Source of the DNA: Alphaproteobacteria bacterium
GTDB taxonomy: Bacteria > Pseudomonadota > Alphaproteobacteria > Rhodospirillales > Rhodospirillaceae
Length of the DNA stretch: 64,000 nucleotides
NCBI GenBank assembly: GCA_030835385.1
Contig: JAURPI010000022.1
Span: 124,001-188,000 of the forward strand
Reading direction: 5' to 3'
Positions 1 to 64,000 of the stretch are shown piece by piece; position 1 is the first letter of the stretch; each line of letters begins with the position of its first letter. The position numbers and the translations under genes were made by a program. The notes below the pieces were generated by a model. That model was not told the DNA's origin and did not search any database. It saw only the letters and a list, made by a program, of their open reading frames with translations.

Positions 1-1329
1 GTCACTCGTGCAGATGATGCGTGCAGCCGTCAATTCTTCGCAGAGGCTGGGCGATATCTTTATCGTAGGTCTCTGACGGAATCTGAAATGGAAACGGCTG
101 TTTCAGCAGCAAATGAAGTGGCCAACCAGTTCGGTGATTTTTATTCGGGTATTGAGTTTGGTCTAACGGGTTTGTTGGTCACGCCTAGCTTCCTATTCAT
201 TATCGATGAGACGGAGCCTGATTCATCCTCACCAAGCGGATTGCGCCTCACGGGATACGCGAAGGCAGCCCGTTTGAGTTTCTTTCTGTGGAACTCAGCT
301 CCCGACGATATGCTTCTCGAAGCTGCTGAATCAGGTGACCTCCACACGGAGAAGGGCCTAAAGCAGCAAGTGGAGCGGATGCTTCGCTCTCAGTACCTAT
401 CTCGCGGCGTGCGCGCATTTTTTGAGGATTTTCTCGATCTTGAGAAATTCGAGACTCTCGAGAAAGACACATTAATTTATCCAGCGTACACCATTAACGC
501 TGCGGAAAGCGCGAAGGAGCAGCTGCTTCGAACAATTGTTGACCACACGGTCAATAAAGATGCTCCGTATCCCGAGATCTTCACGACACGGAATACGTTT
601 TTGGATTCCCACCTTGGGCGGGTTTACAAAGTAGCGGTCGCGCGGCCGGATGGCGGATGGCAGCCCTACGAATTCCTGGAAGACGACGTGAGAGCTGGCA
701 TCTTAACGCAGATGGGATTCCTTTCTTTGTTTTCACATCCGGGCCGGAGTTCGGCGACTTTGCGCGGCAAAGCCGTGCGTGAGCTTCTGCTCTGCCAGAA
801 AGTGCCTGATCCGCCAGGTGATGTGGACTTCTCGTTATTCAATGACCCTGATGCGCCGACCCGAACCGCGCGTGACAGGTTGACCGCACACTCGACAGTG
901 CCATCCTGCGCTGGCTGCCACAAATTGACAGACCCTATCGGACTCGGCTTTGAACAGTTTGATGGCATAGGCCAGTTCCGTGTCGCAGAACAGGGTGCAA
1001 TTATCGATGTATCGGGTGACCTTGATGGCAATCAATTCACGGACGCTAAGTCTTTAGCTCAGGCCATGCATGATAGCCCTGCGGTGCCGGCCTGTTTGAC
1101 CAACCAGTTGTATTCCTATGCGGCAGGGCGAGCGCCCGAGCGTAGCGAGCGGGAATTTGTTCGCTATCTAGAAGCTGAATTCGCCGACGCAGAATACAGC
1201 TTGAAGTCTCTTCTTCGCGGCATTGCTACAAGCACCGCATTTTTCACGATCACGCAGCCTGAGAACGGACCTGAGGGCGTGCGTGCAGCTTCCATCCAAA
1301 CGACGACCAAGCAGGAGCGTGGATCATGA
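1..1329 (+). CDS. DUF1592/DUF1588/DUF1585-family mono-haem protein, 5' end cut by window
   Basis: The reading frame is open from base 1, so the N-terminus lies outside the window; the first in-window ATG (88) is internal. The translated start aligns with the middle of the full-length paralogue at 14622-16313. The family comprises PSD1-like exported proteins with DUF1595, DUF1592, DUF1588 and DUF1585 domains, common in Planctomycetes and some marine proteobacteria; its biochemical role is not established. A CAGCH haem motif followed by KLTDPIGLGFE (around base 905-955) marks the DUF1588 domain and implies one c-type haem. The stop overlaps the start of the DUF1552 gene by 4 bases (ATGA), the usual pairing. 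Family assignment is firm; function is unknown, with periplasmic electron transfer inferred from the haem site. Confidence 0.88.
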   Translation, partial: VTRADDACSRQFFAEAGRYLYRRSLTESEMETAVSAANEVANQFGDFYSGIEFGLTGLLVTPSFLFIIDETEPDSSSPSGLRLTGYAKAARLSFFLWNSAPDDMLLEAAESGDLHTEKGLKQQVERMLRSQYLSRGVRAFFEDFLDLEKFETLEKDTLIYPAYTINAAESAKEQLLRTIVDHTVNKDAPYPEIFTTRNTFLDSHLGRVYKVAVARPDGGWQPYEFLEDDVRAGILTQMGFLSLFSHPGRSSATLRGKAVRELLLCQKVPDPPGDVDFSLFNDPDAPTRTARDRLTAHSTVPSCAGCHKLTDPIGLGFEQFDGIGQFRVAEQGAIIDVSGDLDGNQFTDAKSLAQAMHDSPAVPACLTNQLYSYAAGRAPERSEREFVRYLEAEFADAEYSLKSLLRGIATSTAFFTITQPENGPEGVRAASIQTTTKQERGS

Positions 1330-2696
1330 GCTTTTTCCTTCCCAGCAAAAAGTCCCGCAGGCAAGTGCTGCGCAGCATGATGGGCGGCGGTGTGGTCTCA
1401 CTGACATTGCCTTTTCTCGACTGTTTCTTGAACACCAACGGCACTGCGCTGGCCAGCGGTACGCCACTGCCAACTCGTTTCGGTACCTGGTATTGGGGTA
1501 TGGGGCATACGCCTAACCGAGCCGTGACGGATAAGTTGGCGACGGGGCCGGGTATTGAATTCCTAGACGAGACCAAAGCACTTATTCCGCATAAGGATAA
1601 ATTAAATTACTTCGGCAAATTCAATATGCCGTTGGACGGTCGGTCCAATTACACCCACTTCTCCGGATGGGTAGCAAACCGCACTGGGTCTGCACCGGGA
1701 GCCGGTGGCGATATTCCGGCGCCAACCTTAGATCTTTTGATCGCCGATCAAATCGGCAATGGCACGCGGTTTCGCACTCTTGACGTCAGCAGCGTTGGCA
1801 TCGCTCGTGAAAACTACAGCGCCCGCAATACGTACAACCGAGCCGCCGCTGAGGTAGACCCTGTCGCGCTGTTTGATCGTATTTATGGACCAGAGTTTGC
1901 GGATCCGAACAAGGCAGATTTCAAACCAGATCCTAATGTCCGGTTACGCAAGAGCGTTTTGTCAGCATTCACGGAAGAAACCAAAGACTATATGAAAACC
2001 TTGGGCGCCGCTGACAAGCAGCGGATGGACCAATACTTCACATCTATTCGTGAGATCGAGAATCAACTGGCCCTGCAACTGACTAAGCCTGAGCCAAACA
2101 AAGCTTGCCGTGTACCAGAGCGCCCAGGCGAGTTGGGCCCTCAGGAGGTTGCCAGAGTCCGTGAAATGGATTCCGTGATCGAAACTCATAAGGTCATGAC
2201 TAAGATTTTGGCGATGGCTGTCGCGTGTAACCAAACCAACATATTCAATATGGTGTTCACCGATAACTTCGCAAACGTTCGTCGTGTCGGTGAAACGTAT
2301 ACCCACCACCTGCTGACCCACGAGGAAGCTGTTGATGCCGAAAAGGGATATCAACCACTGACTTACTGGTTCAACGAGAAGTCGATGGAGGGCATGGCAA
2401 CATTCATTGATATTATTGAGAGCATCCCAGAGGGTGATGGCACATTGCTCGATAATTGCTTGATCTTCGCGTCTTCGGAAACGAACTACGCCCGACTACA
2501 TACAATCGATGGTGTGCCGGTTTATCTCATCGGTGGAGCTGGCGGGCGGATGAAGCAAGGTATGTATGTTGCTGGTGGCGGTGACCCCATCACGCGGGTT
2601 GGGTTGACGGCCATGCAGATCATGGGTGTGCCTGTTCAAAACTGGGGCACGAAATCGTTAGCCACTTCCAAGACAATTTCAGAAATAGTGGTTTAG
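1326..2696 (+). CDS. DUF1552 family Tat-exported protein
   Basis: A 456-residue protein that begins with a Tat-type signal (SRRQVLRSM then a hydrophobic stretch to about residue 40) and continues into a DUF1552 domain. Typical features include GRSNYTHFSGWVANRTG, the FTSIREIENQL helix and a C-terminal GLTAMQIMG segment. DUF1552 proteins are nearly always encoded beside a DUF1592 protein, as here, and look like exported metal-dependent hydrolase or sulfatase-fold proteins, but no reaction is known. Translation is probably coupled to the upstream gene through the ATGA overlap. A second copy with the same partner lies at 13239-14609. The Tat signal suggests folding or cofactor loading in the cytoplasm before export; that is inference. 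Confidence 0.88.
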   Translation: MSFFLPSKKSRRQVLRSMMGGGVVSLTLPFLDCFLNTNGTALASGTPLPTRFGTWYWGMGHTPNRAVTDKLATGPGIEFLDETKALIPHKDKLNYFGKFNMPLDGRSNYTHFSGWVANRTGSAPGAGGDIPAPTLDLLIADQIGNGTRFRTLDVSSVGIARENYSARNTYNRAAAEVDPVALFDRIYGPEFADPNKADFKPDPNVRLRKSVLSAFTEETKDYMKTLGAADKQRMDQYFTSIREIENQLALQLTKPEPNKACRVPERPGELGPQEVARVREMDSVIETHKVMTKILAMAVACNQTNIFNMVFTDNFANVRRVGETYTHHLLTHEEAVDAEKGYQPLTYWFNEKSMEGMATFIDIIESIPEGDGTLLDNCLIFASSETNYARLHTIDGVPVYLIGGAGGRMKQGMYVAGGGDPITRVGLTAMQIMGVPVQNWGTKSLATSKTISEIVV

Positions 2697-2748
2697 TTGC
2701 ATCGATAATAATATCTGCCGTTGGATTCGAAGTAGAAAGGTTGGTCGA

Positions 2749-3915
2749 ATGACGTTTCACGCGTGGCTATGCGCTCTGGTGGTTAGGGCTGCTGCGCCGA
2801 TCTTCTTGTTGTCACTTACGTCGGCTGTTAGCCATGCTGAAGTCCGAACTCCCGACGCGCCATCAGCTTTTGTTCTTGTCGAAAAAGGTCACGGATGGGA
2901 TGTCACAGATAATGAGCAGATGGCTCTCTATACGTCGAAACGTGACATTGAGCCGGGCACGTCAAGTTGTGTCGAAGACTGCGCAGTGAGCTGGCCGCCG
3001 TATTTAGCTCCGGAAGGAGCGGAAGGTAACGGTGATTGGTCGATCATTACGCGGGATGATGGGGGCCGACAGTGGGCGTACGATGACAAACCATTATACC
3101 GGTACAGCGTCGATCAGGGGCCAGGTGATACCTACGGTGAAGGCATAGGCTTACTTTGGGATATTGCTTTCATAAATGCTCCAACACCGCCCGGCGTTCT
3201 TATCAACAAGACATTGATGGGGTATGTCGCCGCTGACCACCATAAAATGACTTTGTATGCGCCAGCGGCAGAAGTAGAGGTCGCGTCTTTATGCGTCGAA
3301 AAGCCTTGCTTGGCAGAGTGGAGTCCGGTGATTGCGCCACGCATCGCCCGATCCATTGGTGATTGGAATGTGATCTCCCGTGAAGATGGTTTGAACCAAT
3401 GGGTGTATCAGGGCCGTCCTTTGTTCCGGTTTTCTGGCGACGTTTTAACAGGAGAATTATCGGGGCACGGTGCACCTCTTGATTCTGATGGAAAATCAAT
3501 GGAAGCCATGGTGCTTGAACCGCGCCCTCCATATCCTGATTGGGTGCGAGTGCAGGATACCGATGCCGGGGAAATGCTCGCCGATCCTAATTACAAGACG
3601 ATCTATACCTGGGATCCCAGCAAATTGTTTTCCCGGCTAGCCGCACCAGCAAAGGCGTGCGGAGCGGAATGTCTCGACGAAGAGTGGGTTCCTAAATACG
3701 CCGGTGAAGATGAAGTTGCTCCTGGTGGCAATTGGGCAATACTACCATTGTCTGATGGTCGTAGGCAGTGGGCCTACAAAGGACGTCACCTTTTCACCAA
3801 CACGCGTGATGTTACTCAGGGGTCCTTCTTAGGGTATCGCCACGGCGGTAATCGGGCGTTCAATGTGGTGATGCACTCGGGTGATGCGTTGCAAGGTACA
3901 CTTAGACGGCCCTAG
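2749..3915 (+). CDS. Secreted Lipoprotein_15 (PF03640-like) triple-repeat protein
   Basis: A 388-residue exported protein with a cleavable signal (hydrophobic core about residues 8-28, ending SHAE). Three repeats of roughly 100 residues follow. Each has an LYT-like strand, a Cys pair (CVEDC, CVEKPC, CGAEC), a WPP or WSP motif, a GDW or GNW turn, a DG-x(2)-QW segment and a PL[YF]R-like strand. This is the secreted-repeat / Lipoprotein_15 pattern, of unknown function. The paired cysteines suggest disulfides in the periplasm. It follows the DUF1552 gene by 52 bases with an AAAGG-type ribosome site and has a paralogue in the second module at 12084-13223. Function is not known; a role together with the DUF1592/DUF1552 pair is inferred from the repeated gene order. 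Confidence 0.8.
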   Translation: MTFHAWLCALVVRAAAPIFLLSLTSAVSHAEVRTPDAPSAFVLVEKGHGWDVTDNEQMALYTSKRDIEPGTSSCVEDCAVSWPPYLAPEGAEGNGDWSIITRDDGGRQWAYDDKPLYRYSVDQGPGDTYGEGIGLLWDIAFINAPTPPGVLINKTLMGYVAADHHKMTLYAPAAEVEVASLCVEKPCLAEWSPVIAPRIARSIGDWNVISREDGLNQWVYQGRPLFRFSGDVLTGELSGHGAPLDSDGKSMEAMVLEPRPPYPDWVRVQDTDAGEMLADPNYKTIYTWDPSKLFSRLAAPAKACGAECLDEEWVPKYAGEDEVAPGGNWAILPLSDGRRQWAYKGRHLFTNTRDVTQGSFLGYRHGGNRAFNVVMHSGDALQGTLRRP

Positions 3916-4027
3916 ACGCTTGTGATCCTGACCGTCTGGTGCCTTTGAATATAAATTCCTATTCCCGGATTGTCTTCGACATGCGACAAAAGAGGGCAAT
4001 GCGACGAGTACTGTACTGAGGTTTAAC

Positions 4028-4384
4028 ATGAGCAAGAACACGACATTCAATCGACGTTCAGTCGTTAAGATGGGGCTTCAAGTGCCTTTGGTTTCTGCCG
4101 CTGCAGGGGTGTTGGTCGCGTGCGGTGATGGGGAAGAAATTGCGTTGTGCGCCGACCCCAATATGTTGAGCTTTGGTGAAAACAGTATTCGCCAAGCCAA
4201 CAAATACATTGAGGTATCAGAAGAGGCCGATAAGAATTGTCTCAACTGTGCATTTTTTACGCCTGAACCGGCGGGACCTGACGGCGTGGTGCCCAACTGC
4301 GGCGATTGCAGCATATTTGAAGGCCTTGCGAGCAAGAACGGTTATTGCGATTCTTGGAGCACCAAAGACACAGGCCAGGGATAA
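4028..4384 (+). CDS. High-potential iron-sulfur protein (HiPIP), Tat/lipoprotein type
   Basis: A 118-residue protein. Residues 71-118 carry the HiPIP signature: C71-x2-C74 with aromatic residues after it (AFF), C94-SIFEG, and GYC107DSW. These four cysteines should hold one [4Fe-4S](3+/2+) cluster that works at high potential in the periplasm. The N-terminus has a twin-arginine motif (NRRSVVKMG) and a lipobox-like LVAC with C32, so the mature protein may be lipid-anchored. Cys91 lies three residues before the likely ligand Cys94 and is an extra cysteine. The ribosome site GAGG is 7 bases before ATG. HiPIPs carry electrons between cytochrome complexes and terminal acceptors. The convergent tri-haem cytochrome c gene is a plausible partner, but that link is inference. 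Confidence 0.88.
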   Translation: MSKNTTFNRRSVVKMGLQVPLVSAAAGVLVACGDGEEIALCADPNMLSFGENSIRQANKYIEVSEEADKNCLNCAFFTPEPAGPDGVVPNCGDCSIFEGLASKNGYCDSWSTKDTGQG

Positions 4385-4391
4385 GTCAGCG

Positions 4392-5663
4392 TCAGCGCTG
4401 CTTGCCGACATCTGCTTCCGTTACTGCTCCACCGCGATTGCCCCAGTTGGACCTAAGGTAAGTGCTCAGTAGAGCAATTTCGTCGTCATCTAACTTGTCG
4501 CCAAATGCTTCCATGGTTTTCCATGCACCCGGCGGCGAAGGTGCGGGCACTTCGGCTCCATAAATAATAACGTTTATCAGTGATGCTGGGTCTTCAGCCT
4601 GCACAACGCTGCTGCCCGCAACCGCTGGGCCGATGCTTGGATCGCCAAGGCCTGTTGGCAAGTGACAGGTGCCGCAATGGATGGTGTACAGCAATTCACC
4701 AGCCCTGAAATCAGCATCGCTCATTTTGTGTTGTGGTGCGCGTTCTATGGGCGGCAGGCTTTTAAGGTAAACAGCCATCGCGCGGACGTCGCTTTCACTG
4801 AGTTGCGAAGTGCTCATGGTGATAACTTCATTCATGGGACCGAATGTTCCTCCCATGCCGCCGTGACCTGTTTTTAGGTATGAGGTGAGGTCATCTTCAG
4901 ACCAAGCTGCTAAGCCGTCTGATGCAGATGTTAGGTTCACGGCTGACCAGGGGCGAATCTTATCTTCGTCTACTTTGTCGTTGTATGTGCCGCCGCTGAG
5001 AGCTTGTTCAGATTGTAGGCCGCCTAACGCGTTCCGAGGTGTGTGGCAGGTTCCGCAATGGCCGAGACCTTGGACAAGATAAGCCCCTCGATTCCACTGC
5101 TCCGTCTGCGACTCATCAAGTTCAAAGCGTTCGTTTTCCAAATATAAAGCGTTCCAAACGCCCATTAGGCCACGCTGATTGAACGGGAACCCCATTTCGT
5201 TTTCAGGTGGAGAATAGGTCGACGGGGCTACGGATTCCAGAAACGCAAAGAGGTCTTTGAGATCTTGTTCTGAAACTTTTGTGAATGATGGGTAGGGGAA
5301 CGCTGGGTATAGGTTTGAACCATCAGCTGCCTTGCCTTCATGCATAGCGCGGATGAATTGATCTTCCGTCCAACCGCCAATGCCAGCTGTGTCATCTGAT
5401 GTGATGTTGGTCGAGTAAATAATCCCAAAGTCGGTGTGAAAGGCGATGCCCCCCGCGAATGGCTCTCCGCCTTCCTTGGTGTGGCAGGCCATGCAGTTTC
5501 CGGCAGTCGCGAGATACAAACCTCGCTGCACGGGATTGTCGCTGTCGGCCATAGGGACGGAAGAAGAAGGCTCTTGGGCGGGTGCGTTTGTGGCGAAAGC
5601 GATCGCAACGACCGTCACAACGCACGAAATCGAACGGGAGAAAGATAGCATAGCTTTAGTCAC
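4392..5663 (-). CDS. Tri-haem cytochrome c (AdhB/gluconate dehydrogenase cytochrome-subunit type)
   Basis: About 423 residues with three CxxCH haem motifs (GNCMACHT, GHCGTCHT, IHCGTCHL), one in each of three cytochrome c domains, as in the cytochrome subunits of membrane alcohol, gluconate or sorbitol dehydrogenases. I chose the GTG at 5663 because AAGGA lies 7 bases upstream and the product starts MTKAMLSF, giving a signal peptide that ends near NAPAQ. The family passes electrons from a periplasmic dehydrogenase to ubiquinone or an oxidase. No catalytic dehydrogenase subunit of the GMC or PQQ type is adjacent, so the electron donor is unknown; DUF1592-type proteins or the HiPIP are candidates by position. 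It converges with the HiPIP gene, 7 bases apart. Confidence 0.88.
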   Translation of the reverse strand: MTKAMLSFSRSISCVVTVVAIAFATNAPAQEPSSSVPMADSDNPVQRGLYLATAGNCMACHTKEGGEPFAGGIAFHTDFGIIYSTNITSDDTAGIGGWTEDQFIRAMHEGKAADGSNLYPAFPYPSFTKVSEQDLKDLFAFLESVAPSTYSPPENEMGFPFNQRGLMGVWNALYLENERFELDESQTEQWNRGAYLVQGLGHCGTCHTPRNALGGLQSEQALSGGTYNDKVDEDKIRPWSAVNLTSASDGLAAWSEDDLTSYLKTGHGGMGGTFGPMNEVITMSTSQLSESDVRAMAVYLKSLPPIERAPQHKMSDADFRAGELLYTIHCGTCHLPTGLGDPSIGPAVAGSSVVQAEDPASLINVIIYGAEVPAPSPPGAWKTMEAFGDKLDDDEIALLSTYLRSNWGNRGGAVTEADVGKQR

Positions 5664-5722
5664 GCGACATCCTTTGGCATTGATTTGGTATGTGCCCTTA
5701 TGAGAGGGCAAAAAAATTTACA

Positions 5723-6220
5723 TTAGTTGCGCGGCCCGACGTCCACTTGACCCCGAATTTCACCGTAAGGCCAGCGGTCAGTGGTGATGTTCACATAAGT
5801 CCAACCTGCGAGAAGGTACTGCACCTCGGCCTCCGTGACCACGGCTGAGCCTTTAAGTGGACTTACAATCCCGTCCGGCGCTAGGTCGATAAAAGCCAAG
5901 CCGTTGGCACCGGGCTGGGATGGTCCGTGAAGACTGGCGGCGATCGGTTTTGAGATCAGGCCCGTGAAGTGAACCTCCCACGATAAGGTCAAAGTGGTCA
6001 GATCGAGTTCGAGATCAGCCGAGCCAGTTGCTGGACTTTCCGTCAATCGAGTCTGATTCCAGGCGGACAGATCAGTATGGAACTCCCGCTTCGTCATTTG
6101 TGCTTGGGCAGGGAGACACGCCAACAATGCAGCGGCTAAAAATGTGATTACAGTAAATCGACGATCTATGTCGTACCTTCTTAAACGATGCACTTTTCCA
6201 GCTTTCTTAGGTTTATTCAT
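5723..6220 (-). CDS. CHRD domain protein
   Basis: 165 residues from the ATG at 6220, with an N-terminal signal (hydrophobic FLAAALLACLPAQA) and a CHRD-like domain. Diagnostic parts are the strand with LTLSWEVHFTGL, the LHGPSQPG turn, and the end YVNITTDRWPYGEIRGQV, which matches the usual Y-[VL]-N-[IV]-H-T-x-P-x-GEIRGQ signature. CHRD domains occur in many bacterial exported proteins without known activity. The start overlaps the stop of the upstream MFS gene (ATGAATAA), so translation is likely coupled. Reading further upstream is possible but lies wholly inside the MFS gene and lacks a signal peptide. A second CHRD protein is at 17597-18124. Confidence 0.8.
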   Translation of the reverse strand: MNKPKKAGKVHRLRRYDIDRRFTVITFLAAALLACLPAQAQMTKREFHTDLSAWNQTRLTESPATGSADLELDLTTLTLSWEVHFTGLISKPIAASLHGPSQPGANGLAFIDLAPDGIVSPLKGSAVVTEAEVQYLLAGWTYVNITTDRWPYGEIRGQVDVGPRN

Positions 6221-7448
6221 TAAATTCCGGTGGCCTGCCCAGTCCACCGATAACGATTGCTCCAAACACCAAGATCGCACCGGCAGCATATAAGACCTGG
6301 GTGTAACTGCCGAACATATCGAAAGACATTCCGACGGCCAAGGGCCCCACTGCCGCACCAAGATAAAACACTGATAACTGGGTTCCGTAAATCTTGCCAT
6401 AGGCTTTTAGGCCAAAAAAACGACTGACAAGGTAAGCAACCAAATCAATTTCAGCCGCAGCCGATAAACCGAGGGTGATGACGGCGATTAGGAAAACCCA
6501 GGTCGGCGCGGAGTCCAAGGTCAGTAGAACGCAGCCTATGGCCGTCGCCGAGAACATAATGGCAGCGACCAACGGGGCTCTGAAATGGTCAATCAAATAC
6601 CCGACGCCTATGCGGCCAAATAGAACGGCAAAACCAAGCACCCCGGCGATTTGCGCTGCCGCCATTGCAGTCATATCGCGGTCAATCAAAAGAGGGACAA
6701 GGTTGATAAGTAGTCCGGCGATGATTGCCGAAATAAAGAAGAATCCGATAGCAATCTTCCAGAATACGACGGTCTTATAACTCTCCTGAAATGTCATGCC
6801 GGGATGTGAGGAAGCTTCTTCAACTTGCTCACTAACTTGCTCATTCTGGTTCCGTGAGGGCGCGTTATCGTTGAACAGCAGTGCAATCAACGGCAAAGCG
6901 ATCAGTAGAATTAATGCGCTAATCCCCAGATACCCAGCTTGCCAGCCGAACCTTTCGATTAAGGCTGTGGCGATACCTGGGCCGACGATCCCGGCCAATC
7001 CAGATCCCGCTAATGCAAGCCCTAGGGCCAAGCCGCGACCTTTATCGAACCAAAGGTTTACTGCACGTGTCCACACCACAGGCGTTGTGCCGCCACCGAC
7101 GAGAGACATCATCAGCCACATGGCATAGAAGAACGCGATACCCCCGCCCAATTGAGTCAGAGACGCATACCCGAGCGCGAGCAAGCCCATGGAAACAAGA
7201 CCCACCCGCTTGGCACCGAACCGATCAACGATTGTTCCAACTATCGGTGCTGTAAAAACCGTGCCGAGCAAGAGAAAGCTGGCTGCTGTTGAAACGGCAC
7301 CTCGGGTCCAACCGAACGCGTCTACGAGCGGAATGACAAATACGCCGAAAGTGTAAAAAGCAAACCCACTGAGGCCGAAGCCATTTCCGATCGCACAGGC
7401 CAATAGCGTACGCCAGCCGCGCTGAAACTCTTGTGGTGCAGTTAACAT
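6213..7448 (-). CDS. MFS transporter, monocarboxylate/OFA-like
   Basis: A 411-residue membrane protein with about 12 hydrophobic helices. It contains the MFS loop GTIVDRFGAKRVG after helix 2 and the helix 4-5 region with WFDKGRGLALGLALAGSGLAG, typical of the monocarboxylate/oxalate-formate (OFA) branch. I chose the ATG at 7448, preceded by GAGGGG at good spacing; upstream in-frame codons would add a polar tail unlike the family. It probably carries a small organic acid across the inner membrane. The downstream CHRD gene overlaps it, and a maleate-isomerase-like gene is divergent, which suits carboxylate metabolism, but the actual substrate cannot be read from sequence. Confidence 0.82.
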   Translation of the reverse strand: MLTAPQEFQRGWRTLLACAIGNGFGLSGFAFYTFGVFVIPLVDAFGWTRGAVSTAASFLLLGTVFTAPIVGTIVDRFGAKRVGLVSMGLLALGYASLTQLGGGIAFFYAMWLMMSLVGGGTTPVVWTRAVNLWFDKGRGLALGLALAGSGLAGIVGPGIATALIERFGWQAGYLGISALILLIALPLIALLFNDNAPSRNQNEQVSEQVEEASSHPGMTFQESYKTVVFWKIAIGFFFISAIIAGLLINLVPLLIDRDMTAMAAAQIAGVLGFAVLFGRIGVGYLIDHFRAPLVAAIMFSATAIGCVLLTLDSAPTWVFLIAVITLGLSAAAEIDLVAYLVSRFFGLKAYGKIYGTQLSVFYLGAAVGPLAVGMSFDMFGSYTQVLYAAGAILVFGAIVIGGLGRPPEFNE

Positions 7449-7702
7449 AGTGGAGATTCCCCTCATTACCCCAATCAATAGCGAACGGGGATAATTGCTG
7501 GGAAACGGCTCAATCGACAGCGTTTCCAAGGTTCTGTCCAAGGCGTGAGCAAGAGCGCCGGTCAACTGAGCCGGGGCATACTGCCAGGAATTGCGAAAAT
7601 AGTCGTGTGGCGAACCACGTCTCTTATCTTGTCTCAATGCACTCGAGCTTTCGTATCATTAGGTATTGACCTCAATCGCGACCCTAAGGGAAGAAACGTG
7701 TA

Positions 7703-8449
7703 ATGACTGATGCTTTGGCATGGCGACGTAAATTCGGTGTTATGGGACCGTCTACAAACACCATAGTTCAACCTGACTATGATGATCTCCGTGTCCCCGG
7801 TCTTACCAACCACTACAGCCGAATATTAGTGCAGGATGGAACCATCGAGAGCGATGAACAGTTTATGGCGTTGACGCGTGGTATCGCAGACAATGTCATA
7901 GATGCTGTGAGGAGTGTGATGACCTGTGCGCCTGACTACCTAGTGATGGGTATGTCGGCGGTGACTTTCTATGGAGGCGCCAAAGGCGCTGACGCATTTC
8001 TAGACCGCATCGAATCTGAATCGAACGTAAAAGCGTCTATAGGGTCACTTTCGTGTATCGCGGCCTTGAAAGCCTATGGTGGCATAAAGCGTATTTCGTT
8101 TGTCTCGCCGTACTACCCGACTGCCAACGGAGAGGTGAAACAGTTCTTCGCGGACCATGGTTTTGAAACAGTTCGTGAGGTGTGTTTGCAATGTCCTAGT
8201 GCCATCGCGATTTCAGAAGTGCAGGAAGATCGACTGGTTGATGTATTGCAAGAGCTTGACGGACCAGACGTCGACGCCATTGTTCAAGTCGGCACAAATA
8301 TGAGCATGATGCGGCTAGCAGGCTTTGCCGAAACCTGGTTGAGAAAACCTGTGATAGCGATTAACGCTGCAACCTATTGGCATGCTTTGCGCGCCAACGG
8401 TATCTCCGACAAAGTACAAGGCTTTGGAAGTTTGCTTGAAGACTTCTAA
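7703..8449 (+). CDS. Maleate cis-trans isomerase / arylmalonate decarboxylase-like protein
   Basis: 248 residues of the Asp/Glu racemase superfamily. The N-terminal GVMGPSTNT and the C-terminal KPVIAINAATYWHALRANG are hallmarks of maleate isomerase-like proteins. Characterised maleate isomerases use two cysteines, one in each half. Here the corresponding segments read LVMGMSAVTFYGG and VQVGTNMSM, with no cysteine in either loop, so the standard two-cysteine reaction looks impossible. Cysteines elsewhere (CAPDY, SLSC, VCLQC) do not sit in these loops. It may belong to a subfamily with another chemistry. A GGAAG ribosome site precedes ATG. It is divergent from the MFS gene and convergent with a cupin operon. 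Confidence 0.75.
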   Translation: MTDALAWRRKFGVMGPSTNTIVQPDYDDLRVPGLTNHYSRILVQDGTIESDEQFMALTRGIADNVIDAVRSVMTCAPDYLVMGMSAVTFYGGAKGADAFLDRIESESNVKASIGSLSCIAALKAYGGIKRISFVSPYYPTANGEVKQFFADHGFETVREVCLQCPSAIAISEVQEDRLVDVLQELDGPDVDAIVQVGTNMSMMRLAGFAETWLRKPVIAINAATYWHALRANGISDKVQGFGSLLEDF

Positions 8450-8470
8450 GCCGCGTTATCAAACCCGAAT

Positions 8471-8857
8471 TTACTTGAATTCGTAATCGACAGTACTGTT
8501 GAAGGTCACATTAAGCGTAATCACCGGTACGCGGCTTGGCGCAAATGACGAGTGGTGCAGCGCGCGTCCGTCCACGTAGATGCCATCGCCTGTAGCCAAG
8601 CGGCAGGCATCCCCATTCTGCTGTGTGATTTGTGCGTGTCCTTGCATGCACCAGACAATGCGCGCGCCGTTAGTTAGATGCATTTCGGTCGGTCCGCCGG
8701 GGAAGGGTTCGCCAGGCTGACTAATAGCGATTCCCCAATATTTTGCGTCCTGTTTCTCGGAAATCCATTCCGTGTCGCTGACCTGAGTGAGAGGAACTTC
8801 TGTTTCGATCGTGATCGACCGGTCGTTTTCGTCCATCTCCATGGCACATAATTTCAT
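8471..8857 (-). CDS. Small cupin-fold protein
   Basis: 128 residues with a single cupin-like fold: a strand with GARIVWCMQGHAQIT, then GDGIYVDGRALHHSSFAPSR, the usual second cupin motif region with paired histidines (HH). The first motif lacks the normal HxH pair, so any metal site would be incomplete. AAGGA lies 9 bases before the ATG at 8857. It is last in a run of three minus-strand cupin genes (10174 to 8471) with gaps or overlaps of at most 13 bases, probably one operon. No signal peptide is seen. The function is unknown; a small-molecule binding or oxygenase role is typical of cupins but unsupported here. Confidence 0.65.
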   Translation of the reverse strand: MKLCAMEMDENDRSITIETEVPLTQVSDTEWISEKQDAKYWGIAISQPGEPFPGGPTEMHLTNGARIVWCMQGHAQITQQNGDACRLATGDGIYVDGRALHHSSFAPSRVPVITLNVTFNSTVDYEFK

Positions 8858-8870
8858 AGCGGTGCGTCCT

Positions 8871-9809
8871 TTATTCTTGCCGGTATCCAGCGCCGGTCAC
8901 CGTGTTGGGGGACCGTTGCAAGTTGTAGCGAGGTTGAGAGGGTTCGAATGGCATGTCGGTCGCGATGAATTCTGAATCCTCGAGTATTTCCCAGTATCCG
9001 CTTTTTCCATCTTCTTCCCGGATTGCATCACCAGCTTTGACCACATATTCAACACCGTCTTCGGTGCGTTTCATGTGCCCTTTGTTGATGTAAATGAGGA
9101 TGTCACGCCCATTAGTTGCCGGTGTGGTGCGTCCTCCCGCCTCCAACACAGCGTGTCGGAATGAATTACCGTCACCGCTATAGCGCTTTACAGTAAATTT
9201 TGCGGCGCCGTCGGGTGCTTTAAGAATAGCGTCATGATCTGTAGCCGTTGTCGGGTCGTCTCCATCCATCCATTGAGCGATGGCCATGACAGGCAGGCCA
9301 TCGCCTCGCACCACCTTTGCCTTTGGTGCATCAGTATTGTTTGAGACGATATAGGTCAGAACAATGGTGTCTCCATCAGGGTTATCATTGCGTAAAATGC
9401 CTGAGGGCAAGAACGCCGCATCCCCTTCGTTGATGGTTACGTTTTCACCCGAAACCCTGACGGTCGCTGAGCCTTTAAGCATGAAGACCTGAGTCTCAAA
9501 AGTGATCTGGTGAATAACGGGGCCGGACTCCCATTTCAGGACCCGAAGCGCACCCATGGGAAAATTATACTCTTGCGCTTTGTAATGGCTGGCGCCATCG
9601 GGAGCGGTGGCAGCGGCTTCTCCTTCGGCGATAAACGTCCGTGCATAGACGGGCCCGTCGATTTTCGGTGCGGGCAGGTCCCATTCAGCTTCCGCAAATA
9701 TTGGAGCGTCTTCGGATGGAATGTGAATGAGGCGCGCTTCCTGCGCCATAACCGCAGACATCGTTCCTGCGGTAATTGTCACGATCGACGCGAGCATGGA
9801 GATTTTCAT
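8871..9809 (-). CDS. Exported double-cupin protein
   Basis: 312 residues with a clear signal peptide (MKISMLASIVTITAGTMSAVMAQ) and two cupin-like halves. The first half has VIHQITFETQVFMLKGSATVRV and EGDAAFLPSG; the second has RDILIYINKGHMKRT and KAGDAIREEDG. Each half shows the GxA..v..G and GD-x(3)-P-like spacing of cupins, but few metal-ligand histidines are visible. The start ATGA overlaps the stop of the upstream cupin gene (9806-9809). A periplasmic sensor, lyase or binding protein is possible; I cannot assign a substrate. It sits between two cytoplasmic-type small cupins, an arrangement that suggests a shared ligand. Confidence 0.68.
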   Translation of the reverse strand: MKISMLASIVTITAGTMSAVMAQEARLIHIPSEDAPIFAEAEWDLPAPKIDGPVYARTFIAEGEAAATAPDGASHYKAQEYNFPMGALRVLKWESGPVIHQITFETQVFMLKGSATVRVSGENVTINEGDAAFLPSGILRNDNPDGDTIVLTYIVSNNTDAPKAKVVRGDGLPVMAIAQWMDGDDPTTATDHDAILKAPDGAAKFTVKRYSGDGNSFRHAVLEAGGRTTPATNGRDILIYINKGHMKRTEDGVEYVVKAGDAIREEDGKSGYWEILEDSEFIATDMPFEPSQPRYNLQRSPNTVTGAGYRQE

Positions 9810-10174
9810 ACGACGAAATCTCCCAAGTCATCCATAGAGATGATCAGCACATTGCAAGGCTCGTGTCCGATCACACGGGTGCAATGGCCTTGGCCAGATG
9901 TATCTTGAAATAGGATCATGTCTCCGCGCGATAAATAATATTTCTCACCGTTGCTCACAGTCAGTTCCATGCGTCCGGACATCACGGATACAAACTGAAT
10001 GTCTTCGACGGTTTTAAAATCGACGTAATGCCCGCGCAAATATTTAGCTGCCTGCCAATGCTTTACACCCTGGCTGGCGGCGCCAATGCGTCGTTCATTG
10101 CCAGATTGAGGGAGATCTACCTCAGATAAACAACTGTGGCCGTGGTCATCTACGCAGATGCTGGGAAACATCAT
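9806..10174 (-). CDS. Small cupin-domain protein
   Basis: 122 residues, single cupin. Visible motifs are GHYVDFKTVEDIQFVSVMSGRMEL (first motif region) and RGDMILFQDTSGQGHCTRV (second, with the expected GD and a His). It is the first gene of the three-cupin operon and overlaps the next by 4 bases. No signal peptide. The 237-base stretch upstream separates it from the divergent beta-propeller gene and must hold promoters for both. The product cannot be named beyond the fold; the conserved operon order suggests the three cupins act on related molecules. Confidence 0.65.
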   Translation of the reverse strand: MMFPSICVDDHGHSCLSEVDLPQSGNERRIGAASQGVKHWQAAKYLRGHYVDFKTVEDIQFVSVMSGRMELTVSNGEKYYLSRGDMILFQDTSGQGHCTRVIGHEPCNVLIISMDDLGDFVV

Positions 10175-10411
10175 TTCTTGGCGCCTCTTTCTTAATGCGT
10201 CCGTATGAACTTGGATTCTAATTTTAAACGTTCACATATGGAGGCGAGAATGAGAAGGCGCGTTCCCCTGTGGTTCGGCTAGCGAATAGCCGTGGCGTTC
10301 GGTTCCGTATATGAGCCGCAGGATGGCGCGGTTAACAGACTTGAGCTTTGCGCTCCGGCCACCTTGGTCCACAATAGAAGTCAGCAAGCACTTAATTTCT
10401 GGAGTCGTTCT

Positions 10412-12043
10412 ATGATGCGAAATAACTCATTCCTCACCCCGCTTACCGTTTTAACGGTGACCTCACTGTCTCTTAGCCAATCGCTCGCTCAATCGACGAC
10501 GGTGGAAATTGTTGTTCCAGGGTCAGTGATCCAGGCCATCGAGGGAATCGATATTGGTCCCGATGGGATGATTTACGGCACGAGTATTCATGCTCAAGAA
10601 GTGTATCGCATTGATCCTGACACTGGCTTTGTCTCTGTCGCCGTCGCCTCGCCCTACGGCGAATCTGACGATGTGGCTGTTGGACCTAAGGGCACACCGG
10701 CAGAAGGAATCCTCGCGTGGACGGCGCAAACGACCGGTGAGATTCGTATTCAACGCCCGGGTGGTATGCCCGAGGTACTGATGCCTGATGCGCCGCGGGT
10801 CAATCCAATCGCGTTCAATAAGGAAGGTCGTTTATTTACGGCTCAATCTGGTGCCGGTGAGAACGCGTTGTGGGAGCTGGATGTCATTGGCGATAAGCCG
10901 CCAAGGCTGGTCGCCAAGAACAAAGGGCGTCTCAATGGATTTGGGTTCGGTCCAGATGGTCGTCTTTACTCACCTCATTTTGGCACTAATGAACTCTTCG
11001 CCATTGATGTCGATAGCGGAGACTTCGAGGTTATTGCGGATGATGTCGGAACAACTGCTGCGACAAAAGTAGATGCCAATGGCGATGTCTGGAATGTAGA
11101 TTACATAACCGGAGACTTGTGGATTACAGATGTTGAGTCCGGAAAGTCCCGTATTGTAGCAAATTTCCCGCCGCCGCTCGACAACCTCACCTTCGATAAG
11201 AACGGCGTTATCTATATGGCTGATCTAGCGATCAGCGGCATCACGGCCTTCGATCCCAAGACCGAAGAATCCTGGGTGGTAACGGCTGGGTCTTTCACTG
11301 TGCCACTTGGAATGACCACAACCACATTGGAGGGTGAAGAGTCGATCTTGATCGCTGACCCCTTTGGCTATCGTTTCCTGGATCCAGATACCGCTGAAAT
11401 CACGCGTGAGCCGGACATGTGGAGTCGCGGGGGGTCATCTGCTGTTGCGGCGGATAACGACACGATTGTTACGACATATGCGAATTTCAGCGCTATCCGC
11501 AAGATCGATCGACGCACTAATGAAGTGGTTTTTCAATCTAGGGATGTCGATGCGCCTCGAGGTGTCGTACTGACCAGTGATGGTGATGCTATTATTGCCG
11601 ATGCGACGTCAGGAAAACTATTGCGGCTCGTCGACGATAAATTTGAAGACGCTGCCTCTGGGTTAAATGAGCCGGTAGCTCTTTTATTGGAAAGCGACGC
11701 CTCAGTGCTGGTGACGGAGATCGGTTCAGGCAGCATCAGTCGTGTTGATCTTACAAACGGAAAACGCACGGAGCTGCTATCAAACTTAGTAAATCCGTTA
11801 GGGCTCTCAATGTTGCCTGATGGGCGTGTTGTTGTTGTGGAGCCTGCGAAGGGTACTGTAACGGCGATTGATCTATTGACGGATGAGCGTACCGTTCTAG
11901 CTGCAGGGTTGCCGATCTCCCTAGATCACCACCACCTACCCAAGAACACACCCATTGGAATCGCGGTCGATAGCTCCGGCGCTATATTCGTGAGTTGTGG
12001 CAAAGACAATAGCATCGTCAAGATTACGATGGAGAAGGGCTAA
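10412..12043 (+). CDS. Secreted SMP-30/gluconolactonase-like beta-propeller protein
   Basis: 543 residues from ATG 10412 (GGAG is 7 bases upstream; a second ATG follows at 10415). A signal peptide ends near SLAQS. The mature part is built of repeated four-strand blades with recurring GxDGxxYGT, PDGRLY, DxNGDVWNVD, DKNGVIYMAD, SDGDAIIADATSG and PDGRVVVVEP motifs, as in SMP-30, gluconolactonase and strictosidine-synthase-like propellers. Such proteins bind calcium and hydrolyse lactones, or serve only as scaffolds. The DG/NG turns that often bind metal are numerous. It ends 40 bases before a convergent gene, with a strong hairpin between them. The substrate is unknown. Confidence 0.75.
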   Translation: MMRNNSFLTPLTVLTVTSLSLSQSLAQSTTVEIVVPGSVIQAIEGIDIGPDGMIYGTSIHAQEVYRIDPDTGFVSVAVASPYGESDDVAVGPKGTPAEGILAWTAQTTGEIRIQRPGGMPEVLMPDAPRVNPIAFNKEGRLFTAQSGAGENALWELDVIGDKPPRLVAKNKGRLNGFGFGPDGRLYSPHFGTNELFAIDVDSGDFEVIADDVGTTAATKVDANGDVWNVDYITGDLWITDVESGKSRIVANFPPPLDNLTFDKNGVIYMADLAISGITAFDPKTEESWVVTAGSFTVPLGMTTTTLEGEESILIADPFGYRFLDPDTAEITREPDMWSRGGSSAVAADNDTIVTTYANFSAIRKIDRRTNEVVFQSRDVDAPRGVVLTSDGDAIIADATSGKLLRLVDDKFEDAASGLNEPVALLLESDASVLVTEIGSGSISRVDLTNGKRTELLSNLVNPLGLSMLPDGRVVVVEPAKGTVTAIDLLTDERTVLAAGLPISLDHHHLPKNTPIGIAVDSSGAIFVSCGKDNSIVKITMEKG

Positions 12044-12055
12044 GGCCTTAGATCA

Positions 12056-12081
12056 GGTCACCTGCAAGTCTTCAGGTGACC
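12056..12081. terminator. Hairpin between convergent genes, likely bidirectional terminator
   Basis: GGTCACCTG (12056-12064) and CAGGTGACC (12073-12081) form a perfect 9-bp stem with an 8-base loop, lying between the stops of two convergent genes (12043 and 12084). There is no T-run on either side, so it is not a classic intrinsic terminator; it may instead stabilise 3' ends. Confidence 0.6.
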
Positions 12082-12083
12082 AG

Positions 12084-13223
12084 CTAGAAGACGCCTTGAA
12101 GGGCAGGCAGTTTGTACATGATGGGTTTCATCCACTGGAACTGCCTGAAGGTCGTGTAATAGAGCTGGCCCGGGCGTGTTTCTAGGTCGAGTGTGTACAA
12201 AGGCCGCCCCATGTAGGCCCATTGTAGTGTTTGGTCAGTGGATTCAATCACTGACCAATGGCCGATGGGTGGGCTTTTCGATTTTGCGGTCACCGGAGTC
12301 CAATATTTAGAAAGACAAACTTCGTCGCATTGGTTGCCGCCCTGTCGCGTTTGTTCTGTCGAATTTCGATCCTCGAACAATGAGTAGAGGGTCATTCCAT
12401 CAGGGTCGGCATATAAAGCACCACCATCAGAGCCGACGACCTTGGTCCATGAAGGGGCTGGCGGCGGCGGTTCTAGGACGACTGCCCGCCATACGCCATC
12501 AACACCTTCACCGTTGGTGTCGCCCCGGGTCGAATCTCCGGCATAAAGGAACAATGTCTTATCCTCGTATGACCATTGATAGATCCCGTCGCCTCTGGCG
12601 TGTACAGAAAACGCACCACTGTTGTTGGCAGCCCAGGGTGCAGTAACCGGATTCCAGTTATCCAAACATTCGTTTAGACACGTAAAATCATCGGATTTAT
12701 AACTGGGGCCGTGGGTGTACAGCGTCTGACCGGTTGCTGATGCAAGGACATGACCTAGTATCGTGTTCGCGACAGAAATCTCCGCTGGCGTGCTGATGAC
12801 ATCGAACGCGATATTCCAACCGCCGCCTTCGCCATACGCTGCACCTGTGTGGCTGTCTTTGATAAACCGATATACTGGCAGCCCGTGGTAGGCCCACTGC
12901 TTGCGACCATCATCACGTTCAATCGGGGTCCAATTTGCGGGCGTTTTCTCAGGAGTTTCATCCACAATAAGTGGGGGGTGGCTAACCGCACAATCGTCGA
13001 CGCATGTTGATGTGCCTGGTTCCCTTAAGTCGTTATCGAAGGTGTAAAGCGTCATCCCTAGTGCATCGGTCAGTCTTGTTCCATGGCCGAATTGTATCGT
13101 CGACACCTCGGCAGGGTGGGGGTCGCTAGCGCGGACGTTGCCATTTGTCATGATTAACAAAGCGGCGCTAATCCAGCCCAACAACGCGGGTCTAGAAATG
13201 AAAGGTATGTTTGACAAGGCCAT
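12084..13223 (-). CDS. Secreted Lipoprotein_15 triple-repeat protein, second copy
   Basis: 379 residues, paralogous to 2749-3915. The signal peptide (hydrophobic to about residue 30) is followed by three repeats, each with LYT or LYS, a Cys pair (CVDDC, CLNEC, CDEVC), WxP, a GAF or GHW turn, a D-x(2)-QW[AS]Y segment and PLY/PVY/TLF. Examples are REPGTSTCVDDCAVSHPP and RDDGRKQWAYHGLPVYRF. GAGGA lies 8 bases before ATG. It is the downstream gene of the minus-strand module 16.3-12.1 kb, as its paralogue is in the plus-strand module. Role unknown; an extracytoplasmic location is well supported. Confidence 0.8.
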   Translation of the reverse strand: MALSNIPFISRPALLGWISAALLIMTNGNVRASDPHPAEVSTIQFGHGTRLTDALGMTLYTFDNDLREPGTSTCVDDCAVSHPPLIVDETPEKTPANWTPIERDDGRKQWAYHGLPVYRFIKDSHTGAAYGEGGGWNIAFDVISTPAEISVANTILGHVLASATGQTLYTHGPSYKSDDFTCLNECLDNWNPVTAPWAANNSGAFSVHARGDGIYQWSYEDKTLFLYAGDSTRGDTNGEGVDGVWRAVVLEPPPPAPSWTKVVGSDGGALYADPDGMTLYSLFEDRNSTEQTRQGGNQCDEVCLSKYWTPVTAKSKSPPIGHWSVIESTDQTLQWAYMGRPLYTLDLETRPGQLYYTTFRQFQWMKPIMYKLPALQGVF

Positions 13224-13238
13224 CCAATCGTCCTCAGG

Positions 13239-14609
13239 CTAAGCGAGGATGTCGCTGATGGTTTTGGAAGTTTGTAGCGACCGCGTGCCCCAGCTGTTTA
13301 TGGATAGGCCCATAATTTGCATCGCCGTGAGGCCAATACGTGTTGTTGGGTCTGCATTGCCTCTGACATCCAAGCCAGTTTTGATTCGCCCTCCAGCACG
13401 GCCCACGGTCATGAACGGCACCTCATCAATTGAATGGGTGCGCGCATCTCCGGTTTCGCTCCCGGCTATGATCAAGACGTTATCAAGCAGCGTGCCATCG
13501 CCCTCCCTAATCGACCCAAATAGATCAATGAATGTTGCTAACGCTTCCATGCACCGCGTGTTGAACCATGATGTCTGATGTTGGAGGCCCAGCTCAGGAT
13601 CAACACGCTCTTCGTGAGAGAGGCTATGGTGAGTCAAGCTTTCTCCAGCCTTGCGCAGGCTAGAGAGAGAATCGTTGAACACCATGTTAAACACTTTGGT
13701 CTGATTGCAAGCCACGGCCATTGATAGCATTCGTGTAAAGGTCTCGTGAGTGGCCAGAACCTGTTCGATTTCGACGCCCAAATTGCTTTCCAGAACGGCA
13801 CTACCTTCCGGAGCTGGTATGACTTGGCAGGCCTCATTGGGAGCGGGCTTTTGTAACTGAACGTCCAGCTGATTTTCGAGTTCACGAATTGACGTGAAGT
13901 ACTCATCTAATTGGGCTCTGTCAGAGGCCCCAATCTGTTTCATGAGTTTTTGACGTTCGTCCTTCACAGCTGAGAGCACGCTCTTTCTAACAATCACCCG
14001 CGGGTCGGGCTTAAAGTCTGCCTTATTGGGATCGACAAAGTCGGGTCCAAATAGCCGTGTATATAAGGCCGTTGGAGATGTTTCAGCCGCTGTCCGCGTG
14101 TAGGTCCCGCGTGCGGAATAGCAGTGGTTTGGATTGCCGGTGCATGCCAAGTCCACCGTTTTTAGGCGCGTATCGTTACCAATCGCATCGGCAATAAGAA
14201 GGTCAAACGTAGGCGCCGGGATTTCTTTGTCTTTATCTGGTGCTGTCCCACTCCTGGAAGCAATCCAACCGCTTTCATGGGGGTAATTGGAGCGACCGTC
14301 CAACGGTATGTTAAATTTGCCAAGGAAGTTGATGATCTCTTTGTGAGGTTCCAGCGCGCGGCATTCATTCAGAAACGTGATGCCTGGTCCGGTGGCTGAT
14401 TTTTCTTCAACGCCATGACCCGGCGTATGCCCCAATCCCCAGAACCAAGTGCCAAACCGCACGGGCAGTGGAGACCCTGCAGCCAAAGCCGTGCCAGAGT
14501 CATCTAACATGCAGTCAAGGAATGGCAGACTGACAGAGATTGCAGTGCCTGCGACGGCACCCTTAAGAACAGAGCGTCGGCTAAATCGGTCTTTTTGATG
14601 AAGCTTCAT
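13239..14609 (-). CDS. DUF1552 family Tat-exported protein, second copy
   Basis: About 456 residues, clearly homologous to 1326-2696. The Tat signal FSRRSVLKG is followed by a hydrophobic segment and the conserved SLPFLDCML. Shared family blocks include GRSNYPHESGWIASRSG, FTSIRELENQL and GLTAMQIMG. I chose ATG 14609 because AGAGGA is 8 bases upstream; ATG 14615 is also in frame but too close to that site. It lies 12 bases downstream of the DUF1592 gene and 15 bases before the Lipoprotein_15 gene, so the three are probably co-transcribed. Function unknown, as for the family. Confidence 0.87.
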   Translation of the reverse strand: MKLHQKDRFSRRSVLKGAVAGTAISVSLPFLDCMLDDSGTALAAGSPLPVRFGTWFWGLGHTPGHGVEEKSATGPGITFLNECRALEPHKEIINFLGKFNIPLDGRSNYPHESGWIASRSGTAPDKDKEIPAPTFDLLIADAIGNDTRLKTVDLACTGNPNHCYSARGTYTRTAAETSPTALYTRLFGPDFVDPNKADFKPDPRVIVRKSVLSAVKDERQKLMKQIGASDRAQLDEYFTSIRELENQLDVQLQKPAPNEACQVIPAPEGSAVLESNLGVEIEQVLATHETFTRMLSMAVACNQTKVFNMVFNDSLSSLRKAGESLTHHSLSHEERVDPELGLQHQTSWFNTRCMEALATFIDLFGSIREGDGTLLDNVLIIAGSETGDARTHSIDEVPFMTVGRAGGRIKTGLDVRGNADPTTRIGLTAMQIMGLSINSWGTRSLQTSKTISDILA

Positions 14610-14621
14610 AGCCATTGTCCT

Positions 14622-16313
14622 CTAATGTGTTTGGGCCATGTTGGAGGCTGTCTCAATTGTCCGGTCGCCAGTAGTCGCTGGCTTTGTGGCGTAGAATGTT
14701 TTGCTGGTTGCAATGCGTTTTAATAGTGCCGTCACCCGAAAATCATCCTCGGCGAAGCTGTCGATAAGATAAGACATCCAAGCATTTCTAACGGGCAACG
14801 TTTGTCCGCTTGCGTACGCATACATTCGATTCACTAAGCATATTGTGGCGGCGGGATTGTCGCGCAACGCCATCCCTAGGCCGGCGCTGTCCTCAAAGGC
14901 AATGCCATCTAAATCACCACTGGTGTCAATTAGGGCGTCGTTCTCTGTGCGCCGGAATTGTCCGGATCCATCGTAGTTTTCTAGGGCTAATCCTATGGGG
15001 TCAGTTATCCGGTGGCATCCAGCGCAGGCGGCATTGGTCGCGTGAGCCGATAATCTGTCGCGCGCAGTTTTGCTGGGTGAGTTGGGATCGTTAAACCCGC
15101 TGAAATCCACGTCGGGTGGTGGGTCTGGCACTTGCTGGCAAAGCAGCATGTTGCGAACAGCTTTACCGCGCAAAGTCGGAGAGCTTCGGCCTGGATGAGA
15201 ATTCAAAGCTAGAAAACTGAGTTGTGCTTGAATTCCTAGACGGGGATCGTCCTCCGCAAATTCGTATGGCTCCCAGACACCTTTTGGGGCCTTTACCTGG
15301 ACCTTGTAAACCAACCCAAGTGTTCGGGTCATAAAAGTTTTACGTGTTGTGAAAAGGTCCCGGTAATCCGCGTCTTGTGAGATCACATGGTCAGTTATGG
15401 TCCGTAAGGTTTGCTCCTTCGCATCTCGTGCTGCAGCAATGCCGAACGACGGGTAAATGACAGAGTCTTTCTCTAGAAACGCAAATTCGCTGAACTCCAG
15501 CATGTCACTAAAGAAAGCTCGAACACCGGCCTTTAGGCGAGGCGAATTCATCATGCGATCGACTTGACGTTCGAGGCTCTGTTGTGTGTGTAGGTCCCCT
15601 TGTTCTGCGGCTTCCAGCAGCGCGTTGTCCGGTGTTGTATTCCAAAGGAGAAAACTTAGCCGAGCCGCGATTGAATATGCGGTCAAGCGATATTCGTCAG
15701 GCTTGTCCGGAACAGGCTCAACGACATCCGTAACGAACAGAAATTGAGGAGCGACCAGGAGGCTGGCCAAGCCCGACACTAAACCCTCAGAAAAGGAGCC
15801 CAAGGCATCAGTTGTTTCACTAATGATGCTAAGGCGGGTTGAAATCTCTTCGTCGGACAACGGGCGCCGAAACAACATTCGTCCGATGGTGGACACAAAT
15901 TGTGTGGCGCAGGCTTCGTCGTATCCACCATCAACTGCGTTGGAACAGGGCACGAGAAACTGACGATTAGGCCCAGTGACAACTTGAGAAGCAATTGACC
16001 TTGCCATTTCGTCATATTGGATCAGCGCACCGGGCGTTACAGTTGCGTCTCGAGCACCGACGGCCAATAGACCATCTTCCCGAACCGGGGTATCGAACCG
16101 TCCGCCAACAACAATAGACGTGCCAAAGATATCGGTGATGATATTGCGGTATTGCTCTTCTGTAAGGCGGCGCACATCCGGAGGCGTGCCCTCGGTAATC
16201 GGTTCAGACGGTCCGCAGGCGCTTAGCATAAAGGCGCAAAGAAGGGTTGCACCCAACGCAGTGAGTCTTCTTGCAGATGGTATCGAGTTGGGCTTCACCA
16301 CGATTGTATCCAT
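14622..16313 (-). CDS. DUF1592/DUF1588/DUF1585-family mono-haem lipoprotein, full-length copy
   Basis: 563 residues from ATG 16313. The lipobox FMLSAC near residue 35 predicts a lipoprotein. Domains in order: a short DUF1587-like or linker part with VRRLTEEQYRNIITDIFG, DUF1595 (ATQFVSTIGRMLFRRPLSDEE), DUF1592 (YRLTAYSIAARLSFLLWNTTP), DUF1588 with the CAGCH haem site followed by RITDPIGLALENYDG, and C-terminal DUF1585. The haem site predicts one c-type haem. Its start is one base after the stop of the upstream unknown gene, so the two are coupled. Extra in-frame sequence upstream of 16313 lies within that gene. It is the intact counterpart of the truncated gene at the left edge. Confidence 0.88.
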   Translation of the reverse strand: MDTIVVKPNSIPSARRLTALGATLLCAFMLSACGPSEPITEGTPPDVRRLTEEQYRNIITDIFGTSIVVGGRFDTPVREDGLLAVGARDATVTPGALIQYDEMARSIASQVVTGPNRQFLVPCSNAVDGGYDEACATQFVSTIGRMLFRRPLSDEEISTRLSIISETTDALGSFSEGLVSGLASLLVAPQFLFVTDVVEPVPDKPDEYRLTAYSIAARLSFLLWNTTPDNALLEAAEQGDLHTQQSLERQVDRMMNSPRLKAGVRAFFSDMLEFSEFAFLEKDSVIYPSFGIAAARDAKEQTLRTITDHVISQDADYRDLFTTRKTFMTRTLGLVYKVQVKAPKGVWEPYEFAEDDPRLGIQAQLSFLALNSHPGRSSPTLRGKAVRNMLLCQQVPDPPPDVDFSGFNDPNSPSKTARDRLSAHATNAACAGCHRITDPIGLALENYDGSGQFRRTENDALIDTSGDLDGIAFEDSAGLGMALRDNPAATICLVNRMYAYASGQTLPVRNAWMSYLIDSFAEDDFRVTALLKRIATSKTFYATKPATTGDRTIETASNMAQTH

Positions 16314-16314
16314 C

Positions 16315-17430
16315 TTATTGCTGTTCGCTCGACGCGAGCGTCTTTTCAGAGTCCGGATGATTAATAAAGGCACGAGCTGCCTCAAATTTGAAAGCTGAGG
16401 ACAATGTTGTGCATTCTCCTGTTTCAGGATCGGGATGTCCGTCAGCGAGGTCATGTGCGGCTGCGTAGATGGCCGGACAACTATATTTATGTCTGTTAGG
16501 GAAGGACGTCAGCAGACCCCTGACATAACTATAAAACTGTTCAACGCCATAATAGCCGTAGGCCATGCCACTTGTTTTGCCGCTTTCCGGCGTGATGTTC
16601 ACATGAATTTGTAAGTCGTGAATGAGTTGTCGGATGTACTGGTAGTTTCCAAAGTGAGGCAGGTGAACATCCGCTGAATCGGTCATCAAAACACCATTAA
16701 CAATTTTGCCGGATACTGTGTCGTCGTAACGTGGAACCCCATCGACATGGTCTATTTCATAGCTGGCAAATGGCAGCACTTCACCTTTGCTATCAAGTGA
16801 GAAAGACCCGGTTCCTCTGTAGAAACTCACCATGACACTGTCGTCATTTGTCATATCGTCAACGTCGGTAATCTCCATCAAAATCATGCCCAACCCGCTG
16901 CTCAAACGATGGGCATTGGCGTTATTCTCGATATGGCCATAACTTCGCCAGGCCTCAACGCAGCCCATCAAGCGGTACATTTGATTATCAATACCCGTTT
17001 CGCCATTTAGGCCTGTGAAATTGCGGTGCTTACAAGTTTTGGGCGTGGCTTCGCCATCAGAGTTGCCATCAAGGTTGATGCCGTAGCCATACTTGCCTTC
17101 GACAACTTTAAGGGGCGGGTCTTGTACCGAAGTTGGCTCCGCGCAAATGTCTTCTCCATTGGGGCCGCGGTAGTTGATATGCCTCACCTGAGTGATCAGC
17201 ATAGGGGGGTAAGACCGGCGCACTTCTGGGGTTACCGTTGATTCCCAAATTTCATAATTACCGGGGTTCGGTCCGGCCGGACATTCATCCATAAACATCG
17301 TTTCATACATGGCCGTGTTCCACTTGGTGACAACAAAGCCAAGAGTCTGTTTCTGTGCGCTAGCGCTATCGAATGGGGTCAAAGCGGCAAGCAAGACGGC
17401 TAGGCGTACGGATGTTTGCACGAGGCGCAT
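16315..17430 (-). CDS. Secreted protein of unknown family, first gene of the second DUF1592 module
   Basis: About 371 residues. A signal peptide ends near DSASAQ. The mature protein contains spaced cysteines (in DECPAG, DICAEP, PKTCKH, MGCVEA, YSCPAI, GECTTL), which suggest disulfides, and blocks such as HLPHFGNYQYIRQLIHDLQIHVNI and YGYYGVEQFYSYVRGLL. No haem motif, metal signature or known domain is recognised. It is immediately upstream of the DUF1592 gene, suggesting a joint role. ATG 17430 is preferred over a GTG two codons earlier; the ribosome site is weak for both. The equivalent position for the first module lies outside the window. Confidence 0.7.
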   Translation of the reverse strand: MRLVQTSVRLAVLLAALTPFDSASAQKQTLGFVVTKWNTAMYETMFMDECPAGPNPGNYEIWESTVTPEVRRSYPPMLITQVRHINYRGPNGEDICAEPTSVQDPPLKVVEGKYGYGINLDGNSDGEATPKTCKHRNFTGLNGETGIDNQMYRLMGCVEAWRSYGHIENNANAHRLSSGLGMILMEITDVDDMTNDDSVMVSFYRGTGSFSLDSKGEVLPFASYEIDHVDGVPRYDDTVSGKIVNGVLMTDSADVHLPHFGNYQYIRQLIHDLQIHVNITPESGKTSGMAYGYYGVEQFYSYVRGLLTSFPNRHKYSCPAIYAAAHDLADGHPDPETGECTTLSSAFKFEAARAFINHPDSEKTLASSEQQ

Positions 17431-17596
17431 AATCACTCAGTTTCTATGTCAAATGGGCCGTTGGAGAGATATTATCACGATAGGCTGGGCCAGTTTACTA
17501 TATTGAACCGGTTTTTTGGTTGAGTCGTAAGGACAAATGCCAGCCCGGTATTGGTGTTTGCTCTATCCTATGGACGAATGTCTGGAGAGAGATCGA

Positions 17597-18124
17597 ATGA
17601 TTGGTGGCAATCTGTCAGGCCCAAGCGCAGTTCTCATAATATCCTTTGTTTGGGCCATGTTATCGGCTCCACAAATAGCGATTGGATCAAAGACAGATGA
17701 GGGTCTGTCGTGCGGGTATTTTTCAACCGATCCCAATGATCGATCTGGTCCGCCCATCCACTTCTATGCAGACCTTTCAGATGATGCTGAACATCTTCCA
17801 ACGGAGAGTCCAGGTGTGGGGCGTGCAGACTTTGTCCTTGAAAGAGACACCTTGAAACTCTCTTGGTCCGTGCGCTTCAAGGATCTCACGAGCCAGACCA
17901 CAGGTCTTCACATTCACGGCCCGATTCCTGCGGAGGGGTTAGCGCCCCCTATATTTGATTTGGCACCCGAGCTATTTATGTCTCCGGTAGAGGGGGAAAA
18001 GATTTTGTCTCAAGGTGAGGTTGCCTACTTCATCCAGCACTTGGTTTACGTCAACCTTCATACGACACGGTATCCAGAGGGAGAGTTACGCGGACCGGTT
18101 AGGAAAATCCCGCCGAAGTGTTGA
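17597..18124 (+). CDS. CHRD domain protein, second copy
   Basis: 175 residues from ATG 17597, chosen because GGAGAG lies about 8 bases upstream; in-frame ATGs at 17537 and 17570 would add a charged leader. A signal peptide (hydrophobic IISFVWAMLSAPQIAIG) precedes a CHRD domain with LKLSWSVRFKDLTSQTTGL, LHIHGP and the C-terminal YVNLHTTRYPEGELRGPV. The terminal motif fits CHRD better than the copy at 5723-6220, with HT present. It is divergent from the DUF1592 module and convergent with the small cytochrome c gene. Function unknown. Confidence 0.8.
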   Translation: MIGGNLSGPSAVLIISFVWAMLSAPQIAIGSKTDEGLSCGYFSTDPNDRSGPPIHFYADLSDDAEHLPTESPGVGRADFVLERDTLKLSWSVRFKDLTSQTTGLHIHGPIPAEGLAPPIFDLAPELFMSPVEGEKILSQGEVAYFIQHLVYVNLHTTRYPEGELRGPVRKIPPKC

Positions 18125-18148
18125 GAAGAGAGGCCGGCACTTAGTTTA

Positions 18149-18532
18149 CTACAGGGCGTGCTTCAGATACTCGATCAAGTTGGTGCGATCTTCATCGTCG
18201 CGAACGCCGTGGGCATTCATATCTATGCCCGACCCCACCATCATAAATGGGCTGGCGAGATAGGTGTTTAGGGTTTCGTCTGTCCATATGATGCTCGAAT
18301 TTTGCATCGAATCAGAATAGTTGAACTCCTCTAGGCTGCCAGCGCGGCGGCCGATCACTCCAGCCAGAGATGGACCCTGGAGGACTTCTCCATGTTTGAG
18401 GCTATGGCAACTTCTGCAGGTCTGGTTGAATTCCCGTCGACCAGCATCCATGTCTGGACGAGCTGCTGCTTCGCCAGCCCAGTAAGTAAGGGCGACGATC
18501 GCCAAGCACCAATTCTTGACGCATATCGACAT
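18149..18532 (-). CDS. Small class I cytochrome c
   Basis: 127 residues from ATG 18532 (GGAGAAGGA about 8 bases upstream; a GTG six codons earlier is less likely). A signal peptide is followed by CRSCHSL, one covalent haem, and GPSLAGVIGRRAGS, a common class I (c2/c550-like) loop. The likely axial Met is in SGIDMNAHG near residue 108. The length suits a soluble periplasmic carrier. With the HiPIP, the tri-haem cytochrome and the haem-bearing DUF1592 proteins it completes a set of periplasmic redox proteins in the first 18.5 kb. A direct electron route between them is inferred only. Confidence 0.85.
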   Translation of the reverse strand: MSICVKNWCLAIVALTYWAGEAAARPDMDAGRREFNQTCRSCHSLKHGEVLQGPSLAGVIGRRAGSLEEFNYSDSMQNSSIIWTDETLNTYLASPFMMVGSGIDMNAHGVRDDEDRTNLIEYLKHAL

Positions 18533-18829
18533 TTTTAGTTCCTTCTCCACCCTAAAATAACGCGTTCCGTTTGGCGCAACGCTTCCAACTCTAGGATATC
18601 AAGTTCGCCTTGGTGTTCATTGCGCTTGATCAATGTGAGGCGGCATAAGTATTGCGAATACGCGATAGGGGACGAAGAATACCTGTTGCAGGTCGCGTTC
18701 CTTTAAGCATTCAATGGCCTTTGCTGAGAATTGGTAGAAGTGGAAAACACGTGACCCAAACAAATTTAAGCTCGAATCGTCTACGCACCTGATATGGACG
18801 GTATGCGAGCGAAAAAAGGCGGCAAACGA
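18533..18829. other. Divergent intergenic region, cytochrome c / solute-binding protein
   Basis: About 300 bases without a convincing gene. It must carry the promoters for the minus-strand cytochrome c gene and the plus-strand solute-binding protein. I see no strong hairpin or clear operator repeat. Confidence 0.4.
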
Positions 18830-20359
18830 ATGTATGCGTTCGCAGATAGATATCTCCGTGTTTTTGGGGTGGTGCTGTTTTGTTTAGGTTTGACGGTCAC
18901 GCCAATCCGTGCGGAAACATTGCGTGTGGCTGCGGGCGGTGTTCCGCCTAGCCTTGGAAATCCATATACAGCGACGGCTTTACCCGCGACAGAGCTCTGG
19001 TTGGCTATATTTGATGGATTAACCCGACTTGATTGGCGTGGAGGGCCGCTCCCTGGTTTGGCCTTGTCATGGGACAACCCCACTCCACTAACCTGGCGCT
19101 TTACGCTTCGAGACAACTTAGCCTTCCACAACGGTAAAGCCATGACGGCGGAGTCTGTCGCGAAGGTCTTTACCTTCCTCCTAGGTGAGGATGCAGCCTC
19201 ATTCTTGGTCGCCAGAGAGCTGACCAATATTGCGGAAGTCGTGGCTGTAGACCCTCAGACCGTGCAATTTAATTTGCGAACCCCCGACGCTATTTTGCCA
19301 AAGCGTCTCTCGTTGGTAATGATTGTCGATCTAGACTCCTGGAAAGAACGCGGCGTTGATGAATTTACAATCGCGCCTGTAGGTAGCGGACCGTATCGTC
19401 TCGTTGATTGGGGCGCCGGCAATACGGCGGCGCGACTGGTGGCTTTCTATGATAGTTGGCGCGCGCCCAGGGGGTACGATGAGCTTGAGTATCGCGTTGT
19501 CGGCAACAAGACGTCTCGTCTTCAGGCTCTTTATGGCGACCAAGTAGATATTGCGACTGGGCTAAGTGAAGATGATGTTGGCGACGTAAAGGCTAATGGC
19601 TACGCCCCTTATGTCACTGCCACAACACAGATAAAATCAATTGCGCTCCCGAACGTGCGCTATGGTGATCATCCGTTGAAAGACCAGCGAGTTCGGCAAG
19701 CTCTTAACTACGCTGTCGATAAACATGCGATTGCGGAAGTGATTTTAGGGGGGTGGGTTAACGTTGCGAGTCAAGGTGCCGTATCTGGAATTTCTGGATT
19801 CAACCCTGATCTCCAGCCATATCCTTATGATCCTGCGCGGGCACGCCGGTTGTTGACGGAAGCAGGTTATTCAGATGGCATCGACCTAGAAATCGAGTTT
19901 GTTGCCACATTGACCCCGCTCGACCCTGTGCTCTTCCAAAAAGTTGCTCAAGATTTGAACATCGTTGGGGTGCGAACCTCTGTGCGGCAAATTCCTTTCT
20001 CCGATTACTTACGAAAATACGTTCCTAACCAGTGGGGTGATGTGGATGCCTTCGGGTTGTTTTGGAATTCAGCAACCTTTCAAGATGCCATTCGGCCCTT
20101 TGAGTACTTCTCCTGTTTTCGTGTGAACCCATTCTTCTGCGATGAAGACGTCACAGCCGATATAAGAGCCGTGCAGACTATGGCGGACCCGGCCGAGCGC
20201 GAAACCAAGATGCAAGCGATCATGGCGAAATTCCACGCCCTCGCTCCGGCCATCTGGATCACCAATTCGGCTTATGTGAATGCCACGCGCCGGGGAATTA
20301 GCAATTTCAGAATGGGACCTTCTGGGATAGTTTTCGAAGAGCTCGAACCAACGCCTTAG
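18830..20359 (+). CDS. ABC transporter solute-binding protein, family 5 (Dpp/Opp/nickel type)
   Basis: About 509 residues. A signal peptide ends near IRAE and is followed by the family-5 pattern: LRVAAGGVPPSLGNP, LALSWDN-x-TPLTWRFTLRDNLAFHNGKAMTAE, then KDQRVRQALNYAVDKHAI and YDPARARRLLTEAGY. It would bind a peptide or similar solute in the periplasm and deliver it to an ABC permease. No permease or ATPase gene is adjacent. A related protein at 50372-51904 shares long stretches of the same pattern, including SLGNPY and a C-terminal cysteine block (SCFR..PFFCDEDV versus SCLR..PFFCDEDV). ATG 18830 is used; ATGs at 18794 and 18803 would give a longer charged leader. Confidence 0.85.
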   Translation: MYAFADRYLRVFGVVLFCLGLTVTPIRAETLRVAAGGVPPSLGNPYTATALPATELWLAIFDGLTRLDWRGGPLPGLALSWDNPTPLTWRFTLRDNLAFHNGKAMTAESVAKVFTFLLGEDAASFLVARELTNIAEVVAVDPQTVQFNLRTPDAILPKRLSLVMIVDLDSWKERGVDEFTIAPVGSGPYRLVDWGAGNTAARLVAFYDSWRAPRGYDELEYRVVGNKTSRLQALYGDQVDIATGLSEDDVGDVKANGYAPYVTATTQIKSIALPNVRYGDHPLKDQRVRQALNYAVDKHAIAEVILGGWVNVASQGAVSGISGFNPDLQPYPYDPARARRLLTEAGYSDGIDLEIEFVATLTPLDPVLFQKVAQDLNIVGVRTSVRQIPFSDYLRKYVPNQWGDVDAFGLFWNSATFQDAIRPFEYFSCFRVNPFFCDEDVTADIRAVQTMADPAERETKMQAIMAKFHALAPAIWITNSAYVNATRRGISNFRMGPSGIVFEELEPTP

Positions 20360-20597
20360 GACTAATCTTGCGGCCTGGCGAGGTAGTTCGGTGTGGTGCG
20401 CCCGCCCACACTATCAGGTTGGTTAAGATTGGGTCGGAATTGAAGGCTCGTATATAGAAGAAAATTCTCTTTTCAGATTTCAGACAAGGATAAGTACCCA
20501 AATATTGGCTACATAATACTGATTGGGAGAATTTATATCCTTTTTCAGGGGCCGGCCCCTTAAGCCACGCGCAACGAATCAATTACGGGTGCGCGCC
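20360..20597 (+). promoter_or_regulatory. Upstream region of the sirohaem/sulfate operon
   Basis: A GC-rich hairpin (GTGTGG 20391-20396 with CCACAC 20406-20411) follows the solute-binding gene and may end its transcript. Further on, AAATTCTC (20462-20469) and GAGAATTT (20527-20534) form an 8-base inverted repeat about 57 bases apart that could be an operator pair. No riboswitch that I recognise is present. The promoter of the ten-gene operon should lie here. Confidence 0.35.
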
Positions 20598-21497
20598 ATG
20601 AATGCCATACGGCAGGCTACAGCTGATCATTCCACCGCAAGCAGTACTGCGGGTTCTGTGACCCTCGTCGGAGCCGGTCCTGGCGCAGTTGACCTTCTCA
20701 CCGTCCGGGCCGTGCGCACATTGGAAAACGCAGATGTGGTTTATTACGACAGCCTTGTCGATGAAGCAGTGTTGTCTCTGATTCCCAAGTCAACCAAGCG
20801 GGTTCATGTGGGTAAGCGTAAGGGCTCTCGAGTCATGTCGCAGCAATCCATACAAGACGGTATGCGCGATGAGGCCTTCGCGGGAAACCATGTTGTGCGT
20901 TTGAAAGGCGGTGATCCGTTTGTTTTCGGACGAGGCGGCGAAGAACTCTTGGATCTGCGGGCTCAAGGCCTCGACGTTACGGTTGTGCCTGGCGTCACCG
21001 CCGCCATCGGCGCGGCGGCTGAGCACGGCATTCCGCTTACTCACCGCAATGTGTCCACGTCAGTAACGTTTGTCACCGGCCATACTCTCGACGAGTCAGT
21101 GCCTGATCTTGAAGGCTTAGTATCATCAAAACGTACGCTGGTTGTGTACATGGGCGTGTCCAACGCCGATAAAATCGCAAGGCGGATTATCGAAAGCGGT
21201 CTGCCTTCCACCACAGCTGTAGCCGTATTGGAGCGCGCAACCCTCCCGGACCAGCGCGTCATTTGCACCACTCTCGAGGCGTTAGCCCAATGTAAAACGC
21301 TGGAGGAGATTAAAACCCCAGCTCTGTTGGTGATCGGTGATGTAGCGGCATTCGCTCAATCGGACGCAGACACGGAATCTGATGATATCGCAGACGAACC
21401 AGCGCCCTCTATTCCGGTTCGACCGACACCTGTGACTCAACCTGCCCCAACGCCGAACCAAGAGCCCTTTGAATGGGTTCATCATCCTCTGGGATAA
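20598..21497 (+). CDS. cobA: Uroporphyrinogen-III C-methyltransferase (SUMT)
   Basis: 300 residues. It shows VGAGPGAVDLLTVRAVRTLENADVV (SAM-binding, residues about 17-41), the RLKGGDPFVFGRGGEE motif near residue 105, and PGVTAAIGAAAEHGIPLTHR, all diagnostic for SUMT. The enzyme methylates uroporphyrinogen III twice to precorrin-2, the branch point to sirohaem. An acidic, proline-rich tail (about residues 258-300) is an addition. It heads the operon; the DUF2849 gene starts 4 bases after its stop. The ATG at 20598 has only a weak ribosome site, and no good alternative is visible. Sirohaem supply for the sulfite reductase two genes downstream is the obvious purpose. Confidence 0.93.
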   Translation: MNAIRQATADHSTASSTAGSVTLVGAGPGAVDLLTVRAVRTLENADVVYYDSLVDEAVLSLIPKSTKRVHVGKRKGSRVMSQQSIQDGMRDEAFAGNHVVRLKGGDPFVFGRGGEELLDLRAQGLDVTVVPGVTAAIGAAAEHGIPLTHRNVSTSVTFVTGHTLDESVPDLEGLVSSKRTLVVYMGVSNADKIARRIIESGLPSTTAVAVLERATLPDQRVICTTLEALAQCKTLEEIKTPALLVIGDVAAFAQSDADTESDDIADEPAPSIPVRPTPVTQPAPTPNQEPFEWVHHPLG

Positions 21498-21501
21498 AGT
21501 T

Positions 21502-21825
21502 ATGCCATTTATTCTCTCTGCAAACCGGCTGCGTGACGGAGCCGTTGTCTATTTTGCGCAAGACAATTCTTGGTCAGAGCGTATTGAAGACGCGGCTGCC
21601 GTGCCCGAAGACCGGGTTGGCAAACTGGAAGAAGCAGGTTTGGATGCTGAGGCGCGTAACCATGTTGTCGGCAGCTATGCGATAGAGGTTGCGGCGTCCT
21701 GTCCTCCTTACTCCACGCGCTTGCGCGAACGTATTCGCAGTCACGGCCCCACCGTAGGTGACCGGCAGACGCGTACCGCTGTTGAAGACCACCAATCACG
21801 TCCTATGGGCGGTCCTGAGGGTTAA
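21502..21825 (+). CDS. DUF2849 protein
   Basis: 107 residues beginning MPFILSANRLRDGAVVYF, the DUF2849 pattern: a small cytoplasmic alphaproteobacterial protein nearly always encoded between SUMT and sulfite reductase. It is rich in charged residues and has no catalytic motif. Its gene is 4 bases after SUMT and 3 bases before the reductase, so it is an integral part of the operon. A role in sulfite reductase maturation or regulation is inferred from this fixed position only. Confidence 0.85.
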   Translation: MPFILSANRLRDGAVVYFAQDNSWSERIEDAAAVPEDRVGKLEEAGLDAEARNHVVGSYAIEVAASCPPYSTRLRERIRSHGPTVGDRQTRTAVEDHQSRPMGGPEG

Positions 21826-21828
21826 GTT

Positions 21829-23484
21829 ATGTATGTTTATGATTCCCTAGACAAAACGCTGCTCAATCAACGGGTCGCAGAGTTTCGCGATCAGGTTCAG
21901 CGACGTCTCGACGGCGATTTGACCGAAGATCAGTTCAAGCCGCTAAGGCTGATGAACGGTTTGTATTTGCAGTTGCACGCCTACATGCTGCGTGTAGCGA
22001 TACCCTACGGCACGTTGTCGTCTGACCAGATGCGCAAACTTGCTTATGTTGCCAAAACCTATGACCGTGGTTATGGCCATTTCACAACCCGCCAAAATAT
22101 CCAATTCAATTGGATTGAACTGAGCACAGCACCTGACCTCCTGTATGATCTGTCCGAGGTCGATTTGCACGCGATTCAAACCAGTGGCAATTGCATTCGC
22201 AACGTCACGGCGGATCCATATGCTGGAGCGGCCGCTGATGAGCTAGACGACCCTCGCATCTGGTCGGAAGTCATCCGCCAGTGGTCGACGCTGCACCCCG
22301 AGTTCTCGTTCTTGCCGCGTAAATTCAAAATCGCCGTCACCGGGTCCGAGGCGGACCGGGCTGCAATTAAATTTCATGACATCGGATTAAAAATTGTCCG
22401 TAACAACGAAGGCGTTCTCGGCTTTGCCGTTTATGTCGGTGGCGGGCAGGGTCGTACGCCGATTGTGGCGCCTCTCATTAAAGCGTTTCTGCCAGCCCCG
22501 GATCTACTGCGATACCTAGATGCGGTCTTGCGCGTGTATAACCGGCACGGCCGTCGCGACAATATTTACAAAGCGCGTATCAAAATCCTGGTCGATAGCA
22601 TGGGGGCTGACTCTTTTGCTGCTGAGGTCGCGTCCGAATTCAATCGCCTCGACCCTAAGCTCCTGAGTGTGCGGGACGACGACGTTAGCCGTCTGCGCGA
22701 CATGTTCGCTCAGCCTTATTTGCGCCCCGATCCAGATTCCTCATCTAGCTTTGAGGACCTTGTGAAAAAATCGCCTCGCCTTGGTCCGTGGTTCAAATCT
22801 AATGCCCATCCGCATAAAACACCTGGTTATTCGATTGTTACCATTTCACTTAAACCAATCGGCGGTATTCCTGGTGACGCCACGGCAGAGCAAATGTTCG
22901 GCATCGCTGATTTGGCCGACCGCTTTAGTCTCGGTGAAATTAGGGTCACCTATACCCAAAATCTGATTTTGCCCCATGTGCGTCAGGCTGATTTGTTTGT
23001 GCTATGGCAAGAATTGGAACGCCTCAACCTGGCTACGCCGAATGTGGGATTGGCGAGCGACATCATAGCTTGTCCAGGGCTGGACTACTGCTCTCTCGCC
23101 AACGCGCGTTCGATCCCTATTTCTCAGCGCATTAGCGAGCGCTTCGCGAATCTGAACGCGCAACATGACGTCGGTCCACTGGATATCCGCATTTCTGGAT
23201 GCATCAACGCCTGTGGTCATCATCACGCGGGCCATATAGGCATTCTCGGCGTCGATAAGAAAGGCGAAGAGCGATATCAGTTGACGCTTGGTGGTCAGGG
23301 CAACGGCGAGTCTGCAGTCGGCAAGATCGTCGGTCCCGGCTTTGATGAAGACGGCATCGTTGATGCCGTCGAGACTGTTGTCTCTACCTACTTAAGCTTG
23401 CGCACTGAAGGAGAAGTGTTTTCCCAGACCCTGGCCCGCACCGGACAAGACCCTTTTAAGGAGCGTCTTTATGACAATCGTTAA
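21829..23484 (+). CDS. cysI: Assimilatory sulfite (nitrite-type) reductase haemoprotein
   Basis: 551 residues. The cluster motif C415-x5-C421 (CPGLDYC) with C458-x3-C462 (CINAC) ligates the sirohaem-coupled [4Fe-4S] cluster. Two ferredoxin-like half domains are visible (GLYLQLHAYMLRVAIPYG and KTPGYSIVTISLKPIGG). It reduces sulfite to sulfide with six electrons. With cysH, DUF934 and DUF2849 around it, sulfite rather than nitrite is the likely substrate. No flavoprotein subunit (CysJ) is adjacent, so the electron donor, ferredoxin or a flavoprotein, is encoded elsewhere. Its 3' end overlaps the DUF934 gene by 14 bases. Confidence 0.93.
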   Translation: MYVYDSLDKTLLNQRVAEFRDQVQRRLDGDLTEDQFKPLRLMNGLYLQLHAYMLRVAIPYGTLSSDQMRKLAYVAKTYDRGYGHFTTRQNIQFNWIELSTAPDLLYDLSEVDLHAIQTSGNCIRNVTADPYAGAAADELDDPRIWSEVIRQWSTLHPEFSFLPRKFKIAVTGSEADRAAIKFHDIGLKIVRNNEGVLGFAVYVGGGQGRTPIVAPLIKAFLPAPDLLRYLDAVLRVYNRHGRRDNIYKARIKILVDSMGADSFAAEVASEFNRLDPKLLSVRDDDVSRLRDMFAQPYLRPDPDSSSSFEDLVKKSPRLGPWFKSNAHPHKTPGYSIVTISLKPIGGIPGDATAEQMFGIADLADRFSLGEIRVTYTQNLILPHVRQADLFVLWQELERLNLATPNVGLASDIIACPGLDYCSLANARSIPISQRISERFANLNAQHDVGPLDIRISGCINACGHHHAGHIGILGVDKKGEERYQLTLGGQGNGESAVGKIVGPGFDEDGIVDAVETVVSTYLSLRTEGEVFSQTLARTGQDPFKERLYDNR

Positions 23485-23989
23485 TGCCTCGGGCGATGTG
23501 GTCGAACAGGGTTGGACCACTGTTGAAAGTCTCGAGGGCTACGGCCCGCATCACGGCATAATCGTATCGCCTGCCGTACTATTAGACAGTTTCGATGAAG
23601 CTGATCACGTGTCTTTGTCTCACACAGGGGTGCGCCTGTCTGTCGAAGACGATGTGAGTGAGATTGCTGCTTATGTCCCGCACCTTGGTCTCATCGAGTT
23701 AGTTTTCGCCCAATTTAAGGATGGCCGACCATATTCTACGGCGCTGACATTACGGCGAGACTACAAATTCACGCACGAGCTACGGGCCTCTGGTGACGTG
23801 CTTCCAGATCAAGCGATTTTTCTAATCCGCAGCGGTTTTAGTTCTGTCGATGTCCCTGATCAGTTTACGGCACAAGAATTCAAGAAGTCCCTTATGGCCT
23901 ATTCCGTTGCCTATCAATCGGCGCATGACAGCCATGTGTCTTTGATCGACGACCTACGACGGTCTACGCCCGACGTGGCCGCAGAATGA
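23471..23989 (+). CDS. DUF934 protein
   Basis: 172 residues with the DUF934 core: LSHTGVRLSVEDDVSEIAAYVPHLGLIELVFAQFKDGRPYSTALTLRRDYKFTHELRASGDVLPDQAIFLIRSGF, of which FKDGRPYS and LRASGDVLPDQ are the most diagnostic. DUF934 proteins are encoded in sulfate-assimilation operons between CysI and CysH and have no assigned activity. Overlaps on both sides (14 bases with cysI, 4 with cysH) show tight coupling. An accessory role in sulfite reduction is inferred from context. Confidence 0.88.
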   Translation: MTIVNASGDVVEQGWTTVESLEGYGPHHGIIVSPAVLLDSFDEADHVSLSHTGVRLSVEDDVSEIAAYVPHLGLIELVFAQFKDGRPYSTALTLRRDYKFTHELRASGDVLPDQAIFLIRSGFSSVDVPDQFTAQEFKKSLMAYSVAYQSAHDSHVSLIDDLRRSTPDVAAE

Positions 23990-24684
23990 TTTCGTCGTCT
24001 CCTGAATCTATCGAAGAGCGTCTCGAAGGTTTGTCGGGAGCCGCTATGATCGAGACGGCGTTGGAGGCGTGTGAAGATAGTCTTGCGTTAGTCTCGTCGT
24101 TTGGCACAGAGTCGGCTGTGCTATTGCACATGACGGCTGAGGTCGATGCGAATATCCCCATTATCTTCCTCGATACAGGTAAGCTATTCGCACCCACATA
24201 CGGGTATCAGCGTCGGCTGACGGAACATCTTGGTCTAAGAAATGTCCGCACCATTCGCCCTGAGGCGAAAGCGGTAGACGATGAAGACCCTATGAGCAGC
24301 CTGTGGCGCCATGACCCCGATTGTTGCTGCGCTGTACGCAAAGTCTGGCCGCTGGCCCGAGCGTTGCAGGGGTTTGACGCATGGATCACCGGTCGAAAAA
24401 AGTTTCAGACCACCGACCGAGGACGCGCTAAGCATACTGAAATTCAGGATGGTCGTGTCGTTATAAGCCCATTGCTGCAATGGGAGAAGTCCGATCTCGA
24501 TGCCTACTTCATTACTCATGGTTTGCCCCGGCATCCCCTGGAGGATATGGGGTACCCATCCGTAGGTTGCTTCACGTGCACCGCAGATGTTCATGAGGGT
24601 GATGGGCAACGGTCCGGTCGCTGGCAGGGACAAGCAAAAACCGAATGCGGTATCCATCGTCCTTCGCTACGCCCTGCTGCGTGA
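23986..24684 (+). CDS. cysH: [4Fe-4S] phosphoadenylyl/adenylyl-sulfate reductase
   Basis: 232 residues. The Fe-S signature is complete: CC at 114-115 followed by AVRKVWPLARAL, then C195-x2-C198 (VGCFTCT). The catalytic C221 lies in ECGIH near the C-terminus. FGTES (residues 39-43) is the nucleotide-binding loop. The CC..CxxC set marks the iron-sulfur type, which usually reduces APS and sometimes PAPS, to sulfite. Sulfite then passes to the reductase encoded upstream. The start overlaps DUF934 (ATGA), and hemA begins 10 bases after the stop. No sulfate adenylyltransferase gene lies in the window. Confidence 0.93.
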   Translation: MISSSPESIEERLEGLSGAAMIETALEACEDSLALVSSFGTESAVLLHMTAEVDANIPIIFLDTGKLFAPTYGYQRRLTEHLGLRNVRTIRPEAKAVDDEDPMSSLWRHDPDCCCAVRKVWPLARALQGFDAWITGRKKFQTTDRGRAKHTEIQDGRVVISPLLQWEKSDLDAYFITHGLPRHPLEDMGYPSVGCFTCTADVHEGDGQRSGRWQGQAKTECGIHRPSLRPAA

Positions 24685-24694
24685 GGTTAGCGAT

Positions 24695-25990
24695 ATGACC
24701 AGTCAGTTCTCAAGCAATCCGCCATCTTATCTAGAGACGTCTTCTTTGCAGACGGATGGTGTCTTTAATTATGACGCCGCTTTTGATTCTGGCCTCAACG
24801 ATCTTAAAGCTGCGGGTTTTTATCGTTCATTTGCTCGTCTCGAGCGGTTGCCGGGTGCTTTTCCAAAAGCGTTGCTCCACGAGCACGGCGAAACGCGTCC
24901 TGTCACGGTTTGGTGTTCCAATGACTATCTCGGCATGGGGCAGCACCCTGTTGTTGAGGCAGCGCTGCATGATGCAGCGACACGCTTTGGCGCTGGTGCT
25001 GGCGGTACTCGCAATATTGCCGGAACCCATAACGTTCACGCCTTGTTAGAAGAGGAAATCGCATCTTTGCATGGCAAAGAAGCGGCGCTGCTATTCACCT
25101 CCGGCTATGTCGCCAATGAAGCGGCGCTCAGCACCTTGGCCGCACGTCTTCCCAATGCGGTGTTGTTATCCGATGAAATGAACCACGCCTCGATGATAGC
25201 GGGTATCCGGCATAGCAAGGCTGAAAAACATATTTTCCGTCACAACGACCCAGATCACCTAGAAGCGATTCTCAAGTCACTGGATCGTACGCGCCCTAAA
25301 ATCATCGCGTGCGAATCCGTCTATTCTATGGACGGCACAATTGCACCGCTCGTAGAGATCGCTGCTACTGCGCAACGTTACAAGGCACTAACTTATGTAG
25401 ACGAAGTCCATGCCGTTGGGCTTTACGGGACAGAAGGCGCGGGAATTGCAGCAGAGCAAGGCGTAGCTCAGCATATAGACTTTATTCAAGCCACGCTGGC
25501 CAAGGGCTTTGGTGTCATGGGTGGGTATGTCGCTGGGTCACGCCGGTCGATTGACTATATTCGCAGTTTTGCACCTGGATTTATTTTCACCACTTCGTTG
25601 TCGCCTGTGTTGGTAACCGCCGCGCTGGAGTCTATCCGGCACGTCCGAAAAACGGTCGAGCTACGGGTCAAACATAAGCAACAAGTTCTGAGCCTGAAAA
25701 GAGCTCTACGCGTGCGCGGTATTTCTTTCCGAGATGAGTCATCGCACTTCATACCCCTCATTATTGGGGACCCATTTGTGACTCGAGAAGCGGCACGGCT
25801 GTTGCTTGATCACCATGGTCTCTACGTACAGCCAATTTTTGCGCCAACCGTTGCGCCAGGCACAGAACGCCTGCGACTTACGCCCACGCCTCATCATACG
25901 GACGTCATGATCGATAATTTGGCTGATGCGCTATCCGAAGTATTAAGCCGAGCATGGCAGATAAAAGAGGTCAATCATGGCATGGCCTAA
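24695..25990 (+). CDS. hemA: 5-aminolevulinate synthase
   Basis: 431 residues from ATG 24695 (GAGG 8 bases upstream). This is the PLP-dependent alpha-oxoamine synthase that condenses glycine and succinyl-CoA to ALA. Visible motifs are CSNDYLGMGQHP, GAGGTRNIAGTH, the DEVHAVGLYG turn and the PLP lysine K270 in TLAKGFGVMGGY. The C-terminal RLRLTPTPHHTD fits ALAS rather than KBL or BioF. Its presence inside a sulfate-assimilation operon is unusual, because hemA is normally elsewhere in alphaproteobacterial genomes. A second, housekeeping hemA may exist outside the window. Confidence 0.92.
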   Translation: MTSQFSSNPPSYLETSSLQTDGVFNYDAAFDSGLNDLKAAGFYRSFARLERLPGAFPKALLHEHGETRPVTVWCSNDYLGMGQHPVVEAALHDAATRFGAGAGGTRNIAGTHNVHALLEEEIASLHGKEAALLFTSGYVANEAALSTLAARLPNAVLLSDEMNHASMIAGIRHSKAEKHIFRHNDPDHLEAILKSLDRTRPKIIACESVYSMDGTIAPLVEIAATAQRYKALTYVDEVHAVGLYGTEGAGIAAEQGVAQHIDFIQATLAKGFGVMGGYVAGSRRSIDYIRSFAPGFIFTTSLSPVLVTAALESIRHVRKTVELRVKHKQQVLSLKRALRVRGISFRDESSHFIPLIIGDPFVTREAARLLLDHHGLYVQPIFAPTVAPGTERLRLTPTPHHTDVMIDNLADALSEVLSRAWQIKEVNHGMA

Positions 25991-26897
25991 GTTGCGTATC
26001 GGTACACGACCGAGCCGTCTTGCCCGTATTCAAGTTGAACTGGTGCGCAAGGTGTTGTGCCGCCAAGTTCCCGATCTTCAAGACAATATTGAAGTGGTGG
26101 TTTACGACACACCTGGTGACCGAGACCGAACAGCTCATTTAGAAGACCTTGGAGGGCGTGGTGTTTTTACCGACGACCTTGACGCCCGCGTGGCTGCCGG
26201 TGAAATTGATTGTGTTGTTCACGCCATGAAGGACATGGCTCCTGATTTACCGACTAATCTCGTTATCGGGGCTACGCTCGAACGAGAAGATCCGCGCGAG
26301 GTATTGGTCGCACCGCGCTACACAAATTTAGAGGCGATGCCTCAGGGCGCCGTGTTTGGGTCATCATCTATTCGCCGTCGCGCTTTGCTCAGACGTCTAA
26401 GGCCTGACCTTCGGTTCACTCTCTTGCGCGGCAACGTGGAGGACCGTATTGCCCAGGTGGAGACGGGGTCATGCGATGGCACTATCCTGGCTTATGCCGG
26501 TTTAGCACGTCTCAAATTGTTATCTCATGCCCGACAGACTTTTGCTTTGAACGTGCTGCCGCCAGATCCCGCGCAAGGGGCCATAGGCATAGTCAGCCAT
26601 AAAGACAACTTCCTGGTCCGCCGAATGCTGCAAATGATCAATCACGCACCCACTTATGCAGAAGTCTCGGCCGAGCGAGCCTTGTTGCGAGCATTGCCGC
26701 AGCCAGATGCTATAGCTATTGGTGCTGTTGCCCGTGCAAGCGGCTCGCACCTATGTTTTTCCGCGGTGTTGGTGTCTGAGGACGGCACACAAGAATGGGC
26801 AGAACATATCGAAGGCGACGTTGAAGATTCTACTACTCTTGGTCACCGGCTCGGCATGACGTTGCAGGAGCCAGCGCAGCGCTTGTTATCCGCATGA
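25977..26897 (+). CDS. hemC: Hydroxymethylbilane synthase homologue lacking the cofactor cysteine
   Basis: 306 residues, a convincing HemC. Catalytic positions align with a constant +2 offset to E. coli: K85, D86, R133, R134, R151, R157 and R178. The normal enzyme holds its dipyrromethane primer on Cys242 in GGC-x2-P. Here the same block, aligned without gaps, reads ERALLRALPQPDAIAIG, with D244 in that place. P replaces the usual glycine before it, and the GQG of another motif is AQG. Either the protein uses a non-covalent or differently attached cofactor, or it has another role. The gene overlaps hemA by 14 bases, with AGAGG 6 bases before the start. Confidence 0.9.
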   Translation: MAWPKLRIGTRPSRLARIQVELVRKVLCRQVPDLQDNIEVVVYDTPGDRDRTAHLEDLGGRGVFTDDLDARVAAGEIDCVVHAMKDMAPDLPTNLVIGATLEREDPREVLVAPRYTNLEAMPQGAVFGSSSIRRRALLRRLRPDLRFTLLRGNVEDRIAQVETGSCDGTILAYAGLARLKLLSHARQTFALNVLPPDPAQGAIGIVSHKDNFLVRRMLQMINHAPTYAEVSAERALLRALPQPDAIAIGAVARASGSHLCFSAVLVSEDGTQEWAEHIEGDVEDSTTLGHRLGMTLQEPAQRLLSA

Positions 26898-27577
26898 TTA
26901 TCAACACCCGACCGTTGCTTTTTGAGGCAGCCATGCGACGTAAATTATCTGGACGTGACGTCGCGACAACCCCAATGCTGACCCCGCGTCTGGTGCCCTG
27001 GCCTGTGTCGGCACTTGATGACGTCGATGCACTCGTCGTAACCAGTCAAGTCGCCGTTAAATTTCTCGAGCAATTTCCCGTGTCGCGTGACCTCCCCGTT
27101 TTTGCTGTTGGTCCTGCTACCGCTGATGCGGCACGAGAATCCGGATTTAGAGAGGTGACACATGGCGGCGGCACGGCCGAAAAACTACTGCATGCGATTG
27201 ACGCGGCTTCTTTCAAGGGAGGGCTTTACCTTTCCGCACGCCAGGTCTCTCGCGATCTTTCCCTTGACCGACCATCCCGTATCAAGCGGCAGATCACTTA
27301 TGAGATGACGCCAGCTAAATCCTTGCCGGATCTTGTCATAAACATGATCAAATCGGGTCAACGATTTGTGGTGCCGTTCTATTCGCCGCGTGCGTTTCAG
27401 GTGTTCGAATCTTTGACTATGCATTACGGCCTCGAGGCACATATTTCGCGTGCTGTGGCAATCGCCATGCATCAAAGGGTATTTGAAGCGCAGACGTTGC
27501 CATGGGGGCAGACTCGGATTGCTGTCGCGCCAGACGGTGAGGGCATGATTGAAGCCCTCAAGACGGCGGCATATTAA
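26894..27577 (+). CDS. hemD: Uroporphyrinogen-III synthase
   Basis: 227 residues beginning IINTRPLLFEAAMRRKLSGRDV, the typical HemD start (TRP). LVVTSQVAVKFL and FAVGPATADAARESGFREV in the first half and VPFYSPRAFQVFESL in the second fit the two-domain cyclase. HemD is poorly conserved, but the position between hemC and hemB makes the assignment safe. It converts hydroxymethylbilane to uroporphyrinogen III by inverting ring D. The ATGA overlap with hemC and the 1-base gap before hemB show coupling. Confidence 0.87.
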   Translation: MIINTRPLLFEAAMRRKLSGRDVATTPMLTPRLVPWPVSALDDVDALVVTSQVAVKFLEQFPVSRDLPVFAVGPATADAARESGFREVTHGGGTAEKLLHAIDAASFKGGLYLSARQVSRDLSLDRPSRIKRQITYEMTPAKSLPDLVINMIKSGQRFVVPFYSPRAFQVFESLTMHYGLEAHISRAVAIAMHQRVFEAQTLPWGQTRIAVAPDGEGMIEALKTAAY

Positions 27578-27578
27578 T

Positions 27579-28595
27579 ATGTCGCGTTCTAGTGAGTCTC
27601 CCGCAGCTTATCCCGCGACACGCCTCCGCCGGACGCGCCAGGCACCGTGGATTAGACGTCTCGTCCGCGAAACAACTCTCCAGCCGTCAGACCTGGTGTT
27701 GCCGCTATTTCTTGTCGAAGGGGATTCGCTTCGTGAACCGGTGGGTACCCTGCCTCGCGTTGATCGACTAAGCATCGACCTCGCGGTTGAAACTGCTGCT
27801 CAAGCCGCCAACTTAGGTATTCCGGCAATCGCACTTTTTCCGGCTGTCGAGTCCGCATTGAAGACTGAAGATGGTGCCGAGGCGTGGAATCCTGACTCCT
27901 TGGTTTGTCGTGCGGTCCGTGCCATCAAAGCAGCGGTTCCTGATATTGGTGTCATTTGTGACGTTGCGCTCGATCCGTATACGAGTCATGGCCATGATGG
28001 CCTGTTGCGTGGGGGTAAAGTGCTCAATGATGAAACAGTCGAGGTGCTGGTCAAACAGGCTCTGACGTTAGCGACGGCGGGCTGCGATATTGTTGCCCCC
28101 TCTGACATGATGGACGGGCGCGTTGGTGTGATCCGCGCGGCGCTAGAACCGCGGGGTTTTGCCGACACCTTGATCCTGTCTTACGCAGCAAAATATGCCT
28201 CGTGCTTTTACGGACCGTTTCGGGATGCCGTTGGATCAAGTCGTGCGCTCGGCGGGGCGGACAAATCCACCTATCAGATGGACCCTGCCAACGCAGCCGA
28301 AGCGCTGCGCGAAGTTGAGCTCGACATCGTCGAAGGGGCTGACATGGTTATGGTTAAGCCAGGTATGCCGTATTTGGACGTAATTCACTATCTGTCGCAT
28401 TCCTATGATGTGCCGGTCTTCGCCTATCAGGTCAGCGGTGAGTACGCCATGCTGAGTCTCGGTGCTGACAACGGGCTATTCGATAGAACAGCAGCATTTA
28501 TGGAATCCTTGCTTGCGTTCAAACGGGCGGGTGCACGCGGCATATTCACCTATGCGGCCATTGATGTCGCCACTGCACTTACAGAGCCGTCGTAA
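27579..28595 (+). CDS. hemB: Porphobilinogen synthase (ALA dehydratase)
   Basis: 338 residues. The Schiff-base lysines are K205 (SYAAKYAS) and K260 (VMVKPGMPYLD). The metal-site segment reads DVALDPYTSHGHDGL, with no zinc cysteine triad; this is the Mg/K-dependent kind found in alphaproteobacteria. The C-terminal GIFTYAAIDVA is also typical. It joins two ALA to porphobilinogen. The order here is hemA-hemC-hemD-hemB, so hemB follows the enzymes it feeds. ATG 27579 is one base after the hemD stop; an upstream ATG lies inside hemD. Confidence 0.93.
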   Translation: MSRSSESPAAYPATRLRRTRQAPWIRRLVRETTLQPSDLVLPLFLVEGDSLREPVGTLPRVDRLSIDLAVETAAQAANLGIPAIALFPAVESALKTEDGAEAWNPDSLVCRAVRAIKAAVPDIGVICDVALDPYTSHGHDGLLRGGKVLNDETVEVLVKQALTLATAGCDIVAPSDMMDGRVGVIRAALEPRGFADTLILSYAAKYASCFYGPFRDAVGSSRALGGADKSTYQMDPANAAEALREVELDIVEGADMVMVKPGMPYLDVIHYLSHSYDVPVFAYQVSGEYAMLSLGADNGLFDRTAAFMESLLAFKRAGARGIFTYAAIDVATALTEPS

Positions 28596-29164
28596 TGCTA
28601 CCGCTTATGCTAGATGTCACGCAGACGCCCATTGCAGTGATCGGGAACGGGTTTGCCGCAAGCCAGCGGCTAAACACTTTACGTTCGAGTGGAGCGCAGA
28701 ACGTCACCACGTTTGCAACCGAACCGGAACCTCGCGTGTCAGAACTTGCTGGCGCCCAAGTATACAATCGCCTGCCTAAGCAAAAAGAGTTTGAGGCTGC
28801 GCTTTTTCGTATTGTCTATGTCTGTGAAATTGAAGAAGAAGCAACGCAGAAAATTGTTATGTGGGCCCACGAGATTGGTGCCTTCGTCAATGTGCATGAC
28901 CGCCAAGACCTGTGTGACTTTCACATGCCAGCTATCCTTCGTCGTGGTCATCTGCAAGTGACAGTGTCTACGGATGGAAAGGTGGCTGGGTTGTCCCGCA
29001 TTCTCCGTGATTTTCTGGGAGAAAAGATATTTGGTCCGAAATGGGCAGAACGGGTCGATGACTTGGGAGCACGTCGCGCGGACTGGGTTGCGCAAAAACT
29101 ACCCTTCGAAGATCTTAAATCCCGAGTCGAAAACTATGTGGATGACAAGGGTTGGTTAAAGTAA
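28595..29164 (+). CDS. Precorrin-2 dehydrogenase / sirohydrochlorin ferrochelatase (CysG N-terminal type)
   Basis: About 189 residues. The Rossmann start is PIAVIGNGFAASQRLNTL. The conserved catalytic block VNVHDRQDLCDFHMPAILRRGHL keeps the expected aspartates, followed by VTVSTDGKVAGLSRILRDFL. It is NAD-dependent and oxidises precorrin-2 to sirohydrochlorin; in the Met8/CysG family the same site also inserts iron. It completes a full ALA-to-sirohaem set in one operon. The ATG at 28595 overlaps the hemB stop (TAATG); an internal ATG at 28607 is possible. It is the last gene of the operon. Confidence 0.88.
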   Translation: MLPLMLDVTQTPIAVIGNGFAASQRLNTLRSSGAQNVTTFATEPEPRVSELAGAQVYNRLPKQKEFEAALFRIVYVCEIEEEATQKIVMWAHEIGAFVNVHDRQDLCDFHMPAILRRGHLQVTVSTDGKVAGLSRILRDFLGEKIFGPKWAERVDDLGARRADWVAQKLPFEDLKSRVENYVDDKGWLK

Positions 29165-29205
29165 TAGCCGCAATTAATCCACATACATACCTGGGACGAT
29201 AAGGC

Positions 29206-30030
29206 CTATTCCTTCAGATAGTCGATGACCAGGCCACATGTTTCTTCAGGATTGGTGATCATGCAGTAGGTGCTACCAGCTCCCTTTACCGCTTGTACTT
29301 TCGCATCGGGTTTGAGAGCCAGGAAATCGCTGATCAAGCGATCAAAGCTTGCAGACTCCATTGATTCCTCATCATTCAGTGCGCTTTCGTTGCCCATCAA
29401 CAGCATCACGGGACATTGAATGCGGGGTATGTCACCAGTCAGGTCCGTCGATGACAAGGTCTCCATCAATTCCTTCATGGTGGTCATGTTCACGTTGGCT
29501 TCGTAATGGGGGGCGGCCCACTTCTCGTATTTGAAGTGATCCGGCGTATAGAGCGTCTTCGATGTGAGGACCACGCCCGCAAAAACACGCGATAACTGCG
29601 TGATACCAAATACATGGGCAACCCAATAGGCGGCGTGGAAGACGTCTCTCCAGTAATCATCAGTCTTGTAATACGGGTAGGTAATGAGTTTCTTCATTCG
29701 GTCCGGGTACTTGGCGGCAAACCGCATACCAATAGGCGTGCTGGTTGAGGTGCACCAAATGTTTGTCTTCTCAATCCCTGAGGCATCAAGAACAGCTTTT
29801 AGGTCTTCAACCCACCCTTCAAGGGTGTAAGGCTCGGTCATTGTCCAGTCGGATTTGCCGCTGCCCCGATAGTTCCAATGAATCGTCTGGATGCCCGCTT
29901 TGTGAAGAATGGGATCGCAAAATTCGAATTGGTTATGAAGCAGAGCAAAGCCGCCGATCAGGAGCAGGGGTTCGCCGTCTCCCTGAACGTCGTACCAAAG
30001 CCGAACGCCATTGCGGATTGTCTCTGCCAT
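29206..30030 (-). CDS. Alpha/beta hydrolase-fold protein with an altered catalytic triad
   Basis: 274 residues from ATG 30030, with AGGAG 6 bases upstream. The N-terminal LLLIGGFALLHNQFEF and WNYRGSGKSDW define the alpha/beta hydrolase fold. The nucleophile elbow reads CTSTS rather than GxSxG, keeping a central Ser. The C-terminal motif, normally GxGH, reads GAGSTYCMITNPEE, so the catalytic His is Ser; I checked the codon (AGC). It may have lost hydrolase activity or evolved another reaction. It converges with the sirohaem operon and lies 46 bases downstream of the MFS gene on the same strand. Confidence 0.82.
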   Translation of the reverse strand: MAETIRNGVRLWYDVQGDGEPLLLIGGFALLHNQFEFCDPILHKAGIQTIHWNYRGSGKSDWTMTEPYTLEGWVEDLKAVLDASGIEKTNIWCTSTSTPIGMRFAAKYPDRMKKLITYPYYKTDDYWRDVFHAAYWVAHVFGITQLSRVFAGVVLTSKTLYTPDHFKYEKWAAPHYEANVNMTTMKELMETLSSTDLTGDIPRIQCPVMLLMGNESALNDEESMESASFDRLISDFLALKPDAKVQAVKGAGSTYCMITNPEETCGLVIDYLKE

Positions 30031-30076
30031 CAAACGTCTCCTACTTCATTCTTAGTTTGTTGCGCTGTAATTCTTT

Positions 30077-31345
30077 TTACTGTGCAATTTCTTCTAGCTC
30101 TAGGCCTGAGCGAATATTGTCGAGCGAGAAGATGGCTAGCGCTGCGATCACCATGGGCGGAACAACAGCTAGGGTGAACGCCCATTGCCAGCCGATTGAT
30201 TCGATCCCCAATGTCACCAGAATTGGAAAAGTTGCGTGGCCCATGTTTAAGGCGAAAGATCCTGCAAAGCCTGCTGCCGTTGCGCGTACACGCGTGGGAA
30301 ACACTTCGACCATCAACATAGAAAGCGCGGCAGCGTTGCCATAGAAAAACGCCGCCATGACGCCAAACCAGATCATGTCCTCGAGTTGTGTCTCTGGTAA
30401 CCACAACAGCCCAAGGGTTGCGACTGAACCCAACAAAGCCCACAGCACACAGGTATTGCGCCGGGTCAGTACAAATTCTCCGACGAATGCCACGGCAATA
30501 TATCCGAGAACACCAACGCCATAGGAGATGCCGACGATGGCCGTTGCTGTTTCCATTGAGTAGCCGCGAAACTGATTGAAATAGGCCGGAAAAAAGAATG
30601 CTGTCCCTGCATAGGCACCGCCAAAGAAGAAAAATGCGATGAAGATCATTATCGTGCGCTTTCTAAGGTCTGGCGCAAACAATTCCGATAACCTTTGCAA
30701 GAATGGTTCTTTTTCGGTCGCCGCCTCCGCTTCTCTTTTTGCGCGTTCTTCGGCGAAGCGCTTGCTTTCCGGTAGATAGCGCACAAGTAGAAAGGCGATT
30801 GGAATGACAAGGAGCGCCGGCATAAAGATATATCGCCAGCCAAAACTCGCGATTAGCGGCACAACAAATAGCGATGCGACAAACCAACCGATGGGATAGC
30901 CACACTGGACAAGCGCGACCATAAGACCGCGGTAACGTGATGGTGCTGTCTCGGCAATAAATGAGGTTGTAATAGGAGACAGCCCATTACTAATGCCGAA
31001 CGCAAACATCCGGAGGACCGTTAGGCTTACAAGGCCTATAACAAAGGCGTGGAGTCCGACTAAGAGTGCGGATACAGCCAGACAGAATAGAAACATCGTC
31101 CGACGGCCATATCGGTCCGTCAAAGTTCCGATAATGGCTGATGCAAAAGCTGCGAAGACAAACGAGAGTGAAAGCACCCAGCCGACATCACTGATGCTGG
31201 CTCCGAACTCCTCTTGAATTCCGGGGATGGCATACCCGAACAACGATTGATCCATGCTGGTCAGGCTCCAGCCTAACAAGCATGTCACGAACACGATCAA
31301 AGGGTATCCCCTAACTTGGGACCAGAACGAACCAGAATTGGTCAT
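30077..31345 (-). CDS. MFS transporter, aromatic-acid/sialate-symporter-like
   Basis: About 422 residues with twelve hydrophobic segments. The signature loop is GTLTDRYGRRTMF after helix 2, with the R/K-rich end of helix 6 and a TM4-TM5 pattern ETAPSRYRGLMVALVQCGYPIGW. The start MTNSGSF follows GGAG 8 bases upstream. The family (AAHS/SHS group) usually imports organic or aromatic acids with protons. The neighbours, a hydrolase and many oxidoreductases, fit uptake of a catabolic substrate, but the compound is unknown. Confidence 0.82.
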   Translation of the reverse strand: MTNSGSFWSQVRGYPLIVFVTCLLGWSLTSMDQSLFGYAIPGIQEEFGASISDVGWVLSLSFVFAAFASAIIGTLTDRYGRRTMFLFCLAVSALLVGLHAFVIGLVSLTVLRMFAFGISNGLSPITTSFIAETAPSRYRGLMVALVQCGYPIGWFVASLFVVPLIASFGWRYIFMPALLVIPIAFLLVRYLPESKRFAEERAKREAEAATEKEPFLQRLSELFAPDLRKRTIMIFIAFFFFGGAYAGTAFFFPAYFNQFRGYSMETATAIVGISYGVGVLGYIAVAFVGEFVLTRRNTCVLWALLGSVATLGLLWLPETQLEDMIWFGVMAAFFYGNAAALSMLMVEVFPTRVRATAAGFAGSFALNMGHATFPILVTLGIESIGWQWAFTLAVVPPMVIAALAIFSLDNIRSGLELEEIAQ

Positions 31346-31384
31346 GCAGATACTCCATGAGACCAACGATGTGTCGGTCTTAAT

Positions 31385-31651
31385 TTATTCAACATCGATC
31401 CGATCGGTTACAATCGGAGATAAAATACTTTCGACAAAGGCATCACGTGCAGCGAGGATCTCTTTCTCTTCCTCAGGTGTCGGCTTGAACTCGTCGAGAT
31501 CAGAGCGAGTTACGACGCCCTTTTCATCCAGTTTTCTCTCGACGATACCTAGCCGGTCTTTGAGGACATAGGTCTCGCGAGCCAAGGCGACGACCACTTT
31601 CATCACGCGGTCGACGGCGGGTTCCTCGTCCAAAAAATGGTTCTTAGCCAT
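31385..31651 (-). CDS. Small protein of unknown function
   Basis: 88 residues from ATG 31651. Acidic and largely helical, it has heptad-like spacing in the middle (VALARETYVLKDRLGIVERKLDEKG) that suggests a coiled coil. No domain is recognised. A G-rich ribosome site lies about 11 bases upstream. It is upstream of the MFS gene on the same strand, and the 185 bases to the divergent methyltransferase gene probably hold both promoters. Confidence 0.6.
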   Translation of the reverse strand: MAKNHFLDEEPAVDRVMKVVVALARETYVLKDRLGIVERKLDEKGVVTRSDLDEFKPTPEEEKEILAARDAFVESILSPIVTDRIDVE

Positions 31652-31836
31652 GATGTAGCGCGCTCCCCCCTTTATGAGGCGGCTTGACCTTTTGGCCCCA
31701 GTTTTAACTTTACTATGCAACCATATGTTCTCCTGAACAACACTCCCAAATGATCCATTTGTCAGGTGTTTGCGAAAAGAACACACTGCCGATAGAATTT
31801 ACCAATTGCATGCCAAGCTGGCAGGATGGGGTCGAT

Positions 31837-32916
31837 ATGGATATTCAGGTCACGCGAACAGAACAGGCGAAGTACGACTTCGTGTCTGGACTCATGGGAT
31901 ACAATTCAACCGGAATAGGCCCAGCCATGGTTGATTTCTATGAGACCAACAAACGTAAGCTCGGCCCCAATCCAGACTTGGCTGCCACGAAAGCGCTCAT
32001 GAACCAATCAACGGCGTATAAATTTGGCGCCTTCTTTGAGTTCAACGATCACGCAATGATGTTCGAGACCGTGCTGGGTATTCTCGAAAAGCAAAAAGAT
32101 GAAGTTATCGAATGGCTAGATACGCACAATGAGCCTGGAGCCTTGGGGAGTCTCTCCCTAAATGATGACGTCAAACCGCCTCGTTATTATAAGAACGTCG
32201 AAATTCATACCCAGCCAGGCAACTATCACGGCAGTCCATTTGCGGGTTTGATGTATCACTGGATGATCGGACCATTCCTGTGTAACCGCGACAATAATGA
32301 CGAAATGGGCTGGGATCTTGCCAATGGTATTCCAAGAGGAGACTACCGAACGATCGTAGATCTAGGCTGCGGTATCGGCAAAAGCACAATTCCGTACTGT
32401 GATCTTTATCCAGACGCAGAAGTGTACGGCGTTGATTACGCCGCACCGATGATTAAGTACGGCCATAAATTTGCTGAGCAGCGCGGCAAAAAGATTCATT
32501 TTGTACAAGCGCAAGCTGAAGATACGCCATTTGAAGATAACAGTGTCGATTTGGTAACCGCGATCTGGCTGTACCATGAAGTTAATCGCAAGGGGATGGA
32601 TAAGATTGCAAAGGAAGCTCTGCGTATTCTCAAGCCAGGGGGCAAGTTCGCGATAATGGAGTCACCGCCCTTTAAGGTGCTCAACGAGCAGTATCACCCC
32701 TTATCGGAATTTTTATTGGACTCGACGGGTCGTCGCATGGAGGACCCGTTCATCCCATTGTTTTTCTCACTGGACCGCAAAGAGATATTTGAAACCGCCG
32801 GGTTTTCTGCTGTCCGGGAAGAGGGTCTGCCAAACCACCTGACTGGTTGGAGTACGGACGTAAACTACTTTTTCGGTTCTTACCCATGGTGGATGACCAT
32901 CGGCGAAAAAGCATAA
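31837..32916 (+). CDS. Class I SAM-dependent methyltransferase
   Basis: 359 residues. The SAM-binding motif I is DLGCGIGKSTIPYCDLYP, then VYGVDYAAPM, and motif IV QAEDTPFEDNSVDLVTAIWLYHE; the C-terminal part has LRILKPGGKFAIME. The N-terminal 130 residues are an extra helical region not seen in minimal methyltransferases, so a specific small-molecule substrate is likely. ATG 31837 follows GGGG at short spacing; ATGs at 31750 and 31810 are possible. The next two genes follow at 19 bases and 1 base, so these form an operon of methyltransferase, CMD-like protein and M24 peptidase-like protein. Confidence 0.82.
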   Translation: MDIQVTRTEQAKYDFVSGLMGYNSTGIGPAMVDFYETNKRKLGPNPDLAATKALMNQSTAYKFGAFFEFNDHAMMFETVLGILEKQKDEVIEWLDTHNEPGALGSLSLNDDVKPPRYYKNVEIHTQPGNYHGSPFAGLMYHWMIGPFLCNRDNNDEMGWDLANGIPRGDYRTIVDLGCGIGKSTIPYCDLYPDAEVYGVDYAAPMIKYGHKFAEQRGKKIHFVQAQAEDTPFEDNSVDLVTAIWLYHEVNRKGMDKIAKEALRILKPGGKFAIMESPPFKVLNEQYHPLSEFLLDSTGRRMEDPFIPLFFSLDRKEIFETAGFSAVREEGLPNHLTGWSTDVNYFFGSYPWWMTIGEKA

Positions 32917-32935
32917 CTATATAAGGGGAGGGGAT

Positions 32936-33325
32936 ATGTCAGATGACATCGAGGCGCGGTTTCGCGCCATTACACATAAGCTTTGGGGGGAAGAAGAAGG
33001 CGAAGAGATCTATCAATGGATCGTCGCAACCCGTCCACCTGCATTTCATAAGAAACTTATAGAAGTGATGGTGCCGGTATGGGAGATGGATAAGGTGGAC
33101 CTTAAGGTCAAAATCTTGTGCGCGATTTCTCTGTTTACCGGCCTCCACCGCGATGAAGCTGAGTTCTTTTTCAAAATGGCCGCCCATCACCAAATTCCTC
33201 AAGAGGAAGTTGAAGAAATACTGATGCTGACGGGTCTGGAGGCAGGGTTCCCCACCGCTGAGAAAGCGATTGTAACCATGAAAACTGTCTACGATGCCCA
33301 TGCCGCGAAGGCCGCGGGAAAATAA
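32936..33325 (+). CDS. Carboxymuconolactone decarboxylase-like (AhpD-fold) protein
   Basis: 129 residues, helical. VDLKVKILCAISLFTGLHRDEAEFFFKMAAHHQIPQEEVEEILM fits the CMD/AhpD repeat, including the 'G-x-x-x-E-E' ending. The redox CxxC of AhpD-type peroxidases is absent, so a lyase or tautomerase-like role is more probable. The strong ribosome site AAGGGGAGGGG precedes ATG. It is between the methyltransferase and the M24 gene, one base from the latter. Family assignment is moderate. Confidence 0.6.
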   Translation: MSDDIEARFRAITHKLWGEEEGEEIYQWIVATRPPAFHKKLIEVMVPVWEMDKVDLKVKILCAISLFTGLHRDEAEFFFKMAAHHQIPQEEVEEILMLTGLEAGFPTAEKAIVTMKTVYDAHAAKAAGK

Positions 33326-33326
33326 T

Positions 33327-34532
33327 ATGTTGCTCAACCGAGAGCGTGCCAACGAAATCATGGATCGCGAGGGGTTAGATGCTCTTATCGCGGTGACGCC
33401 AAACAATGTTGTTTATTTAAGCGACTACGATACAGATTTTATCTACGACGTGCCGTGGCTGGCGTGCGCTATATTGCCGCGTTCTCCAGACATTGCACCC
33501 TGCCTGATCACAACAGAAATTGAAGCGGTTGTTTTGCATGAGCGTCCAACGTGGATGCCCGATCTTCGTCTTTATTATTTCGGAATCTACGGCGGTGTCT
33601 TGAAAGTCCACACCTTCGCCGAAGGCGTGGAGTTCACGGAAGAGGAGCAGGCGATGCGCCGCATGGTCGATGACGTGGAAAAGAACAACTACGTCGGCGT
33701 TTTTGAAACGGCGGCCAAAGCTCTTTCAGATATGGGGCTCACCGGCGCCAAACTTGGATTTGATGACACCCGGTTTGCGGACGCGCTTGGTGATGTTGTG
33801 AAGGACGCTGATGTCAGAGATGCAACCAACCTGTTGTTTGAAATCAGAATGGTCAAAACCCCAGATGAGATCGAAATACTGCGAACGGCGGCCAAGAAGA
33901 ATCAAATAGCTATGGAGAAGGCGTTCGCAGCGATCCGAGACGGCGGCACTTGGGGTGATGTTGTCACCGCTTATGAGGTTGGCGTTGCTGAACAAGGCGG
34001 GCGTGTTCTTGCGGCTTTCAACGGTGCAGGCCGAAAAAGTGCCGGCGCTGGGCGAGTCTTTAAGGATTACCCGATCTCCGAAGGTGACCAGGTTTGCTTT
34101 GACAGTATGATGCGCTGGCGACGCTACATGGGCGACTGTCAACGCACCGTTGTCCTTGGCGATCCCTCAGAAAAAATGGAACAGTATTGGCGTGGTTATA
34201 AAGCTGGCGTGACAGAAGTCTACGGGGCAATGAAGCCTGGGGTCTCCACTGGTGACCTCCGGAATCAGGCGATAGACATCGTACGCAAGAATGGCTGCCC
34301 TACATTTGAGTTAGCGTTCATTCACGGCATTGGGTTGGATCACATCGAAGTCCCATTTATTGCTGGCGGAACACTTGGTGATTTCCCAATTGAGGAAAAC
34401 ATGGTCCTCAATATGGATTTTGAACTTCACGAAGTAGGGTGGGGGGGTATGTTTTTTGAAGAAAGCATGCTCATCACTAAAGATGGCGCTGAGCGGCTTT
34501 ATTCACTTCCGCGGGACTTGATCAGGATTTAA
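33327..34532 (+). CDS. M24-family metallopeptidase-like (Xaa-Pro dipeptidase/creatinase fold)
   Basis: 401 residues: an N-terminal creatinase-like domain (about 1-150) and a C-terminal pita-bread domain. Metal ligands are all visible: D in CFDSMM, D in MGDCQRT, H in FIHGIGLDH, E in FELHE and E in FFEES. Catalytic competence is therefore likely. The family cleaves Xaa-Pro bonds, creatine or related C-N bonds, including non-peptide substrates in catabolic clusters. The 3' end overlaps a convergent cupin gene by 11 bases. The context favours a small-molecule amidase-like role, but that is inference. Confidence 0.82.
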   Translation: MLLNRERANEIMDREGLDALIAVTPNNVVYLSDYDTDFIYDVPWLACAILPRSPDIAPCLITTEIEAVVLHERPTWMPDLRLYYFGIYGGVLKVHTFAEGVEFTEEEQAMRRMVDDVEKNNYVGVFETAAKALSDMGLTGAKLGFDDTRFADALGDVVKDADVRDATNLLFEIRMVKTPDEIEILRTAAKKNQIAMEKAFAAIRDGGTWGDVVTAYEVGVAEQGGRVLAAFNGAGRKSAGAGRVFKDYPISEGDQVCFDSMMRWRRYMGDCQRTVVLGDPSEKMEQYWRGYKAGVTEVYGAMKPGVSTGDLRNQAIDIVRKNGCPTFELAFIHGIGLDHIEVPFIAGGTLGDFPIEENMVLNMDFELHEVGWGGMFFEESMLITKDGAERLYSLPRDLIRI

Positions 34533-35370
34533 CAGCGGTCAAGCGGTTGCCCGAGCAAATGGCCACGCAGCCGGTTTCACTGACGTCCCGGTCGTTCGCA
34601 AAAGAAATATTTGCCGATGATGACCAGCGCAGGTAGTCGTTTGGCCGGAGTTCGATTTCGGATCCGTCCGTCTGAACTAACAGGTCGCCGGTCACCACAT
34701 ATAGCCAGGGTCGGCCGGTTGTAAATTCAACACCAGCATCTTTCTTGCTAGGGCGCCAATCAGACGGAATGAAAACCATATCAACCGTGTCCGCTCCATA
34801 TCCAGCGTCTGCCAACGGTTTAATCTTCCATCCCTCAACATCAGGGTGCGGTTGCCACGACAGTGAGTCGGTCTGCATCAATCGACAAGGTGTAAAGGCA
34901 TTAATTTCGACTTTTACATCCATGTCGAAAGGAACATTAACGGTCTCCTCAGCAAAGGCTTCTTCTTTGATGCTGGCACCTCGGCCTGTATTCCAATACA
35001 GAATAACTGCCCCTGCCTGAGAGCGTGGTTCTGGCCGCAAACCATGAAGGCTACCTGGCGGGCGATCCATAAAAAGGCCGCGCTTGAAGATGTAGAGGTC
35101 ACCGTCAAAATCTTCGATGCTATTGAATTCCCAGTGAGGGAAATCGCCGTAAAGCTGAAAGCCACGCTCGACGACAGTTTTGTGGTAGTGGCGGTCTGGC
35201 TTGCCATCAAATACATCTTCACCCCAGTTGGGCGGCACAAACCATAATCTAGTAATCGCGCCTGTCTCGTCATCTCGAGAAAGAATTTTTTGCTTAAAGC
35301 CAGGTATGTCTGGATCGTCTATCCAATCCACTTCATCTGTTCGCACATGCTGCAACCCGGGATCAGTCAT
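34522..35370 (-). CDS. Double-cupin protein
   Basis: 282 residues with two cupin-like halves. The first carries DRHYHKTVVERGFQLYG (His-His-Glu metal set) and RPPGSLHGL with the fourth ligand; the second has PWLYVVTGDLLVQTDG and RPNDYLRW and lacks clear histidines. The RPPG-x2-HG motif is shared with the two cupins at 35382 and 39988. A single metal centre in the first half is predicted. It is 11 bases downstream of the next gene on the same strand. A dioxygenase or isomerase role is common for this fold, but none is supported specifically. Confidence 0.72.
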   Translation of the reverse strand: MTDPGLQHVRTDEVDWIDDPDIPGFKQKILSRDDETGAITRLWFVPPNWGEDVFDGKPDRHYHKTVVERGFQLYGDFPHWEFNSIEDFDGDLYIFKRGLFMDRPPGSLHGLRPEPRSQAGAVILYWNTGRGASIKEEAFAEETVNVPFDMDVKVEINAFTPCRLMQTDSLSWQPHPDVEGWKIKPLADAGYGADTVDMVFIPSDWRPSKKDAGVEFTTGRPWLYVVTGDLLVQTDGSEIELRPNDYLRWSSSANISFANDRDVSETGCVAICSGNRLTAVKS

Positions 35371-35381
35371 CTTTCGACTTC

Positions 35382-36239
35382 CTAGTAGTTGGGTTCGCGA
35401 TCGTAGTTCACACCTGCTTTAACATGGTCCTGATAATCAGGAGGCAACACAGGGTCGTAATCTGGATACCAATTCGGTGGGTCGCCTTTCACCCACTCCG
35501 TGGCAAATGGTCCGCCCTTGCAGCGAACCAAGTGAAGCGTGCCACCCCACGTGGCAAAAGGGCCGTGCTGGATGCCAGGTGGCCGCCAAAAATACGCGCC
35601 GTCCCGAAAAACTCCTCCGGGAAAACACAAATCACCAAGTATTGAGAACTCTTCCTCTACGACAGGGTGAATTTCGCATAGGTCGGTGTGCCAGTGGGGC
35701 GCCATGCCGATCATCCATGTGCGCTCACTAGTGTAAGGGTCCTCATAAAGCAATTTATGGAACGTTCCGGTTGGGTCCCAATCAGGTGTGTCGAAGGATT
35801 CGGCAACGTCCGTCATCGTCTTGAACGTCCGTGTTTCAATATGTTCGACCAGCCGGGCCGCATCAAAACCGTTGCCGGCTGATTCAGACTGAACAGCGTG
35901 AGGTTCTGATGAGAAAAACGAGATTGTGACAGCACCGTTTATGCTTCGTTGGATGGTGCGCAAATAGCCGCTTGGGAGATGGGCGTAATCGTGTTTCCGA
36001 TAGATATTGCCGTTAATTTCCAAGGACCCCTCGAGCACGAGAAACTCTTCGTCGCAATCCAAATGCTCGGGTTTTGTTCGCGCCCAACCCGCAGGCCACC
36101 GGATCATAGTTGACGCATCGCCGCCTTCATTGTCGATGCTGAGAATTCGCATTTCAACGTCCGGCCGCGCGCCTCCATATAAGCCTTGGGTGAACGGCAA
36201 GACCTGCGATTGGACAAACTCTACATGTGGGCGAGCCAT
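35382..36239 (-). CDS. Double-cupin protein (DUF4437-like)
   Basis: 285 residues, two cupin halves. The first contains EHLDCDEEFLVLEGSLEING and the second CEIHPVVEEEFSILGDLCF with WRPPGIQHGPFATWGG. The H..E..H set in the second half resembles a functional metal site. AGGAG lies 10 bases before ATG 36239. It is close to and on the same strand as the flavin monooxygenase-like gene (18 bases) and the cupin at 34522, so these genes are probably co-transcribed. Closely related to the protein at 39988-40809. Confidence 0.75.
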   Translation of the reverse strand: MARPHVEFVQSQVLPFTQGLYGGARPDVEMRILSIDNEGGDASTMIRWPAGWARTKPEHLDCDEEFLVLEGSLEINGNIYRKHDYAHLPSGYLRTIQRSINGAVTISFFSSEPHAVQSESAGNGFDAARLVEHIETRTFKTMTDVAESFDTPDWDPTGTFHKLLYEDPYTSERTWMIGMAPHWHTDLCEIHPVVEEEFSILGDLCFPGGVFRDGAYFWRPPGIQHGPFATWGGTLHLVRCKGGPFATEWVKGDPPNWYPDYDPVLPPDYQDHVKAGVNYDREPNY

Positions 36240-36257
36240 ATAAACTTTGCTCCTGGT

Positions 36258-37511
36258 TTATTGGATTAGGGCGCGGTCTAAAATTGGTGATGGTGTCGCA
36301 CCATCGACCTTAGGATCGCCGGTTTTCATGCCGAATAAGAGTTTACCGTTTGGAGTCATCGCGCCATCCCATTGCAAGCCACCGTGAGTGGAGATTGTGC
36401 GACAGTCTCTGAAGTGCCGCTGCACTGGGTTGCGACCAGTCTGAGCTGTAACCCCCATCATTCCCGACAGCCGTGTTGCCGCGGCGAGGCATTGGCGTGA
36501 TGCATAGGCGAGGTCGCGCTTAACCGTGAGCAATGTTGTGCCTGGGAGTTCTCGGCCGGCCGCACCTTCGTCATGTAGATATTGATTGATGTTATCGACG
36601 ATAAGTTGTGCCGCGTGAATTTCGGCAGCTGACTCGCCGACCCGTGACTGTACGGGAACCTGGTCAATAATTGATTCGCCAAACATTTGGCCCGACCGCG
36701 TCTTCGTCAACTCGCAGTATTCTTCCAATGCGCCCAGGGCGGTGCCGAGCATCGGTCCTGCGACCAAAGTAAAAAAGTATGGGGAGAATTCGACATTGTA
36801 GATGTAGTTGTCATGTAAGACGGCGCCGGGAGGCTTTGTCCCGGTTGCTTCTTCGGTCAAAATTGTGCGGTGCTCGGGGACAAATTGGTTAACGACCTTG
36901 ATGTCATGACTGCCAGTGCCTCGGAGGCCTTCAGAATCCCAGGTGTCGATCACCTCGTACTCGGACGGCAAAAGCATCGCCATGCGAAAGACTTGAGTGC
37001 GACCACTGTGTAGGTCATCTTTCTTTCCGCCGACTTGAGCCGCCACTACAGCGCAGTCAGAGTGGTTGATGCCGCTAGAGAATTTCCATTGGCCATTGAG
37101 GACAAACCCGCCATCGGTTTTTTCCATGCCGCCGCCGCCGGCAAACGCGGTGCCGATCACGGCGTCTGGGTGTTCAGGCCAGAACTCTTCCTGACACTCT
37201 GGTGGGAAGCGGGCGAGTAACCATGTATGACAAAAGACAACAGAGCTCACCCAAGAGGTGGAACCGCATCCTCTGCCGAGTTCTTTGGTCACGTCGACGT
37301 GTGCGCCCCAATCCATTTCGTACCCGCCATAGCGTTGCGGCGTAAATATCTTGTGGATGCCAGCGGCTTTCAGGTCGGCGACCGTTTCTGGCAATAAATC
37401 CCGGTTTTTTTCCGTTGCCAATGCCCGTTCTCGTAGAACGGGGATGAGGTCGCGTGCCGCCTTAGTGATCTCGTCGCGGGTCGGAATGTAGCTTGGTTTC
37501 GAACCATCCAC
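36258..37511 (-). CDS. Acyl-CoA dehydrogenase-fold flavin monooxygenase (group D, HsaA-like)
   Basis: About 417 residues with the acyl-CoA dehydrogenase fold: an N-terminal helical domain (LRERALATEKNRDLLPET), then GGYEMDWGAHVDVTKELGRGCGSTSWV, and a middle strand region with LNGQWKFSSGINHSDC. This pattern (GxWxF-x-SG) is typical of the two-component hydroxylases such as HsaA and HpaB-related group D oxygenases, which use FMNH2 from a separate reductase. The flavin-reductase-like gene at 49436 could serve as partner. GTG 37511 has AAGGGG about 10 bases upstream; a TTG at 37532 overlapping the SDR stop is the alternative. Confidence 0.8.
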   Translation of the reverse strand: MDGSKPSYIPTRDEITKAARDLIPVLRERALATEKNRDLLPETVADLKAAGIHKIFTPQRYGGYEMDWGAHVDVTKELGRGCGSTSWVSSVVFCHTWLLARFPPECQEEFWPEHPDAVIGTAFAGGGGMEKTDGGFVLNGQWKFSSGINHSDCAVVAAQVGGKKDDLHSGRTQVFRMAMLLPSEYEVIDTWDSEGLRGTGSHDIKVVNQFVPEHRTILTEEATGTKPPGAVLHDNYIYNVEFSPYFFTLVAGPMLGTALGALEEYCELTKTRSGQMFGESIIDQVPVQSRVGESAAEIHAAQLIVDNINQYLHDEGAAGRELPGTTLLTVKRDLAYASRQCLAAATRLSGMMGVTAQTGRNPVQRHFRDCRTISTHGGLQWDGAMTPNGKLLFGMKTGDPKVDGATPSPILDRALIQ

Positions 37512-37525
37512 GTGTTGTGTACCCC

Positions 37526-38230
37526 TTACCAAGTAATTGATTCGCTATTATAGCGTCTAAAAGAACCAGACGTCGCCATGGTCAAGTTCGCTATCTCATT
37601 TCGCATTCCTTGAACTGCGTCGGCTACTTCGACGGACGCGCCTTCTGCCTTCATTCCCATATCAGTCTTGGCGTGGCCGGGGCATAAGCAAAGTACGCTG
37701 ATGCCGTCGTCATGCAATTGCTCAGCCATCATGCGCATTCCTTTGTTTAATGCGGCTTTGCTCGTTGCGTATGGGTAAACAGGGTAAGTATTCATATCTG
37801 TCAGAGAGCCAACAGTGCTGGAAACCACAGCTATTTTTTTCTGCGTGCCGGCTTTGATATTGGGAAGAAGTGCCTCAGAGACTTTCATCGGCCCGAGCGT
37901 GTTCGTGCGCAATATATTCTCCCAATTCTCGAAATCGAAACCGCCGAGCTTTTGGCGGGGAAAGTCGTCGCTTGCGATTCCTGCATTATTTATGAGGACA
38001 TCGATAGATCGGCCACCCAGCGCTGCGACGCAGGTGTCAACGGAGGCGTGATCGCTGACGTCCATTTGAACGATGTCTATTGTGGGATTCTCTGCGACCA
38101 GTTTTTTCAGATCCGTGGCCTTGTCAGGTGAACGGCAGCTGGCGATAACCTGCCAGCCGTCATTTGTGTACTGGGCGGTGAATTCCAAACCCAGCCCGCG
38201 ATTGGCTCCGGTGATCAGAACTGTCGACAA
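37526..38230 (-). CDS. Short-chain dehydrogenase/reductase
   Basis: 234 residues. It shows TGANRGLGLEF (cofactor-binding), NNAG, and VSSTVGS with YPYATSKAALNK carrying the catalytic Y-x3-K. It resembles C-factor/SDR-type oxidoreductases that use NADP(H) or NAD(H). The start is TTG at 38230, with GGAGG 6 bases upstream; no better ATG exists. It precedes the flavin monooxygenase gene with close spacing, suggesting successive oxidative steps. The substrate is unknown. Confidence 0.85.
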   Translation of the reverse strand: MSTVLITGANRGLGLEFTAQYTNDGWQVIASCRSPDKATDLKKLVAENPTIDIVQMDVSDHASVDTCVAALGGRSIDVLINNAGIASDDFPRQKLGGFDFENWENILRTNTLGPMKVSEALLPNIKAGTQKKIAVVSSTVGSLTDMNTYPVYPYATSKAALNKGMRMMAEQLHDDGISVLCLCPGHAKTDMGMKAEGASVEVADAVQGMRNEIANLTMATSGSFRRYNSESITW

Positions 38231-38349
38231 GATTCGCCTCCCCCATAGACCAAGCTAGAGTAGAGGCAATATACTGGGGTTACCAACAGCTAAAAGGCGG
38301 AGGTGCTCATAGCACGACTGCCTCAGGGATATTTCTGCGAGGCACGTCA

Positions 38350-39942
38350 ATGACCACTGACAAATCACAAATTGATTATAACGACTGCCTAGTAGATCTC
38401 GCTCAGCACGTTGGTGAAGAGAATATCATTACCGACAAAACGGCTTTGTCTCCGTACGGCAAAGACATCTACTACGAATGTGAGCCTCCAGTTGCTGTTG
38501 TGCGACCCGGGACGATTAATGAGGTGAGTGCAACGGTCAAAACCGTGACCTCAGCTGGTCTATGCCTGTCGGCGCGAGGCGGCGGTCTCTCCTACTCAGC
38601 GGGATATCTAACGGACAAGCCCAACTCTGTAACCCTCGATATGCAGAGATTGAATAAGATTGTCGAGATCAATCAGGATGACATGTATGTCCGTGTCCAA
38701 GCTGGTATCACCTGGAACCAACTGAACAATGCTCTTGAGCCGTTGGGTTTAAGAACGCCCTTTTGGGGCACGGGGTCCGGATTATTTGCCACCGTCGGAG
38801 GCGGGGTTTCACAAAACGCGATCAACTATGGCTCTGGTCGATATGGGACTCTCGCCGAGAGCGTTATTGGATTGCGTCTTGTCATGGCCAGTGGTGAAGA
38901 GCTACGAACTGGGTCGTGGGGGGCTGAGGTCGATCCATTACCATTTAATCGATATTACGGACCTGATCTGACAGGATTGTTTCTTGGAGATAGTGGTGCT
39001 CTCGGCATCAAGACAGAAATAGCTCTGCAACTCATTCCACGCCCTACAGAAGTCCGTTTTGCCGCATTCAGTTTTGCGGATCGGAATGACTTTGCTGCAG
39101 CGACGGGCGCTGTTGGTCGGCTCGGTCTCGTTTCAGAATGTTTCGGGCTTGATCCCTTCTTTTTGTCAGAGAGGATAGCGTCTACGGGGTTTGCCGACGA
39201 CGTCGACAAGCTTCTCGGCATCGCTAAAGGGCAAAGCTCTATTCTGAGGGGCATGAAAGAAGCATTTAAAGTCGCAGCCGCGGGTCGGCGATACCTAAAA
39301 GATGTGGGCTATACCCTTCATATGTCTGTCGATGGGCGCAATGACGCAGACGCAGATACTGCGTTGGAAGCCGTCAAAAAAGCGTGCACCGCCCATAGTG
39401 GCCGTGAGATCGAAGCGAGCATCCCCAAAGTGATGCGCGGTACGCCGTTTCCACCACCGATCATGATGCTCGGGCCAAACGGTGATCGCTGGGTGCCGAT
39501 GCACGGGATATTGCCGCACTCTCTTCACGCAACACTGCTTGATGACATAGATGTTTTCATGGATGCCAATAAGGGCGTTATTGATCGCCATGGACTGGTA
39601 TGGGGGCAGGTGAGCAATTTGATTGGGCAATCACGTGTCCTGATAGAGGTCAATCTGTATTGGAAAGACCGGCGCACCGATATGATCGAAAGCTATCTTG
39701 ACGATGATTTCCTAAAAACTAAGAAGTCGTTTGATGCAGACCCTGCAGCTCACGCCGCAGTGGGTGATTTGCGCAAAGGGCTGGCCGATCTTTTTCGCAA
39801 GCGGGGAGGAACTCACATGCAAATCGGTCGCAGCTATCCTTTTCTTGATTCCCGCATGGGCACGACGGCTGACCTTATTAAGTCCCTTAAACAGACTGTC
39901 GATCCAAACAATCAAATCAACCCGGGCGCACTTTTGCCGTAG
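38350..39942 (+). CDS. FAD-linked oxidase (vanillyl-alcohol oxidase / 4-cresol dehydrogenase superfamily)
   Basis: 530 residues. The PCMH-type FAD domain spans about 40-230, with VVRPGTINEVSATVKTV, RGGGLSYSAGYLTD and GSGLFATVGGGVSQNAINYG. A C-terminal FAD-linked oxidase cap follows, ending with the common VDPNNQINPGALLP. The first-loop histidine that binds FAD covalently in some members is not present (GGGLSYS), so FAD is probably non-covalent or attached elsewhere. The family oxidises phenolic or alcohol substrates. GAGG lies 7 bases before ATG. Confidence 0.85.
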   Translation: MTTDKSQIDYNDCLVDLAQHVGEENIITDKTALSPYGKDIYYECEPPVAVVRPGTINEVSATVKTVTSAGLCLSARGGGLSYSAGYLTDKPNSVTLDMQRLNKIVEINQDDMYVRVQAGITWNQLNNALEPLGLRTPFWGTGSGLFATVGGGVSQNAINYGSGRYGTLAESVIGLRLVMASGEELRTGSWGAEVDPLPFNRYYGPDLTGLFLGDSGALGIKTEIALQLIPRPTEVRFAAFSFADRNDFAAATGAVGRLGLVSECFGLDPFFLSERIASTGFADDVDKLLGIAKGQSSILRGMKEAFKVAAAGRRYLKDVGYTLHMSVDGRNDADADTALEAVKKACTAHSGREIEASIPKVMRGTPFPPPIMMLGPNGDRWVPMHGILPHSLHATLLDDIDVFMDANKGVIDRHGLVWGQVSNLIGQSRVLIEVNLYWKDRRTDMIESYLDDDFLKTKKSFDADPAAHAAVGDLRKGLADLFRKRGGTHMQIGRSYPFLDSRMGTTADLIKSLKQTVDPNNQINPGALLP

Positions 39943-39987
39943 CCCAGCTGTTGGCGTGTGGGGGAGCGCCTCGGATGTCTGATGGCG

Positions 39988-40809
39988 TTATTTCCAGGGG
40001 TAGGTGCGAAGATGGCTGAGAATGAGACCTTCCGCATTGTCGTCGGTTTGATAGTCGATCCCCAGCAGCCCTTCCGTGTGTACAAGGCCGACGTTGCCGT
40101 TCTTGCTTGAAAGTGGACCGTGAGGAATGCCTGGTGGTCGCGAATAATAACCGCCAACACTGCACGTATAACCCGGCTTGCCATCAACGGTCGCAATGTT
40201 CACATCGCCACTGATGATAATGCTTTCCTCTCGTACCGGGTGAACTTCTATACCTTCTTGAAACCAGCCCGGCATAAGCCCGGCTAAATGGGTGCTCGTC
40301 CCCGTTTCAGGGTCGCTACGTAGAACTTTCACAAAAATTCCTGGATGAAACGCAACGCTCGGTTTTGATGCGGCGAGGGGGTCAAACCAGTCCATTGCCC
40401 ACGTGTCGAGGGCTGCCACGGTCTGGTCTGTCTTGGCGTTAAGGTTTGAGGTGGTTGTTATAGTGTACTCGGGCGCATTGTTAAAAATGACAAAGGCGGT
40501 GCAGTCTTCTTTCGCTGTCCAAGGTGGTTGCACCACACCACTGGGGTAAAAACAGAAAGCCCCCGATTGCAGCAAATCGTCTCCAGATTCCAAAGCGCCT
40601 TCCATAAGGAATAAATCTTGGTCTGCACCACACGACACAGATTCTGTTCGGGTCCACCCCTTCGGAATGTGAATCACCGTCGAAAGTGCGCCAGAGTCTT
40701 GGTCTTCATTCAAGCGACGCGCCTGCAGGCCATCTGGCAATCCCGGAACTGACCAGGAACTTGGCTCGATATCAAAGGCGTTTAGGTTTTCTGTTTGAGG
40801 GCGTGTCAT
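39988..40809 (-). CDS. Double-cupin protein (DUF4437-like), paralogue
   Basis: 273 residues, paralogous to 35382-36239: GWTRTESVSCGADQDLFLMEGALESGDDLLQSG in the first half, and EVHPVREESIIISGDV with YYSRPPGIPHGPLSSKNG in the second. A histidine-bearing metal site in the second half is likely. It converges with the FAD oxidase gene 45 bases away and is divergent from an alpha/beta hydrolase gene. Three RPPG-x2-HG double-cupins within 6 kb suggest a family that acts on related substrates. No assigned activity. Confidence 0.72.
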   Translation of the reverse strand: MTRPQTENLNAFDIEPSSWSVPGLPDGLQARRLNEDQDSGALSTVIHIPKGWTRTESVSCGADQDLFLMEGALESGDDLLQSGAFCFYPSGVVQPPWTAKEDCTAFVIFNNAPEYTITTTSNLNAKTDQTVAALDTWAMDWFDPLAASKPSVAFHPGIFVKVLRSDPETGTSTHLAGLMPGWFQEGIEVHPVREESIIISGDVNIATVDGKPGYTCSVGGYYSRPPGIPHGPLSSKNGNVGLVHTEGLLGIDYQTDDNAEGLILSHLRTYPWK

Positions 40810-41114
40810 TCAGGCGATCCTGTCAGTGATGCGCGTCATCTGCATTCACAATATTGATGAGGAAGTCAAATTAACCCTAAGTCTTGGTGGTTGCACGGGC
40901 AATTGGTGACGGGCAATCTTGTGTTGGTTGTCAGTCATCCAAAGTATTGGAAGGAGGTTCCATATTCTTCGTGCTTTAAGTCTCATAGATCAGGGGCGGG
41001 CTCACCGATTCCTTCATTCTCGGGGCCGATATTGCTATTGTTGATCGCCATCGCTTAGGTAAATTGTGACCCGAGTTGAATTAAGTACGATCAATAGTGA
41101 TTAGAGGGCGTAAG
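40810..41114. promoter_or_regulatory. Divergent intergenic region, cupin / alpha-beta hydrolase
   Basis: About 305 bases with no convincing gene. A possible promoter for the plus-strand hydrolase has TTGTGA (41064-41069), a 16-base spacer and TACGAT (41086-41091). TTGATCG (41041-41047) and CGATCAA (41088-41094) form an inverted repeat that overlaps this -10 element and could be an operator. These are weak inferences from pattern alone. Confidence 0.3.
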
Positions 41115-41966
41115 ATGCACAGTAGCGCAGACCTAATGATTCCTGGCCCCGACGGCCAACTCTCCGTCCGCACTCGTGGACTGGCTGAGAATGGCCAGAA
41201 CATTTGTGTCTTGGTCCAAGGCGCCAACGTATCTGGTCAAGCCGGATATGACTTCAAATTTGATGGCGGCGCCGATTATTCATTTATGGATGGCCTGGCA
41301 GACCGCGGTATCGGCTCGGTAACATTTTCTATACGTGGCTACGAAAAATCTGAGCTCAATAGCGATCCCTTATCTGTTCAGTCAGACCAAGCCATCGAAG
41401 ATTTAGGCGCCGTGATCGATTGGCTAGGATCTGAGGGCATCAAAGCACCGCATCTTCTTGGCTGGTCATGGGGCGGTAGAATTGCGGGGCGATATGTTGA
41501 GCAGAATCCTGACCGCATCGACCGACTTATTCTGCTTGATCCAGCGTTAGGTGGCGGGCAACTCATCCTTCCTCATCCGGAACAGAAGTATTGGGACAAC
41601 ACCTACGACTACTTTTTCAATCGACTGGAAGAGGAATATACAGAACTGGACGCGCGCAAAGCTTTTGCTGAGTTGGTGTCCAGCACTGAGCCAAAGGCGC
41701 CCAACGGTATCCGGGAAGAAAACGCAAATGGCAGTATGCCCGCTGATCCAACGGCCATAACACGCCCAACAATGATGCTTTATGGAGATGCCGCAGGCGC
41801 GGCCAACTATATGCACGGTAGTCAAAGGCGGGCAGAATTTTTCGAGAGCCTTGTAACTCCCGACAAGGCATTGGTCGTAATTCCGGGTGCAGGTGATTAC
41901 GCACATATTCAGAATCCACGTGTTCGTTTTCAGAAGGCGGCCGCAGATTTTCTGCTGTTGTCCTAG
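41115..41966 (+). CDS. Alpha/beta hydrolase
   Basis: 283 residues from ATG 41115, with GAGGG 7 bases upstream. The elbow is HLLGWSWGGRIAGRY (GxSxG, W-S-W) and the C-terminal histidine lies in GAGDYAHIQNPR; the triad looks complete. The fold begins LVQGANVSGQAGYDF. It is likely an esterase, epoxide or C-C bond hydrolase. It starts a plus-strand run of hydrolases, EthD, MmgE/PrpD, MFS and a flavin monooxygenase, so a catabolic step is likely. Confidence 0.8.
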   Translation: MHSSADLMIPGPDGQLSVRTRGLAENGQNICVLVQGANVSGQAGYDFKFDGGADYSFMDGLADRGIGSVTFSIRGYEKSELNSDPLSVQSDQAIEDLGAVIDWLGSEGIKAPHLLGWSWGGRIAGRYVEQNPDRIDRLILLDPALGGGQLILPHPEQKYWDNTYDYFFNRLEEEYTELDARKAFAELVSSTEPKAPNGIREENANGSMPADPTAITRPTMMLYGDAAGAANYMHGSQRRAEFFESLVTPDKALVVIPGAGDYAHIQNPRVRFQKAAADFLLLS

Positions 41967-42044
41967 CTAGGAGTGATGCACCACCGCCCATCAAAGCCAA
42001 TTATCGACAGATGGAATATTATCGATATGACGAGAAGATAGAAA

Positions 42045-42965
42045 ATGACACTTGCAGACATTGAGAATAAAGCTGGGCTCTGCCGTATTACCTGTGGGTG
42101 GAAAAAGCCTGAACTACCGATCGATTGGGTGCGACGGTATTGGCGTGACGTTCACAGTCCAGCTATCGCGAGACGCGCCGGAATATATGACTACCGTCAC
42201 TATCAATACGATCCCGTCCGCAATGATATTTTATCACCCATTGATGATATTGAATATGAGGCGCCAACACTCGAACAATTGATGTGGACGTCCGACGTAC
42301 GATATCGAGATGAAGCAGCATTGGCAGTGTTCGACAAGTCCCCAGAAGGGAAACCGAAGACGAATATTCTGGGCGATATCGATATCATCGTCGATCAGAG
42401 CACAACTTATCGTGCTCTCGATGAAAATGCGAAAACATATGTCGATGATACAGGCATTGCGATACCGCAAGGCCCATGCGCATCGCCTACATTCGCACTT
42501 TTTGTACGTAGTCGATCAGATGAGGTCGAATTTCGGTCTTGTCTGCGTCAACTCGCTGAGGCCTGGTCAAAGAAATTGGGGGTTTTGCGTCTTCGTCTGA
42601 GTCTGTTTGACGCGCCTGACATGGAGAAGGAACGGAAAGCTGGGTATCCCGTAAAGACTCATCCGGTGGAGCGTCAATACCAGGCCTGTATCGAGTTGGT
42701 TCTGGACACAGTAGCACGCGGGCAGTCTTTGCTTCAGCCGGATGACCGTATCGACTATGCCGCACACATTTCGACGATCCATGCTTATCCGGTTCGTGTC
42801 GTGTACACCAGCAATTACAATGGAAAGCCAACCTTGGTTGGCCTGCGTGGATATCCCGCATACGAAGCGTTGACAGCGCTCGACGCCCAGAATCAGCGAC
42901 AGACCAGCCTGCTAGAATGGATGTATGGTGATATTGCAAAGAACGGGACGGCTGAGGATGAGTGA
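42045..42965 (+). CDS. EthD domain protein
   Basis: 306 residues. The N-terminal CGWKKPELPIDWVRRYWRDVHSPAIARRAGIYDYRHYQYD matches the EthD pattern (F-x-R-P--S-x-eeF-x-r-yw-xx-HgPl), with the HSP motif. EthD-type proteins occur next to P450 and catabolic genes and act as dimeric ferredoxin-like-fold enzymes or chaperones, sometimes as decarboxylases. The 200 C-terminal residues contain a possible second such domain (VEFRSCLRQLAEAWSKKL...). The stop TGA overlaps the next gene's ATG. The ribosome site is weak. Confidence 0.68.
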   Translation: MTLADIENKAGLCRITCGWKKPELPIDWVRRYWRDVHSPAIARRAGIYDYRHYQYDPVRNDILSPIDDIEYEAPTLEQLMWTSDVRYRDEAALAVFDKSPEGKPKTNILGDIDIIVDQSTTYRALDENAKTYVDDTGIAIPQGPCASPTFALFVRSRSDEVEFRSCLRQLAEAWSKKLGVLRLRLSLFDAPDMEKERKAGYPVKTHPVERQYQACIELVLDTVARGQSLLQPDDRIDYAAHISTIHAYPVRVVYTSNYNGKPTLVGLRGYPAYEALTALDAQNQRQTSLLEWMYGDIAKNGTAEDE

Positions 42966-44335
42966 TGCTTGAACAGTCAGTGTCAGAACGTTTGATCGAA
43001 TTTGCCTTTGAATGGAAAGAGCGGGGCGTTCCTGTAGACGTCACCCATGAAGCAAAACGGCTTCTTCTAAATCAGCTCAAAGCGTCAGTTGGTGCGGTGG
43101 AGACGGATACTGTCCACCTTCTTCATGAGTCGATTGCACCGCCACGGTCGGATCAAAATCCTGCTCACGTCATATGGCTTGGGACAGAAACCACTCAGGA
43201 AGATGCGGCGCTGGTCAACGGTGCTCTCTATGAGGTCCTTGATTTCCATGACACTTATATTCCGTGCTACATGCACGCGACATCTGCGGTTTTGCCCGCT
43301 GTCATTGCTGCTGCGGAAGGTCGAGGACAAAGTGGTAAAGATGTGATCGATGCCCTGGCGCTCGGAATGGAAATAGAGTTGGCGATCGCGACGATGTTAA
43401 TGCCGACCGCTTATTTTAGAGGGTATGTGCCGGCTGGATTGACAGGCGGTGTTGGTGCCGCCGCCGCATGTGGAATTCTCGCAGGTTTAAATAAACAGAA
43501 GTTACGCGATGCGATAGGAATCGCCATGTGTACGGCATTCGGTCTGTATGTCTCCGTCGGTAGCATGACGCTATCGTATATTACGGGAGCGACGGCGCGA
43601 TCAGGACTGACGGCTTTTAACCTCGCAGAGAAAGGGTTTGATGCACCGCAAACGGCATTTGAGGGCGACAAAGGTATGTTTGTCACGCACTCCGACGAAG
43701 ATGCAAAAAAGATCGATGAGGTGCTGGGATCGTTGGGTAGTACCTGGCGCATTCATGGTCAGACCTACAAAGTGATTCCGACCGAGACTATTACGCATGG
43801 GCCTGTTGAGTTGGTGCTGGACGTATTGCCGCGTGCGAATGGGCGCGCCGTTGAGAGTCTAGAGTTTGCCGTTTGCCCCATCGTTAAAGAGATATGTGAT
43901 GAACGCATGGAACGGTTTGGCGATCCGAGCAGTGAGCTAACTGCACGGTTTGACCTGTGTTTCTGCGCTGCTGCCGCATGGCACCGAGGGCGTTTCACGT
44001 TGGATGAGATGCGCGAAGCCGCTTATACGAACAAGGACATTCTAGATCTGCGAGCCCGCACGCACTTGGTTGAAGATGAAAAAAGAGAGACCTTCGAAGG
44101 GTGTTCCTTGCTGGTTACGTTTACTGACGGAACAACCGAAACAGCGAACGTTGACGCGTTCCTGGGGAGTCCTGGCAGCCGTATGACGGACGAACAATTG
44201 TCGGATCTGTTCCGTGCTTCGTCCCAAAAGTACCTGCAAGACGGACAGGCCGAAAAAATATTGGATGCCGTCTGGAATTTGGACAAGGCCGAGAACGTAT
44301 CTGAGCTTGTCTCGCTATTGACCGTGGAAGGCTAA
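42965..44335 (+). CDS. MmgE/PrpD family protein
   Basis: 456 residues from ATG 42965, with GAGG 6 bases upstream; a GTG one codon earlier is possible. Typical parts are ALVNGALYEVLDFHDTY, HATSAVLPAVIAAAEGRGQSGKDV, and the GLNKQKLRDAIGIA helix with a PTETITHGPVE region. The family includes 2-methylcitrate dehydratase and immune-responsive protein 1 / cis-aconitate decarboxylase-like enzymes. A hydratase, dehydratase or decarboxylase for a carboxylated catabolite is a fair guess. The next gene begins 7 bases after its stop. Confidence 0.85.
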   Translation: MLEQSVSERLIEFAFEWKERGVPVDVTHEAKRLLLNQLKASVGAVETDTVHLLHESIAPPRSDQNPAHVIWLGTETTQEDAALVNGALYEVLDFHDTYIPCYMHATSAVLPAVIAAAEGRGQSGKDVIDALALGMEIELAIATMLMPTAYFRGYVPAGLTGGVGAAAACGILAGLNKQKLRDAIGIAMCTAFGLYVSVGSMTLSYITGATARSGLTAFNLAEKGFDAPQTAFEGDKGMFVTHSDEDAKKIDEVLGSLGSTWRIHGQTYKVIPTETITHGPVELVLDVLPRANGRAVESLEFAVCPIVKEICDERMERFGDPSSELTARFDLCFCAAAAWHRGRFTLDEMREAAYTNKDILDLRARTHLVEDEKRETFEGCSLLVTFTDGTTETANVDAFLGSPGSRMTDEQLSDLFRASSQKYLQDGQAEKILDAVWNLDKAENVSELVSLLTVEG

Positions 44336-44342
44336 CGGGGGG

Positions 44343-45152
44343 ATGGCTAAGGTTACGTTAAGTCAGGGTGAAGCGATTTGGTTTAAGAAGACCGGATCTG
44401 GTCCGCCGTTGCTTCACATCCATGGTTCTGCTTTTGGTCACCGTAATTTTGAGAAACTTACGCCCCTTGCTGCCAATCACTTCGAAGTTATTGATTTTGA
44501 CTTGCCTGGGTATGGTGAAAGTACAGGGTCGCCTAGGCCTGGTGGGATGGAAGGGCTTGCAGAGCAGGTCTACGAATTTATCTGCGAGGCAGGATTTAGA
44601 AAAGTGCATCTGCACGGCACCTCATTCGGCGCGATGATCGGGTTTTGTCTCGCTGCAAATTATCCCGATGTGGTTGATCACCTGGTTCTGAGTTGTTTCC
44701 TGGCCCGATACGATAACGCGGCCCGAATGATGCGTGGAACCTGGAAACGGGCAGCTTTAGAAAGCGGAATGGACGCTGTAGCAGATTTGACATCTGTTGC
44801 CGGATTCGCGCGCAGTTTTTACGATAGTGAAGGTGCGCAGGCTCAGCTTCAATCCATGCGTGATGCTTTCGTGCAGACCGATCCGAAAGCATTCGTCGCC
44901 GGGACTGAAACAATAGAAAAGACTGACCTTAGCGACTTGACCGCCAAAATTTCTGCTCCATCTCTTCTCCTTGCTGGTGATGAAGACAATATGACCCCAT
45001 TTAGTCCATCGGAAAGTGGCGTCGGTATGTCGGCAATCGCGCAACAGCTGCCAAGCTGTGAAACTAAGATTTTAGAGCGCTGCGGGCATTACCTTGTCAT
45101 TGAACAGCCCACTCTTGCGGCGCAATATATTTCAGAATTTATTCAAGGTTAA
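44343..45152 (+). CDS. Alpha/beta hydrolase
   Basis: 269 residues. The elbow is HLHGTSFGAMIGF (GTSFG), the acid lies in LLLAGDEDNMTPF, and the histidine in ERCGHYLVIEQP, a complete triad. Oxyanion region: LLHIHGSAFGHRNFEK. It resembles meta-cleavage product hydrolases and esterases. It is 7 bases after the MmgE/PrpD gene and 14 before the MFS gene, so the three are one operon. The ribosome site is a poly-G run directly before ATG. Substrate unknown. Confidence 0.82.
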   Translation: MAKVTLSQGEAIWFKKTGSGPPLLHIHGSAFGHRNFEKLTPLAANHFEVIDFDLPGYGESTGSPRPGGMEGLAEQVYEFICEAGFRKVHLHGTSFGAMIGFCLAANYPDVVDHLVLSCFLARYDNAARMMRGTWKRAALESGMDAVADLTSVAGFARSFYDSEGAQAQLQSMRDAFVQTDPKAFVAGTETIEKTDLSDLTAKISAPSLLLAGDEDNMTPFSPSESGVGMSAIAQQLPSCETKILERCGHYLVIEQPTLAAQYISEFIQG

Positions 45153-45166
45153 AAAGGTAATGGGAG

Positions 45167-46462
45167 ATGGCTGATGCTGTATCCGAGGGGGCGCCATCTT
45201 TTCAAGTGACCAGCGGCTATCGCCGATATGTCCTTGGCCTTCTTTTGGTTGTAGCCATATTCAATTATGCCGACAGGTACCTGCTTGGCATTTTGATTCC
45301 TGACATCAAGGCTGATCTTGGGCTTTCCGATACTCAGATCGGTTTTATATCCGGTGCCGCTTTCACCATTCTGTACGCCTTTCTTGGAGTTCCCATCGCG
45401 AGGCTAGCTGATCGGTTTTCACGCAAGAAGATTATTGCGGCTTCCCTGGCTGTCTGGAGTGCCATGACGTGCCTTTGTGGGTTGGCGCAGTCTTTTATTC
45501 AGCTTGCCGTTTTTCGTGTCTTGGTCGGAATCGGAGAGGCCGGGTGCACGCCGCCCTCTCATTCTCTTATCTCGGATTACTATCGCCGGGAGCGTCGCAC
45601 GTCGGCTCTGGCCATCTATGGTTTAGGGTCTCCCATTGGCGTCTTCATTGGCTTCTTAGTCGGCGGTTGGATTGTTGATCTTGCCGGTTGGCGGGTCGCC
45701 CTGGTTGCTTTTGGGGCGCCTGGCATTTTGATCGCGTTGATTCTTTATTACACTTTGCGCGATGCCCCTCGCGGACATGCAGATGGAGTCGATCCTTCTG
45801 AGGTCCCGTCTGATATGCCAGGACTATGGGCGACTTTTAAAGTGCTCTGGGCTAAAAAAACCTTTCGCCACATGGTGTTGGGCGGCAGCATGTACGGGCT
45901 TATCATGGTGGCCGTTCTGGTTTGGATACCCTCTTTCTTTGCGCGCACGCATGGCTTGCAGATCGGCATAATTGGGACATGGCTTGCATTTACCAACGCA
46001 GTGCCTCACGTCATTGGCACCTTGGCCGGCGGCCTCATTGCAGATCGACTGGCTAAGAATGGTGTACGCGGACCCATATTGCTTTGTGTTTTTGCTCAGG
46101 TTGTGGCTACACCTTTCTATGCTTTCGTTTTACTTTGGTCCGATCCGACAGGGGCGTTCTTGTGGCTGATCATACCGTCGATGATTGGTGTAATGCAGGG
46201 GCCAGTTCTCTTTGCAACAATACAAGGTGTTGCCAGCGTAAAGACGAGGGCTGTCGCCGCCGCTCTTATGATTCTCATTATCAATTTGATATCTGGAATT
46301 GTAGGGCCCCAACTGGTCGGTCTGGCAAGCGACTTGACCGCAGTCACATTTGGGTCTGAGTCTCTCGGGTTTTCGCTTCTGGCTGTGGCGACGATATGTG
46401 GGTTCTGGTCTGCTCTACATTTCTATCTGGCATCTCGTGCCGTCGAGGATGAGTTAAATTGA
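45167..46462 (+). CDS. MFS transporter, spinster-like
   Basis: 431 residues with about 12 hydrophobic helices. NYADRYLLGILIPDIKADLGLSDTQIGFISGAAF at the start and VPIARLADRFSRKKIIAASLAVWSAMT match spinster-like MFS carriers often found in alphaproteobacterial catabolic clusters. The signature loop DRFSRKK is in place. AAGG lies about 9 bases before ATG. Its stop overlaps the TTG start of the following hydrolase. It probably imports the substrate for the surrounding enzymes; no specificity can be read. Confidence 0.85.
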   Translation: MADAVSEGAPSFQVTSGYRRYVLGLLLVVAIFNYADRYLLGILIPDIKADLGLSDTQIGFISGAAFTILYAFLGVPIARLADRFSRKKIIAASLAVWSAMTCLCGLAQSFIQLAVFRVLVGIGEAGCTPPSHSLISDYYRRERRTSALAIYGLGSPIGVFIGFLVGGWIVDLAGWRVALVAFGAPGILIALILYYTLRDAPRGHADGVDPSEVPSDMPGLWATFKVLWAKKTFRHMVLGGSMYGLIMVAVLVWIPSFFARTHGLQIGIIGTWLAFTNAVPHVIGTLAGGLIADRLAKNGVRGPILLCVFAQVVATPFYAFVLLWSDPTGAFLWLIIPSMIGVMQGPVLFATIQGVASVKTRAVAAALMILIINLISGIVGPQLVGLASDLTAVTFGSESLGFSLLAVATICGFWSALHFYLASRAVEDELN

Positions 46463-47283
46463 CGGGCTCACCCAAGCTGAAGAAGTCATATGTTGATGGG
46501 CTGTATGGTCAAGTCCATCTCTTAACTGCCGGTCACGAGGATCTGTCTGAACCGCCGCTATATTTGCTCCATGCGACGGCTTATTCAGGCCGAACCTTCT
46601 CACCAATGATTGAGAAACTAGCAGACAGTCGAAAGGTCTATGCGCCCGACACACCCGGATATGGGGGCTCAGACCGCCCCGCTCAATTGCCAGATCTTGG
46701 CGGATACGCTTCAGCATTTATCGACCTTGTTTCCAGGACGGTCGCATCGGCGGCTAGCCCAGTAGACGTTCTGGGATACCACACAGGTGTTTTTATTGCT
46801 CTTGAGGCGGCCGCTCAACGCCCTGATCTGTTTCGATCAATAATACTCATCGGCGTGCCCCATTATACCGGAGCAGAAAGAGAAGAGCGCAGAGCGGTCT
46901 TGGCCCACCAAACAGAGTTGACTGAAGACTTTGAACAATTTAGAGACCGCTGGAACTATTTCATTCGAGACCGCACACAAGGTCTTTCTTTAACTCGGGC
47001 ATTCGAATGTTTTGTTGACGAATTGCGTGCCTATCCAAACCAGTGGTGGTCTCACGAAGCATTGTTCACTTTTGATACAGAGGCTTGTTTAAAGCAGGTT
47101 GATTGCCCGGTCCTGATTTTAAATCCCGATAGTCCATTATCCGAACCGTCTAGGTCGGCGGCGCAGGATATTAAGAACGTTGAACTCCTTGAATTGCCAT
47201 CATTATCAGGCGCGATTTTTGATCTCGGCACAGATCTAATCTACGAGAAGGTAGAAGAATTCTTGACAAGAATTAGTGGCTGA
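46459..47283 (+). CDS. Alpha/beta hydrolase-fold protein with GYHTG elbow
   Basis: 274 residues from a TTG at 46459 overlapping the MFS stop. The elbow reads VLGYHTGVFIAL: His in the usual Ser position of GxSxG. The C-terminal segment that normally has the catalytic His reads LPSLSGAIFDLG, with Ser in its place. I checked the codons (CAC for the elbow). GYHTG-type members are, to my knowledge, a recurring subgroup of uncertain activity. Loss of Ser and His argues against ordinary hydrolysis. It lies between MFS and the FAD monooxygenase, one base apart from the latter. Confidence 0.82.
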   Translation: MTGSPKLKKSYVDGLYGQVHLLTAGHEDLSEPPLYLLHATAYSGRTFSPMIEKLADSRKVYAPDTPGYGGSDRPAQLPDLGGYASAFIDLVSRTVASAASPVDVLGYHTGVFIALEAAAQRPDLFRSIILIGVPHYTGAEREERRAVLAHQTELTEDFEQFRDRWNYFIRDRTQGLSLTRAFECFVDELRAYPNQWWSHEALFTFDTEACLKQVDCPVLILNPDSPLSEPSRSAAQDIKNVELLELPSLSGAIFDLGTDLIYEKVEEFLTRISG

Positions 47284-47284
47284 T

Positions 47285-48454
47285 ATGGACAGCTCGACCA
47301 TACTCATTGCCGGCGCGGGAATCGGTGGTCTTGCAGCGGCTTTATCCTGTCAAAAAATTGGACGCAAGGTCAGAATTTTTGAACGGGCTCCCGAACTAGG
47401 TGAAATTGGTGCGGGTATTATGCTCACGCCAAATGCCGTCCGGTGCTTAGAGTATTTAGGGTTGGGGGACACCCTTCAAGTCGCCGCAATTGAACCGACA
47501 GACTCTATCTACCGGCGTTACAACACTGCTGAAGTCATGATGCGTGCTGGGGTCAAGGATACAATGCGCGACAAGTATGGAGCCGCGTACTATTTGATCC
47601 ATAGAGCTGATTTACATTCCCTGTTACTGCGCGCAGTTCTGGCCAATGATCCTAATGCAATCTCCCCAGGCTTTCGTGTGGTTGACCTAATTCAGTCTGG
47701 GGCGAGCGTAGATATTTATTTCGAAAATGAAGGGTCAGCATCTGGAGACTTGCTCATTGGCTGCGATGGTATTCACTCAGATGTGCGGAGTAGCTTATTT
47801 GGTCCTAGTGAACCTCAGTATACGGGGCAATCAGCCTGGCGTGGCATGGTGCCAGCGGATGATTTGCCAGATACAGTTATAGAACCGGGCATGACGTCTT
47901 GGATCGGCGAAGACAAACACATAATTCAATATCCAGTACGGCAGGGGAAATTAATCAATTACGTCGCCATCGTTGTCCTTGAAGAGTGGGCGGAAGAAGG
48001 TTGGAACCGGCCTGCACCGATCGATGAAGTCGTAACTTCATTTTCAGATTGGCACCATGACGTCAAAAAATTATTGGCTTCAACTCCCGCCGACAATTGC
48101 TACAAATGGGGCTTGTTTGTTCGCGACCCCTTAAAGACGTGGACAGTAGGCCGGGCGACGTTGCTCGGAGACGCCGCACATCCAACTCTTCCGTTCGCCG
48201 CCCAAGGCTCTGCGATGGCCATCGAAGATGCCATAGTTTTGGGTCGCGCCCTAGCCGAGAACGAAAATGTTGAAAGCGCATTGAAAGTCTATGAAGGCAC
48301 ACGTCTTTCGCGCACCGCCTGGTTGGTCGAGCATGCGCGACAGGCGACTAAGCTCTACCAGCGCGTACACGGGGATAAATCAAAAGAGCGGGCTGCAAGC
48401 GTAGATGAGATATATAGCTATGATGCGGTCCAATGCCCTCTCGGCGTATCTTAA
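47285..48454 (+). CDS. FAD-dependent monooxygenase (salicylate-hydroxylase-like)
   Basis: About 389 residues. The three class A motifs are present: GAGIGGLAAALSC (FAD), DG in LIGCDGIHSDVRS, and GD in LLGDAAHPTLPFAAQGSAMAIEDA. It probably hydroxylates an aromatic ring with NAD(P)H and O2 and can act as a single-component enzyme. ATG 47285 is preferred; a GTG at 47276 is inside the upstream gene. It ends the plus-strand operon from 41.1 kb or nearby, followed by a broken NmrA-like gene. Confidence 0.85.
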   Translation: MDSSTILIAGAGIGGLAAALSCQKIGRKVRIFERAPELGEIGAGIMLTPNAVRCLEYLGLGDTLQVAAIEPTDSIYRRYNTAEVMMRAGVKDTMRDKYGAAYYLIHRADLHSLLLRAVLANDPNAISPGFRVVDLIQSGASVDIYFENEGSASGDLLIGCDGIHSDVRSSLFGPSEPQYTGQSAWRGMVPADDLPDTVIEPGMTSWIGEDKHIIQYPVRQGKLINYVAIVVLEEWAEEGWNRPAPIDEVVTSFSDWHHDVKKLLASTPADNCYKWGLFVRDPLKTWTVGRATLLGDAAHPTLPFAAQGSAMAIEDAIVLGRALAENENVESALKVYEGTRLSRTAWLVEHARQATKLYQRVHGDKSKERAASVDEIYSYDAVQCPLGVS

Positions 48455-48512
48455 TAGCACCACGTCACTAAAGCGTGCGACGCTCACTATTTAGAATAGG
48501 ATAACAATTATA

Positions 48513-49376
48513 GTGCCATTAGTAGTCGGTGGGACGGGAAAAGTCGGATCGGTTGCGGTCAGGCATCTGGTCGACAAGGGTCGCGCCGTTCGGGTCTTTA
48601 CGCATTCTCCTGACAAAGAGTCTTCAATCCCTTCGGGTGTGGAGGTTGCACGTGGTGATCTTGATAAGCCAGAGACTATCGTCCCAGCTTTCACAGGCGT
48701 TGATGAATTGGTCCTCGTGCTGCAAGTCAATCCCAATGAGCACGCCAGAGGTCTGGCGGCTGTTGAAGCGGCGAAAGCGAACGGCGTAAAGCGATTGGTC
48801 TTTTTGTCTCTGGTCCATGGGCCAGGGACCGAGTTGGTGCCCTTCTATCAAAGTAAGTTGGCGATTGAAGCCGCATTCAAGCAATCAGATATGGATTGGG
48901 CAGTTGTTCGATCCAGTAGCTTCTTCCAATCAGATGCGGGTCTAAAATCTGAAATTTTGAACCAGGGGGTATTTAGTGCGCCGATTGGTTCGATGGGTGT
49001 TAGTCGTATTGATACTCGAGATGTAGGGTATGCGGTAGCAGAGGCGATGAACAAAGAACCCTTCGAGACCGGAGAATTTCGCATATTCGGTCCAGAAGCT
49101 TTGACTGGTGAAAGTATTGCTCAAATATATTCAGGGCTTCTCGGAAAATCTGTTCGATATTTTGGCGACGACTTAGATGAATAGGCCGCATTCAAGGGAG
49201 ATGCATTTCCTCCGTGGTCTCTTAATGCACTCAGAAATATGTATGGTGCGATTCAAAAGACTGGTATGAAACCTGAAGAAGGTGAAAATAAAAGCAGCCT
49301 TCTTCCTAGAGACCTCATAACCTTTGAAACATTCGCGCGTGGGCTGGTGAGTACGGGCACGATATCCGTCTCATAA
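48513..49376 (+). pseudogene. NmrA-like NAD(P)-binding gene interrupted by an amber codon
   Basis: The frame opens at a GTG (48513), with AGGA about 11 bases upstream, and stops at TAG (49182-49184) after 223 codons. Past the stop, the same frame continues without interruption to TAA at 49374-49376 and matches the intact paralogue at 53400-54251 (FPPWSLNALRNMYG against FPEWSLNALRPMYA). At the stop, the paralogue has Trp225 (TGG), so one G-to-A change explains it. The Rossmann motif VGGTGKVGSVAVRHL is intact, so the mutation looks recent. A read error or amber suppression are alternatives. The truncated product would lack about 64 residues. Confidence 0.85.
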
Positions 49377-49435
49377 CAATAGGTGGCGTTTGGTCGATTG
49401 CTTTGCCCGCAAAATATGTAGGATTTTGAAAATTT

Positions 49436-50047
49436 ATGGACGTTGAACTTCAAGGCCTCTCCGAAGAAGAGTCCTATGCACTTTTTAGCCAAGTCATTAT
49501 TCCTCGCCCCATTGCCTGGGTATTAAGCGACAACGGGGAAGAGCATGGGGATGAACGCTGGAACCTTGGGCCTTTTTCCTATTTTAATGGCATCACCAGC
49601 GATCCGCCTATGGTCATGTTCTCAATCGGCGATGGTATGGCCGGTAAGGTCAAAGATACTCACCACAATTTGCGTAATAATCCTGAGTGCGTCATCAGTT
49701 TGGCGTGCGTCGACCAAGCAAAAGACATGCAAAATTCCGCCGAAGACCTGCCTGCCGGCGAGAGTGAAGTCAAAAAATTTAATATCGCCTTGAGCGACTG
49801 GGACTGGTCAATACCCCGCGTAGAAGCGGCGCCGGTGTCGATGGGTTGTTTCGCGCGTCAGTTCACCCGCGTGGGTAATACTGAACAAATCTTAGTGTTT
49901 GCTGAAATCGCTCGTCTTTGGTTGCGAGATGATGTGGGAAAGATTGACGCCAAAGGTAAGGTGCGAATTGATGTGGAAGCCTTCAACCCTTTGGCCCGTG
50001 TCGGCAAAGGAGCTTATGCCCGACTGTCAGAGGTTTTTTGGGTGTAA
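49436..50047 (+). CDS. Flavin-reductase-like FMN-binding protein
   Basis: 203 residues of the flavin reductase / FMN-binding split-barrel fold: VIIPRPIAWVLSDNG, PFSYFNGITSDPPMVMFSIGDG and NLRNNPECVISLAC, with the C-terminal GKGAYARLSEVFWV. The 'IIPRPIAWVLS' and 'F-x-x-x-SxxPP' patterns are typical. It could supply reduced flavin to the group D-type monooxygenase at 36258 or the luciferase-like enzyme at 52185; neither pairing is proved. The ribosome site is weak. It follows the amber pseudogene. Confidence 0.8.
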   Translation: MDVELQGLSEEESYALFSQVIIPRPIAWVLSDNGEEHGDERWNLGPFSYFNGITSDPPMVMFSIGDGMAGKVKDTHHNLRNNPECVISLACVDQAKDMQNSAEDLPAGESEVKKFNIALSDWDWSIPRVEAAPVSMGCFARQFTRVGNTEQILVFAEIARLWLRDDVGKIDAKGKVRIDVEAFNPLARVGKGAYARLSEVFWV

Positions 50048-50092
50048 GAGGTCTCTCTAACCCTAAGTCTGGTTGGCTGTGTGTGCAGTCAC
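50047..50092. repeat. Repeat unit A, matching 56923-56970
   Basis: AGAGGTCTCTCTAAC (50047-50061), 8 unrelated bases, then TGGTTGGCTG (50070-50079), followed by TGTGTGCAGTCACG. The same 15-mer and 10-mer, with the same 8-base spacing, occur at 56923-56955, where GCATGTCACG follows. Twenty-five matched bases at fixed spacing are not chance. The unit starts within the last codons of the flavin-reductase gene. Confidence 0.65.
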
Positions 50093-50371
50093 GAGCGAAC
50101 CTTTCTTATGCGATTTCCCTGTTAAACAGGGAATTTACAGAGAAATTTCGCGATTTCTGATGGTTTTTCGATGATTTTGTGGCCGAAACATGCAGGAAGC
50201 CTACCCGACCTAAGTAACTTCCCTGAGAGCGATAACAGGGAAACACACTGCAAGATCAGACAAATGGTTTTCACGATCAGCGAATTAAGAGCCCTAAACT
50301 CTTTACCGTATAGATAGGGTTGCACCGCTGCTACCGGAAAAGACATAGAACTGGGGCAGCCTACTTTTCGT
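50048..50371. other. Intergenic region with inverted repeats
   Basis: About 324 bases between convergent genes; no coding sequence is supported. It contains a 19-base palindrome with 9-base arms (TTCCCTGTT 50116-50124, AACAGGGAA 50126-50134) and, about 100 bases further, TTCCCTG (50219-50225) and CAGGGAA (50236-50242) around a 10-base loop. Both pairs share the same arm sequence, suggesting one decayed repeated element. Repeat unit A covers its left end. Confidence 0.5.
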
Positions 50372-51904
50372 CTATGGTCGGATGACAATATCCTCAAAGG
50401 CCAGGCCGTTTGTGCCCAAGCGTATGCTCTGAACTTTAGGGTTGCTGACAGTGATTTGTGCCATATTGTTCAGCCAGATCGCGGGGGCCAACTCCTGCAT
50501 GCGAGCCATGATGTCTTCCAATGCGCGTTTGCGCGCTTCGGGGTCGCGCTCGCTACGACTATCCATAATGGCTGCTGCGACATCCTCATCGCAGAAGAAA
50601 GGTTGGGGTCGCAAACAGGAAAAATATTCCAGCGTCCGTCCAGTGTCGCGCAGTGGTTCACTGTTCCAAAGCAACGTAAACGCGTCGTACTGCTCCCAAT
50701 CGCCGCTCATGAACCGTCGTAAGAACTCCGTGGCCGTCATCGAGCGCATTTCAGTGGTGACGCCGATGGCCGTCAGATCTTGCGTGATTTTCTGGTACGC
50801 GACTTCGCTGCTCTGACCGTCCGCTTGCAAATACCCTACTGTGAAAGTGAATCCGTCTGGATATCCAGCCTTTGCCAGCAAATCTCGTGCTTCGTCGGGA
50901 TCATAAGGGAAAGGCGCAAGCTCAGAGTTGTAACCGATTGTGCCGTCCACAGCGCCTTGACTGGCAACCTCGACTAAGCCGCCATAGATAAATTCAGCAA
51001 TGGCGTAACGATCCACACCTAAGTTAAGTGCCCGGCGTACATCTGCTGAATTTAAGGGTGAGTCGTCCCGGACCATATTCGGTAGCGCCACGGATAGAAT
51101 CTGAGACCGCGGCGTGACCAGTACATCAAGTCCGGCATTCCTTAATTCGGGTACGGAGTCCGGGGTAACCGCGTCGATTAGATCAAGTTGGCCCGACACT
51201 AGGGCTTGAACGCGCGAGACTGCATTGGGGACTTCTACAAGCGTCAGTGTCTCAATGTCCTTGACTGCTCTCAGTGGAGACTCAAAGGCGCGCAAAGTAA
51301 CGGAGCTGTTGCTGTTTCTCCATTCGTCAAACCTGAAGGGACCCGTGCCAACGGGTGCCAGTGCATATTGCTCCGGACCGAGCCGTATCCAATCCTCATC
51401 TTCCATGATCATGACGATGCTTAGGCGTCGCGGCAGAATGACATCAGGTTCGAGTGTGGTGATCTCGACGATGTGATCCGAGACGGCGCGAGCGCTGGCT
51501 ATATTCTTAACCTCGTTAGCCACCAAGTAACGCGCTGCTTCATTACTGGCGAGGTACCCAAGGGTTGCGACGACATCTTGGGCATCAAACGGCGCGCCAT
51601 TATGAAACCGAATGTCCTGGCGCAATGTGAATATCCAACGGGTCGGTTCAGTTTGCTCCCAAGAAAGCGCTAGCGCCGGCTGCAATTCGCCGTCTGTGGA
51701 GACCCGCGTCAATCCATCGTAGAGGCTGTTCCAAAAGTGTCCGCTTGGTAGACCCATGGAAGAGTACGGATTACCTAGCGACAGTGGCAATTCGATGAGT
51801 CCCACACGCAGGTTGCTCGCATGTGCGAGGTTCTGACTGACACCCGAACACATAAAGGCCAGGCAGAACAGGAGGCTTGCGACTCTACGGAGCATCATAG
51901 TCAT
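50372..51904 (-). CDS. ABC transporter solute-binding protein, family 5, second copy
   Basis: 510 residues. A signal peptide ends near LAHA. The family-5 pattern is clear: LRVGLIELPLSLGNPY, LALSWEQTEPTRWIFTLRQDIRFHNGAPFDAQDV, NSADVRRALNLGVDRYAI and YDPDEARDLLAKAGY. It is related to 18830-20359; both share SLGNPY, a common overall layout and the rare SC[LF]R..PFFCDEDV block near the C-terminus. No ABC permease or ATPase is nearby, so it may serve a remote transporter. It is likely to bind a peptide or peptide-like solute. Confidence 0.85.
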   Translation of the reverse strand: MTMMLRRVASLLFCLAFMCSGVSQNLAHASNLRVGLIELPLSLGNPYSSMGLPSGHFWNSLYDGLTRVSTDGELQPALALSWEQTEPTRWIFTLRQDIRFHNGAPFDAQDVVATLGYLASNEAARYLVANEVKNIASARAVSDHIVEITTLEPDVILPRRLSIVMIMEDEDWIRLGPEQYALAPVGTGPFRFDEWRNSNSSVTLRAFESPLRAVKDIETLTLVEVPNAVSRVQALVSGQLDLIDAVTPDSVPELRNAGLDVLVTPRSQILSVALPNMVRDDSPLNSADVRRALNLGVDRYAIAEFIYGGLVEVASQGAVDGTIGYNSELAPFPYDPDEARDLLAKAGYPDGFTFTVGYLQADGQSSEVAYQKITQDLTAIGVTTEMRSMTATEFLRRFMSGDWEQYDAFTLLWNSEPLRDTGRTLEYFSCLRPQPFFCDEDVAAAIMDSRSERDPEARKRALEDIMARMQELAPAIWLNNMAQITVSNPKVQSIRLGTNGLAFEDIVIRP

Positions 51905-52184
51905 GCGGCTCTAACACAAAGTATGGCGATTGCTGTTTCGGCATGGAACTCTAGTGAAATCATGCGTGAGAACTCTAGACCATACGGCGAGGCAGACCGG
52001 ATTTATCTCACCTTTGTGCACGCAATGCGGACACTCAGGGCGTTTTCGGTCGCGCAGTAGCACGCTTCAGGAGTTTCATATTAGCCAGATGCAGTTTTAA
52101 GGCCGCGCCGAGTCAAATCATTACAACGCGCTGTGGATCAACCGTTGCCCGCTCTATCCAAGCAACAAGATGAAGGAAGCTGAC
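51905..52184. other. Divergent intergenic region, solute-binding protein / luciferase-like gene
   Basis: About 280 bases with no supported gene. It should carry both promoters. A direct repeat GAACTCTAG occurs at 51946-51954 and 51970-51978, 24 bases apart, and may be a regulator site; otherwise nothing stands out. Confidence 0.35.
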
Positions 52185-53333
52185 ATGCGATTTGGTGCGT
52201 TTGTGACCCCAAACCATCGCCCAGACGATGATCCAACCCTCGCCTTAGAGCGCGACTTACAGTTGGTCGAGCATTTGGAGGCACTCGGATATGCGGAAGC
52301 GTGGTTTGGAGAGCATCATGGTTCTGGTTGGCAATACATCGCGTCGCCAGAAACTTTTATTGCGGCGGCGAGTCAGCGCACGACGCGTATTCACTTAGGC
52401 ACAGGCGTTGCCGGACTGCCCTTTCATCATCCAATCATGTTGGCGGACCGTATCGTCATGCTCGATCATCTTTCAAAGGGTCGTGTCATTCTTGGGACTG
52501 GACCTGGTGGCCCACAGATTGACGCACCGATGATGGGGCTGGATCCCGATTGCTTAAAGCTACGCCATGAAGAAGCGCTTGAGGCCATAGTTGCCCTTTT
52601 GACAACCAATGAGCCGATCGACCGGGAAACGGATTGGTTCAAGATCCAGCAGGGACGGCTGCAATTGCGTCCGTATCAAGATCAACCAATTGAAGTAGTC
52701 GTCTCGTCGCTTGCGTCGGCGACTGGTCCAACGCTTGCAGCCCAGTTTGGCCTGGGGATGTTGTCACTAGGGCTCCTGGCCAATGGAGGCGCGGAGAGGA
52801 TCAACAAGGTCTGGGAGATTTCTCAAGAGAAGGCCGTTGAATTCGGAACGACTGTAAACCGCTCGAGGTGGCGACTAGCTGGGCCCCGCATGCATCTAGC
52901 AGCTACAGACGCTGAAGCACGTCGTGACGTTGAGTTCGGATTGCACCAGTTCATCTCCTTCATGCACGCGACGGGCGCACGGCACGTCTCGCCGGAAGAC
53001 GACCTCGAAACATCAATTAATAAGCTTAATGAGAGCGGGGCGGTCATCATTGGCACGCCAGATCGTGCACGGGCATACCTCAAGGAATTGCAAGGTGCGG
53101 TTGGTGAGATCGGTTGCTATCTGATTCCCACCCAGGACTGGGCAAATCGTGAAGCCTCCCGCAAGTCCTTCGAATTGTTTGCCCGATTTGTCGCCCCACA
53201 TGGCTCGCGCCAAACCGCGTCCCTGGTGCGTGCGACCAACGAATTTACAAAAGTTGTGAGCGCCAAACCCGGACCCGCCGTCCAGGCGCAATCCGGCGGT
53301 AAAGTCAAAGTGGATGAGGTTGCGACCGGCTAG
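52185..53333 (+). CDS. Luciferase-like (LLM) flavin-dependent oxidoreductase
   Basis: 382 residues from ATG 52185 (AGGAAG 6 bases upstream). The N-terminus MRFGAFVTPNHRPDDDPTLALERDLQLVEHLEALGYAEAWFGEHH is the classic luciferase-like start, followed by TRIHLGTGVAGLPFHHPIMLADRIVMLDHLSKGR and GTGPGGPQIDAPMMG. The family is FMNH2-dependent and adds one oxygen atom, for example in degradation of terpenes or cyclic ketones. A flavin reductase would be needed. It is followed 67 bases later by the intact NmrA-like gene. Confidence 0.87.
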   Translation: MRFGAFVTPNHRPDDDPTLALERDLQLVEHLEALGYAEAWFGEHHGSGWQYIASPETFIAAASQRTTRIHLGTGVAGLPFHHPIMLADRIVMLDHLSKGRVILGTGPGGPQIDAPMMGLDPDCLKLRHEEALEAIVALLTTNEPIDRETDWFKIQQGRLQLRPYQDQPIEVVVSSLASATGPTLAAQFGLGMLSLGLLANGGAERINKVWEISQEKAVEFGTTVNRSRWRLAGPRMHLAATDAEARRDVEFGLHQFISFMHATGARHVSPEDDLETSINKLNESGAVIIGTPDRARAYLKELQGAVGEIGCYLIPTQDWANREASRKSFELFARFVAPHGSRQTASLVRATNEFTKVVSAKPGPAVQAQSGGKVKVDEVATG

Positions 53334-53399
53334 TAAGATCGGGCCCGCACTATCACCGCCTTCATTGCGCGCCAGCGTGGTCAAAACAGGAGAAAACAG

Positions 53400-54251
53400 A
53401 TGGTTGCTTTGGTTTTTGGCGGCACAGGCAAGGTTGGGTCCGTTGCCGTGCGCCACCTCGTCAGCAAAGGCCGGTCCGTGCGTGTGTTCACGCATTCGCC
53501 TGACAAAGTTGCTGGGCTGCCAGACGACGTTGAGGCGGCGGTGGGTGATCTCGATAAGCCGGAGACGATTTCTCCTGCGTTTGACGGTGTGGATGAGGTT
53601 GTACTCGTTCTGGCCGTGAATCCCAATGAGCAGGACCGTGGCCTCGCGGTCGTTGAGGCCGCTAAGGCCGCAAGTGTGAAGCGGCTCGTCTTTATTTCGC
53701 TGGTGCACGGGCCTGGCACGGAAGAAGTGCCGTTCTATAAAAGCAAGAGAGCGATCGAAGCCGCGTTTATGCATTCAGACATGGAATGGGCAGTGATTCG
53801 ATCAGCTAGCTTTTTTCAGTCCGATGCAGGTTTGAAAGGTGACATCGTCGACAAAGGAGTTTTCAGTGCACCAATCGGCTCTACGGGTGTGCACCGGATT
53901 GATACGCGAGACGTCGGATATGCGGTCGCCGAAGCCCTAACAAGAGAACCATTCAAGACCGGCGAGTTCTGCATCTTTGGTCCTGAGCCGCTAACCGGGG
54001 AAAGTATCGCGGCGATCTATGCTGAGCTGTTGGGAAAGCCGATCCGCTACGGCGGCGACGATCTGGACAAGTGGGCAGAGTTCAAGAAAGACGGGTTTCC
54101 CGAGTGGTCGTTGAATGCCTTGCGGCCGATGTACGCCTACACGCAAAAATGTGGGATGCTTCCGGAACCTGGCGAAGGGAAGAGTAACCTGCTCCCGGAA
54201 AACTTGATCACGTTCAGGGAGTTTGCATCTGAGATGGTAAAGTCTTGGTAG
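53400..54251 (+). CDS. NmrA-like NAD(P)-binding protein
   Basis: 283 residues with an atypical SDR/NmrA Rossmann fold. The N-terminal VFGGTGKVGSVAVRHLVSKG is the dinucleotide-binding region. VKRLVFISLVHGPGTEEVPFYKSKRAIEAAFMHSDMEWAVIRSA matches NmrA-type proteins, which sense or bind NAD(P) or reduce quinone-like substrates. AGGAG lies 7 bases before ATG. It is the intact paralogue of the pseudogene at 48513-49376 and clearly similar to it throughout. The C-terminal WSLNALRPMYAYTQ segment is shared. Confidence 0.84.
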   Translation: MVALVFGGTGKVGSVAVRHLVSKGRSVRVFTHSPDKVAGLPDDVEAAVGDLDKPETISPAFDGVDEVVLVLAVNPNEQDRGLAVVEAAKAASVKRLVFISLVHGPGTEEVPFYKSKRAIEAAFMHSDMEWAVIRSASFFQSDAGLKGDIVDKGVFSAPIGSTGVHRIDTRDVGYAVAEALTREPFKTGEFCIFGPEPLTGESIAAIYAELLGKPIRYGGDDLDKWAEFKKDGFPEWSLNALRPMYAYTQKCGMLPEPGEGKSNLLPENLITFREFASEMVKSW

Positions 54252-54274
54252 CCAGGATTTCTACAGTGGTAGAT

Positions 54275-55036
54275 CTATCTAAGAGACGACGCAATTGTGT
54301 CAGCCGCCTGACGCAGTGGCTCAAAAAACCGTTCGACGGCTTTTTTTGGCTTCATAGCTGTTGCGAAATAGCGCAGAGAAAGCGCTCCAAATACAGTTTC
54401 GTCGTCTTTGATCGGGACAGCGAGCGCATTGATGTTATTGAGCTGCCCAGTGATAGAGGCGTAGCCTTGTTCGCGTATTTTTTGTAATCGCGGGTCCAGG
54501 GTGCGCGGGGCAAGGACACTCAGCTCTTTGTGGTCTGTTAACGTGCGTCGAAGAACTTCAGTCAGCGCCGTCAAATGCTGCGGCGGACTGAACGCCAAAT
54601 AGACTTGGCCCGCTGCTGATTGCGCCATAGAAAACCGGAATCCGCGTGGAAAGCGATTGAAGGTAAGGGGGCTTTCGAAATCTGATGTGACGCGCACGAG
54701 CATAGATGTGCCGGAGACAGTGCTTACAGAGACCGGCCAGACCAGGTCGGCGTTTAGTTGGTCTATAATCGGTTTGGCAATGTCTTGAATCCACTCTTCG
54801 TCGACATAGCCATCGGCCAAATTGCGGACAGCACTCGTTAACCAATACTCGGGTGATTTGCTCTCCTTACTTACGTAACCCGCGCGGCGGAGGGTTTCGA
54901 GCAGTCGGTAGATTATGGCCCGGTTGATCCCAGTCGCCGCAGCGATGTCACCGATCGAGGACCCGTTGGAGAGATTGAGATGAGCAAGAACCGCCAAGCC
55001 GCGATCAAAGGCCTGAACATATCGTTTGTTTTCCAT
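54275..55036 (-). CDS. IclR-family transcriptional regulator
   Basis: 253 residues. The N-terminal winged helix-turn-helix is SIGDIAAATGINRAIIYRLLETLRRAGYV (about residues 24-52). The rest is an IclR effector-binding domain, including FSMAQSAAGQVYLAF and a C-terminal LRQAADTIASSL helix. IclR proteins control catabolic operons for aromatics and short acids in response to a pathway intermediate. It is convergent with the NmrA-like gene and divergent from a serine-hydrolase gene 198 bases away; either or both may be targets. Confidence 0.88.
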   Translation of the reverse strand: MENKRYVQAFDRGLAVLAHLNLSNGSSIGDIAAATGINRAIIYRLLETLRRAGYVSKESKSPEYWLTSAVRNLADGYVDEEWIQDIAKPIIDQLNADLVWPVSVSTVSGTSMLVRVTSDFESPLTFNRFPRGFRFSMAQSAAGQVYLAFSPPQHLTALTEVLRRTLTDHKELSVLAPRTLDPRLQKIREQGYASITGQLNNINALAVPIKDDETVFGALSLRYFATAMKPKKAVERFFEPLRQAADTIASSLR

Positions 55037-55234
55037 AACTCAGACCGATAGCGACCGAACAGGAGAGATCATTTGCGCGCACCGTTTTAACGTCCAGGAC
55101 GATGTGCTAGAAAAGCACGCAATGCGAGCAGAATCTAGCTCGATGTGCGCGCGTTTACCCGACCATGTTTTGGTGTTGGTCTACATTAAAGCTCAGTAGG
55201 TCCGTTTCGAGACGAGAGGGGGGCGAAGGTCATA

Positions 55235-56521
55235 ATGTCTGGGTCCAAAATTGCGTGTCGTATCGGTAGTTTGCTGGTCACTTTGGCTGTGTGCGCAGCA
55301 TGCACGCCTAACTCGCGACAAGCTGACTACTTTCCCGGTGCCCTAGAGTTTTCGCCTGAAATCGAGGCTGTTTATCTTGAACGGTTTGAACTAGCGCAGT
55401 CGCGCGTATCCGGCGACGAAATCTACATTGATCGAGAAGAGATATCCGGTGCCGTCGATTGGGTCCCGTTGTCAGAAGCAGAACTAGGCGACCACACTAT
55501 TTCTGATGCCGCCTTGGATGCTGCGGAAGCGTACGCCCGTTCGAATGACTCAAGCGCTTTCATAGTTTGGCGCAAGGGAAAAGTGGAAAGAGAGATCTAC
55601 TTCGAACCCTTTACCCGGAAAGCACCTGTAAACTCCTACTCGTTGTCCAAACCAATTGCTGCCTTTGCGGTTGGACGAGCGCTTGAGATGAACCTCATTG
55701 AGTCACTTGACCAACCTGTCGCCGATTTTGTCAACGAATGGAGAGGAGACTCCCGTCGCGAAAAGATCCTGATCCGGCATCTCTTAGATATGCGAGCCGG
55801 ATTCCTGCCGCAACTTCCAGCCCAAGGGCCGGATGACGTGCTTTCTCGCACGTTCTTGCACCCGCACCATGATGAAATCATCATCGCGGATTACCCCGTC
55901 ATCGACGAGCCGGGGACGCGCTACGAATACAATAACGCCGCCAGCGAAATGGTGCCGGTGGTGATCGAGCGTGCGTCCGGCCGACGCTATGCCGAATTCT
56001 TGAGTTCGGAACTCTTTCAGAAGATTGGGGCACAAGGCGGGGCGTTATGGGTCAACAGACCAGGCGGGATGGCGCATGGGGGCTGCTGCATGCTGATCCC
56101 GCCGGAAGCCTTTGTTCGATTAGCCATCTTGATGCTCCAGGATGGAACTTGGAATGAGCAGCGGTTGTTGCCTGTCGGTTATGTGGAAGAGATGATTGCG
56201 CCGACGAATGAGAATCCGTACTTCGGACTGAGTATTTGGGTTGCAGGCTCTTATATGGAACGCCGCGGTTTTGCCAATGCCGATCGGGATATGCGCAAGG
56301 TCCTTCACAGCCAACCGTATTTGGCGGACGACCTGTACTTGTTCGATGGCAACGGCAATCAGGTCGTGTATATCGTGCCGTCTCAAGACCTGGTAATTCT
56401 GCGTACCGGTCTGCCGTTAGTCCCCACGGTCAATGACGAATGGGACAATTCCTACCTGCCAAACGTCATTATGCGCGGTATCGAGAAGTATGCTGGTACA
56501 TCGCAACCCCAGAAACGCTAA
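55235..56521 (+). CDS. Serine hydrolase of the beta-lactamase/transpeptidase superfamily
   Basis: 428 residues. The signal ends with a lipobox-like AAC near residue 23, so it is likely a lipoprotein. The catalytic S136-x-x-K139 lies in NSYSLSKPI, and Y232-x-N234 in RYEYNNAAS, both hallmark motifs of class C-type beta-lactamases, esterases and 6-aminohexanoate-dimer hydrolases. The loop GGMAHGGCCMLIPPE precedes the last domain. AAGG lies 6 bases before ATG. It is probably an esterase or amidase acting in the periplasm; no resistance role is indicated. Confidence 0.85.
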   Translation: MSGSKIACRIGSLLVTLAVCAACTPNSRQADYFPGALEFSPEIEAVYLERFELAQSRVSGDEIYIDREEISGAVDWVPLSEAELGDHTISDAALDAAEAYARSNDSSAFIVWRKGKVEREIYFEPFTRKAPVNSYSLSKPIAAFAVGRALEMNLIESLDQPVADFVNEWRGDSRREKILIRHLLDMRAGFLPQLPAQGPDDVLSRTFLHPHHDEIIIADYPVIDEPGTRYEYNNAASEMVPVVIERASGRRYAEFLSSELFQKIGAQGGALWVNRPGGMAHGGCCMLIPPEAFVRLAILMLQDGTWNEQRLLPVGYVEEMIAPTNENPYFGLSIWVAGSYMERRGFANADRDMRKVLHSQPYLADDLYLFDGNGNQVVYIVPSQDLVILRTGLPLVPTVNDEWDNSYLPNVIMRGIEKYAGTSQPQKR

Positions 56522-56922
56522 TTTGACCACAACGCCTGAATGCTTGCGGAAAACTAGGACCGCATACATGTCTTAACGTTACGCCGAGTGTCAGATTGTT
56601 GGCGTTGGTTGGATTGAGTAGTCCTTTCCGAAAACCTCATCCACCTGAAATCGGCCACTTAGTTCGACTATCATTTAGCAATTGTTGGTATTGGGTCTCT
56701 AATAGACCAAGCCCACACATCTCCAATTTAGATCATCTGAAATGATGTCGCGTAAGGGTGATTATGAGTTCCTATCCAATAACGGCACTCGCAAAATATG
56801 TCCGGGAGAGAAAACGGATATGTGGGCCCAGATCGGCGTCTCCGTGCGCCGATAATGGGCATTACTCATACTCAATTAGCTCTCAAGCGTTTGAACTGTT
56901 TAGAGAATGAGGGAGAGGGGAG

Positions 56923-56970
56923 AGAGGTCTCTCTAACTAAGAGAATGGTTGGCTGGATTAGCATGTCACG
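56923..56970. repeat. Repeat unit B, matching 50047-50092
   Basis: AGAGGTCTCTCTAAC (56923-56937), 8 bases, TGGTTGGCTG (56946-56955), then GATTAGCATGTCACG. It matches unit A in two blocks with equal spacing. It lies about 125 bases before the recombinase gene, so it may be an attachment-site relic or the edge of an element that has a second, older copy at 50 kb. This is a hypothesis from position. Confidence 0.6.
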
Positions 56971-57003
56971 CTATAAAACCATTATAAAACAATATATTAG
57001 AAT

Positions 57004-57047
57004 ACCATAAAAGTATGGTTTGTAACTCGTTTGTAACTGCGTATACT
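57004..57047. promoter_or_regulatory. Repeats and possible promoter before the recombinase
   Basis: ACCATA-AAAG-TATGGT (57004-57019) is a 6-bp inverted repeat. Two copies of GTTTGTAACT start at 57018 and 57029 (period 11). TATACT (57042-57047) could be a -10 box. Arm-type or core recombinase sites and regulator sites are both possible. Confidence 0.35.
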
Positions 57048-57095
57048 GCTTCGTAGGGACTTAGCGCTCCAAAGGGTTATCCTAGGACTGTAGTA

Positions 57096-58310
57096 TTGCC
57101 TAAGAAATCAAAGAAACCGGTTGTCTATCCGCCAAACGTCTTTGCTTCCAAGGGACGTCTCTATTTTCAAAAAGTATATCAAGGGCAACGGTACGTAGCG
57201 CCGCTCAATGGTTTGAAAGACACCCATGGCGGTCGTCAAATGGCTGCACGTCTTCCTGAAGTTCAGCTAATCATCGCAAATATGAAAGCTGGAATTTTCA
57301 ATCCCAATAATTTTTCTCTTTTAAAAAATTATCACACTCAGGGTGACATTGAGGGTATTCCGATCTTCGCTGATTACGCTGACAAGTGGCTCGAAATGAA
57401 GAAAGCCCATGTGGCGCCTTCAACCTATCGCACGTATAGGGACCTCATCATTAACTTGAAGCTTTTTTTCTGGGACTACACACTAGACAAAATCGACCGG
57501 GAGCTGGTGGAGGAATGGCTGGCTAAGAAGAAGCCTGAAGACGGCAAGGGTGGTTTCGCAAACCTAAATGACCAACTCCGTAGGTTAAAGTCCATAATGA
57601 TGGATGCTACGGAGGACTATGACAAAGTTGAATATAAGCTCCGTCGTGTCACTTCGTTGAAGTCATACGCAGTAGATGATCCTGAGACAGGCAATAACGC
57701 ATTCTTTACTATTGAAGAGCTCGATAAGCTTTATTGGAAAGCCAAAGAACGAATGCGCTGCATGATGTTGACGAGTTTCTTCGCCAGTTTAAGGCCAGGT
57801 GAGTTGGCAGCACTCAAAAGAGAACAGATCAACTTTGGTGAGGGCACATTAAGAGTAATCTCTACACTCTCAGACAACGGTATGATTAAAGAGCCAAAGA
57901 CTAAGGCCGGTTATCGAACGATCGAAATGCACCCGGTTCTGCTTCTTCACCTGCGCAATTATCTAAACACCCATAACCATGAATTCGTGTTTGTTTCTGA
58001 AAGAGGGAATCCATTTACGCGTAGGCAAAGCTGGGAACGTGAATTCAAGTTGTTGAAAGTAACTGCAGGCGTAAGGGACTTGCGCTGGTACGGTCTGCGT
58101 AAAGCATTCGCTACTTATCGCTTTGCCTGCTCGGATGCTGTGCCAGCAACGATAGCTTCTGAAATGGGGCATGCGGACGTTTCTATGACCCTCAATACCT
58201 ACTCCCAAAAAGTCAAACATCTGGGAATCAAATGGGAATCTCTTGAATTTCCGCTTATGCGACCCATTGGTCCAAACGTTGTTGAGTTCAGTGGAAAGGG
58301 AAAAGGCTAG
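57096..58310 (+). CDS. Tyrosine recombinase / integrase
   Basis: 404 residues from a TTG, with AGGA 8 bases upstream. An N-terminal arm-type DNA-binding part (about 1-80), a SAM-like core-binding domain (IPIFADYADKWLEMKKAHV...) and a catalytic domain follow. Active-site residues are R233 (SLRPGEL), R335 (WYGLRK), H359 (MGHAD) and Y369 (LNTYSQ). The HxLR box has Tyr332 where His is usual. It would integrate or excise a genetic element. The 3' end overlaps the LOG gene by 4 bases, convergently. It marks the start of the accessory segment. Confidence 0.9.
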   Translation: MPKKSKKPVVYPPNVFASKGRLYFQKVYQGQRYVAPLNGLKDTHGGRQMAARLPEVQLIIANMKAGIFNPNNFSLLKNYHTQGDIEGIPIFADYADKWLEMKKAHVAPSTYRTYRDLIINLKLFFWDYTLDKIDRELVEEWLAKKKPEDGKGGFANLNDQLRRLKSIMMDATEDYDKVEYKLRRVTSLKSYAVDDPETGNNAFFTIEELDKLYWKAKERMRCMMLTSFFASLRPGELAALKREQINFGEGTLRVISTLSDNGMIKEPKTKAGYRTIEMHPVLLLHLRNYLNTHNHEFVFVSERGNPFTRRQSWEREFKLLKVTAGVRDLRWYGLRKAFATYRFACSDAVPATIASEMGHADVSMTLNTYSQKVKHLGIKWESLEFPLMRPIGPNVVEFSGKGKG

Positions 58311-58939
58311 ATTAGGTTTTTCAGTATTCCGGATTCTGGGTAAGCCCAGGATTTATGCTCTTGAACAAAAGCTGTTACTTGATCTAGCAGTTCCTCCGGA
58401 TCATTACTGACGATTATGAGGTCTTTGTGCTTTGCCTCCATGAACCCTTGATCGATCACGTGGTCAGCGTACTCAATCAACTTATCATAGAAGCCGTTTA
58501 CGTTGTAAAAAGCGCAGACGCGTTTAGCTGATTCACCTGTTTGAGCCCAAGTCCACATTTCAATAATTTCTTCTAGCGTGCCAATGCCACCGGGCAACGC
58601 AATAAAGGCGTCTGACATTTTAGACATCCAAGTTTTGCGTTCGTGCATCGTCTCAGCAACGTACAATAGTGGGTCTGTGTCTGGTATTGTCTCTCTAACG
58701 GCAAAATTCTCAGTCGTTATGCCCAATACTTCACTGCCGCCCATGCGGGCAGCGCTGCTCACAGCCCCCATTAATCCTAAACTACCTCCACCGTAAACGA
58801 CGCCTATTTTGCGTTGTGCAATGGCTTCGCCAAGTGCGGTCGCTGCTTCCATATAAACCGGGTTGTTGCCTTTTCGTGATCCGCAATAAACGGCAACTCT
58901 GCGTAATTTGTTTCCAAATGGCGGTCCTTCAGAAGGCAT
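58307..58939 (-). CDS. LOG-family nucleotide 5'-monophosphate phosphoribohydrolase-like protein
   Basis: 210 residues from ATG 58939 (GAGG upstream; a TTG four codons earlier is less likely). The motifs GGGSLGLMG, HERKTWMSKMSD and PGGIGTLEEIIEMWTW are the signature of the LOG/TIGR00730 family. These enzymes cleave the N-glycosidic bond of adenine nucleotides (for example cytokinin riboside phosphates, AMP), releasing a free base. All catalytic motif residues are visible. It is convergent with the integrase and divergent from the operon at 59137, next to a base-exchange enzyme, so a nucleotide-base link is possible but unproven. Confidence 0.88.
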   Translation of the reverse strand: MPSEGPPFGNKLRRVAVYCGSRKGNNPVYMEAATALGEAIAQRKIGVVYGGGSLGLMGAVSSAARMGGSEVLGITTENFAVRETIPDTDPLLYVAETMHERKTWMSKMSDAFIALPGGIGTLEEIIEMWTWAQTGESAKRVCAFYNVNGFYDKLIEYADHVIDQGFMEAKHKDLIIVSNDPEELLDQVTAFVQEHKSWAYPESGILKNLI

Positions 58940-58982
58940 AAATCCTCGCAAGTAAAAGTTTCTTACCTGTCACCACCCTATA

Positions 58983-59036
58983 TTTTTCCACAATTACATG
59001 GGCTTATAAAGATTAACTTTAATTATTGTGGAAAAA
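58983..59036. repeat. 12-bp inverted repeat between divergent genes
   Basis: TTTTTCCACAAT (58983-58994) pairs perfectly with ATTGTGGAAAAA (59025-59036); the loop is 30 bases, AT-rich. It lies between the divergent LOG and 59137 genes, where an operator or a recombination site would fit. The 12-base perfection is unlikely to be chance. Confidence 0.55.
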
Positions 59037-59045
59037 AACAAGTAA

Positions 59046-59071
59046 AATTGGTAGACAGATTCAGAATCCGT
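59046..59071 (+). other. tRNA-Leu-like fragment
   Basis: AATTGGTAGAC resembles the D-loop of leucine tRNAs, and ACAGA-TTCAGAA-TCCGT (59055-59071) can form an anticodon stem with one A.C mismatch around a CAG (Leu) anticodon loop. No acceptor stem, T-arm or variable arm is present, so it is not a functional tRNA. It could be an attachment-site remnant. Low certainty. Confidence 0.25.
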
Positions 59072-59136
59072 GAGACCCTTTTTGTGTTCTTGCAGCAATT
59101 CCGCTGACAAGGGCAGTTCAACAGTTAGGGAAAACT

Positions 59137-60588
59137 ATGACTAGTAATAGCACGGTACTTACAACTTTAGACATTAGTGTCGATTTGAAAGACACTGCAG
59201 CTGAGGATCTTCAATCTGCGAGTAAAAACTTTTTACTCGCAGATAGTAAACACCGAACCACAACACAAAAAGCGTTGGAGGAAGTCTACTGGACTTATCT
59301 CATGGCTTTTGCTTCTGACGAATACCATAAGCAAATCAACAAGCTTGTTATGAATGCAACGAGCCCAAAAGTATTTAACCTAAGAACTGAAGCCCCTCCC
59401 TTTAAGCGCTTGCTTGAAGCAACAATGCTTAAGGACCATCACTCTAAGACCTCCCTATCTTCTACGTACAACCAAGCGCTTAGATTCTTTTTACATAAGA
59501 AAATGACGCACTCTGAAGCCTATGACTATATGCATAAGAACGGCGGTCCATCTTGCGTCGCTATGGAAATGCGTGAAATCGATAAGATTGAAGCCGGTCT
59601 CAATAGTGTCAAGCCACTAGATGAAAATCAAATTCAAGCAGCGTTGAGTAATCAACTAAGTATTTACCAATCGCTTTGCCCGTCGATTGCCAACAAGCTT
59701 GCCCCGCTTGGAGGCTATCGTATCTTTGTATCTCGTCATGTTAGCGGTCAAGATGAAATCGTCCGTGAGTTGCCGTATTCAATTCAGCACCAAATCGATG
59801 GAGCAATTAAAAAGTTCTTACTCACAGACTTCTTAAACACTAGCGACGTTTCACCAATAATACGTGGTGTTGCCATTGCCAATGTAATGGTCGGGCCACC
59901 AAGTAATCTCGAACTCCAAATTGAAACTAGAGAAACTGCTACAGAATACTATTTTTCTAACACAAGCCGAACCGAGAAGTTCGGCAAGTACCTTGTAGTA
60001 GAGCAGGCAAGTATACCGATTGGACTTGAGCCTAACTGCATTTATCAAGTTCATTCAGAAATATTGGTTCAAATTGAAGCAGCCTTCAGGGAAGTTGATT
60101 ACGTTCAACAGCTTGGTATTTCAAACAAAAGTGAATTGGCTATGGTAGCCACTTTAAACGGCCAGCCGTACCAATTCCCTATTATTTCTCGTAAGCACGA
60201 AATGTCTGGTGTCGCCAAGCCGGTTGAGACAGTTAGTCTAAAACCACAGCACGTAACCAAGGGCAGTTTTAATTGGGAAATTGACGCTCGTACATGGTTG
60301 AAGCTCATTGATGACAAAGCAAAAGACACAAAGTCAATGACGCTCAATAAGTCGGGCATACTTGTGAATGGTAAGCGATACGAGCTCCCACGTAATTATT
60401 CAGACACAAAGCCAATGAAAGTTGATTTTCCGTCTGCTTGGTTTACCTCACTTACAAAACTCGTCACGAAATTAGACGTTGAACAGTTAAAGCTTTTTGC
60501 AGTCCGCCCACTTAGAAGTGACACGTGGCCCTTGGCTTTGCAGTTCGAGCAAAACAACAACCAATATTTTGTAACGGGAGCAGCGTAA
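59137..60588 (+). CDS. Unrecognised 483-residue protein, partner of the transglycosylase-like gene
   Basis: 483 residues, ATG with AGGG 6 bases upstream. No domain is recognised. The N-terminal third is polar and helical (LADSKHRTTTQKALEEVYWTYLMAF); the middle has charged segments; the C-terminus contains short beta-like stretches (ATLNGQPYQFPI, ILVNGKRYELPRN). No signal peptide or membrane segment. Its TAA overlaps the ATG of the next gene (TAATG), which implies coupled translation and a shared task. A DNA-binding or substrate-presenting role is only a guess. The region is more AT-rich than the rest of the window. Confidence 0.75.
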   Translation: MTSNSTVLTTLDISVDLKDTAAEDLQSASKNFLLADSKHRTTTQKALEEVYWTYLMAFASDEYHKQINKLVMNATSPKVFNLRTEAPPFKRLLEATMLKDHHSKTSLSSTYNQALRFFLHKKMTHSEAYDYMHKNGGPSCVAMEMREIDKIEAGLNSVKPLDENQIQAALSNQLSIYQSLCPSIANKLAPLGGYRIFVSRHVSGQDEIVRELPYSIQHQIDGAIKKFLLTDFLNTSDVSPIIRGVAIANVMVGPPSNLELQIETRETATEYYFSNTSRTEKFGKYLVVEQASIPIGLEPNCIYQVHSEILVQIEAAFREVDYVQQLGISNKSELAMVATLNGQPYQFPIISRKHEMSGVAKPVETVSLKPQHVTKGSFNWEIDARTWLKLIDDKAKDTKSMTLNKSGILVNGKRYELPRNYSDTKPMKVDFPSAWFTSLTKLVTKLDVEQLKLFAVRPLRSDTWPLALQFEQNNNQYFVTGAA

Positions 60589-62162
60589 TGTTTGACCTAG
60601 CTCTCAATAACCAAAAAGGTGAAAATGGATACGCTGTTTTTGTTCCTGCTCTAAATCGCTTGACCACCAACTCAGTTGACGATCCGAAGCCTTCTGGAAA
60701 CTATCCAGCATCGATAGCGAAACCAGACGACTGCAACTATCTAAGTGGAAATGGATTTTACTTTTACGACTGGGGCTTGTTTTCTGCTGGTGATTACATA
60801 GGCAAGCCGTCAAAGTTTCAAACAGACCGCAAGGCAGGAACGCAGGTTATCTGTGATAGCGGTGGCTATCAAATTATTGGCTGGCGCAAAAGTTGGGATG
60901 TTGACTACACACAAGTCAATAAGTCAGACAGCGAGGCCTTTGCGCTGCGTAGCTTGCAATGGCAGCAGAGCGTTGCTGATGTTGCTATTACTCTAGACGT
61001 TCCTACTGGCTGTATAGGAAAAGAGATTAAAAAAGGTGTTGTTCATCCATATAAAGACTTCAAAACTTGCTTGGACGCGACCCAGTTTTATCACAGTGTC
61101 TACTCCGCCAATCACGACCCATCCAAAGCAACTCGTTTCCTGAATGTATTGCAGGGCAATAGCGAACAAGAGCGTGATTCGTGGTACGACGCAGTCAAGG
61201 GTCACCAATATTGTAACGGTTGGTCAATTTCGTTCCGCGCATACGAACGGAAGTTCTATAACGTAGCGCAAATGATCCTGCGTCTTCACTATGATGGTGT
61301 CCTAGGCGACCACTTACACGTTCTTGGTACAGGCTCGTTACGGTCAGCGCTTGGTCTAACGCTAATTCAAAGAGCAATACGCAAACAAGCCAACCCGAAT
61401 TTTACGATTACTTTTGATTGCTCAACCCCTGTAACGCTAGCCAAGGATGGTTGGATACTAGGTGATTTGCAGTTTGTTCGAGCTACGTCTACTGAGGATG
61501 AGCTCGATGACGTTAATGATGATGAGCTAAAAGGTTTTGCTAGAAAACACAGGCGGGCCATTGGCACTGTTAGTTGTCAAAGCCTCGTAGTTCCAAAAGT
61601 GCCCGTTGGCGAACTGCTAACTTACAAGAATTGGGAGGAAATGCCCTTTCCATTTATGAGCAGTCCTATTGGCTTTGAAACGACAATGGATCAAATTTTC
61701 CAAGATAAGAAAGCCAATAAAAAACTCGGTACGATTGGTTACCGAATGATTTCGTTGCACAACGTTTTCACTTTTATCAAGGCTATTCAGCAGGGAAACA
61801 GACTTTTAGACATATTTCTCAGAGACCCAGCAAATGCAAACTTTCAGCTACCGCTACAGTACCAGCATATTTCTGAAAGCTTGGAAAACGTTTTCAGTGC
61901 AAGTAATTTTGAGAAAGGCCAAGCCATACTTGCCCAGAATAAGAACATTATGCAGTTCATGGATGTTACCAAGATTTGGGGTCAACAAGACCTGGCTCAA
62001 GTTATAAAGGGCCGCGAAATTCAAATGGAAAACCAGCCGATGTATGACGCTATGGGTTTGCGTGATGCTCTAGCAGGTAAACTTGATGCCCCAGACTTGG
62101 AAACTGAATGTTTGGACGAACAAGAACTCTATTATGGCGCTGAATACAGCGCAGACGATTGA
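60588..62162 (+). CDS. tRNA-guanine transglycosylase-like protein, DpdA-like
   Basis: 524 residues from ATG 60588. Several TGT motifs appear in order: D90 in CDSGGYQI (base-exchange acid/base site), D137 in LDVPTG, LNVLQGNS (185-192), HVLGTGS (244-250), D277 in FTITFDCSTP (nucleophile position) and H391 in LHNVFTFIKAI. The zinc CxCxxC cluster of ordinary TGTs is missing; only one cysteine (C330) is nearby. The size and the divergence resemble DpdA-type enzymes that put 7-deazaguanine into DNA, known from phages and genomic islands. A tRNA role cannot be excluded. It is coupled to the unknown protein upstream. Confidence 0.78.
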   Translation: MFDLALNNQKGENGYAVFVPALNRLTTNSVDDPKPSGNYPASIAKPDDCNYLSGNGFYFYDWGLFSAGDYIGKPSKFQTDRKAGTQVICDSGGYQIIGWRKSWDVDYTQVNKSDSEAFALRSLQWQQSVADVAITLDVPTGCIGKEIKKGVVHPYKDFKTCLDATQFYHSVYSANHDPSKATRFLNVLQGNSEQERDSWYDAVKGHQYCNGWSISFRAYERKFYNVAQMILRLHYDGVLGDHLHVLGTGSLRSALGLTLIQRAIRKQANPNFTITFDCSTPVTLAKDGWILGDLQFVRATSTEDELDDVNDDELKGFARKHRRAIGTVSCQSLVVPKVPVGELLTYKNWEEMPFPFMSSPIGFETTMDQIFQDKKANKKLGTIGYRMISLHNVFTFIKAIQQGNRLLDIFLRDPANANFQLPLQYQHISESLENVFSASNFEKGQAILAQNKNIMQFMDVTKIWGQQDLAQVIKGREIQMENQPMYDAMGLRDALAGKLDAPDLETECLDEQELYYGAEYSADD

Positions 62163-62446
62163 TAAAAAGGTCGCGTCAACTTCTGGCGCTCATTTGATAC
62201 ACTATGATGATGAAAGAGCCCATAATTAAGCCGTAAAACTCAATTTTTTCGTTATTGTATCCAATGACTTAAAGAAACGGTTTTTCGGTTTATGTGCTAG
62301 TGAGCAGTTTTGACGTTTAATAGCCATATAATTGGTATTGCGCTTCAAGGACCTTTTCTAAGGGCTAGCTCTGAGTTGCTGCTGCCACTTTACGTATGTG
62401 AGTGCAAGTGTGGTTGTGGCGTATCTTTGGCTATCTGCGATGCATC
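62163..62446. other. Intergenic region after the transglycosylase-like gene
   Basis: About 284 bases between convergent genes; AT-rich, with no supported gene, strong hairpin or repeat found. The minus-strand DUF3768 gene begins on the far side. Confidence 0.4.
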
Positions 62447-62782
62447 CTAGTATTCGTCCGCACGCATGATTGTCAAAACGCGTTCTGTTTCATCGCTGTT
62501 CGACGGATCATCACTACCCAGCGTGCACTCGCTACCACGCTTGAAATAGTCGATCTTCCAAAACCACGTGTTACCTCTAAACTGAATCGCACCAAAGTCA
62601 TGCTCGCCATGGGGGTCGTTGTCAGGGGTGAACTCCTCAAAGGTTTGGACTTCCATAAAGAGAGCTTGCATTGCTTCGTCTGGCAAGGCGCTAACAGCAG
62701 ATGTCATGACAACGCGGCCAAAGAGAAAAGAGCGCCTAACGTGATCGTTAAGCGCTCTAATCTTCAATTTCTGCTCCGACAC
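62447..62782 (-). CDS. DUF3768 protein
   Basis: 111 residues from a GTG at 62782, with an AGGT ribosome site just upstream. The pattern is characteristic: LNDHVRRSF, a TSAVSALP turn, then FEEFTPDNDPHGEHDFG and FWKIDYFKRG, ending ERVLTIMRADEY. DUF3768 proteins are small, cytoplasmic and often encoded in alphaproteobacterial mobile elements; no function is known. It lies 4 bases after the DUF6641 gene on the same strand, probably co-transcribed. Confidence 0.85.
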   Translation of the reverse strand: MSEQKLKIRALNDHVRRSFLFGRVVMTSAVSALPDEAMQALFMEVQTFEEFTPDNDPHGEHDFGAIQFRGNTWFWKIDYFKRGSECTLGSDDPSNSDETERVLTIMRADEY

Positions 62783-62786
62783 AGAC

Positions 62787-63248
62787 CTAGACCTTAGGTT
62801 TGTCCTGATTTGCCGGAGCGGGTGGTTTTCGCTTGGACTTAGCAGCGACCAATATATCGTCCAGCTCACCTTTTTCAGTAGCGGTGCGGATTGTTCCCAG
62901 AACTTGCTTTACGTCCTTGAGGTCACGACCCGCTTCAATAAGCGGCTTGTTCTGATTGAGCGACAGCTTCGCACTACCATATTTGAGCTCCACATACTGA
63001 AGTCCATCCGCATGTTTGAACCACCACGGTTTTACTGGACGAGTGTGTTCAACGACTTTCATTTCTCCCGTTTCTGGATCAGCTTGCTTGCGCTTGATGA
63101 TGCGGGCGAACTCTTTGCCCTCGATATGCTTCTGAGACATAGCAATCTGCTCGTCCAGACGCTCCATGAACTTGGCTCTCGCTTGCATATTAAGCGGCAG
63201 TTTAGCGCCGCGAACGTCCTCAGCCAGTTTTAATCCTTTAAGTGACAT
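62787..63248 (-). CDS. DUF6641-like protein
   Basis: 153 residues, ATG 63248 with GGAGA 7 bases upstream. It begins SLKGLKLAEDVRGAKLPLNMQARAKFMERLDEQIAM and has a central RPVKPWWFKHADGLQYVELKYGSAKLSL block with the WW pair, then an ELDDILVAAK helix; I recognise this as DUF6641. Basic C-terminus. Often found near replication or transfer genes in alphaproteobacterial mobile elements. Function unknown. Confidence 0.75.
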   Translation of the reverse strand: MSLKGLKLAEDVRGAKLPLNMQARAKFMERLDEQIAMSQKHIEGKEFARIIKRKQADPETGEMKVVEHTRPVKPWWFKHADGLQYVELKYGSAKLSLNQNKPLIEAGRDLKDVKQVLGTIRTATEKGELDDILVAAKSKRKPPAPANQDKPKV

Positions 63249-63343
63249 ACTCTTATCTCCGTGTTGCTTGAAAGAACTGCAACACGATCACTTAAAGCCA
63301 GGTGGTACTGAATGCGACCAAAGACTTCACGGGCTTGGTCAAC

Positions 63344-63649
63344 CTACTCAACGCAACAGTTGCGTCGCAAACTCTCTAAGACGCTTTCACGAAGAGCGTT
63401 AAGTGTACTCTGCCGCGCCCTTAATGACGGGCTAAAAGCAAAAGACCGAATTGAACGATTTGCTTCGATTTCGTCTTCAAGCCGGAGAAACAATTTCGAT
63501 AGTGCCTGGATACTCGGCTCACCGTTGGTTGCTTTGAGCGACGAGTAATAACTACGTGACATACCAAGCCAACGGCGGCTGTAATCGTACTGGTTTTGAC
63601 TAAGCTGGTGATCACAAAGTGTTATGTACGCGTTTTCAAGAATATTCAT
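63344..63649 (-). CDS. DUF6626-like small protein
   Basis: 101 residues from ATG 63649. SQNQYDYSRRWLGMSRSYYSSLKATNGEPSIQALSKLFLRL resembles DUF6626, with the conserved SRRWLG-x-S-x-SYY core, which looks like a small helix-turn-helix DNA-binding unit. The C-terminus is basic and Arg/Ser-rich. It is divergent from the small plus-strand gene at 63751, and the 101 bases between them should hold both promoters. A regulatory role is possible. Confidence 0.7.
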   Translation of the reverse strand: MNILENAYITLCDHQLSQNQYDYSRRWLGMSRSYYSSLKATNGEPSIQALSKLFLRLEDEIEANRSIRSFAFSPSLRARQSTLNALRESVLESLRRNCCVE

Positions 63650-63750
63650 ATTGAGCGCCCTCCTTTTAAGTATTTATCCAATTAGTGCCGCTAGAAACGG
63701 CTGATTGTATAAATACGAGTGCTAGAGAATTAGCGCGAAGGAGATTGAGC

Positions 63751-63954
63751 ATGAATAAGGAAATAGACTTACAGCAATTGGATGAAGATTTTCCAATTCC
63801 AGCCCTGCCCGGAGATGACCCTGACGTTGTTATCCGAATGGGAATCCGACTAAAGGCTATGGGCCTTTTACGTAAGGACTATCCGCTCGAAATTCCTGGA
63901 ACAAAGGGCAATAAAAACAACAAGCGCAGCAACGGGGAGACCCACCGGACTTAG
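63751..63954 (+). CDS. Small protein of unknown function
   Basis: 67 residues from ATG 63751, with AAGGAG 8 bases upstream, a strong match. The sequence is acidic at first (LQQLDEDFPIPALPGDDPD) and lysine/asparagine-rich at the end. No domain is recognised. It is the last gene in the window and may be the first of another operon in the accessory segment. Confidence 0.6.
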   Translation: MNKEIDLQQLDEDFPIPALPGDDPDVVIRMGIRLKAMGLLRKDYPLEIPGTKGNKNNKRSNGETHRT

Positions 63955-64000
63955 ACGGGCGCGATAAGTCTGAACCCTTCGGACGATTGGAACGAATTCC

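Follow-up and report, generated by a model that had tools for sequence, protein, structure and literature searches.

A hydroxymethylbilane synthase (HMBS; hemC) without the cysteine that ordinarily carries the dipyrromethane cofactor is encoded in the window, by which we mean the whole 64,000-nucleotide stretch of alphaproteobacterial DNA analysed here, and it belongs to a clade of such genes. We judge it probable (roughly 0.7) that the protein is a working HMBS that serves sirohaem only, in bacteria without a haem branch, and that it does so without the usual cysteine-thioether hold on the primer. In two earlier papers, the cysteine-tied cofactor, which the enzyme builds from its own substrate, is treated as fixed in tetrapyrrole synthesis (PMC3949521, PMC7242693), and the cysteine is termed invariant (PMC3949521). 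A search of titles and abstract openings, which covered a minority of subscription journals and no bioRxiv preprints, returned no paper on a natural Cys-less HMBS. Judged from its sequence, the protein is the known enzyme HMBS in a new, Cys-less form. The gene, its neighbours and the sites discussed below are as follows.

20595..21497, + strand: uroporphyrinogen-III C-methyltransferase (SUMT, CysG-A); profile matches, start codon assumed
21484..21825, + strand: DUF2849 protein; PF11011, start assumed
21829..23484, + strand: nitrite/sulfite reductase (sirohaem enzyme, CysI-like); PF01077, PF03460
23471..23989, + strand: DUF934 protein; PF06073
23986..24684, + strand: phosphoadenylyl-sulfate reductase (CysH); PF01507, NF002537
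24695..25990, + strand: 5-aminolevulinate synthase (ALAS); TIGR01821 at 565 bits, start assumed, end overlaps the HMBS start
25977..26897, + strand: Cys-less HMBS (hemC), 306 aa; TIGR00212, PF01379, PF03900
26118..26174, + strand: lid (active-site) loop of HMBS, residues 48-66, remodelled (R51, E56, R61, D66)
26232..26234, + strand: HMBS codon 86, catalytic Asp, kept (E. coli D84, human D99)
26565..26567, + strand: HMBS codon 197 (E. coli A195, human A214), GAT; an Asp that is new to the Cys-less clade and invariant in it
26706..26708, + strand: HMBS codon 244, GAT (Asp), cofactor-cysteine site (E. coli C242, human C261)
26894..27577, + strand: uroporphyrinogen-III synthase HemD, divergent; PF02602 at 68.9 bits, NF006621 at 70.6 bits (cut-off 223), start overlaps the HMBS stop
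27579..28595, + strand: porphobilinogen synthase HemB; PF00490, NF006762, start assumed
28595..29164, + strand: precorrin-2 dehydrogenase-type CysG-B; PF13241, TIGR01470

As the original prediction held, residue 244 is an Asp that lies opposite C242 when the protein is aligned by phmmer with E. coli HMBS (1ah5), and catalytic Lys85, Asp86 and Arg133, 134, 151, 157 and 178 are all kept. Arg11 is kept as well. The constant +2 offset to the E. coli protein assumed there was wrong, the offset being 0 at the N-terminus and +2 only past about residue 36, and four other active-site residues differ from E. coli (S81 to A83, T127 to S129, K59 to R61 and A195 to D197). The window protein scored 266.8 bits against the TIGR00212 hemC model (cut-off 164), with six other Cys-less members at 247-271 bits, and 212.4 bits against PF01379 (cut-off 22.1). 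The C-terminal domain model PF03900 (cut-off 26 bits) matched the window protein at 27.7 bits and L039 at 29.6 bits; L040 and L144 fell below the cut-off, and the profile search gave no match in L041, L142 and L143. An AF2 model of the window HMBS (pLDDT 96.6, pTM 0.94) matched 22 HMBS entries of the PDB at Z scores of 33.7-40.9, with the next row at 11.9, which indicates the three-domain HMBS fold, an outcome favoured by an input alignment in which 62 of 68 rows were canonical; the best match was 4htg (Z 40.9), and 1pda followed at Z 39.4 with an rmsd of 1.6. A search for a second, canonical hemC in the window genome (99.58% complete), which had been proposed as a check, found none with either PF01379 or a profile of the clade, each of which returned a single gene.

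We found PF01379 matches in 54 of 61 genomes, the window genome included. Cys-less HMBS accounted for 14 genes in 13 genomes of one alphaproteobacterial family, nine of them with Asp at the site (D-type) and five with a gap of two residues there and no Cys (gap-type). D-type genes, with the motif LPxPDA, occur in seven genomes of the window's genus (eight genes, two of them in G004) and in G009 of a second genus; gap-type genes are the second copy of G029 and those of G030, G063, G064 and G096. The 162 rows inspected at the Cys site (30 Cys-less and 132 with Cys) held many genes more than once, and removal of duplicates left the 14 Cys-less genes to be compared with 125 distinct canonical rows, which were defined by having C and were drawn from relatives and pattern matches, not as a random sample. 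After the trait columns had been masked, a tree of 58 rows placed the Cys-less genes in a single clade (100/100) on a branch of 0.85. Their proteins are 302-322 aa long and align across nearly all of TIGR00212, with identity to the window protein down to 42-49% within the set. Among the listed 80 of 560 relatives, 5 were Cys-less, all within the 13 genomes, and the other 75 had Cys. A class-wide search of 385 evenly drawn genomes at E 1e-82, a search that unrelated Cys losses would escape, returned no member except the window's genome. The single relative from viral contigs (L206, 27% identical) has retained a Cys at the site, as judged by eye. Depositors labelled G005, G006 and G063 as Rhodospirillaceae (G063 from 'Baikal-deep'), G096 as Rhodobacteraceae and G029 as Marinimicrobia. 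The 83% complete genome G004 holds two sirohaem clusters with different Cys-less HMBS genes (L035, L036), and it may be a mixed bin.

The Cys-less HMBS is under purifying selection, with dN/dS of about 0.1. Between the window gene and that of G005, dN was 0.054, dS 0.477 and dN/dS 0.112; dS was finite in 7 of 28 HMBS pairs, with a median ratio of 0.097, and saturated in the others. For the same two genomes, dN/dS was 0.088 for ALAS, 0.095 for HemB and 0.258 for HemD. Sequencing error and decay, which the original prediction named as grounds on which it would fall, were both rejected. Codon 244 is GAT, two base changes away from a Cys codon, which excludes a one-base error from Cys, and nine genes have Asp at the site; the same nine genes and the dN/dS values rule out decay. 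A third such ground, a covalent cofactor carried by another residue, is less likely than not. The window HemD (26894-27577) is very divergent, with a dN/dS above that of its neighbours, and it may have adapted together with the Cys-less HMBS.

The search for homologues with Asp or another change at this site beside sirohaem genes, also proposed earlier, led to the 14 Cys-less genes and to an operon that they share. All ten genes, in the order SUMT, DUF2849, sulfite/nitrite reductase, DUF934, CysH, ALAS, HMBS, HemD, HemB, CysG-B, were present at seven distinct loci (the window, G003, the second copy of G004, G005, G009, G029 and G063). At loci cut by the end of a contig or of the stretch analysed (G001, G002, the first copy of G004, G006, G030, G064 and G096), the visible genes kept the same relative order. 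The Cys-less HMBS would serve sirohaem synthesis for the sulfite reductase of its own operon, and the sirohaem-enzyme profile PF01077 was matched in all 12 genomes whose only HMBS is Cys-less.

HMBS type was also associated with the haem branch. A search for HemE (PF01208), made with one Pfam model in drafts of 57 of the 73 family genomes, found it in 0 of 12 Cys-less-only genomes and in 36 of 37 canonical-only genomes, nine of which were classed by score alone; the exception, G008, is 81% complete. HemE was also present in G029, which has both forms of HMBS, and in one of seven genomes with no HMBS match. Fisher's test of HemE against HMBS type gave p = 1.4e-10, a value that overstates independence because the genomes are related. 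HemF (PF01218) was absent from all nine Cys-less-only genomes searched, which is not decisive, as many canonical genomes lack HemF as well. Four genomes (G011, G062, G028 and G061; 99, 98, 81 and 58% complete) had no HMBS match, HemE or PF01077, and two (G022 and the 80% complete G023) had a PF01077 match with neither HemE nor an HMBS match; the contig of G022 stops inside CysH, just ahead of the expected place of ALAS and HMBS. The near-complete G011 and G062 speak for a tie between HMBS and sirohaem use, and G022 and G023 speak against it.

These 12 Cys-less-only genomes are apparent haem auxotrophs, and haem auxotrophy is known among aquatic and sediment bacteria (PMC11139205). A search for COX1-type oxidases was positive in each of 15 genomes, of which 12 are Cys-less-only. 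A need for haem is therefore probable, and the hosts would presumably import haem or a porphyrin. A sirohaem-to-haem (Ahb) route, by which the enzyme would feed haem synthesis too, was considered and rejected, Ahb-type PF17805 being found in 0 of the same number of genomes (15). The retention of ferrochelatase is hard to square with a lost haem branch: it scored over the cut-off in eight of the nine Cys-less-only genomes searched (G000-G006, seven of seven in the genus, and G030) and only below threshold in G009 and G011. In the window's genus, without detected HemE or HemF, this lone ferrochelatase lies at L162:7902-8945 (G000 contig 5) and in L163 and L164; it may use imported porphyrin or run in reverse.

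A natural swap of the two HMBS forms is seen in three sister genomes (G007, G024 and G077), to which this comparison is confined. Their sirohaem operon is the same as the window's minus ALAS and HMBS, and tblastn with the window proteins found no remnant of either gene in it. Each has instead a separate haem cluster, identified by Pfam in G024 and by phmmer in G007 and G077, with HemH, GtrR, HemL, a two-component pair, canonical HemC, HemE, HemF and HemJ. The G077 operon also lacks HemD, and one HemD lies between hemC and hemE in its haem cluster. The simplest reading of these gene contents is that the Cys-less HMBS can be replaced by a canonical one, in which case the two would make an identical product and pass it to HemD proteins of one kind. 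G029 retains ALAS and the Cys-less HMBS in its operon and has a haem cluster with HemH, a two-component pair, HemC and HemE; the part of it that was covered has neither GtrR nor HemL. Because G029 keeps both forms, its Cys-less HMBS is possibly unnecessary and carried along with ALA synthase. Trees of sulfite reductase and of HemB grouped G029 with G007, G077 and G024 (98/98 and 88/88, respectively), so that the loss of ALAS and HMBS took place either on as many as three occasions or on a single one, with G029 later regaining both. The haem-cluster hemC sequences, with an EGGCQ motif, of L042, L043, L044 and L045 (G029, G013, G007 and G024) stood apart from the family's other canonical sequences (100/99); from these sequences, it looks as though haem synthesis was regained by transfer in three genera.

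Comparison of Cys-less and canonical proteins separated the residues that changed from those that were kept. Position 197 is D in all 14 Cys-less genes and in 0 of 125 canonical rows (A in 122, S in 2 and P in 1), and position 244 is D in 9/9 D-type genes, a gap in 5/5 gap-type genes and C in 125/125 canonical rows. Since the loss of Cys was one event, the association with D197 has a single origin. In the lid loop, R51, R61 and D66 were found in 14/14 Cys-less genes and E56 in 13/14, with Asp in the remaining one. A Cys at aligned position 53 of this loop is common to two gap-type proteins, L143 and L144 (RDC[AS]IE). Catalytic Asp86 is present in all Cys-less genes and all 125 canonical rows, the substrate arginines are kept in 14/14 Cys-less genes, and 12 of 16 elongation-site positions are identical in all 14 (R11, S13, K85, D86, S131, R133, R134, R151, R157, A172, R178 and Q200); of the other four, G201 is kept in 13/14 and positions 83, 129 and 130 vary, position 83 (the counterpart of human S96) being Ala in the nine D-type and Ser in the five gap-type genes. 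Head-site positions 197, 198 and 243-246 differ in make-up from the canonical rows. In human ES2 structures, ring C1 touches P101, T102 and the main chain of V215, whereas C2 touches S262 (PMC7907807, section 11 and Table 2), and V215 sits in a hinge near the active site (PMC3738108). With human numbering transferred by counting from D99 and Q217, the D-type counterparts of P101, T102, V215 and S262 are A/T/E88, P89, P198 and A245. P198 also occurs in 28/125 canonical rows and P88 is kept in the gap-type, so neither P198 nor position 88 is diagnostic by itself. The cleft has thus changed where it receives the cofactor end, and is mostly unaltered around the growing end of the chain.

These patterns suggest that chain-elongation chemistry would be retained through Asp86, Lys85 and the arginine set, and we infer from sequence and genome context that the Cys-less HMBS makes hydroxymethylbilane (HMB). 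The dipyrromethane primer could not be held through the usual cysteine thioether. Human HMBS does not tolerate mutation of the cofactor Cys (PMC10577081), and the growing chain was found bound only to that residue (PMC7907807); a Cys-less enzyme must hold its primer otherwise. In the part of PMC3949521 that deals with apo-enzyme, the cofactor forms faster from the product bilane than from porphobilinogen (PBG). Most likely no cysteine link is involved, and the reading we prefer is that the growing chain is retained at the altered head site by other means, D197 being one of the contacts. The arginines and the remodelled head site, to which Asp197 would add a new contact, might grip a pyrrole head that is not tethered (a dipyrromethane or the first PBG), or a short-lived ester might be formed by an Asp. 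One tentative version of the former, which we would put at the upper end of the unlikely, has no dipyrromethane cofactor at all: the first PBG would act as primer, its ammonium-bearing head seated on Asp197 at the place of canonical ring C1, and the chain would grow to an aminomethylbilane that is deaminated to hydroxymethylbilane at the Asp86 site.

The ester is a special form of the preferred reading, that of a working Cys-less HMBS, and somewhat less probable again: Asp197 in all members, or Asp244 in the D-type, would trap the first azafulvene, and hydrolysis would free HMB and leave no permanent cofactor. Pyrrylmethyl esters are expected to be labile, which counts against this route, as does the absence of D244 from the gap-type. 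In its favour are the invariance of D197 in the clade and its absence from the 125 canonical rows, the nine genes out of 14 in which D244 replaces the Cys, and the position of human V215, which adjoins A214 (the D197 counterpart) and touches ring C1 by its main chain (PMC7907807).

Outside the preferred reading of a working, sirohaem-dedicated enzyme, the alternative that survives best is a slow or damaged HMBS tolerated where sirohaem demand is small. HemE was not found, so demand is probably low, and the three sister genomes dispense with the Cys-less form where a canonical HMBS exists, a loss that would equally follow if the Cys-less protein were merely inferior. We nonetheless regard this alternative as unlikely, given dN/dS near 0.1, the invariant new residues and an elongation site largely kept at 42-49% identity. 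Attachment of the dipyrromethane cofactor to another cysteine is very doubtful: C79 is present in 9/9 D-type genes, but the alignment contains no cysteine common to all 14, the gap-type has none at 79, and the only Cys of L041 falls at aligned position 28 and that of L144 at position 53. A pseudoenzyme, or a protein with some other function, is at least as hard to credit; the residue lost is essential in canonical enzymes, but the gene is the sole HMBS, it is flanked by the genes for ALA synthase and HemD in a sirohaem operon that is complete in other respects, and the catalytic Asp and Arg residues are kept in 14/14. Of the two options offered by the original prediction, a sirohaem-dedicated non-canonical HMBS fits the genome evidence; an altered protein kept by selection survives in its mild form (slow or leaky), whereas a dead protein is improbable because the Cys-less gene is the sole HMBS in 12 of 13 carriers, is under purifying selection and is missing together with ALA synthase from three sister genomes with canonical HMBS. 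That assembly artefacts hid a canonical HMBS is scarcely believable, since, although each of the 13 genomes is a draft in some 20 contigs or more and the five with named records are labelled MAG, there are 12 Cys-less-only genomes, several of them 98-100% complete, and HemE is missing from every one.

The nearest known enzyme is canonical HMBS or porphobilinogen deaminase (EC 2.5.1.61; E. coli HemC, human HMBS), which the Cys-less proteins resemble in fold, catalytic Asp, arginine set and pathway place beside ALAS, HemB and HemD genes. They differ from it in having no cofactor cysteine, a replaced or shortened cofactor-loop sequence, D197, loss of the Ser equivalent to human S96 (D-type) and Arg in place of lid-loop K59. 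The 241-position NCBIfam HMBS model NF002202 (PRK01066), which we take to be a chlamydial HMBS model, appears to end before the cysteine site; P0001 scored 123.9 bits against its cut-off of 251, and the Cys-less proteins, at 302-322 aa, are longer and fall below that cut-off. A natural Cys-less clade with a kept elongation site lends itself to three questions: what the cofactor is for, by what means the chain is counted to four, and how the primer is held. The same clade points to apparent haem auxotrophs that, although equipped with haem-copper oxidases, retain the path from ALA to sirohaem and a specialised enzyme of their own for it.

A sulfite-reductase operon of the form cysG-DUF2849-cysI-DUF934-cysH is common in Alphaproteobacteria, and the first five genes of the window operon are of this type; DUF2849, sulfite reductase, DUF934 and CysH were also seen in G015. 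Unlike that type, the window operon adds ALAS, HMBS, HemD, HemB and CysG-B, which together would provide a route from ALA synthesis through precorrin-2 to sirohaem. In G001 (L032, about 2732-5438), roughly 2.7 kb separate CysH from ALAS, compared with a tight junction in the window. The DUF2849 and DUF934 genes (window 21484-21825 and 23471-23989) are kept at all seven complete operon loci.
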